Source: a virus. From it: a stretch of 23,812 nucleotides of DNA. The position numbers and the translations under genes are program-made. How positions within the stretch are numbered: the stretch's first letter is position 1; each line of letters starts with the position of its first letter. Below are positions 1-23,812 of this stretch, piece by piece. The notes under the pieces were generated by a model. The model saw nothing but the letters and a program-made list of their open reading frames with translations. It had not been told where the DNA came from and ran no database searches. Location of the stretch: positions 1 through 23,812 of IMG/VR virus record IMGVR_UViG_3300026519_000064, one strand, 5' to 3'.

Positions 1-495
1 GCCCGTGTCACCAATGCCATCGGCTGTTCTGTTATTCCCAAATTCAAAATACCAGTTACTATCTGTTCCGAACGCAATTTGGCCGCGATCACCAACGCTG
101 ATTTCATACGCCGCTGGCAAACCCTTCAACTGAATTTCGTTGTTGCCCGCTCCAACCGCTTTGATTTGAACAGTATTTGACCCAACGATTGAGCCTGTTG
201 GGTCCAGCAACGGATATTTACGCCGAGGGTCATAAATAAAGAATTTTTGCAATGACCCTTGAAGTTTTCGAACCCTTGACGAAATCAACCGTTCTTCAGC
301 ATCATTGAGTTGATGAAAATTAAACCGACCCTTCCATTTAGGCGAAGCCATGACGCTCACCAGTGAATGACCTGTTCCCATCATATCAAACAAGTCGAAC
401 CGTTCCAAACCGAAGCCAGACAATTCAGTTAGTTTTGGTTCAATCATATCCATGAAATCAGGAATTGCATACGGAAAACCCGGAAAATCAGCCAT
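1..495 (-). CDS. Tail protein after the tape measure, cut by left edge
   Basis: This is an open frame of 165 codons from an ATG at 495 to the window edge, so the C-terminus is missing. The start is supported by a strong Shine-Dalgarno (GGAGGGTGAG) ten bases upstream, and it overlaps the tape measure stop (ATGGCTGA). The N-terminal half contains a stretch of the type 'WKGRF..HQLNDAEERLISSRVRKLQG..QKFFIYDPRRKYP'. That fits the pattern of siphophage tail-tip proteins, in which a 'LxGxxGxFxxxDP' segment follows an A/E-rich helix. Being the first gene after the tape measure also argues for a distal-tail or tail-tip role. The family is inferred from pattern and position only; no catalytic motif is visible. 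Confidence 0.6.
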   Translation of the reverse strand, partial: MADFPGFPYAIPDFMDMIEPKLTELSGFGLERFDLFDMMGTGHSLVSVMASPKWKGRFNFHQLNDAEERLISSRVRKLQGSLQKFFIYDPRRKYPLLDPTGSIVGSNTVQIKAVGAGNNEIQLKGLPAAYEISVGDRGQIAFGTDSNWYFEFGNNRTADGIGDTG

Positions 496-3004
496 AGCCG
501 CTCACCCTCCTGACACGCGGGTCATTTTTATATTGAGCCAAACGCTGATTGAACCCCTCATCGTGTTTTTTAAGAGCTTGAACCAGATCGTTTTGTGTAA
601 GATTTGAGCCTGACAAATTGAATGTGCGTTTGTCCTCATAGACAAAACCGCCACCGCCAGAACCGTTTTGCATTTTCACACCGAGTTCCCCTGAAGAATT
701 CCGAGACAATGGTATGATCGCTTCGGGTCCGGCTTCACCCATCAAACCAAATGTTCCGCCTTTTGCAAATGGGAAAACCGTCGGACTTGAAACAACCGTG
801 TTTGCATGTGCGCTTAACCCCGTGCTAGCATATACGCCGCCTTTTGCATTTGGAATCAACGAACTGACCAATCCTGCAATTGAATTGCCTGTTGAATATG
901 ACCCCAGCCCTCCGCCGATTCCGGCACCAATGGCACCGAAAATCATATCCCAGATACCATTTGCCGCCATTTCCAGCGCTTTTGACGCGATCTTATCAAG
1001 ATAGTTGGTGAACGCCCCCGACAAACTATCCACCAACGACTTGCCATCCCGCAACCCGGTTCGCATATCTTCAAAAAATGCGGCAAATCCTGTTCGGGCA
1101 GTGTCATAAAGTTCGTTGGTTTCAGTTAGTGAACTGTTGAAATTATCATTGGCAATCGTCATTTGGTCAATGCCACCAGCCGCGCTAGGCAGTGTTGCAG
1201 TGAATGTGTTGATGTTATCAGTCGCCACAACAACAACATCGTTCAAACTGTTCATTGATTGCAAATCTGCCGCCGTGAAAAGATTTTGTTGCAACTCGCG
1301 ACGACTGATAAGAATTGCATCAATCTGATTTTGCAATGAGGTTGACAAATTCATTGTGTCATCAAGAAACATGTTTTCAGCGCCATCAAAAGATGGTAAT
1401 GCGCCACGCCTTAAAGCGAGTTCTTCAGGTGACATTGAAACGCGATTTGCCGTTGCTTTCGCCTGCGCCAGCGTCAATTGTGCTTGTGCCAACTCCAATA
1501 CTTTATCAGTTGCCTGAAGCGCCGCCGCCGCTTCGGTTACAAAACTTTGTGAAACAGCATTCGTTGAATTTGTGACGGTCTCATTTAATCGGTTCAGAGT
1601 TTCTTGTGCATTTGCCAAACCAATCGTTGATCGCCCCGCGTCATCGGATCGGGTTTTATAAAACACAAAAGCACCGGCAACCGCACCGACCCCGAGCGCC
1701 AACAAACCAATCGGTCCTGTAATAACTGCAATTGCCGCCGCAAGCGCCCCTGTTGCCGCGCTGGCTGAAAGCGCCGCCGTCGCGTAAACCCCCAGCGCAG
1801 CGGCAATTGCCGAAATCAAACCCAACGCAATGTCTCCGTGCTCTGCTATCGCCCTTAAAAATCCGGTGATTCCTTGTGTCACCACCCTTAGTGTGTCGGT
1901 TAAACCGGCTTCACCGAGTGATAAAACCACCGCTTCGGATGCTGACGCAACGTTGCGCAAATCGCCTTGCAAATTGTCACGCATGATTGTTGCCATGCGG
2001 GTTGCTTCGCCAGACACATCGCTCAAAGTTCCGGTTAATTCCGCTAATTTTCCGCGATTTCCAATAAGTGCTTGAATAGCTGGTGCGCCTTTAATCCCAA
2101 AAATTTCAAACGCTTCAGTAACCCCCAAACCAGCATCGGCCAATCTGTTGACTATTTCAACAAACGAATTTGTTTCAGGATTTAATTCTTCAAGAGTCAG
2201 ACCCATTCCGGCAATTGTCTCACTGGCTTCTTTTGTCGGGCTGATTAAACTGGCAATAATTTTACGCAAGCCAGTGCCAGCCAATGTTCCTTGCAAACCA
2301 GCATCAGATAACGCACCGATTGCCGCCGCTGTTTCACCAACTCCTATTCCAGCCGCTGAAGCAATTGGGCCGACAAATTTTATTGCATCACCAAGCTGGG
2401 AAACGTCTGTGTTTGCCCGGCTGGACGCCGCCGCCAAAACATCAGTTACCCGCGCCGTGTCGACTGTATCAATCCCGAAGGCTGACATGATGTTTGACGT
2501 AATATCAGCCGCCCGCCCCAAATCCATCGCTGCCGCCGTGGCCAAATCCAGCACTTGCGGGATCGCTTCGATGGATTGTGCCGCTGTAAAGCCTGCCATT
2601 CCAAGAAATTTCAAACCGCTTGCCGCTTGCGCGGCTGAAAATTCGGTTGTACCGCCTAATTTTTTAGAAATTTCATTCATCGCCTCAAGTTCTGAACTTG
2701 AGGCGCGGGTGATCGCCGCCACCTGCGACATGCCACCCTCAAAACCCGCCAGAGTGCGCACAATTGCAGTTCCACCGAATGTTGCTGCCATCACCCCAGC
2801 AAGCCGCGACATACCACCCGCAAGGCGATTGACCGCACCATTTGTGGCGGTTAGCGCCGTACCATTTCTTGCAATTGTGCGTGTAAATTTTCCGCTTTGC
2901 CGGTCGGCGCGAGCGGTTGCACCCTTGAAACGATCCAGCCGTGTAGTTCCGCGTTTCAACTGCTCGCTATCAACTCGAAATCCGATTTCTGCAATTTCCG
3001 CCAT
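488..3004 (-). CDS. Tail tape measure protein
   Basis: This 838-residue protein sets tail length and is ejected with the DNA. The sequence shows a helical N-terminus, then a TP901-type tape measure core from about residue 88 (FEGGMSQVAAITRASS, later KFLGMAGFTAAQS). A glycine/alanine-rich hydrophobic stretch at about 395-450 probably crosses or inserts into membrane, and a helical region follows. The C-terminus carries the motif GEAGPEAIIPLSR (from about residue 756), which is characteristic of tape measure proteins. The start at 3004 lies just after the chaperone stop (TAG at 3009-3007). It is the longest ORF in the window and follows the frameshifted chaperone pair, which is the classical order. 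At roughly 0.15 nm per residue it would suggest a tail of about 125 nm (inference). The assignment is secure. Confidence 0.95.
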   Translation of the reverse strand: MAEIAEIGFRVDSEQLKRGTTRLDRFKGATARADRQSGKFTRTIARNGTALTATNGAVNRLAGGMSRLAGVMAATFGGTAIVRTLAGFEGGMSQVAAITRASSSELEAMNEISKKLGGTTEFSAAQAASGLKFLGMAGFTAAQSIEAIPQVLDLATAAAMDLGRAADITSNIMSAFGIDTVDTARVTDVLAAASSRANTDVSQLGDAIKFVGPIASAAGIGVGETAAAIGALSDAGLQGTLAGTGLRKIIASLISPTKEASETIAGMGLTLEELNPETNSFVEIVNRLADAGLGVTEAFEIFGIKGAPAIQALIGNRGKLAELTGTLSDVSGEATRMATIMRDNLQGDLRNVASASEAVVLSLGEAGLTDTLRVVTQGITGFLRAIAEHGDIALGLISAIAAALGVYATAALSASAATGALAAAIAVITGPIGLLALGVGAVAGAFVFYKTRSDDAGRSTIGLANAQETLNRLNETVTNSTNAVSQSFVTEAAAALQATDKVLELAQAQLTLAQAKATANRVSMSPEELALRRGALPSFDGAENMFLDDTMNLSTSLQNQIDAILISRRELQQNLFTAADLQSMNSLNDVVVVATDNINTFTATLPSAAGGIDQMTIANDNFNSSLTETNELYDTARTGFAAFFEDMRTGLRDGKSLVDSLSGAFTNYLDKIASKALEMAANGIWDMIFGAIGAGIGGGLGSYSTGNSIAGLVSSLIPNAKGGVYASTGLSAHANTVVSSPTVFPFAKGGTFGLMGEAGPEAIIPLSRNSSGELGVKMQNGSGGGGFVYEDKRTFNLSGSNLTQNDLVQALKKHDEGFNQRLAQYKNDPRVRRVSGYG

Positions 3005-3006
3005 GA

Positions 3007-3399
3007 CTATTTAGCCTTTGCACGCTGCTCCGCTTCGTCCGACATTCTGACTCGAATGTCGTTTAACTCATTTCCTTTTGAAATGCACCACGCATTGTGC
3101 ATTTTCAAAATTGCGACACACTCAAAATGAGTGATAACACGATTTGTGAGGGTTGACCAACTCATAAGGTCAACCCATGTGATCCGCATAGGTTGACCTT
3201 CAACAACCTTGTTTACGCCTTTGCAAATTTCATCATAAAGTTCGAGCAAATAAAACCCGACTTCAGGCGGTTCGACAATATCGGTTTTGTGTCCAAACCG
3301 TTCGTTTCGCTCAAGTCTAGTTTCACCATGATGATCAACTGTTTCATAACGCGCTCGAAACTCTAAAAATTCACAAAGTGGATCAATGATTTCATCCAA
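3007..3399 (-). CDS. Tail assembly chaperone, frameshift extension (gpT-like)
   Basis: This is the second ORF of the lambda G/GT-type pair. Its only in-frame initiation candidate is a TTG at 3399, and it has no good Shine-Dalgarno. The frame, however, is open upstream through 3432, where a -1 slip from the preceding ORF would enter it. The expected product is a fusion: 138 residues of the first ORF followed by 141 residues of this frame, beginning SRLTSGFNFAG, about 279 residues in all. In lambda the equivalent GT fusion recruits the tail tube protein to the tape measure during tail assembly and is absent from the virion. The ORF ends two bases before the tape measure start, as expected. It should be annotated as part of a frameshifted product and not as a stand-alone gene. 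Confidence 0.85.
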   Translation of the reverse strand: MDEIIDPLCEFLEFRARYETVDHHGETRLERNERFGHKTDIVEPPEVGFYLLELYDEICKGVNKVVEGQPMRITWVDLMSWSTLTNRVITHFECVAILKMHNAWCISKGNELNDIRVRMSDEAEQRAKAK

Positions 3400-3438
3400 A
3401 CCAGCAAAATTAAATCCGCTGGTTAACCGGGAAAAAAA
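3399..3438 (-). other. Programmed -1 frameshift signal between chaperone ORFs
   Basis: On the minus strand the zero frame reads GGG AAT TTT TTT CCC GGT TAA. The last T of AAT plus the two TTT codons form the slippery heptamer T TTT TTT (3438-3432). After a 7-nt spacer (CCCGGTT) comes a perfect 7-bp stem, AACCAGC (3424-3418) pairing with GCTGGTT (3405-3399) around a 12-nt loop. A -1 shift leads exactly into the downstream ORF. Heptamer, spacing and stem match the known design for tail chaperone frameshifting in tailed phages. Confidence 0.88.
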
Positions 3439-3845
3439 TTCCCATCCACCGACAACATTTCGTCAAGTTGTGTTTTGATGAATGGTGCCTCAACTAGCAA
3501 CTCTCTGAATGCTTTCTTGCTAAACTCCGGTTGTTCATGTCGGAAATGCGATTGATTTCCTTCATCATCAAACCCCCAGTTCCAGTCAATGACCGAGGCA
3601 ATATAGAGTCGCATTTGATTTTCATCGACTTGTTCAGTTGTGAACTGTTTACGTCGCATCAGCAATTTTTGACGCTGCTTGTCGATTTCTGCAATCACTT
3701 TTTTCATGGGATCGGAACCGGTTCCGATCACCGTCAAAACCAGCCCTGTAAAATCACCTGTCCCAGGATGCATGATTTTCAATTCAGCGCTTTTGCTTTT
3801 GATATTCGCAAAATCAAAACCTTCAACCTGCTTGTTTTTAGTCAT
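3423..3845 (-). CDS. Tail assembly chaperone, first ORF (gpG-like)
   Basis: This 140-residue protein lies between the tail tube and the tape measure genes, the position of lambda gpG. An ATG at 3845 is preferred over the upstream GTG because it sits behind AAAGGTGAAAGAA, a good Shine-Dalgarno. The sequence is charged and soluble (basic KQRQKLLMRRKQ segment, then an acidic, aromatic region IDWNWGFDDEG), with no membrane segment. Its last codons contain the slippery run that shifts a fraction of ribosomes into the next ORF. Most ribosomes would stop at the TAA at 3425-3423. The role is inferred from the conserved gene order and the frameshift signal; the sequence itself has no unmistakable motif. 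Confidence 0.85.
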   Translation of the reverse strand: MTKNKQVEGFDFANIKSKSAELKIMHPGTGDFTGLVLTVIGTGSDPMKKVIAEIDKQRQKLLMRRKQFTTEQVDENQMRLYIASVIDWNWGFDDEGNQSHFRHEQPEFSKKAFRELLVEAPFIKTQLDEMLSVDGNFFPG

Positions 3846-3864
3846 TTCTTTCACCTTTCATAAC

Positions 3865-3902
3865 AAAAAAAAAAAAACGTGCGGGTCAACCTGATCCGCA
3901 CG
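3865..3902 (-). terminator. Rho-independent terminator after tail tube gene
   Basis: On the minus strand a 7-bp GC-rich stem (CGTGCGG / CCGCACG, 11-nt loop) is followed directly by a run of 13 T. It lies 20 bp past the tail tube stop and just upstream of the chaperone RBS. It would limit transcription into the chaperone and tape measure genes relative to the abundant tube protein. Confidence 0.88.
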
Positions 3903-3922
3903 ATGTATTCATCAAAACGATT

Positions 3923-4387
3923 TCAGGCCGCGTCAAGCACAATTTCCGCCTGAACCAAACCAAGCGTGAACACTTCAAGATCGAAATCTTCATTGCGTCC
4001 GTGACCGTGTTTCGGGCCGGTAACCAAACCGCGATTGAAAAATGTAGTCGGATTCGTGACGCCACTGTCATTTAGTTCGATTTTGAAAGCATAATAGCTT
4101 TCCGTTGCTGCAGCCGCTCTCAGAGCATCTTGACCTGCGTCACTTGCATCACGTGCAACTTCAACAGTCGGGTCGCCCGCATCACTCGTACCTTTTGATT
4201 TTTGACGAACACTCGTGTCCCAGCCGTCATATGACAGGATATTGGTGTCCAGACCGGTTTCACCGTGCTCGCCTACACCGTTGACCTGCGTCCAAGTCAA
4301 CGCGGCGTAAGCCGCGGCGTCAGCAAGGTCTGTCGACTGTGCGACTGTGGCAATAAAGAACTTCGCGCCCTTATGTGATTTAACCAT
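3923..4387 (-). CDS. Major tail tube protein
   Basis: This is a 154-residue protein with the composition of a siphophage tail tube subunit: an N-terminal 'FFIATVAQSTDLADAAAYAALTWTQVNGVGEHGETG' type segment, then alternating beta strands, and a C-terminal strand 'FDLEVFTLGLVQAEIV'. The acidic or polar loops and Ala-rich helix in the middle fit the tube fold used by many phages. The start at 4387 has an AAAGGGA Shine-Dalgarno ten bases upstream. It sits between the tail terminator gene and the chaperones, which is canonical, and it has its own strong terminator, as expected for a high-copy structural protein. The fold call rests on pattern and order. Confidence 0.85.
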   Translation of the reverse strand: MVKSHKGAKFFIATVAQSTDLADAAAYAALTWTQVNGVGEHGETGLDTNILSYDGWDTSVRQKSKGTSDAGDPTVEVARDASDAGQDALRAAAATESYYAFKIELNDSGVTNPTTFFNRGLVTGPKHGHGRNEDFDLEVFTLGLVQAEIVLDAA

Positions 4388-4400
4388 GATTTAGTCCCTT

Positions 4401-4820
4401 TCATCCATTGCAATGGTAATTGATTGTTACCGGAAAAATCGCAACTTGTCGATCAATATCAAACAACATCGGCTGAACCGAAGGTTGACCATTTATCAGG
4501 ACAACAGCATCACCGCTTGTCAGTTTAACAGCATCCGCGAAATGGTCAATAATTGCGTCACAAATTTCCAAAACTTCAAGTGTTCCGCGTTGAAGCGGAT
4601 CAATAACCGCGATCCTGAACATTCCAGTGTAAAATGTGCCCGTTCTCCAAGCGTAATTCACCGGCTGATTCTGAAAATGTTTGAGTTCCAAATACCGTCC
4701 GTTGTCGGTTGGTGGTGAAAAATCAATGTTTTCAAAATTGATGGGTAATGCTGGCGTAAAAGGTGTGATTGACTTGACCCGATCAATCAGCGCTTGTTCA
4801 ATGTCCGTTTGAATTGTCAT
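4401..4820 (-). CDS. Tail terminator protein (DUF4128-like)
   Basis: This 139-residue protein begins 'MTIQTDIEQALIDRVKSITP', has a central 'YLELKHFQNQPV' strand with 'WRTGTFYTGMFRIAVIDP', then a helix 'LEVLEICDAIIDHFADAV', and ends in a strand pair around 'PVTINYHCNG'. That helix-strand arrangement is typical of the tail terminator (lambda gpU-like, DUF4128) family, which caps the tail tube and binds the head. The ATG overlaps the stop of the gp10-like gene (ATGA), implying translational coupling. A purine-rich AAAGGGAAAG lies somewhat far upstream. Position between gp10-like and tube genes supports the call. Confidence 0.8.
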   Translation of the reverse strand: MTIQTDIEQALIDRVKSITPFTPALPINFENIDFSPPTDNGRYLELKHFQNQPVNYAWRTGTFYTGMFRIAVIDPLQRGTLEVLEICDAIIDHFADAVKLTSGDAVVLINGQPSVQPMLFDIDRQVAIFPVTINYHCNG

Positions 4821-5242
4821 CGGATTTGTACTTTCCCTTTTCGAATTGCTGCCTTGACGATGTTATTCCAGTTTTTCACCGCCTGTTGCAAAAAACCATC
4901 GTGATATTCGCGGATGCTAGCGTAACTTGCGGTCCACCCATAAAACAACCGATCACCCAATTGTGTCTGAACCAACATTACAATTGTAGCTTGATCAACA
5001 CCATCTTTCTGATATTGAGCACCGCGGTCTGGTCTCATTGGACCGGTCGGCATTCCTGAACGCGACAACCGACCCGATGATCTCAAAAACCCCGTATCAA
5101 CCCGCATGCGTCCGCCTTTTGCAACAGGTAAATTTGCTTGAGAAATTAGTTCTTCAGTTGATGTTTGCAAAACCGCAACCATTCGTTTTTCAGACTTGCG
5201 AACCCATTCATCAATCACCAATGTTGCAGATTTTTTGACCAT
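4817..5242 (-). CDS. HK97 gp10-like tail completion protein
   Basis: This 141-residue protein fits the HK97 gp10 family: an N-terminal helix with basic residues, then 'RMRVDTGFLRSSGRLSRSG' (the 'VDTGxLRxS' signature), a variable middle, 'YGWTASYASIREYHDGF', and a C-terminal helix 'QQAVKNWNNIVKAAIRKG'. Members act at the head-tail interface or in tail completion. No convincing Shine-Dalgarno precedes the ATG at 5242. Its 5' side faces the plus-strand AAA gene across a 69-bp divergent region, so its promoter, if any, lies there or messages read through from 7596. Confidence 0.88.
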   Translation of the reverse strand: MVKKSATLVIDEWVRKSEKRMVAVLQTSTEELISQANLPVAKGGRMRVDTGFLRSSGRLSRSGMPTGPMRPDRGAQYQKDGVDQATIVMLVQTQLGDRLFYGWTASYASIREYHDGFLQQAVKNWNNIVKAAIRKGKVQIR

Positions 5243-5257
5243 TTGCTAAATAATCCA

Positions 5258-5286
5258 TTGACATGTCCAACATGTCGTTTAAGAAT
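5258..5286 (+). promoter_or_regulatory. Candidate promoter with palindromic operator before the AAA gene
   Basis: A TTGACA (5258-5263) is followed 17 bp later by AAGAAT (5281-5286), a weak -10. A perfect inverted repeat, GACATGT (5260-5266) and ACATGTC (5270-5276) with a 3-bp spacer, overlaps the -35. The site lies in the 69-bp gap between divergent genes at 5242 (-) and 5312 (+), a natural place for a regulator to act on both. Confidence 0.5.
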
Positions 5287-5311
5287 GAATCAAATTGGCA
5301 AGTGAGATAAA

Positions 5312-6151
5312 ATGTTGAACCCCACACAAAAACAAATTTGCAACGCTGAAATCACTTTTGAAATTGCACGAAACAATTCGGGCGCGCCGGTTGATTTGAT
5401 TGTTTCACTTATACAAGCTGAAATCGAAAAGCGCAACAAGGGTGAGATGATTAAACATGCCGTGACCAAATTGGTCACTCAAATTGTGGGAATGAAACAC
5501 CCTGTTTTGCTTGTCGGCCCTGCCGGGTGTGGTAAAACCACTATCGGCGAACAAGTTGCCAGCGATCTCAACCTGCCGTTTTTCATCACGTCAACAATTT
5601 TTGACACGCACGAATTGCTTGGATTTGTTGACGGACACGGGCAGTATCATTCAACCGCTTTTCGTCAAGCGTTCGAAAATGGCGGCGTTTGGATTGCTGA
5701 TGAAATTGACGCGTGGGACGCCGCCGCCCTGCTCGCCGCAAATAGTGCGCTGGCAAACGGTTTTGCAACTTTTCCAGATTGCCCTAAACCCGTCGTTCGT
5801 CATGTTAATTTCAGAATGATCGGAACTGCAAACACATTCGGTTCCGGCGCGGACAGGCTTTATGTTGGGCGTAATGAACTGGACGCCGCCAGTCTGGATC
5901 GTTTTGCAACTGTTGATGTTGACTATGACCCTGTAATTGAAATGAATGTGTGCAATTCAAACATTGAATGGCTTGAATATGTCCGTGAAGTTCGTTCAAA
6001 TGTTGAACGTTTGAAAATTCGCCATGTTGTTTCGACCAGAGCCGTGGCGATGGGTTCAAAAGCGCTGGAAAATGGTATTGATCTCAGAACCGTCTGCAAT
6101 TTGTACTTGTTCAAGGGGATGAGTAAAAACGACCGCGAAAGAGTGGAATGA
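5312..6151 (+). CDS. MoxR/CobS-like AAA+ ATPase
   Basis: This is a 279-residue AAA+ ATPase of the MoxR/CobS (AAA_5-like) type. Visible motifs: Walker A GPAGCGKTT (residues 69-77), Walker B VWIADEID (about 126-133), sensor-1 GTANT (171-175) and an arginine-finger candidate in LDRF (196-199). Relatives pair with a VWA-domain partner to remodel proteins or insert metals; in phages the substrate is generally unknown. The ATG at 5312 has only a weak AAGTGAG upstream. An internal ATG at 5447 has a better Shine-Dalgarno (AAGGGTGAG) and would leave 234 residues with Walker A intact. The helical first 45 residues look protein-like, so the longer form is kept. The VWA-like partner candidate lies at 6695-7612, separated by a two-gene cassette. 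Confidence 0.85.
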   Translation: MLNPTQKQICNAEITFEIARNNSGAPVDLIVSLIQAEIEKRNKGEMIKHAVTKLVTQIVGMKHPVLLVGPAGCGKTTIGEQVASDLNLPFFITSTIFDTHELLGFVDGHGQYHSTAFRQAFENGGVWIADEIDAWDAAALLAANSALANGFATFPDCPKPVVRHVNFRMIGTANTFGSGADRLYVGRNELDAASLDRFATVDVDYDPVIEMNVCNSNIEWLEYVREVRSNVERLKIRHVVSTRAVAMGSKALENGIDLRTVCNLYLFKGMSKNDRERVE

Positions 6152-6197
6152 TTGTCAAGTGCTGACACTTGACAACAGGGGCGAAGGCCCCTATAAT
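6152..6197 (+). promoter_or_regulatory. Consensus sigma70 promoter with operator palindrome
   Basis: TTGACA (6169-6174), exactly 17 bp, then TATAAT (6192-6197): a perfect consensus promoter. A perfect 10-bp inverted repeat, TTGTCAAGTG (6152-6161) and CACTTGACAA (6166-6175) with a 4-bp spacer, covers the -35. A second 6-bp dyad (AGGGGC / GCCCCT, 6177-6192) fills the -35 to -10 spacer. Such a strong, operator-covered promoter directly after the AAA stop (6151) probably serves the small gene and the HTH gene downstream, with the HTH protein as the likely repressor (inference). Confidence 0.82.
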
Positions 6198-6243
6198 GAG
6201 CACGTTAAAGGGACATGACGTCCCACTTGAAAGGAAATATAAG

Positions 6244-6498
6244 ATGTCTGGATTTTCACATTGCTTTACAGGGTCTTGGAGAGACGGGCAAATGGCCCCG
6301 GATTGCGGCCATTTGGTTATAGTCAGCTTTGACCAGAGGAACCATGCTTATTTCATTGAGCAATCCGATTATGACGATTTTATTGACTGGGTTGCAATAC
6401 AATGGGGGAGAGCCGATAATTTCCAGAGGGATGATGAGAATTCACTCGATTATCTGGAGAGGATCGGCGTCACAATCTCAATTAGAGACTGGTTGTGA
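6244..6498 (+). CDS. Small acidic protein of unknown function, moron-like
   Basis: This is an 84-residue unrecognised protein beginning MSGFSHCF, rich in Asp and Trp, with no membrane segment. The ATG at 6244 is chosen because it follows AAGGAAAT at good spacing and lies 46 bp downstream of the -10. An upstream TTG frame would run through the promoter itself. All six arginines use AGA or AGG, whereas the late genes mostly use CGN, so the gene was probably acquired separately. It overlaps the HTH gene by 4 bp (GTGA), so the two are co-expressed. A first gene plus a downstream HTH protein behind a palindromic operator resembles HigBA-type toxin-antitoxin order, but the protein lacks any recognisable toxin motif; this is only a hypothesis. 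Confidence 0.7.
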   Translation: MSGFSHCFTGSWRDGQMAPDCGHLVIVSFDQRNHAYFIEQSDYDDFIDWVAIQWGRADNFQRDDENSLDYLERIGVTISIRDWL

Positions 6499-6695
6499 AC
6501 AAGCTCAAACAGGCCCGGCAAAAGCTGGGTCTTACACAAAAGCAACTTGCGGCCATGCTGGACACCGATGCCCAGTCGGTGCGGCGAATGGAGATGCCGT
6601 CAAGTGCCAGCACATCACGAACACCACCTCCGCGGGCTAACCGGCTCATCGATGCATACCTCGAAGGCTACCGACCCAGAGATTGGCCGGAATAA
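6495..6695 (+). CDS. XRE-type helix-turn-helix DNA-binding protein
   Basis: This is a 66-residue protein with a clear XRE helix-turn-helix at the N-terminus: KLKQARQKLGLTQKQLAAML then DTDAQSVRRME, residues about 3-34. It is followed by a proline-rich linker and a short helix ending in GYRPRDWPE. The start is a GTG overlapping the previous stop. The ATG of the next gene overlaps its TAA (TAATG), so three genes are translationally linked. It is the obvious candidate to bind the palindrome at 6152-6175 and autoregulate. It is too short to be a CI-like repressor with a cleavage domain; a Cro-like or antitoxin-like role is possible. Confidence 0.82.
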   Translation: MNKLKQARQKLGLTQKQLAAMLDTDAQSVRRMEMPSSASTSRTPPPRANRLIDAYLEGYRPRDWPE

Positions 6696-7612
6696 TGAAA
6701 CAGATCGGGTCATATGTTGAACACCAAACCAGTTTTGCGTTGTCAAATCCGCAAGTTCGGTTTGGGTTTTCCAGCACTGGGGAGCTGATTGAATTTGTTA
6801 AAAACATCTCACCAGAAATTGCAAATGAACACAAAAACAGACGCAATGCGGCATGGGAGACCGATCACATTGCAATCAACTTCACCCAGACAAAAAGCAT
6901 GGATCACGCGGTTGATCTGGTTAAAAACGGCTGGCCTGAAGGTTTGGAGCGAATTAAATTGATGACCGAATTTTTTGAAACACAATCACCAACACGCAAA
7001 ACTCGCAAATATAACTGTGCTGGTGGGCGGGTAAATGTTGGCAAAATGTTGACTGGCAATCCCAAACACATGACCCGCCGCATCAAATCACCTTCAAAAA
7101 AAGTTATTACACTTTTTGTTGAATTGGGACAAACTGGCGGTGTTGACGCAAAAAAACTAATTGTCCGCGCCAATGTCATTGGAACAATCGTTGATCAACT
7201 GGAAATGCAAGGTTATTCGTGTGAACTGATCGGCGTCAATCAAAACGCACATGACAGTTCGAGAAAAAAACATATGGCTGATTTTATTGTCAAAATCAAA
7301 TCAGCGGGCGAACGTTTGAACCTGAACGATGCCGCTTTTGTTTTAGGTCACCCATCAACATTGAGACGTTTGAAATTCGCCTGCATGGCGACACAAGAAT
7401 TTTTAAGAAATCGTTGGAGTGGCATGGGCTATTCATCACCGGCTTTTAATGATGACCATCAACCCGAACCCGGTGTGTTTTATATCAAAAATATAAATGC
7501 GCACAATCAAGACGACATTGATCTAAACGCACTGCTCAATGAACAATGTGAAGTTGTTTTTGATTTGATTAAACCAGATGGTTTGCCGATTGATTTTAGT
7601 CCACACCGCTAA
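6695..7612 (+). CDS. VWA-like phage protein (DUF7192-like)
   Basis: This is a 305-residue protein. The ATG at 6695 overlaps the preceding stop; an upstream TTG is less likely. The N-terminal region has 'GFSSTGELIEFVKNI' and 'HAVDLVKNGWPEGLERI'. The core reads 'KKVITLFVELGQTGGVDAKK' followed by 'NVIGTIVDQLEMQGYSCEL' (about residues 145-195), a strand-helix-strand order like a von Willebrand A domain. The metal-site DxSxS is replaced by ELGQT. It resembles the phage family DUF7192 as I remember it. With a MoxR/CobS-like ATPase just upstream, it may be the adaptor half of an AAA-VWA pair (inference). Its 3' end overlaps the convergent minor head gene by 17 bp. Confidence 0.7.
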   Translation: MKQIGSYVEHQTSFALSNPQVRFGFSSTGELIEFVKNISPEIANEHKNRRNAAWETDHIAINFTQTKSMDHAVDLVKNGWPEGLERIKLMTEFFETQSPTRKTRKYNCAGGRVNVGKMLTGNPKHMTRRIKSPSKKVITLFVELGQTGGVDAKKLIVRANVIGTIVDQLEMQGYSCELIGVNQNAHDSSRKKHMADFIVKIKSAGERLNLNDAAFVLGHPSTLRRLKFACMATQEFLRNRWSGMGYSSPAFNDDHQPEPGVFYIKNINAHNQDDIDLNALLNEQCEVVFDLIKPDGLPIDFSPHR

Positions 7613-8609
7613 ACCAGTCAACTTTTGTGCGCACTTTACACCTGCATTGAATTGTTTCAGCCGGGGGAGCGCCCAGTGACGTGTCACCCGGAAACATCAA
7701 CGAATGTCCTGCTGGTGTTGTAAACGGCTCATCAGCTTCACGCGATTGACCTTCCATCGCTAAATGACTGTCACGGGTTCGCCCATCCGGTCCGACGCTA
7801 TCCCAGATTCGTTTCACCGCATCCGGCTTTATTTCACCAGTTTCGAGCACTTGGTGATATGCATCAAATTCTGCCCGGTTTAATGAGGTTAACATTTGAT
7901 CGCGCCCGATGGTTTCGGCGCGCAATTGTAACAGACGGTCAGAATACCGCCCTACGATCCTGTTCACATCATTCACGCTCAAAGGTTTGCCGCTCACAAT
8001 TGCTTTGCGAACAGTGTTGTCAAATCTGGCATCACGTCTGACCCGATTAAAATAATTCTCATCAAGATTTTGCAATTCCAGCCGCGCCAGTCTAACGAAT
8101 TTTTCTTGAGGTCGATTTAAGCCGATGACACCACCAACCCGTGATCTGCTCATATTGTCCATTCGCCCGATCAAATCCAGACCAACATTTTTAGGGTTTC
8201 GCCCTTCCAACATCCCAAGCGATAACCGGTCGCGAATGATGTTCCGAGTGTCATCAGCAATTGACGTGATCAATTCAGATGATTGTTCACGTAAAAATCG
8301 TTCAGACTGCGAATTGCGCACGTCAAACAAGAATACGGTTGCATTTGGCAATTTTGGAAAAGTTTTAGTAACTGTCACTCCGCCGAGTTCATAGGCGGTT
8401 TCAATTGCCGCTGTCACGTCCCTGAGAGCCGCCGGGGACAGTCCGAGCAACTTCATGGCAGTGTTTATGTCGCCGACTTCCAGAGCGTCCACAAACTCGC
8501 GTAAAACCACGCTATCACGAATGTTCTTGATGTTTTGCAGAAACGCATCGCGCACTTTTGGAATGAACGTTTTTGCAATAGCCTCAAGATCACGATCCAG
8601 TTGTGTCAT
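7596..8609 (-). CDS. Minor head protein (Mu F / SPP1 gp7-like)
   Basis: This is a 337-residue phage head morphogenesis protein. The C-terminal third has the family layout: 'ETIGRDQMLTSLNRAEFDAYHQ', 'RIWDSVGPDGRTRDSHLAMEGQSREADEPF', and the closing 'AETIQCRCKVRTKV' (Cys-x-Cys near the end). These are typical of Mu gpF and SPP1 gp7 relatives, which associate with the portal and enter the capsid. The ATG at 8609 lies just past the head-closure stop (8616-8614), so coupling is likely; an upstream TTG in frame is less plausible. The long helical N-terminus (residues 1-90) is unremarkable. In most phages this gene follows the portal, so its place after the adaptor and closure genes is a rearrangement. 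Confidence 0.83.
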   Translation of the reverse strand: MTQLDRDLEAIAKTFIPKVRDAFLQNIKNIRDSVVLREFVDALEVGDINTAMKLLGLSPAALRDVTAAIETAYELGGVTVTKTFPKLPNATVFLFDVRNSQSERFLREQSSELITSIADDTRNIIRDRLSLGMLEGRNPKNVGLDLIGRMDNMSRSRVGGVIGLNRPQEKFVRLARLELQNLDENYFNRVRRDARFDNTVRKAIVSGKPLSVNDVNRIVGRYSDRLLQLRAETIGRDQMLTSLNRAEFDAYHQVLETGEIKPDAVKRIWDSVGPDGRTRDSHLAMEGQSREADEPFTTPAGHSLMFPGDTSLGAPPAETIQCRCKVRTKVDWFSGVD

Positions 8610-8613
8610 TTTA

Positions 8614-8976
8614 TCAACGCCGAACAATCAGGACGTGCGCAACAACGGTTCCTGATGGTGGTTTTGACATGATTTGCACAATGTTGTGTCGTTGTCCGTT
8701 GATAATCAATAAATCTGAAATTTCAGGCGTTGCGGCGGTGTTCACCGCCAGTGTAACTTGAAAATCTGTTGCTTTTGCCAAACCACCATCAACATATTTT
8801 TTTGAAACACCTTGCACGGTGCCTTTCATGGTGTGAGTTACTTCCGTTGGTGTGCCGGGTCTTTCAGGAGGTCCGGCACCGGGTGTAATTTTTATCAGTT
8901 CAATGACACCCTGATTGAAATCAGTCAGAATGTCGGTTGCTATTTTTTGCACGGACCCGTAGTCAAATTGAACCAT
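8614..8976 (-). CDS. Head closure-like protein
   Basis: This 120-residue protein begins MVQFDYGSVQKIATDILTDF, has a central 'MKGTVQGVSKKYVDGGLAKATDFQVTLAV', then 'ISDLLIINGQRHNIVQI' and ends 'SGTVVAHVLIVRR'. The pattern (short N-terminal helix, TPG-type proline-rich loop, small beta barrel, final 'P.G..V.Y.L..R' strand) is that of head closure/head-tail joining proteins related to SPP1 gp16 and HK97 gp7. The ATG at 8976 follows AAAAGGTGG at good spacing. It sits next to the adaptor gene in order, apart from two intervening plus-strand islands. The assignment is by pattern, without a decisive motif. Confidence 0.68.
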   Translation of the reverse strand: MVQFDYGSVQKIATDILTDFNQGVIELIKITPGAGPPERPGTPTEVTHTMKGTVQGVSKKYVDGGLAKATDFQVTLAVNTAATPEISDLLIINGQRHNIVQIMSKPPSGTVVAHVLIVRR

Positions 8977-9044
8977 TTTAACCACCTTTTAACTTGTTTG
9001 GTCTAGTTCTAGCACTGCCTCAAAACAACGTAAAGGTGAAACTG

Positions 9045-9251
9045 TTGAACATTCCAACCGTAGTGAAATATGTAAACGATCACAAATCAGATGGGTTTGA
9101 TAAAGACGAATTGGCAATCATTCTCATTCTGAACCGTGATTTTGATCGGGTTTTTATCGGAAAGCATTTTGAAACAATTTTTCTGTTGACTAAAAACAAT
9201 CATCGCTCTATTGTCGCAGCGCCTGAAAATTTTAATCACAACGAAAGGTGA
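9045..9251 (+). CDS. Small protein of unknown function
   Basis: This is a 68-residue unrecognised protein (NIPTVVKYVNDHKSDGF... EDELAIILILNRDFDRVFIG type). No ATG lies in the right place. A TTG at 9045 is proposed because AAAGGTGAA, the same Shine-Dalgarno used by the next gene, ends five bases upstream; a GTG at 9036 would overlap that site. The reading frame stops 4 bp before the ATG of the next gene, so the two form one unit. The body alternates hydrophobic strands and charged loops, like a small alpha-beta domain. No promoter was recognised upstream. Its reality rests on RBS, spacing and lack of overlap with other genes. Confidence 0.6.
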   Translation: MNIPTVVKYVNDHKSDGFDKDELAIILILNRDFDRVFIGKHFETIFLLTKNNHRSIVAAPENFNHNER

Positions 9252-9255
9252 CAGA

Positions 9256-9618
9256 ATGGCTAAAGTCAAGCCTGTAATTTTTGAAAACACAACCAAAGTT
9301 CCGGTTCCCGAATTTCCAAAGAGCGGACGGGGCGGAAAGTCAACTTATCCCTTTGACACGCTGAAAGTTGGCGGTAGTTTCGGCATTAAAAACCGCACTG
9401 CCAATCAAATGGCGTCAACCATCTCCAGCGCCAACAAGCGCAACCGCAAACCGGAAATGAAAGAAGGCAAACCTGTTTATACCGAAGTCAAAGACAAAAC
9501 TGGGAAAGTTGTAAGCAAAACCGCAAATACCGTTCCCGGCGCTGTTTTCAAGGCAATGGATGTTGACCCGGTAAAAGACCCGGACGGTGCGACCTGTCGC
9601 GTCTGGCGTCTTGCCTGA
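9256..9618 (+). CDS. Conserved phage protein, DUF7303-like
   Basis: This is a 120-residue basic protein, starting at the ATG 9256 behind AAAGGTGA. It contains 'YPFDTLKVGGSFGIKNRTANQMASTISSANKRN' (about residues 31-64) and ends 'DPDGATCRVWRLA'. The 'YPFDxLxVGxSF' start, followed by a Ser/Asn/Lys-rich helix and a C-terminal 'GxxCRVWR' strand, recalls the small phage family DUF7303, from memory; its function is unknown. A plus-strand terminator follows at 9653. It is probably co-transcribed with the 68-residue gene upstream. It stands against the direction of the surrounding head genes. Confidence 0.75.
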   Translation: MAKVKPVIFENTTKVPVPEFPKSGRGGKSTYPFDTLKVGGSFGIKNRTANQMASTISSANKRNRKPEMKEGKPVYTEVKDKTGKVVSKTANTVPGAVFKAMDVDPVKDPDGATCRVWRLA

Positions 9619-9652
9619 CTTAACCGATTGAAATTTTCGGCGGACCATAGAA

Positions 9653-9683
9653 ACACGGGGTTTAACAACCCTGTGTTTTTTTT
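9653..9683 (+). terminator. Rho-independent terminator ending the 9045-9618 unit
   Basis: ACACGGGGTT (9653-9662) pairs with AACCCTGTGT (9667-9676) with one G-T wobble and a 4-nt loop, followed by a run of eight T. It is oriented to stop plus-strand transcription and insulates the next promoter at 9697. Confidence 0.88.
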
Positions 9684-9696
9684 ATTGAAATAACTG

Positions 9697-9757
9697 TTGA
9701 CATGATTGTTTGAATATGGTTTTATGTTTTCATTGAAACACAGACAGGAATTAAAAA
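9697..9757 (+). promoter_or_regulatory. Phage promoter box, copy 1
   Basis: TTGACA (9697-9702), 17-bp spacer, TTTTAT (9720-9725). TTGAAT lies at +13 and TTGAAACA at +36 from the first base of the -35. An ACAGGAA ribosome-binding site then leads to the ATG at 9758. Nearly the whole stretch recurs in inverted orientation at 21783-21721, and its spaced motifs recur at 13042. Confidence 0.78.
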
Positions 9758-10006
9758 ATGACCAACACTTTTTCAAAATGGATTGAAGCGCTGATTTCCG
9801 AAAAAGAAATTAACACCGACCAGATCATCACTGTTGAAGGTGCTTCGGGTTCCAACATCATGCCCCTGTCAGCCGTGATTGACGCAATCAAAAATGCAAA
9901 CACCAACGAACAGCAACAAATCAAATCAATGCTGACCCGCTTGGATTTCGCAAATGCGCCGATTGTTCCATTCTTCAAACATCTGGCGCAAGCAATTGCG
10001 ATTTGA
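9758..10006 (+). CDS. Small protein of unknown function
   Basis: This is an 82-residue unrecognised protein. It begins MTNTFSKWIEALISEKEINTD, continues with 'GASGSNIMPLSAVIDAIKNA' and 'QQQIKSMLTRLDFANAPIVPFFKHLAQAIAI', and appears mostly helical and soluble. The start is certain: ACAGGAA lies nine bases upstream within the repeated promoter box. It is a single-gene unit between a terminator (9653-9683) and a hairpin (10019-10049). Sharing its promoter and RBS with the operon that starts at 21721 suggests the same expression time as the methyltransferase group, probably early or middle (inference). Confidence 0.78.
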   Translation: MTNTFSKWIEALISEKEINTDQIITVEGASGSNIMPLSAVIDAIKNANTNEQQQIKSMLTRLDFANAPIVPFFKHLAQAIAI

Positions 10007-10018
10007 ATGAAAGGGAAG

Positions 10019-10049
10019 CGAACCGGGTTGTTTTTATCAACCCGGTTCG
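10019..10049. terminator. Perfect 12-bp hairpin between convergent genes
   Basis: CGAACCGGGTTG (10019-10030) pairs perfectly with CAACCCGGTTCG (10038-10049) around a 7-nt loop. It lies between the plus gene ending at 10006 and the convergent minus gene ending at 10037, whose stop codon is inside it. There is no T-run on either side, so it may act as an mRNA-end stabiliser or weak terminator. Confidence 0.5.
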
Positions 10050-10534
10050 AACCGTCCGAAGTTCGAACCACCCGTTCCTAATTTCAAAACCGCCGCGATT
10101 GCCGCCGCGACATTCGCAAAATGGGTTTGAGCATCATCCGGGTTGTTTGACCCCGCAAATTTAACAGAAACAGCGCCGTCAACCGAAACTTCACGAATAT
10201 CAGTTCCAGCCGTGAAATCAGTCAACAGCGCCGTGCCATCCAGATGAATAAGCGCCGCTTCGTAAACGGCGCGCTCAACTTCAACAGGCACCGCATTGGA
10301 CGGTATCAAATCATTTGACTGATCGTAAGCATCGAACCGCGGCCATTCACGAACTTGCGACCGATCCCCAACCTTCCAGCCGGGAAAAGAACTTCGGTAT
10401 TGCTGATCAATATATTCTGAAGCAACAAGCAATCCTTCGAGTTTCTGTGCTGATGTAAAACCAGCCCAGTTTGTGTTGCCACGATCTGAATGATATATGT
10501 CAGCCGCCGCTTCTGTTCCATAGCTTTCAGCCAT
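10037..10534 (-). CDS. Head-tail adaptor ('DnaT-like' phage family)
   Basis: This 165-residue protein begins MAESYGTEAAADIYHSDRGN, followed by 'LEGLLVASEYIDQQYRSSFPGWK', 'REWPRFDAYDQ', 'LIPSNAVPVEVERAVYEAAL' and a C-terminal 'AAIAAVLKLG'. This is the layout of the phage family often labelled 'DnaT-like ssDNA-binding', which in gene order and helical layout corresponds to head-tail adaptors (HK97 gp6 / P22 gp4 analogues); the DnaT name is probably misleading. An AGAAGG Shine-Dalgarno precedes the ATG at 10534. It starts 20 bp after the terminator that closes the upstream gene, so read-through or an internal promoter must supply its message. Adaptor and head closure genes follow in the expected order. 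Confidence 0.8.
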   Translation of the reverse strand: MAESYGTEAAADIYHSDRGNTNWAGFTSAQKLEGLLVASEYIDQQYRSSFPGWKVGDRSQVREWPRFDAYDQSNDLIPSNAVPVEVERAVYEAALIHLDGTALLTDFTAGTDIREVSVDGAVSVKFAGSNNPDDAQTHFANVAAAIAAVLKLGTGGSNFGRFEPG

Positions 10535-10554
10535 CGGGCAAACCTTCTCAAATC

Positions 10555-10586
10555 AAAAAAAAAAAATCACATTGCCTTAATGTGAT
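10555..10586 (-). terminator. Rho-independent terminator overlapping a stop codon
   Basis: On the minus strand ATCACATT (10586-10579) pairs perfectly with AATGTGAT (10573-10566) across a 5-nt loop and leads into 11-12 T. The TGA stop of gene 10567-10836 lies within the 3' arm, so translation of the last codons could melt the hairpin. Confidence 0.85.
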
Positions 10587-10836
10587 CCATCGCTTCGGCT
10601 TCAGTTTTGAAACTTTTACGGACAAGTTTCTTTTCACCGGTTTGATCTGTAATATAAAATTTATCGCCGACAGGCATGACAAATTTTTGCACTGGCTCCG
10701 TGGCGACTGGCTCATCAATAGATGGTGTCTCAGTGCCTTCAGCGTCGCACAAAACATGATTGTCTGGATCAAAATCACTTTCGTTGATCAAAACCGGACC
10801 GTTTTCAGTCTTAACAAAAATTGTTGGATTGCGCAT
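10567..10836 (-). CDS. Small phage protein of unknown function
   Basis: This is an 89-residue unrecognised protein. The N-terminal half (MRNPTIFVKTENGPVLINESDF) looks like a short beta segment. An acidic, Thr/Pro-rich linker (about residues 28-50) follows, then 'KFVMPVGDKFYITDQTGEKKLVRKSFKTEAEAMDHIKAM', a compact beta-beta-helix unit. GAAAGGTGAG precedes the ATG at 10836. A gene of this size often lies near the coat gene in phages with this layout and might be a capsid decoration or stability protein, but nothing in the sequence shows this. A terminator overlaps its stop codon. Confidence 0.75.
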   Translation of the reverse strand: MRNPTIFVKTENGPVLINESDFDPDNHVLCDAEGTETPSIDEPVATEPVQKFVMPVGDKFYITDQTGEKKLVRKSFKTEAEAMDHIKAM

Positions 10837-10898
10837 GTGCTCACCTTTCGATTGTGATTGAATTGCAAATTCCGTTTAACACAAAAATCTGCAACCCG

Positions 10899-11210
10899 TC
10901 AAACCGGTTTTGTGCGCCGCCGGATTTCAAAATAGTATAAACCAGCGGCAAACAACCAATAGCCAACATCTTTGAACACCCAAACAGGCAAACCCAGAAA
11001 CACAACCGACTGGACCGATGCGTCATTCAGAACAGCGATTTGTAATTGTGCTGAAGCCAACAAACCGACTGCCCCTGTCCAAATTGCAAGTCGCCAAAAC
11101 ACATTCATTTCCCGAATTTGTGCGAACAAAACCATTGACATTAAAAGCGCGCACCCGGCGCTGATGTCCAAAACAATGATGATGAGCCGGACGATTTCAG
11201 TTTGAACCAT
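10899..11210 (-). CDS. Three-helix membrane protein (holin candidate)
   Basis: This is a 103-residue integral membrane protein with hydrophobic segments at about 6-28, 37-59 and 66-95, and a basic tail RRRTKPV. The ATG at 11210 is preferred over an upstream GTG because AGGTGGAAAAG precedes it. It overlaps the upstream membrane gene by 14 bp, so the two are coupled. Size, topology and pairing fit a holin or holin-antiholin pair, but no endolysin is present in the window and the location inside the head module is unusual. An imported membrane modifier, for example for superinfection exclusion, is an alternative. Confidence 0.78.
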   Translation of the reverse strand: MVQTEIVRLIIIVLDISAGCALLMSMVLFAQIREMNVFWRLAIWTGAVGLLASAQLQIAVLNDASVQSVVFLGLPVWVFKDVGYWLFAAGLYYFEIRRRTKPV

Positions 11211-11538
11211 CTTTTCCACCTATAATCTTTTTGAAACGATCCTTCGTGGTTTTACTGAAAAACAATTGAAGCAACATGAACCCGGATAATCCGCCAATTG
11301 CCGACGCCGCCAGCCAAAAGTCAAAAGTCCGCTCCCATTTGAAAAAATCCAAAATGATGGGGGCGGTGATAACACCAAAAATCAAACCGATGACAAACCG
11401 ATTCAACAACCGTAACAAATGTTTATAAACCGGTTCATTCTCTGCTGGTTTTTCAGCGAATACAACCGCAATGCTTGACCCGATTGCCGCGCCACCGCAT
11501 TTGACATAAAGCAGCGCTAAACCCGTCAATTCACCCAT
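11197..11538 (-). CDS. Three-helix membrane protein (holin candidate)
   Basis: This is a 113-residue protein with hydrophobic segments at about 5-28, 45-66 and 72-94. A short polar loop (EKPAENEPVYKHLLRL) lies after the first, and a strongly basic C-terminus (KTTKDRFKKIIGGKDG) follows the last. The basic tail suggests a cytoplasmic C-terminus. It is paired with the overlapping membrane gene downstream. It starts just after the coat terminator, so its expression depends on read-through or a promoter not recognised. The family is unknown; a holin role is plausible only from size and topology. Confidence 0.78.
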   Translation of the reverse strand: MGELTGLALLYVKCGGAAIGSSIAVVFAEKPAENEPVYKHLLRLLNRFVIGLIFGVITAPIILDFFKWERTFDFWLAASAIGGLSGFMLLQLFFSKTTKDRFKKIIGGKDGSN

Positions 11539-11552
11539 AATTTCACCCCGTA

Positions 11553-11588
11553 TAAAAAAAAGGGGGCGAGTATTTCAAAACTCGCCCC
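11553..11588 (-). terminator. Rho-independent terminator after coat gene
   Basis: On the minus strand GGGGCGAGT (11588-11580) pairs with ACTCGCCCC (11571-11563) around an 8-nt loop and leads into CC and a run of eight T. It lies 26 bp after the coat stop and isolates the highly expressed coat message. Confidence 0.92.
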
Positions 11589-11614
11589 GTCAACATCCTC
11601 AGTTTTCACCAGGA

Positions 11615-12871
11615 TTAGGTTTGGTTCATCAAAAGTGCGATATGTTCGGGTTTCACAACTTTTTGACCCCACGCAATCGCGACTTCATAGCGCACTTTGC
11701 GATAACCACCGTAAACCGAAACTTCAAAGGTGAGACCGGAACGCGGGTCAGTCAAAATGAACCGTTCCATCGCGACATCCCCTTCATCTGGCAGTGCTGG
11801 TGCGCGGGTCACAAGTTGAATTGCCGAGCGAGCAAATGCAACGTTAGCTGAATAATCAGCCGACACCGTAATTGCCGTGGCACTCGCCGCAAGAGCCTGT
11901 CTCAAGCCAGGTGCCGCCAGTGTGATCGTACCGCCGCCCGAAACATCCGCGTCACCGCTTGCGACAACATAAAGATTGCTGTCACCAGCAAAAGCAATGA
12001 CATCGCCAGCTTTAATTGCACCAGTACCAGCCGACGCCAGAGTGATGACTGTTGCACCAACCGCATAACCGGCGTTGTCGGTCGTTGAACTCGCGGCGGT
12101 TCCTTTTGTAAACTGAACCGCTTGAGCGCTTTCACGAATTGACATACCGTGAAGATCAAGCAATTGACCGTCACGCAGTGTCATAGACGTTCCCGCCTCA
12201 TTGACTTTTGTCAATTGCATGAGCGTGCGCAACGATGCCCCGGCGCTTGTGTCAATCACCAATGAACGATCAGACAATGGAGTGCCGTTGTCATCAAGGA
12301 TTTTGCGACCTTGGGCGGCATCGCCAACGTTTGTGTCAAACAAAACAGCCGATCCAGTTGGTGCCAACGCACGCGATGCTCCGAGATGAGCAACACCGGC
12401 AACACTGGTTTCAATCAGATTTGCCAGCCCGCGCAACGCTTGGGCAATCATATCACCCTGAACTGAAAGTGCACCAGGTCCGCTGTTCAAGCCGCGCTGT
12501 TCTTCACCAACAAACCCAAATTCAGCCGCTTTTGACGCGGTAATAACAAGCGAACCAGCCCCAATGGTTTGGTCTGTCGGGTTCGGAACTGTCATCGCTG
12601 GGGTGATGTCGGCGATGTTTGCGCTTGGTGCCACATGATAAGTCACGTTTTGACCAACCGCCGCACGTTCGGCCCCGGTATTGCGCATGACACCCGGAAT
12701 GTAACCAACCAGTTCACGCGATACAACGTCCATTGCATCAAACATGTCGGGGATCAGCCCAGTTAGCGTGTTGCCGTAATAACCACCACCCATTGCCGAT
12801 GACCGCGAAAGATGAATTTCCGCGCCAGTGTAAGGTGACACAATTTTGTGTCCAAAATTCCAGTGTTTCAT
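11615..12871 (-). CDS. Major capsid protein, P22 coat type
   Basis: This is a 418-residue major coat protein. The N-terminal part ('YYGNTLTGLIPDMFDAMDVVSRELVGYIPGVMRN', then 'VGQNVTYHVAPSANIADITPAM') matches the P22 gene 5 coat family, which has an HK97 fold with an inserted telokin-like domain. The inserted-domain region is rich in Gly, Ala and Thr strands ('AGYAVGATVITLASAGTGAIKAGDVIAFAGD', about 270-300). The C-terminus 'SGLTFEVSVYGGYRKVRYEVAIAWG' is typical of the family. Length is close to P22 coat (430). The ATG at 12871 follows GAAAGG at nine bases. It has its own promoter (12976-13004), a structured leader and its own terminator. Confidence 0.92.
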   Translation of the reverse strand: MKHWNFGHKIVSPYTGAEIHLSRSSAMGGGYYGNTLTGLIPDMFDAMDVVSRELVGYIPGVMRNTGAERAAVGQNVTYHVAPSANIADITPAMTVPNPTDQTIGAGSLVITASKAAEFGFVGEEQRGLNSGPGALSVQGDMIAQALRGLANLIETSVAGVAHLGASRALAPTGSAVLFDTNVGDAAQGRKILDDNGTPLSDRSLVIDTSAGASLRTLMQLTKVNEAGTSMTLRDGQLLDLHGMSIRESAQAVQFTKGTAASSTTDNAGYAVGATVITLASAGTGAIKAGDVIAFAGDSNLYVVASGDADVSGGGTITLAAPGLRQALAASATAITVSADYSANVAFARSAIQLVTRAPALPDEGDVAMERFILTDPRSGLTFEVSVYGGYRKVRYEVAIAWGQKVVKPEHIALLMNQT

Positions 12872-12955
12872 TTTGTGAAACCTTTCATTTGTTGAAAAAA
12901 ATTAACGATTGTGAAGCCATCCAGCTTCAAGCACCGTATGTTCCAACAAATGAAA
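12864..12955 (-). promoter_or_regulatory. Structured 5' leader of the coat mRNA
   Basis: Perfect 12-bp arms, TTTCATTTGTTG (12883-12894) and CAACAAATGAAA (12944-12955) on the plus strand, enclose a smaller stem (GAAGC 12913-12917 / GCTTC 12924-12928). A second 6-bp hairpin (12865-12870 / 12876-12881) spans the start codon. In the coat message the main stem ends inside the Shine-Dalgarno GAAAGG, so the fold could control or stabilise translation. Confidence 0.65.
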
Positions 12956-12975
12956 AACGGCAAAATCAGTATGAC

Positions 12976-13004
12976 TTATAAACCTGTTTGTTAATTAACG
13001 TCAA
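12976..13004 (-). promoter_or_regulatory. Candidate coat gene promoter
   Basis: On the minus strand TTGACG (13004-12999), 17 bp, then TTATAA (12981-12976). This starts a leader of about 100 nt before the coat ATG. It lies back to back with the plus-strand promoter at 13042. A perfect inverted repeat, ATTTTTC (13024-13030) and GAAAAAT (13032-13038), lies between the two -35 boxes. Confidence 0.7.
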
Positions 13005-13041
13005 CACACATTCATATTTTTTCATTTTTCGGAAAAATACA

Positions 13042-13100
13042 TTGACCACACCAATTGAATGATTTACAACAATGTTATTGAAACATTTAGCACAGACGAA
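13042..13100 (+). promoter_or_regulatory. Phage promoter box, looser copy 3
   Basis: TTGACC (13042-13047), 17 bp, TACAAC (13065-13070). TTGAAT lies at +13 (13055) and TTGAAACA at +36 (13078), exactly the phasing of the boxes at 9697 and 21783. CACAGACGAATT follows, resembling the RBS region of the other copies. It faces the cluster of small plus-strand genes. Confidence 0.68.
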
Positions 13101-13120
13101 TTGATGGAGTTGTTGTCAGA

Positions 13121-13312
13121 ATGATGGCCGGAAGTTGGTTTATAATTCGCAAATCCGATGGTGAGTTGATGTTTGAAACATTCAACTCCAAATTGGTCAA
13201 AGCACTTAACGCTGAAAAATATGTTGCAGAAACCGCATTGAATTATTTGAGTGCTCAAAATCATTCAATTCAATTGCATGATATAATGACCAATGAATGG
13301 TGGACCAAATGA
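13121..13312 (+). CDS. Small protein of unknown function
   Basis: This is a 63-residue protein beginning MMAGSWFIIRKSDGELMFETFNSK, followed by a helix ('LVKALNAEKYVAETALNYLSAQ') and ending NEWWTK. It is unrecognised. Two adjacent ATGs (13121, 13124) are possible; GGAG lies 12 bases upstream. A six-codon leader frame (ATG 13104, MELLSE) stops across the start, so coupling is possible. The opening 'WFIIRKSDGELMFETFN' resembles the opening of the next two small proteins ('YLIWNTATNEVTTQ', 'FVIWDCSTRAAIVQ'), so distant paralogy is possible. It is first in the island governed by the promoter at 13042. Confidence 0.65.
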   Translation: MMAGSWFIIRKSDGELMFETFNSKLVKALNAEKYVAETALNYLSAQNHSIQLHDIMTNEWWTK

Positions 13313-13347
13313 CACAATGGGTATTCGTGCAATGGAAGGGGTGCTGA

Positions 13348-13569
13348 ATGACAACTTATTTGATCTGGAACACCGCAACAAATGAAGTGACCACTCAAGC
13401 CCCAACTCGTGAAAAAATCATCAAATCACACAAAGACCCGCTTTTCAAACGCGGGCCGGAACAATTGATTTATGCTTTTGATGACAACACCGTCACAATT
13501 TACAATTGGCGTAGTTTTTCGCAATTGACCTTGTTTGAAGGTGTGGCACGGTTTAATGCTGGTTTATAA
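13348..13569 (+). CDS. Small protein of the 'xIW...LFEGxxRFN' set, member 1
   Basis: This is a 73-residue unrecognised protein. An ATG at 13348 follows GGAAGGGG. It begins MTTYLIWNTATNEVTTQAPT, has a basic middle (KIIKSHKDPLFKRGPEQ) and ends SQLTLFEGVARFNAGL. The end motif LFEGVARFN recurs as MFEGAERFN near the end of the next protein, and the openings 'YLIWNTAT' and 'FVIWDCST' correspond, so the two are probably paralogues. The next gene starts inside its last codons (ATG 13556). The DNA encoding FEG (GAAGGTG) may double as that gene's ribosome-binding site. Confidence 0.68.
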   Translation: MTTYLIWNTATNEVTTQAPTREKIIKSHKDPLFKRGPEQLIYAFDDNTVTIYNWRSFSQLTLFEGVARFNAGL

Positions 13570-13837
13570 CGGTTCAGAATGGGATTTCGTGATTTGGGAT
13601 TGCTCAACGCGCGCGGCAATTGTTCAAACACATCACATTGACGGGTTGATGCTATACCAAAACATCAGTCGAAAGCATCCAACACGGTTTTGCTGTGTCA
13701 TTCCTAAAATCTTAGGGCTATTCGGCAACCCGACTCAATGGTTCAAACCACAATCATCTGTTTATGATCACACGATGTTTGAAGGTGCAGAAAGGTTTAA
13801 TACTCATGTTCAACATCTTAAAAATCAAGCGAATTGA
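13556..13837 (+). CDS. Small protein of the same set, member 2
   Basis: This is a 93-residue unrecognised protein starting at ATG 13556, 14 bp inside the previous gene; an upstream TTG in frame is less likely. It begins MLVYNGSEWDFVIWDCSTRAAIVQTHH, has a hydrophobic middle containing two cysteines (TRFCCVIPKILGLFG) and ends HTMFEGAERFNTHVQHLKNQAN. The MFEGAERFN motif matches member 1. The aromatic 'EWDFVIWD' opening suggests a strand in a small beta sheet. It overlaps member 3 by 32 bp. Function unknown. Confidence 0.66.
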   Translation: MLVYNGSEWDFVIWDCSTRAAIVQTHHIDGLMLYQNISRKHPTRFCCVIPKILGLFGNPTQWFKPQSSVYDHTMFEGAERFNTHVQHLKNQAN

Positions 13838-13970
13838 TTATCTGACTAACCGAAACACGGGCGCAAAGACAACCCAGATTCTTTATTATCGCGGTAAAAC
13901 ACCAATGTGCGCCCGGTTCAATGGATTTTTTGAATTAAATCAATTGAAATTATTTTTGAACAATTGTTGA
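13806..13970 (+). CDS. Small protein of the same set, member 3
   Basis: This is a 54-residue basic protein: MFNILKIKRIDYLTNRNTGAKTTQILYYRGK, then 'ARFNGFFELNQLKLFLNN', ending in Cys. The ATG at 13806 lies just after the GAAAGGTTTAATACT segment that encodes RFN of member 2, the same arrangement as at the previous junction. An earlier ATG at 13764 would deepen the overlap. The order 'YLTNRNTGAKTTQ' resembles 'YLIWNTATNEVTTQ' of member 1, and an 'ARFNG' is again present. It is short and unrecognised, so confidence is moderate. Confidence 0.52.
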   Translation: MFNILKIKRIDYLTNRNTGAKTTQILYYRGKTPMCARFNGFFELNQLKLFLNNC

Positions 13971-14018
13971 CATGATCTGAAACGGCGTCTCATGTGCACC
14001 CGGCTGTTCAGATGATTC

Positions 14019-14061
14019 AAAAAAAAACGGGGTGTTGGTTGGCAAGAGACCAACACCCCGT
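14019..14061 (-). terminator. Rho-independent terminator after scaffold gene
   Basis: A perfect 13-bp stem (ACGGGGTGTTGGT at 14027-14039 with its complement at 14049-14061, 9-nt loop) leads on the minus strand into nine T. It is the strongest terminator in the window. It ends the terS-to-scaffold transcript and shields the plus-strand island. Confidence 0.95.
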
Positions 14062-14110
14062 CGCCCCATCGCCCGACCGGAAAGGTGCTTCAGTCTGGCG
14101 AAACCAAATC

Positions 14111-14926
14111 TTAATCAGTCAAAACCGCTTTTCCTTCTTTGATTTGTCCAGCAACTTCGGCCTGTTTGACCGGCGTCATTTTGTCAAAATCCGAACGATT
14201 GAAAGCCCGTTTACCACCAGCCCCGGCATCATCGGAAGCGCCCTTGCCACCGCCGCCAGAATGACCATCGCCCTTTAAGATCGTGTCGCGCTGAGGATAC
14301 GCGTCAATGATTTGTTCAATGGCCTGTTCAAATGTAGCGGCAATTCCGGGGTTGTTCGGATCATACAATTCAGCGCCGGTTGATGATTTTGCAGTGATTT
14401 TGCCATCATCATCAACGGTAAAATGCTTTCCGAAATGCGAGCGCGCCAAATCAACCGGGATTGCCAGTTTGTCAGCGATAAATTTAGACCCGGAAAACGC
14501 CGCGCCCAGGCGCATATCAACGATTGCGCCGCGTTGGCTTTCAATCGTTGCGTCACGTTCTTTCAATTGATCCTGAAAACTGGCTGTAATTTCGCCGCGC
14601 AACTTTTCAAGTTGTTCGCTCGCAACCAGTTTATCCTGATCGATATTCTCAACCGCCACAAGTGCAGCCCGTGCTTTTTCCGGGTCCAACCCTTCAAATG
14701 GCTTGTAAGCCGCTTCAGCGCGTTCAGCGCGCTCCCTGTTGATACGTGCTTCATTATTCAGCCGGGCGATGGCGCTGAAATCAACCGCTTTTTCAGCACC
14801 GTCGGTTTGAACATAGATGGGGTTTCCATCCGCGCCGACAACCAGCGCGCCGTTTTCATCTTTTTTCCATCCGGCATCGCCGCCATCAAAAAAAACAACA
14901 CTTCTCAACAAATTCGATTTATTCAT
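14111..14926 (-). CDS. Capsid scaffold protein (DUF6651-like)
   Basis: This is a 271-residue acidic, strongly helical protein between portal and coat, the place of a scaffold. It starts MNKSNLLRSVVFFDGGDAGW. It has a coiled-coil-prone helix ('NNEARINRERAERAEAAYKPFEGLDPEKARAALVAVE', about 60-95; 'LEKLRGEITASFQDQLKERDATIESQRG', about 110-140), a middle 'DLARSHFGKHFTVDDDGKI' and a Gly-rich, flexible tail with a basic 'GKRAFNRSDFDKMTPVKQAEVAGQI'. Scaffolds for P22-type coats often carry a basic C-terminal coat-binding helix, and this fits. ATG 14926 follows AAAGGGACTGAAG and is preferred over an upstream start. No protease gene is visible, so removal may be by exit and not cleavage. Confidence 0.84.
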   Translation of the reverse strand: MNKSNLLRSVVFFDGGDAGWKKDENGALVVGADGNPIYVQTDGAEKAVDFSAIARLNNEARINRERAERAEAAYKPFEGLDPEKARAALVAVENIDQDKLVASEQLEKLRGEITASFQDQLKERDATIESQRGAIVDMRLGAAFSGSKFIADKLAIPVDLARSHFGKHFTVDDDGKITAKSSTGAELYDPNNPGIAATFEQAIEQIIDAYPQRDTILKGDGHSGGGGKGASDDAGAGGKRAFNRSDFDKMTPVKQAEVAGQIKEGKAVLTD

Positions 14927-15002
14927 CTTCAGTCCCTTTCCAACCATCCGGTTGCATTAGCACCGCAAAATTGCGGCAATATCAAAACGCTGGACAAGCG
15001 CC

Positions 15003-16493
15003 TTAAATTTCATCGCCGGGAAATTCTTTCAACAACTTTTCCCGTTCGGCATCGGCGTCAAAGTCATCAGACAAAACGCCAATTCGTTTGTTTTCTTCCC
15101 AAAGGGTCTCTTGCGACAAATCCCCGTTTTTACGCATTTCCAACAACGTCATTGAAGCTTCGGTCGCGCTATCGGTCGCGCCAAAATCTGTGAACACATC
15201 AACATTCGGTTCATAATCGTTTAAGTTTTTCCATTTTGCCACTAGCAAGAGCGCATTTTCCAAAGCGTTTTTAAGCGCAAATGCCCAAATCTGAACAGCG
15301 GAATTACCTTTTCGAGCAGCAACCGTTGACGAAATAACCGTCACATTGCCAGATTGCGCAGTAAGCGGTTGTTTCCCCAGTTCCCTCAATTGATTGATTG
15401 TGTCTTTCACGTCACCACCAAGAAAATTAAAAATTGAAGCATCTGGCACAATCCATTCCCATCGCCCAGTCACAACAGATGTTCCTTTGGTGACTGGCGG
15501 TGCATACAAAACAGATTTGGGTCCGACCGTGGCAGTAACCGGATCACCGTTTTTATCGGTTGCCGGGTTGACCCCCTGTCCTGCCAAAATGCCGAATGCA
15601 CCGACAGTCTTGAGGTTCTTCAACCCACTTTCCTGCTGATAAAGTTCGATCTGCAATTCGGCGGCATCACTCAATGGCATGTGATATTTGTAAGCCCTTC
15701 CAACCCGGCGACCCGTCACAAACGGCACCATCGGAATAACATCAATTGTTATCGGACCGGACGAAACAAACATGTATTTCGCATCCTGTTTGGTTTTTTG
15801 TTCAATTTCCTGATAAAGTTCCCAAAAGACATTGCCCGAACCGTTATCAAAGAACACCCTGACAAAATTTGAACCATTTTTTTGTTCAACAATGCGCATT
15901 AGCGTGATTTTTTCAGCCCCGGCAATCACTTCAAAACGAACTTCAAGAACGTTCGCCGCCGCAATCCTTGAAAAAAACGGGCGGACCCCAAGCGCTTTTT
16001 CCTCAGCCAAAGTTGGTTCGGCTCCAATTTCAGCCGTGTTTGTGTAGTCAACAAAAATCCAGTCAACGCCGGAATTTACACCGTTGAAAAACACATCGTG
16101 TGCAAAAACCGTCAAGTTGTTTCCGGCGCCATCCACATCGTCAACGAAATCCATGATTTCCGGTAACGTGTCAGCCGCAAGTGTAATCGGTTGCTCAAAC
16201 GGACGTGCCGCCAACCCTTCCACAATGTCACGATAAACATTTGTGAATTTTGACGTTTGCAAACGAAAATCATAATCCGATTGAGTTTCATGCAATAATT
16301 TGGGCAAATATTGCTGACCTTTTGCCCGGATAGCACCGCCACCCAATATAATGTCATTCACACGATCCCAGTAAGTCAACATGAATTCAGCATCCGCAGT
16401 CCGGTCACCCAGAGCATTCAATTCATCAATTGTTGAATATGAAGGGTTTCCGGCTCCGTCAAACAGGCTGAAATTTCGTTTAAGTTCAGGCAT
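15003..16493 (-). CDS. Portal protein (DUF4055 type)
   Basis: This 496-residue portal forms the dodecameric DNA channel at one vertex. The start ATG 16493 overlaps the terL stop (ATGCCTGA), which marks it better than upstream in-frame codons. The N-terminus 'TYWDRVNDIILGGGAIRAKGQQYLPKLLHETQSDYDFRLQTSKFTNVYRDIVEGLAARPF' is the characteristic DUF4055 opening (Y..R....N...RTV..L.G.PF). Later parts include 'VPFVTGRRVGRAYKYHMPLSDAAELQIELYQQESGLKN' and a helical crown with 'QPLTAQSGNVTVISSTVAARKGNSAVQIWA'. The C-terminus is acidic. The order terS-terL-portal-scaffold-coat is standard. Confidence 0.9.
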   Translation of the reverse strand: MPELKRNFSLFDGAGNPSYSTIDELNALGDRTADAEFMLTYWDRVNDIILGGGAIRAKGQQYLPKLLHETQSDYDFRLQTSKFTNVYRDIVEGLAARPFEQPITLAADTLPEIMDFVDDVDGAGNNLTVFAHDVFFNGVNSGVDWIFVDYTNTAEIGAEPTLAEEKALGVRPFFSRIAAANVLEVRFEVIAGAEKITLMRIVEQKNGSNFVRVFFDNGSGNVFWELYQEIEQKTKQDAKYMFVSSGPITIDVIPMVPFVTGRRVGRAYKYHMPLSDAAELQIELYQQESGLKNLKTVGAFGILAGQGVNPATDKNGDPVTATVGPKSVLYAPPVTKGTSVVTGRWEWIVPDASIFNFLGGDVKDTINQLRELGKQPLTAQSGNVTVISSTVAARKGNSAVQIWAFALKNALENALLLVAKWKNLNDYEPNVDVFTDFGATDSATEASMTLLEMRKNGDLSQETLWEENKRIGVLSDDFDADAEREKLLKEFPGDEI

Positions 16494-18222
16494 CGCTGAA
16501 AGTCCCAAATTGTGCAAAAGAAAGGTCAGTTTCAACAGGATGATAAGCCATAACGATTGCATCCGCAAGGTTTGGTGATTTAGTGCCTTCCGGTTTTTTA
16601 TCAATCATCATTTTCAGTGACCCGCTTTGTTTGCTTTGTACCTGTGCGAGTTCTTTTTTGATTTGGCGAATAAGCGGGATTGTGCTGTCCAGACTTATCA
16701 GTTCTGAAGGGTCATGTTTAATTGTCGGGTCATTGATTATTTGCCACGTTTTCAAAAATCTCAATCGCAATGACCACCAGGCTTGTGCTTTAAGATTTTG
16801 AAAAAAATCCTTGTTCAACGGACTGTTCGGGTCATCTTCAACCACATTATCCAAAGGATGAAGCGTTGCCGCCGACGCACCCCACGGAATAAAAACAACA
16901 TCAGTGGAAGCAATCAAACCATCTTCAATCAATCGGTTGTATTCCGATTTAACGTTTGTTCCGATTCCAATGCAATCATACTGCACTTCAATTCCCGGAA
17001 AACGTTTCGCGTCTGAAATTGACCGACGCGCCGTGACACCTGGATCGCGGGCAACCCATTCGTCAGCATATCGTAAAACAACGCCTTTTTTAATCACCTG
17101 ACCGTTGCGATCACCATCTTCACTGTCACCTATATCCAGACCGCCACCCCATGCACCGCTATCATCAAACCCCAGCTTCACATGAGCGTCAACCGCCGCT
17201 TCAATCCATTCCATCGGGATCAGTGTGTTTGAAACCGAAGCCGCATAATCCCTATCAACTTCTTGAGCAAATTTGGTCAACATCCCTTCCCGTTCAGCTT
17301 TTGCGCGTCGCTGATCATACCAGTTTTGCGTTTTTTCGGGATGATCTGACCAGTCAAAAACAAAAATCCGCGTATAACCTGGCTCAATTGATTTTCCCGG
17401 AACCCAATCAACTCCAGCTTCACGTTTGCGATGAAAAACATTGCCCAAGCCGTTGACCGATGAAATATCAATTTGAACTTTCGTGTTGTCATCAAGCGCC
17501 GCCTGCACCAATTCCGGGCGCTGGAAATGAGCCGCTTCATCTTTGAAATAAATTGATGTTCGCCCGCCACGTCCGATATTGTCGCCAGTTTCGCCGATAA
17601 TTGTTGATCCATTGGAGGGGTTTATCAACCGCATGTAAAGCATGTGATCAGTCGGGTTCCAGCCGGAAGGCAAAAAACATTTGGGTAGCCGACGCAAAAT
17701 TGAGCGCATTTTTTCAAAAATACTTGAATTGTCACCCAACTTGTCAACCAAATCCTGAACGCGAGAACCCCAACCAATCGCAATGTCCGGCTGAAATAAG
17801 AATTTATGAATTGACCAAGCCGCCGACAACCATGTCAACCCGCCGTCCCTACATTTTTCAACAAGTCCGTGTTCTTCTTGGTCATAGCACTGATCTAAAA
17901 ATTTCAGATATTGCGCTTGTCGTTCGAATAAAATGAATGGCATCCATTTTGATTGATTACCGCGTTTTCGCGGATCATATGTGTCGACCCAATCATTTAT
18001 AAATTCAAGCGGTCGGTTTTTGTAATATTCAATCGCACCTTTAATCATGTCTGAGTTTGATTGAAACAAACCAATTTGACGAACTCGCCAAGCGTAAACC
18101 GACTTATAGTCCGGCGGCCAGTTTTTATGATTGTGAACGAACGGTCGTATCGGTTGAACAGGTTCAATCCTGTTCAACCGCAATGGTTGAGCGAACAAAT
18201 CAATTTTCGGGTTGTGAAACAT
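16486..18222 (-). CDS. terL: Terminase large subunit
   Basis: This is the 578-residue DNA packaging motor and nuclease. ATPase half: a deviant Walker A in KCRDGGLTWLSAAW (about residues 123-136; the usual GK[ST] is replaced by GLT) and Walker B with catalytic acid in TSIYFKDEAAHF (about 229-240). Nuclease half: RNase H-like acids in GGLDIGDSEDGDRNG (about 371-385), VQYDCIGIG, and SPNLADAIVMAYH (about 552-564) near the C-terminus. The ATG at 18222 has no strong Shine-Dalgarno and lies 14 bp after the small membrane gene. The terminase is complete and its family is certain; whether it is cos- or headful-type cannot be decided here. Confidence 0.94.
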   Translation of the reverse strand: MFHNPKIDLFAQPLRLNRIEPVQPIRPFVHNHKNWPPDYKSVYAWRVRQIGLFQSNSDMIKGAIEYYKNRPLEFINDWVDTYDPRKRGNQSKWMPFILFERQAQYLKFLDQCYDQEEHGLVEKCRDGGLTWLSAAWSIHKFLFQPDIAIGWGSRVQDLVDKLGDNSSIFEKMRSILRRLPKCFLPSGWNPTDHMLYMRLINPSNGSTIIGETGDNIGRGGRTSIYFKDEAAHFQRPELVQAALDDNTKVQIDISSVNGLGNVFHRKREAGVDWVPGKSIEPGYTRIFVFDWSDHPEKTQNWYDQRRAKAEREGMLTKFAQEVDRDYAASVSNTLIPMEWIEAAVDAHVKLGFDDSGAWGGGLDIGDSEDGDRNGQVIKKGVVLRYADEWVARDPGVTARRSISDAKRFPGIEVQYDCIGIGTNVKSEYNRLIEDGLIASTDVVFIPWGASAATLHPLDNVVEDDPNSPLNKDFFQNLKAQAWWSLRLRFLKTWQIINDPTIKHDPSELISLDSTIPLIRQIKKELAQVQSKQSGSLKMMIDKKPEGTKSPNLADAIVMAYHPVETDLSFAQFGTFSDA

Positions 18223-18235
18223 TTAATGTCAGCGA

Positions 18236-18367
18236 TTAAAAATCTAAACAATCATCTTCAATGCTTTCCAAATGATCGTCAACTGTAACCCAAACAAGCA
18301 ACCCGATTACTCCGACCATTCCCGCCAGCATGCCGCCGATGAAACTCGCAACCAACCAAACAACCAT
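18236..18367 (-). CDS. Small single-pass membrane protein
   Basis: This is a 43-residue peptide, MVVWLVASFIGGMLAGMVGV..., with one membrane segment at about residues 3-28 rich in glycine and methionine, and an acidic tail DDHLESIEDDCLDF. The ATG at 18367 lies two bases beyond the terS stop and follows GAAAGGTGA. Good spacing and absence of overlap make it a real gene despite its size. Function is unknown; GxxxG-like spacing (GGMLAGMVG) suggests helix packing. Tiny membrane genes inserted between terminase subunits are uncommon. Confidence 0.75.
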   Translation of the reverse strand: MVVWLVASFIGGMLAGMVGVIGLLVWVTVDDHLESIEDDCLDF

Positions 18368-18368
18368 T

Positions 18369-19085
18369 TTATTCACCTTTCGTTGTATAATTTACATTTT
18401 CCAGTGTGAGGGCATAAGCTGCCGCCGCATCCGCATCCGACATTTTGCATTCAATCACCTGCTGGATGGGCTTACCATCTTTTCCGCTGATTTCAAAGCG
18501 CTCTGGCGCAAACATTTGAAGGTGTTTCATCAACTTATCAATTGACGCCAATTTGTCGTGCATTTTGATTTTTATTCTGCGAACGTCCCGCGCGTTTTTC
18601 CCGCGCCCTTCAACATAATCTTCAACAGTCATTTCTGACAAAGCACTGATTTCAGCTTTCGTGCAATTGCTCAAATCAATAACCGGTTCGCCATTGTCTC
18701 CAATCCGAAAATAATTTCCGATTGACCCGAACGCAATTTTCGATAGTTCATCAACAATTCGCTTGTTTGTTACATAATATCGATCAATATCTTCTTGCGT
18801 ACGCTCAGCAATAGCCGCTTGGACCAGCGGGCGCTGTATAAATTCCATCCCTTTTTTTGACGCCATTTTGGGATCAAGCGTCGGAAACATCAAAGCTGTC
18901 ATTTCAAACCAACTATCGGTTTCAACCATGCAATCCACCGCTTGCCGCTCCAAAGCCTTCAACTGTTTATAAGCTGATTTCATTTCAGGAATCTTGGGTT
19001 CACTGCGTATTTTTTTCAACGTGACATCGCCAATGTGATTGTAGGGAAGTTGTGATTTGTTGAATGGTCTCTTTTTCTGGGGCAT
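18369..19085 (-). CDS. terS: Terminase small subunit
   Basis: This 238-residue protein recognises phage DNA for packaging. After a basic leader it has the terminase_2-like pattern: 'LKALERQAVDCMVETDSWFEMTALMFPTLDPKMASKKGMEFIQRPLVQAAIAERTQED' (residues about 45-102), an HTH-containing helical domain with the 'A...G..L....V...I..' spacing. Next comes 'DELSKIAFGSIGNYFRI' and a helical oligomerisation region, then 'KMHDKLASIDKLMKHLQMF'. ATG 19085 follows GAAGG at eight bases. It is immediately upstream of terL in transcription order apart from the 43-residue gene. The large unassigned region upstream is a natural place for a packaging site. Confidence 0.86.
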   Translation of the reverse strand: MPQKKRPFNKSQLPYNHIGDVTLKKIRSEPKIPEMKSAYKQLKALERQAVDCMVETDSWFEMTALMFPTLDPKMASKKGMEFIQRPLVQAAIAERTQEDIDRYYVTNKRIVDELSKIAFGSIGNYFRIGDNGEPVIDLSNCTKAEISALSEMTVEDYVEGRGKNARDVRRIKIKMHDKLASIDKLMKHLQMFAPERFEISGKDGKPIQQVIECKMSDADAAAAYALTLENVNYTTKGE

Positions 19086-19262
19086 TTATACGGCCTTCAA
19101 TAAATTTTGATCAACCCATCATAATTCAAACCCAACCCTCAACGCAAGTGTCCGTCAAAGCCCGTGAAAGGGTCGTCACTATTCGAAAGTCGTGTAACAA
19201 ATGGTCTGGCACACCCAAACACGCAATCGAGCATCGCCGGGTCGCAGACCGAGCAAAAAATC
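19086..19262. other. Untranslated stretch upstream of terS, content unresolved
   Basis: No secure gene is present here. The part 19139-19255 is visibly more GC-balanced than the AT-rich DNA to its right. On the minus strand it contains a 31-codon frame (19139-19234) lacking a Shine-Dalgarno, a small GGTC-TGC-GACC hairpin, and possible -35/-10 elements (TTGCGT, 18 bp, TATGAT) that could serve terS. A packaging (cos/pac) site or a small RNA are possibilities; nothing is proven. Confidence 0.35.
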
Positions 19263-19284
19263 AACCTAGAAACTAGGTTTTTTG
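19255..19284. terminator. Bidirectional terminator-like hairpin
   Basis: AACCTAG (19263-19269) pairs with CTAGGTT (19273-19279) across a 3-nt loop. Six T follow on the plus strand (19278-19283), and on the minus strand six T follow two bases after the stem (19260-19255). It separates the repeat region from the terS side. Confidence 0.65.
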
Positions 19285-19302
19285 CATACGCATGCAAGCG
19301 AT

Positions 19303-19577
19303 TTGTTCAACAAAATCAATGGGTTATTATTTTTTAATTTTAAGCTGTTGATTTTGTTGAACAATTTCGAACGGTAATTTTTTGGACTAATTTTAATTTT
19401 ATTTAACAATTTCAATGATTTAACTTTTTTATCTAATAAAATCAACAACTTCCATGACATTGCAAAATTGTTCAACAAAAACAACGATTAACCATGACTT
19501 AACCGTGAGTTAGCCATAGGATTTATATATCATGGTTTTCTAATATAAAGACTTAACTTTTTGTTTTTGTTGAACAA
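19303..19577. repeat. Four TTGTTSAACAA dyad repeats
   Basis: Perfect 11-bp dyads occur at 19303-19313 and 19468-19478 (central C), and at 19354-19364 and 19567-19577 (central G). All are embedded in longer A/T-rich similarity (TTTTGTTGAACAATTT and its reverse complement), so orientation alternates along the region. They look like binding sites for a dimeric replication or partition protein. Confidence 0.75.
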
Positions 19578-19651
19578 TTTATCATAAAAAAGTTACAGAA
19601 CCGTAATAACCATAACATTCTAATGCTAGAGTGAGAAATAATATATAGATG

Positions 19652-19677
19652 GTGTAATTGTGTAATTGTGTAATTGT
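19652..19677 (+). repeat. Three tandem GTGTAATT-type 8-mers
   Basis: The 8-bp unit TGTAATTG (read as GTGTAATT) is repeated three times head to tail directly before the G-rich block. Single-base register is ambiguous at the ends. Confidence 0.75.
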
Positions 19678-19707
19678 GGGTGTGGTGGGGTGAGTGAGGG
19701 TTAGGGG
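19678..19707 (+). other. G-quadruplex motif
   Basis: Four G-runs, GGG (19678-19680), GGGG (19687-19690), GGG (19698-19700) and GGGG (19704-19707), are separated by loops of 6, 7 and 3 nt. This satisfies the canonical G3+N1-7 rule on the plus strand. It is the only G-rich block in an AT-rich region. Confidence 0.7.
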
Positions 19708-19800
19708 ATGTCATGGTTATTGCGGTTAGACGGTTGACATATATCAATTTAGACGAAATTTGTCCAATACAATCAACAACTTAACTTTGTATATTAGCAA

Positions 19801-19824
19801 ACCATGACATATGAATGTCATGGT
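19801..19824. repeat. Perfect inverted pair of the ACCATGACAT iteron
   Basis: ACCATGACAT (19801-19810) and ATGTCATGGT (19815-19824) are exact reverse complements around ATGA. Related single copies appear at about 19452 (CCATGACATT), 19492 (ACCATGACTT), 19605 (ACCATAACAT) and 19709 (ATGTCATGGT), making this a dispersed iteron family. Confidence 0.75.
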
Positions 19825-19998
19825 AGTTATTGAAATCATTGAATAAAAAAGTTAACCCTTTGAAATTGTTGACCTTTTTCAGGTCGCGGTTAGGTTGCAG
19901 TTGGGTTGCGGAAGTCATTGAAAGCATTGAATAAAATTAAAAAACTGATTGAAATCATTGACTTTTTTCAGGTCACAGATGTTACAGTTGGATGTTGC
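19823..19998 (+). repeat. Degenerate direct repeat, period 88-89 bp
   Basis: The block starting GTAGTTATTGAAATCATTGA (19823) is repeated as GAAGTCATTGAAAGCATTGA (19912). Inside each unit a TTGAAAT..TTGAC(C/T)TTTTTCAGGTC segment recurs (19860 and 19949), followed by a GTT-rich tail. Two copies in tandem, diverged but clearly related. Confidence 0.75.
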
Positions 19999-20020
19999 CA
20001 TTTTGTTCTCATTATAAATT

Positions 20021-20080
20021 ACATAAAATTACATAAAATTACATAAAATTACATAAAATTACATAAAATTACATAAAATA
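20021..20080 (+). repeat. Six tandem 10-bp repeats (ACATAAAATT)
   Basis: Five perfect copies and one with a final A run without gap from 20021 to 20080, preceded by a partial unit. A 10-bp period puts an A-tract on the same helical face at every turn, which favours intrinsic bending. Confidence 0.92.
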
Positions 20081-20108
20081 AAACCGGATGATCTTTTAAA
20101 TCATCCGG
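20075..20108 (-). terminator. Rho-independent terminator after the methyltransferase operon
   Basis: CCGGATGAT (20084-20092) pairs perfectly with ATCATCCGG (20100-20108), 7-nt loop. On the minus strand it leads into TTTTATTTTATG. It closes the operon running from 23812 or 21721 to 20194. Confidence 0.85.
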
Positions 20109-20193
20109 CTCAAGTTGTTTATATTGAAAATTTCAATCAGAGTTTGAAATCCTTCGCAATGCCGCTAGCGGATAGATTTGAACCGATCCCGGC

Positions 20194-21174
20194 TCATTCA
20201 ACCAGTCCTTTGAATATGTGCGCAATTACATCGACCGTCCACCCATTGCCGAGCATTTTATAGCGCTGAGTGTTGGAAACGTGGTTTGTGTAATTATCTG
20301 GAACGGTTTGAAGGCGTTCGCATTCGATTGGGGTGTATCGGCGATACTTTCCGTTCATCAGGATCAAGTCCATGTCAGAATGATTTCCGCCACTATGCGC
20401 CCCTCCGGTCAGACAAGATGCCTTTGATGAATCTCGCTTAGGGTTTCCCTTTTTGTCAGTCTTGATTAAGAAGTTGTTATGTTTCCATGAACTAGATGTG
20501 ACAGACCCAATTTTACCATCCTTTGCGAGGATTCCGCCGGGATTGTTGCCACATCCGAGAAGAAAACTAAAACATTCCTTTTGCTCGTCTTTATCAACAA
20601 CATCACTCAAAACAATACATCGATCTTCTGGTTGCTCAAGAGCGCCAATATTCGTCCAATAATACCGAACACGGTTCTGCGCTGATACAAGCGCCGAGTT
20701 GATTTTTACAGGCTGAACACCAAGCAATTCACTTATCACATCCAGATGCTCTTGCTTCATCCTTACATTTTCGAGCATGAACTTAATTTCAGGATTTGAT
20801 ACACGTAATTTAGCCAGAACATCAACATATTTGAAAAACAAGGCCGATCTAGGATCGTTAAATGCAAGTTGTTTGCCAGCAAACGAAAAGCCCTGACATG
20901 GACTTCCGCCGATCAAAAGATCAATTTTTGGCAAGTCCCACGTCTCCCATTCGGTCACATCACCAAGTTGAATGGTGTCTGGGTAATTTGCCTGAGTGAC
21001 CTTAATTGCGTACTTGTCAATTTCAGACGCGAAATATTTGTCAACGCTAATGCCAGCCCGGCCAAGTGCAATTTGGCCACAAGACATTCCGTCGAATAGT
21101 GAAAGAACGTTCATCCCTCTCTCTCCTGTCCGGGGCAGCGTTTGAACAACCGCTTCATCTGGCGGGTTGGTCAT
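20194..21174 (-). CDS. DNA (cytosine-5) methyltransferase
   Basis: This is a 326-residue C5-cytosine methyltransferase with the full motif series: I FDGMSCG (27-33), IV SPCQGFSFAG with catalytic Cys93, VI LENV (134-137), VIII QNRVRYYW (166-173), a target-recognition region (about 195-270), IX RRYTPIECERLQTVPDNYT and X MLGNGWTVDVIAHIF at the C-terminus. Two starts are possible: ATG 21174, which overlaps the previous stop (ATGA) and follows TGGAG, or ATG 21114 (306 residues), which follows a strong AGGAGAGAGAGG and directly precedes motif I. Likely roles are protection from host restriction or control of replication or packaging. No partner nuclease is visible, so it seems an orphan enzyme. The target cannot be read from sequence. 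Confidence 0.93.
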   Translation of the reverse strand: MTNPPDEAVVQTLPRTGERGMNVLSLFDGMSCGQIALGRAGISVDKYFASEIDKYAIKVTQANYPDTIQLGDVTEWETWDLPKIDLLIGGSPCQGFSFAGKQLAFNDPRSALFFKYVDVLAKLRVSNPEIKFMLENVRMKQEHLDVISELLGVQPVKINSALVSAQNRVRYYWTNIGALEQPEDRCIVLSDVVDKDEQKECFSFLLGCGNNPGGILAKDGKIGSVTSSSWKHNNFLIKTDKKGNPKRDSSKASCLTGGAHSGGNHSDMDLILMNGKYRRYTPIECERLQTVPDNYTNHVSNTQRYKMLGNGWTVDVIAHIFKGLVE

Positions 21175-21428
21175 TTTATTAACTCCACATGAACCAGTGC
21201 TTGGTCGTGACTGACAATGTCCCGGCCGGTGCGCTTCCATGATTTGACCGTGAGTTCATAAGTTCCATTGATTGATTTCAGTTTAATCTTTCTGCCGGGG
21301 TGCAGAATATCACTGATCTGGACCCATATGTCACCTTCAAACCGTCTCACCACGCTCAGAGAATTGCAAACTCTGTTGAAGGTCGCGGCATTGACTGTAA
21401 CGGTTCGAATGTCGGTTTCATTTTTCAT
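21171..21428 (-). CDS. Small protein of unknown function
   Basis: This is an 85-residue unrecognised protein. ATG 21428 lies behind GGAGATTGACT and overlaps the end of the preceding gene; an in-frame TTG two codons earlier is less likely. It reads as a helix (NAATFNRVCNSLSVVRRF) followed by beta strands ('DIWVQISDIL', 'RKIKLKSINGTYELTVKSW', 'ALVHVELIK'), a compact domain resembling a small nucleic-acid or ligand-binding barrel. Its stop overlaps the methyltransferase start, so the two are translationally coupled and may work together, though no family is recognised. Confidence 0.7.
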   Translation of the reverse strand: MKNETDIRTVTVNAATFNRVCNSLSVVRRFEGDIWVQISDILHPGRKIKLKSINGTYELTVKSWKRTGRDIVSHDQALVHVELIK

Positions 21429-21618
21429 AGTCAATCTCCAATTTGCAATTCATAAAAAACTGATCATCACCGAATTTGTTTTTGATCACACCAAATTCTT
21501 TCGGGGACAGTCTGGCAACCGGCACATGACCCCGCCGTGTCGATCTCCGTGCATGTTTAATCTTTCTGATAGCGTTTCGATAAAGCGCATCAGAGTTGTC
21601 AATGACTGGTGATTTCAT
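21418..21618 (-). CDS. Small basic protein of unknown function
   Basis: This is a 66-residue protein with a strongly basic stretch, 'NAIRKIKHARRSTRRGHVPVARLSP', and then 'KEFGVIKNKFGDDQFFMNCKLEIDYEK'. The ATG at 21618 sits one base after the stop of the upstream peptide gene, with GGCGGTG close before it. The basic segment suggests nucleic acid binding. It overlaps the next gene by 11 bp. No family recognised. Confidence 0.68.
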   Translation of the reverse strand: MKSPVIDNSDALYRNAIRKIKHARRSTRRGHVPVARLSPKEFGVIKNKFGDDQFFMNCKLEIDYEK

Positions 21619-21619
21619 G

Positions 21620-21721
21620 TCACACCGCCCATGCGATGAGCATTAAAACCCACAACAACCATAGAGAAGATAAAGTCGAGGCGACGACCAACACCATCAT
21701 TTTAATTCTGTTTACGGTCAT
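21620..21721 (-). CDS. Very small membrane peptide
   Basis: This 33-residue peptide, MTVNRIKMMVLVVASTLSS..., has one hydrophobic segment covering nearly all of residues 8-33 after a short basic N-terminus. It is real rather than a chance frame because it follows the repeated promoter box and its RBS ACAGGAA exactly as the gene at 9758 does, and because the next gene starts one base after its stop. It is the first gene of a four-gene operon. Function unknown. Confidence 0.7.
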   Translation of the reverse strand: MTVNRIKMMVLVVASTLSSLWLLWVLMLIAWAV

Positions 21722-21783
21722 TGTTTCGATTCCTGTTTATGTTTCAACAAGAATATAAAAACACATTCAAACAATCATGTCAA
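21722..21783 (-). promoter_or_regulatory. Phage promoter box, copy 2
   Basis: TTGACA (21783-21778), 17-bp spacer, TTTTAT (21760-21755), with TTGAAT at +13 (21770) and TTGAAACA at +36 (21747), then ACAGGAA before the ATG at 21721. It is nearly identical to the plus-strand copy at 9697-9757 over the whole length, including the ribosome-binding site. Confidence 0.78.
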
Positions 21784-21786
21784 CAA

Positions 21787-22098
21787 TCACCCTTTCGAGA
21801 AATTCAAAAACAATTGAGTTGACCCGCGATAGTGACCAATAGACCAACCTTCTTTCCGCGCGTTCATCAATTCAATTTGTTTCATCAAGACCCGCCTTTT
21901 AACCATCCGAAATGCCGGATTGCCTTCGCCAAAAATACAAGCGATCAAATCGACCATAAAAACACCGGATTGATTGTCATAAGCGAACACCATCATTTCA
22001 ATAATTTTGATTTGAACCGCATTAAATCGCGGACGGGTCCGGGGATTTTTAGCGCAAGCAGTTAGTTCAATTGTATTTGTAATTTTTTTGTTAGTCAT
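21787..22098 (-). CDS. Protein of unknown function
   Basis: This 103-residue basic protein begins MTNKKITNTIELTACAKN, then 'NAVQIKIIEMMVFAYDNQSGVFMVDLIACIF', and 'FRMVKRRVLMKQIELMNARKEGW', ending in 'RGSTQLFLNF'. The middle helices with a following beta pair suggest a winged-helix-like small domain, which could bind DNA, but no family is recognised. The ATG overlaps the stop of the peptidase-like gene (ATGA). It is the last gene before the internal promoter box at 21783. Confidence 0.68.
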   Translation of the reverse strand: MTNKKITNTIELTACAKNPRTRPRFNAVQIKIIEMMVFAYDNQSGVFMVDLIACIFGEGNPAFRMVKRRVLMKQIELMNARKEGWSIGHYRGSTQLFLNFSKG

Positions 22099-22517
22099 TT
22101 CGGAAACCCTCTTGTTACTTCAAACGCTTCAATCAAGTGCTGAGTAATTGCTTGGATTGCACATGCTTCCATTTCGCGACCTGGCGAAGTTTCACCAATA
22201 TGTTCTTGAACCGACTGCCAGACGTGAACGGCTTCATGCACAATCACCCCGATAATTTCAGCCCGTGAACGCGACCCGACATCTCCAACGGTTGCGATAC
22301 ACACAGTTTTTTTATCTTCTGACAATTCGATCATGTGACCGTTGGTTTCAGGATACGGTTCGTTTTCAAGCCCTAAAAACTTCATGTGTTTGTCCCATGA
22401 TTTTTTATTTGGACAAAACCCGTAAAACAACGGTTGCCACCCTCTTTCACCCCAAACAATCCCTGTGTGTCCTGTTGATTTCTTCACATGCTTGCGAAGT
22501 TTTTTATTAGACTTCAT
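22095..22517 (-). CDS. HExxH metallopeptidase-like protein
   Basis: This is a 140-residue protein with a zincin motif, VIVHEAVHVWQ (HEAVH, about residues 97-101), followed by conserved-looking acids in 'GETSPGREMEACAIQAI', where the Glu in REME is a likely third zinc ligand. The basic N-terminus (MKSNKKLRKHVKKSTG) may contact nucleic acid or an acidic partner. Overall it is similar in scale to small phage or SprT-like zincin proteins. Start: the ATG at 22517 lies within the end of the upstream helicase gene with AAGGATCAAGGCT before it. Substrate unknown. Confidence 0.72.
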   Translation of the reverse strand: MKSNKKLRKHVKKSTGHTGIVWGERGWQPLFYGFCPNKKSWDKHMKFLGLENEPYPETNGHMIELSEDKKTVCIATVGDVGSRSRAEIIGVIVHEAVHVWQSVQEHIGETSPGREMEACAIQAITQHLIEAFEVTRGFPK

Positions 22518-23812
22518 AGCCTTGATCCTTTGGGTAATCTTCAATGTTTGCGTTGGGATTTTTAGACCACAAATGCGGTTGTTTGGTTTCTTCTTGTAAA
22601 AACGCGCGCTGAGCGCGGCCTATTGGACTGTAACCTAGGTTTATGTATGCGCGCTTCAGCGCATGTGTTCCAATTCGAATGTGTTCATCTTTCATTAAAC
22701 GGTTGACCTTGACCGATGAAATCCAACCGTTTCTGAACCCTGATTCACCTGAATCAACAGCTTCAGCTATGATTTGTTCAACCCGTCCACGTGATTGAAC
22801 AAGCGCTTCGGCCCACGAACTGGTCATCGGTGCTCGTTGTGCTGTTCCGCTTGGGTCAAATTCCGGTTCAATTGTGTAATTGTTCAGAAAATGCGCAACA
22901 ATCTCTTTACCACCCTCAAATTTAATCCAGTCGTAAAGCGAACTGAAATAGTGACCATCCAACCCGGCTCGAATTAAATCATCAACTGACTGCATAGTTG
23001 AATAAATAATTGAATAGCGTCTTTCGTTGCGATCAATTGGAATCGCATCTTTGTAGTTGGTAAAAAATATCCAGTTCGCTGGGTTGTCCTCTTGTTCCTG
23101 ATCCGCGCCTTTTCCTTGAATTTCAATTCTTTCTTCAGAAATCATCGGTTTAAGCACTTCGAGCATGTCGCGCTTTTCACCAACCCGAATTTCGTCACAA
23201 ATGATCAAAAGTTTTGAGCGCATCCATGCGTTGAATTTTCCACCCCCATCGGTCAATTCTTTAGCATTTGGCGAGTGAATATAAACCGACCCAAGCGCAT
23301 GGGTCATACACAGTTTAACGACCCCTTTGCCAGCGCCCGGAACCGACTGAATGAGCGGTGCCCAAGGGACTTTCACGCCGGGTTTTTGGACGCAATGCGC
23401 CAGAAACGAAAGTAAAATTTTAACGTCGCGTTCATCTGGTAAAATAGTCCTCAAGTGACCAATAAACCGTGCCGGGTCACCCTCGCGCATATTTATGATT
23501 GCTGGTTTGTATGTGTTCACGCCCCTCCGCCTGAACTCATCTAAAATGATTTCACCCGGTTCATGCGCTGGTAAAAACCTTAAATGGTCAGCGCGAACTA
23601 CATTGAATATCCGGCCCCGCGTTGCCGCTTTCCAAGGTTCATCGGTAGTTTTACCGTCCATGCTGATGACAAATTCAAAACCACCAAACGACGCATTGAA
23701 TTTGGTGGTATCAAATAACCGCCCAGAAGGAACCAGCATTCGACCCATGCTTTCAATCAGCGTGCATCCTTTGAAATATTGCTCTTGTTCTCCCGGCGAA
23801 ACCAACCAACTG
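22507..23812 (-). CDS. Primase/helicase ATPase (DUF5906-like SF3), N-terminus cut off
   Basis: The frame is open to the right window edge, with 434 residues visible before the stop at 22507. It matches the C-terminal helicase half of phage primase-helicases of the D5/DUF5906 type: 'LLSFLAHCVQKPGVKVPWAPLIQS', Walker A VPGAGKG (with GKG rather than GKT), 'NAWMRSKLLIICDEI' as Walker B, sensor-like FFTNYKDAIPIDRNERRYSII with the asparagine and arginine pair typical of SF3, then a C-terminal winged region. Any primase domain lies outside the window. It is the head of the replication module here and is co-transcribed with the HExxH protein. Confidence 0.85.
   Translation of the reverse strand, partial: SWLVSPGEQEQYFKGCTLIESMGRMLVPSGRLFDTTKFNASFGGFEFVISMDGKTTDEPWKAATRGRIFNVVRADHLRFLPAHEPGEIILDEFRRRGVNTYKPAIINMREGDPARFIGHLRTILPDERDVKILLSFLAHCVQKPGVKVPWAPLIQSVPGAGKGVVKLCMTHALGSVYIHSPNAKELTDGGGKFNAWMRSKLLIICDEIRVGEKRDMLEVLKPMISEERIEIQGKGADQEQEDNPANWIFFTNYKDAIPIDRNERRYSIIYSTMQSVDDLIRAGLDGHYFSSLYDWIKFEGGKEIVAHFLNNYTIEPEFDPSGTAQRAPMTSSWAEALVQSRGRVEQIIAEAVDSGESGFRNGWISSVKVNRLMKDEHIRIGTHALKRAYINLGYSPIGRAQRAFLQEETKQPHLWSKNPNANIEDYPKDQGYEV

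Follow-up and report, generated by a model that had tools for sequence, protein, structure and literature searches.

A 23.8-kb metagenomic virus record (the window, by which we mean the whole stretch analyzed) carries its structural genes on the minus strand, and among them two open reading frames, flanked by the genes for the major tail protein and the tape measure, overlap in different registers. The question raised by this locus is whether the two frames (ORF1 and ORF2) encode separate proteins or are read as one, as an earlier note drawn from the DNA alone had proposed. Our analysis indicates that a −1 programmed frameshift of the lambda G/GT type very probably joins them.

An overlapping pair among the tail genes

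The genes and signals around the pair are as follows.

488..3004, minus strand: tape measure protein, directly downstream of the pair (Pfam PhageMin_Tail, E 1.8e-42; phrog_1533, E 6.7e-81)
3007..3462, minus strand: ORF2 open frame with a T-like domain, in the −1 frame (phrog_20700, Pfam Phage_TAC_18 in relatives, AlphaFold model)
3423..3845, minus strand: ORF1, G-like tail assembly chaperone of 140 aa, with an alternative GTG start at 3854 (phrog_313, P106B match, AlphaFold model)
3865..3902, minus strand: probable intrinsic terminator between the major tail protein gene and ORF1, CGTGCGG...CCGCACG followed by T13 (fold of −13.9 kcal/mol and reading of the sequence)
3923..4387, minus strand: major tail protein, directly upstream of ORF1 (phrog_158, E 8e-16)
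4401..4820, minus strand: tail terminator protein (Pfam Phage_tail_terminator_5, E 2.7e-19)

In order of transcription the genes run neck, tail terminator, major tail protein, ORF1, ORF2, tape measure and distal tail protein, and the pair therefore occupies the standard G/GT place between major tail protein and tape measure. Its identification as a tail chaperone pair, claimed in the earlier note, is borne out by this position together with the match of ORF1 to phrog_313 ("Tail assembly chaperone"; E 1.7e-10), an established chaperone family. ORF1 is also 34% identical to its homologue in phage P106B over 90% of its length, and its AlphaFold model has a pLDDT of 89. The ORF2 model (pLDDT 93) is mainly helical; the protein matches phrog_20700 (E 7.7e-14), a family that carries no function label, and matches Pfam Phage_TAC_18 weakly (14.5 bits, under the 27-bit cutoff), a cutoff that its homologue in phage X2_24 passes (29.6 bits). 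A fold search of the PDB with the two models returned no significant match for either, a result that counts neither in favor of the assignment nor against it.

The likeliest start of ORF1 is ATG 3845, which is preceded by the Shine-Dalgarno (SD) sequence AAAGGTG and is preferred over GTG 3854; its stop is TAA 3425-3423. The ORF2 frame, −1 relative to ORF1, is open from 3462 through the end of ORF1, that is, for 21 codons upstream of TTG 3399-3397, the single start codon before the conserved ORF2 domain. The only SD-like stretch near this TTG is weak (−3.3 kcal/mol) and sits at the distant edge of the 20 nt inspected. The predicted −1 fusion comprises 280 aa from ATG 3845, within one residue of the ~279 residues given in the earlier note, or 283 aa from GTG 3854; the poor TTG start and the frame open through the slip site were likewise correctly read there.

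Several other features of the window deserve mention in their own right. The strong hairpin with its T13 tract (3865-3902) resembles an intrinsic terminator, one that would keep chaperone output below that of the tail tube protein. Inside ORF1 (3701-3739) is a near-palindromic stretch around GATCGGAACCGGTTCCGATC that also matches the opposite strand. Within the region of structural genes, a plus-strand block at 5312-7612 encodes an AAA ATPase, a helix-turn-helix protein and a DUF7192 protein, and P106B and X2_24 also carry an opposite-strand gene just upstream of the tail genes (an ATPase in X2_24). Several small adjacent plus-strand ORFs at 13121-13970 share similar start motifs (e.g., TYLIWNTATNEVTTQ and DFVIWDCSTRAAIVQ) and may be duplicated copies, and a phage-borne C-5 cytosine DNA methylase gene (Pfam DNA_methylase) lies at 20194-21240.

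Slip site and hairpin in the window

Four features surround the end of ORF1.

3441..3450, minus strand: SD-like GGTGGATGGG, a possible weak stimulator just upstream of the slip site (−6.0 kcal/mol, within the strongest 8% of ORF1 windows)
3432..3438, minus strand: slippery heptamer T_TTT_TTT, zero frame AAT TTT TTT CCC (from the sequence, with in-frame homologues in most relatives)
3399..3424, minus strand: stem-loop of 7 perfect bp with a 12-nt loop, after a 7-nt spacer from the heptamer (from the sequence and RNA folding)
3385..3435, minus strand: zone with a 36-nt (12-codon) insert carrying the stem-loop, its exact borders ambiguous (from the alignment and comparison with Marinobacterium prophage FFSRLTAELCEA)

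Read in the zero frame, ORF1 ends GGG AAT TTT TTT CCC GGT TAA, with the heptamer (3438-3432) two codons before the stop and in the phase required for a tandem −1 slip. The heptamer and its frame, the spacer and the perfect stem (arms 3424-3418 and 3405-3399, enclosing the loop at 3417-3406) are all as the earlier note described them. Of the codon positions in this phage's genes, 0.56% carry an in-frame motif of the form X_XXY_YYZ, giving a chance of ~7% of finding one in the 13-codon overlap, and the listed minus-strand genes contain T_TTT_TTT itself in frame three times. The SD-like stretch upstream may be a weak 5′ stimulator, a suggestion in keeping with the over-representation of such stretches 5′ of the slip site (mean rank 0.26 versus 0.5 expected).

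Folding lengthens the predicted stem to 10 pairs. The stretch downstream of the heptamer is predicted to be unusually stable over 42 nt (−15.0 kcal/mol, z = −2.95; 0 of 200 dinucleotide shuffles as stable) and 46 nt (−14.4 kcal/mol, z = −3.5), an excess that fades over 92 nt (z = −1.25). A perfect 7-bp stem 5-9 nt downstream is found at 1.15% of minus-strand positions, and ~5% of 46-nt windows have equally stable folds. The evidence for frameshifting from this single genome is hence good but suggestive rather than compelling, and the comparative data are decisive.

Comparison separates the hairpin from the slip site. The 12-codon insert that separates the slip site from the conserved T domain is found in the window only and is absent from the 30 aligned relatives. 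Downstream of the slip site, relatives fold in no consistent way (most z-scores lie between +1.4 and −2.4, passing −3 only in loci L053 and L069). Scans with the tape measure and major tail proteins for close relatives found none sharing the hairpin; three loci from these scans (L167-L169) have the pair with T_TTT_TTC or A_AAT_TTT. We considered a conserved 3′ stimulatory stem or pseudoknot and rejected it, as the stem of the window sits in a phage-specific insert. The hairpin is not a conserved part of the frameshift signal, and the earlier note's inclusion of it in that signal is to this extent not supported; in this phage it may raise the slippage rate, a guess that we would put at about even odds.

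The slip site in related loci

Scans of IMG/VR with the single ORF1 or ORF2 protein gave no usable relatives; an ORF2 alignment search of IMG/VR yielded 80 loci and an alignment search of bacterial genomes 52. The two-frame arrangement is kept at about 130 related loci, and in almost every one the register is −1. The viral loci and named phages provide 48 distinct site sequences, of which 42 carry a heptamer in frame at the homologous position (18 A_AAT_TTT, 13 T_TTT_TTT, 10 T_TTT_TTC and one T_TTT_TTA; six have none), and the bacterial-genome loci show the same types. The site in the Marinobacterium prophage (CGT TTT TTT CCC GGC TAA) is nearly the window's own sequence, and ORF2 lies in the −1 frame after the homologous sites of P106B (GAT TTT TTT CAA CGC TAG) and RHph_X2_24 (CGT TTT TTC GCG AAT TGA). 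Five lineages in the −1 register have T_TTT alone, with a single slip codon (L007, L083, L077, L224 (RHph_X3_2) and L225 (CRP-6); examples of such sites are GAT TTT TAT, GAT TTT ACG and CAG TTT TTT ACG). The slip site and the −1 register are conserved in the relatives, with exceptions in these single-codon sites and in a +1 class described below. This supports the −1 frameshift at T_TTT_TTT advanced in the earlier note, which had held that loss of the heptamer in close relatives would count against it; the heptamer is conserved. At rhizobial A_AAT_TTT loci such as L027, L036 and L049, a perfect SD-like GGAGGA lies just upstream, recalling the stimulatory SD of dnaX.

The relatives bear directly on the possibility that ORF2 is made separately, by initiation or reinitiation at TTG 3399, 24 nt past the ORF1 stop. 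The TTG is present in the window's ORF2 frame, and in some relatives, too, a TTG follows the ORF1 stop at a distance of 11 nt; however, its SD-like stretch is not only weak but too distant, the codon sits at the foot of the hairpin, and the open frame and its register are preserved back through the heptamer. Moreover, many ORF2 homologues have no in-frame ATG, GTG or TTG before the conserved domain, or none for some 30-50 codons past the ORF1 stop, and in many relatives, P106B included, no start codon appears until deep in the conserved domain, so that independent initiation cannot make the whole domain there. We therefore regard separate synthesis of ORF2 as very unlikely.

Slippage could also be transcriptional rather than ribosomal, with the polymerase producing mRNAs with an extra U on T7. 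The tract is a homopolymer, extended to T8 in some relatives, and many IS elements use transcriptional in place of ribosomal slippage (PMC5009743). Against this, the homologous sites A_AAT_TTT and T_TTT_TTC contain no long run, yet both the pattern for a tandem slip and the register persist there, making a transcriptional origin highly unlikely. A run of seven T is, in addition, short for transcriptional slippage in bacteria.

Codon choice at the slip site addresses the further possibility that Phe-Phe is conserved for the sake of the protein and that the T run is incidental. The T-type relatives do keep Phe-Phe where ORF1 ends; however, at the 26 divergent heptamer loci the codon immediately 5′ of the first slip codon has the required third base whatever its residue (T for Asn, Asp, Arg, Ala, Gly and Ser alike), the rarer TTT or AAT is used even in GC-rich phages (e.g., GCT TTT TTT at 68% GC), and an Asn-Phe lineage keeps A_AAT_TTT instead. 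The joint probability of the codon choices at these 26 sites, given each locus's own codon usage, has a log10 P of −24.7, a value to be taken as strong rather than exact since the test covers only heptamer-bearing loci and ignores shared ancestry. A protein-level explanation is exceedingly unlikely. Finally, although homopolymer frame breaks are typical sequencing errors, an error or a decaying pseudogene is next to impossible, as both halves are well conserved and the break recurs at this position in numerous independent contigs, in isolate genomes and in named phages.

The reading that we favor, programmed −1 frameshifting, builds on the observed anatomy, gene order, homology and conservation of site and register; from these we infer the slippage itself, its rate and the binding roles of the products. 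On this strongly supported reading, ORF1 and ORF2 are the G and T parts of one tail assembly chaperone. The majority of ribosomes would terminate at TAA 3425-3423 to give the 140-aa G-like protein, and a minority, with two tRNA-Phe on T_TTT_TTT, would slip back one base into the −1 frame to give the 280-aa G-T fusion. If the parts act as they do in lambda, the tape measure protein would be bound by G and the major tail protein recruited by T. Slippage at U_UUU_UUU in E. coli constructs is weaker than at A_AAA_AAG (PMC5009743), but low slippage rates are what G/GT pairs need.

Changes of direction and known systems

In one class of related loci, TTT_CGC or TTT_CAG stands at the homologous Phe-Phe site and ORF2 occupies the +1 frame. 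These are a metagenomic locus (L023), Phyllobacterium loci (L041/L177) and prophages of Xanthomonas and Stenotrophomonas (L212, L216-L218 and L221-L223). On the ORF2 tree the +1 state requires three changes, and a grouping of all +1 loci in one clade is rejected (AU p 0.0012; p 0.013 without L023), so that the switch from −1 to +1 at the same Phe-Phe site occurred at least two or three times. Removing one T from a T7C site would turn −1 into +1 at the same place with the fusion kept. In a different system, experiments support +1 slippage at UUU_C (PMC3498833). The broader proposal, that frameshift direction has flipped repeatedly between −1 (T_TTT_TTY, A_AAT_TTT) and +1 (TTT_CGC/TTT_CAG) and that the direction-neutral U run tolerates its own indels, seems to us evenly balanced between true and false. 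Indifference to frameshift direction has already been noted for phage coat proteins (PMC5009743). The switching seen here is an extension of that known indifference and not a new principle.

The pair resembles lambda G/GT in its overlapping ORFs between major tail protein and tape measure, in a −1 slip near the end of the first ORF and in the fusion of G-like and T-like parts, and differs in the hairpin downstream in this phage. The lambda tail assembly chaperone frameshift was reportedly described by Levin in 1993 and by Xu, Hendrix and Duda in 2004. Its heptamer is GGGAAAG, unlike the T_TTT_TTT of the window. We detected no sequence family common to the window pair and lambda G/GT; sequence similarity between phage groups is normally low in the G/GT class, whose frameshift is a textbook feature of long-tailed phages (reviewed in PMC5009743).

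Poly-T runs are also known from tail gene pairs, with T6G in P2, T7G in Smp131 and T7C in related prophages (PMC3931495), and T_TTT_TTT is among the two commonest sites of the present family; the all-T heptamer is not the unusual case for which the earlier note had taken it. P2 E/E+E′ and Smp131 orf27/orf27.1 share with the window pair a −1 frameshift at a poly-T run close to where the first tail gene ends and a second ORF that lacks a good ribosome binding site (PMC3931495), but they belong to a myophage tail operon and have the mechanism in common, with no sequence relationship found. Closer are the Rhizobium phages vB_RglS_P106B and RHph_X2_24 (Rigallicvirus; P106B genes 29/30 and counterparts), whose homologues of ORF1 and ORF2 (~30-34% identity) have the same place, the same −1 register and T_TTT_TTT or T_TTT_TTC, but lack the 12-codon insert and have no exceptionally stable hairpin. 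The mechanism is already known and the window pair is a further, ordinary example of it, conserved in its relatives.

As the earlier note had anticipated, annotation misses the frameshift: the records of P106B, RHph_X2_24, RHph_X3_2 and CRP-6 list the pair as two distinct hypothetical proteins, and that of P106B leaves the greater part of ORF2 without annotation. Annotation gaps of this sort are documented for such genes (PMC10885494). The present analysis corrects how a widespread chaperone pair, found mostly in alphaproteobacteria, is annotated, since its second half generally goes unrecognized or is labeled hypothetical. It also describes a family in which the type of slip site, and even its direction, evolves while the fusion is kept, offering tests of what makes slip sites work.

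Follow-up and report, generated by a model that had tools for sequence, protein, structure and literature searches.

Three intergenic boxes in the window (the whole 23,812-nucleotide stretch of viral DNA analysed here) are likely to be copies of one reiterated promoter-plus-leader cassette that would serve an early, or middle, expression class. The class of boxes itself is real and bears signs of selection. Its copies, their fixed spacing, the phage-specific versions in related phages and the link to homologous genes are all directly seen. In its composition it would be a host-sigma70-type promoter class, in which the spacer and the first-transcribed bases are conserved and which mostly precedes small genes lying opposite the late genes; it is probably early. 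The boxes and their surroundings are as follows.

9649 to 9680, plus strand: terminator-like stem-loop directly before box A, from a consensus scan only.
9697 to 9757, plus strand: box A, with -35 TTGACA (9697-9702), TTGAAT (9710-9715), -10 TTTTAT (9720-9725), TTGAAACA (9733-9740) and Shine-Dalgarno (SD) AGGA (9746-9749).
9758 to 10006, plus strand: gene after box A, 82 aa, phrog_6004, no assigned function.
13042 to 13085, plus strand: box C, with TTGACC (13042-13047), TTGAAT (13055-13060), TACAAC (13065-13070) and TTGAAACA (13078-13085).
13121 to 13312, plus strand: gene after box C, 63 aa, phrog_25603, no assigned function.
21722 to 21783, minus strand: box B, with -35 (21783-21778), TTGAAT (21770-21765), -10 TTTTAT (21760-21755), TTGAAACA (21747-21740) and SD AGGA (21734-21731).
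21729 to 21754, minus strand: predicted hairpin of box B, with the SD in the 3' arm and the 5' arm mostly ahead of the expected start.
21620 to 21721, minus strand: open reading frame after box B, 33 aa, hydrophobic (MTVNRIKMMVLVVASTLSSLWLLWVLMLIAWAV).

The sequence-only reading had claimed that boxes A and B agree over about 65 bp, and this is borne out: A (9695-9756, plus strand) and B (21785-21724, minus strand) align without gaps over 62 nt at 84% identity. They are equal at 52 of 62 positions, whereas the best 62-nt inverted match in 60 dinucleotide shuffles reached 40/62. Over its opening 21 nt, TGTTGACATGATTGTTTGAAT, the match is perfect (21/21). Outside the boxes the likeness falls to about chance, with 18/60 positions in common upstream and 22/60 downstream. 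Counted over 63 nt, the two boxes differ at 11 positions, 9 of them transitions, and the 19-mer is found at two sites only in the window, even at three mismatches. The layout that had been described, with TTGACATGATTGTTTGAAT, TTTTAT at 17 nt, TTGAAACA, ACAGGAA and ATG, is what both loci read; the order is TTGACA, 17 nt, TTTTAT, TTGAAT at +13, TTGAAACA at +36, ACAGGAA and ATG. The same reading was also correct that the genes after A and B are unrelated.

A search for further copies, named there as a possible refutation, was run on the window and uncovered a third copy, so that the claim was not refuted by it. The pattern TTGACA-N7-TTGAAT-N17-TTGAAACA, which comprises 20 positions common to A and B, is matched at 19 of 20 positions at 13042 on the plus strand, where box C reads TTGACC-N7-TTGAAT-N17-TTGAAACA. 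The next-best sites in the window score 15. Outside the pattern words, C agrees with A at 6/24 positions, which is about chance; conservation is thus confined to the three words and the distances between them. The window is AT-rich (45% GC) and TTGA words are abundant in it, which would favour a chance likeness between two AT-rich promoters, but the shuffles refute this and leave it a negligible probability: they gave at most 40/62 against 52/62, and none of 300 shuffles reached 18 against the 19-20/20 observed. A separate site at 13967-13986 on the plus strand, TTGACATGATCTGAAACGG, has the TTGACATGAT of boxes A and B and lacks the rest of the pattern.

All three boxes have a TTGACA-like -35 element (TTGACA in A and B, TTGACC in C) and a -35/-10 spacing of 17 nt. 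Their -10 hexamers are weak compared with TATAAT (TTTTAT in A and B, TACAAC in C), and A and B did not pass a sigma70 consensus scan. Boxes A and C oppose the late genes, and B lies on the late-gene strand. The gene after box C heads a plus-strand island that is flanked by the genes for the scaffold and the major head protein. No match to phrog_25603 was found in the relatives, where a control likewise matched nowhere, and a family match for the 33-aa frame after box B was sought and not found. A peptide-pattern search of viral_contigs gave no confirmed relative of the 82-aa box A protein; a profile search found relatives in G001 and G020, and tblastn gave relatives from mycobacteriophages and Enterobacteria phage FtMidnight, at 42-47%. 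This phrog_6004 protein is a wide-ranging phage protein of no assigned function. The FtMidnight relative comes after DNA primase.

The window is an entire virus entry of 23.8 kb that is classed as linear, which often denotes a fragment. Its minus-strand genes include terminase, portal, scaffold, head and tape measure genes, and it also encodes a C5 methyltransferase and a fragment of a primase with DUF5906. Among named phages, the Rhizobium phages P106B and RHph_X2_24 (Rigallicvirus; 56 kb) are nearest, with a TerL about 52% identical, and their gene orders also have reversed islands among the structural genes. No close DNA relatives were found among phages, and the window has no DNA-level similarity to P106B or X2_24. 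It represents part of the genome of a phage whose relationship to Rhizobium phage P106B is distant. About half of the genome may be missing, which makes a true whole-genome count of the boxes impossible.

Boxes of related phages have a common layout of TTGAC, 17 nt, a -10 element, a short leader, an SD and ATG, with a spacer that is specific to each phage. Such repeated boxes of their own occur in G001, G009, P106B, X2_24 and HMSP1-Susan, and those of the first four read as follows.

G001, five copies: TTGACCATCGCAACAACCATCGCTAT then TTAAC at 27964, 29051 and 29385, with a variant at 20001 and a shortened copy at 22306.
G009, seven related copies: a different sequence, TTGACGACCACCGGGCGCTAATGTAGTGTGTATGTAACGAAACAA.
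P106B and X2_24: TTGACGC-N4-T-N3-AAACG type, with TTGAAACA in register in one copy each.

A reversed-sequence control for the G001 and G009 boxes gave no comparable score, and control seeds reached at most 24/45 with one exception, a 45/45 repeat in G007. Every box in G001 and G009 faces opposite to the late genes. The first pairwise test gave no strong promoter-like pair in P106B, X2_24, G003, G004, G007 and G023, so that clear boxes are not in every relative; those of P106B and X2_24, which this test missed, were recognised afterwards by inspecting candidates. Spacers resemble each other (at least 9/17) in 17 of the 88 pairs taken within a genome, compared with 34 of the 1742 taken between genomes (Fisher p 3e-11, the pairs being non-independent). 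The G001 homologue of the box A gene (48%) is box-driven too, and its promoter is unlike A, yet itself repeated. Together with two G001-G009 pairs (38% and 45%), it makes up the homologous small-gene pairs between box-bearing phages, and in this small sample a box of differing sequence precedes both members in 3/3. The shared expression class proposed in the sequence-only reading is supported by these reiterated boxes on homologous genes in relatives and by the in-register third copy.

Several observations were made alongside these. In the Sinorhizobium phage HMSP1-Susan (L057), a spacer repeat of the AATAAACCGCAATGTTCCATAA type at 31405, 43608, 44269 and 45247, all on the minus strand, is unannotated in the record. 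G009 (contig L016) encodes at 8727-9083 on the minus strand a small tandem-repeat protein, NLPGVVSLPELAACT, with a box-like promoter upstream and GAAAC in register. A boxA-like antitermination element, prompted by TCTTAACA in G001, was dropped because the window lacks TCTTAACA. The exact 19-mer has one match in viral_contigs, in L003 beside a prophage CI-like repressor gene, and seven bacterial matches in genome_contigs, five of which are one Planococcus/Planomicrobium sequence. These outside matches look like chance or unrelated sequence, since GAAAC is in register in none of them. The exact spaced pattern has no match in viral_contigs.

When the boxes are aligned on TTGAC, the TTGAAACA of the window and the AACGAAAC of both G001 and G009 are in register, with GAAAC starting at offset 38. 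In the relatives, counted without the window, G001 and G009, GAAAC occurs 12 times at this offset, the average per offset being 4.25 (Poisson p 0.0015); clear promoter-like cases are in P106B, X2_24, HMSP1-Susan, L009, L037 and G002. The top positional words among 143 candidate promoters are AAAC at 39 and GAAA at 38, partly from within-genome copies counted repeatedly. With similar promoters clustered, the GAAAC peak is modest, at 13 against about 4 expected (p 3e-4, uncorrected for many words and offsets). The host control, R. etli plasmid p42f, offers 9 to 117 promoters, too few for a firm judgement that GAAAC is absent from host promoters. A typical sigma70 start would fall at about offset 35, so GAAAC would occupy roughly positions +4 to +8 in the RNA. 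Because TTGAAACA lies at the expected transcript start, it may be an initially transcribed or leader element rather than an operator.

An RNA hairpin common to all boxes was rejected by folding. Box B folded from offset 28 gives -8.3 kcal/mol (z -3.75), and from offset 35 its hairpin is gone. A and C (z 0.5 and 1.0) and the G001 boxes show no such hairpin clearly, and a box B-like geometry is predicted in P106B, X2_24, HMSP1-Susan, L038 and L043. In L043, a more distant phage, two promoters (2561, minus strand, and 11611, plus strand) have a GGTTTCC discriminator that pairs with the SD (GGAGACC), a start-in-stem geometry. Such a geometry would allow a translational switch, in which transcripts that read through from upstream have their SD hidden by the hairpin, whereas those begun at the box are missing its 5' arm and are translated; the conserved leader would then be the hairpin loop and 3' arm. 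T4 genes e, soc and 49 provide a precedent (PMC3014915). The loss of the box B fold from offset 35 and the like geometry in five relatives fit this idea, as does the setting of each box: B starts 3 nt past the stop of a co-directional upstream gene, A is preceded by the terminator-like site, and C has no co-directional gene ahead. In addition, z below -2 is commoner among 135 candidates when they are folded from offset 28 (11.9%) than from offset 35 (2.2%). The missing hairpin in A, C and the G001 boxes speaks against it, and a co-directional neighbour is associated with an anti-SD arm as a trend only (61 candidates; 8/37 against 1/23, Fisher p 0.07; rank test p 0.24). As an explanation of the boxes, the switch is doubtful.

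Binding of a phage regulator to the non-promoter parts of the boxes, as proposed in the sequence-only reading, is plausible. As the explanation of the boxes, regulator-bound promoters, with the spacer TTGAAT and the TTGAAACA at the start as putative phage repressor or activator sites and the spacer of each phage co-evolving with its own regulator, fall somewhat short of an even chance. The spacer, unread by sigma70, is the most conserved part within the genome (21/21 nt in A/B), and spacers change between phages though the homologous genes remain box-driven. Activation of the promoter would be in keeping with the weak -10 elements, and a small HTH protein is encoded at 6495-6695. On the other hand, A, B and C have no clear common dyad, the C spacer has TTGAAT alone in common, and spacer identity is also obtainable by duplication alone. 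Plain duplication would make A and B recent paralogous cassettes, carried with small inserted genes and not sharing regulation. Transitions predominate among the A/B differences (9/11), as under neutral drift from a single ancestor, and phages commonly have morons, small genes with promoters of their own that are inserted among the structural genes. However, box C retains just the three words, at a fixed distance from one another, phages whose spacers are unrelated have GAAAC in register, and homologous genes in different phages have each phage's own box, which makes duplication by itself unlikely. A composite view is less probable again: a small-gene regulon is conserved between phages while its recognition sequence is replaced in each lineage by regulator and operator turnover, with a fixed GAAAC at the 5' end and an anti-SD arm silencing read-through RNA where this is likely to occur.

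The favoured reading, the reiterated promoter-plus-leader cassette, suggests the following course, in which promoter activity, timing, start site and regulator are predicted from sequence. Host RNA polymerase with the housekeeping sigma would recognise TTGAC and, 17 nt further on, the weak -10, and would begin transcription about 7 nt past the -10. The transcript would begin around ATTGAAACA and have a short leader with a Shine-Dalgarno site. New copies may arise by duplication of the cassette, after which selection would hold their likeness, either through one phage regulator that acts on all copies or because the same promoter strength, escape and leader are needed. Each phage of the group retains several copies with a spacer sequence of its own, and small accessory genes, often in islands opposite the structural genes, would be co-expressed apart from the late genes. 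The boxes provide a sequence handle on the early or accessory regulon of a little-studied phage group whose named relatives infect rhizobia, and they predict which uncharacterised small genes are co-expressed. They also offer a test of how promoter families remain uniform inside one phage and nevertheless diverge from phage to phage.

Elsewhere in the window, a perfect dyad GACATGT-CCA-ACATGTC lies within another TTGACA promoter (5258-5286, plus strand, TTGACATGTCCAACATGTCG), precedes a CobS/MoxR-like ATPase gene (5312-6151) and looks operator-like. A second dyad, TGTCAAGTG-CTGA-CACTTGACA (6153-6197, plus strand), lies upstream of the small HTH gene and overlaps the -35 of a promoter at 6169 that is a perfect TTGACA-17-TATAAT. 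The stretch at 19300-20085 is AT-rich and non-coding; inverted repeats of the TTGTTGAACAATTT type are numerous in it, and near 20016-20079 it has a 10-bp repeat in tandem, AAATTACATA. It is possibly a replication origin.

Reiterated intergenic promoters are already known as a kind, and for the rhizobial phage group they are apparently undescribed as far as checked: a search of the open-access literature, which misses most subscription papers, turned up no account of boxes like these from rhizobial phages. In cluster K mycobacteriophages, the reiterated intergenic ESAS/SAS sequences lie ahead of small genes; Adephagia has seven 46-47-bp ESAS copies with SigA-like -35 and -10 elements at 17-18 bp, the ESAS consensus varies by subcluster, and homologous genes retain the element across phages (PMC3203893, PMC11373665). 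Like ESAS, the boxes occur as several intergenic copies per genome before unrelated genes (three in the window, five in G001 and seven in G009) and are kept with homologous genes across relatives (3/3 pairs, a small sample). ESAS also contains an imperfect inverted repeat of 15-17 bp and is linked with the 13-bp SAS GGGATAGGAGCCC (PMC3203893, PMC11373665), whereas A, B and C have no common inverted repeat (a hairpin in B only) and no SAS GGGATAGGAGCCC, and the phages and hosts are unrelated. Since these specific features are absent, the boxes would work like ESAS but are not ESAS. Halovirus HF2 similarly has 58- and 29-bp intergenic repeats within one genome, and all nine that were tested had promoter activity (PMC8707807); its repeats resemble the boxes in being intergenic and reiterated within one virus genome, but HF2 is an archaeal virus with archaeal promoters. 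In the T4 gene e, soc and 49 leaders, the SD is hidden in longer transcripts and free when transcription starts inside the stem (PMC3014915). The hairpin geometry of box B fits that of gene e, but T4 relies on its own late promoters and most boxes here, A and C included, have no hairpin. The closest likeness in the phage group itself is to P106B and RHph_X2_24, which share with the window the reversed gene islands, repeated boxes of their own and TTGAAACA in register, and differ in spacer sequence.
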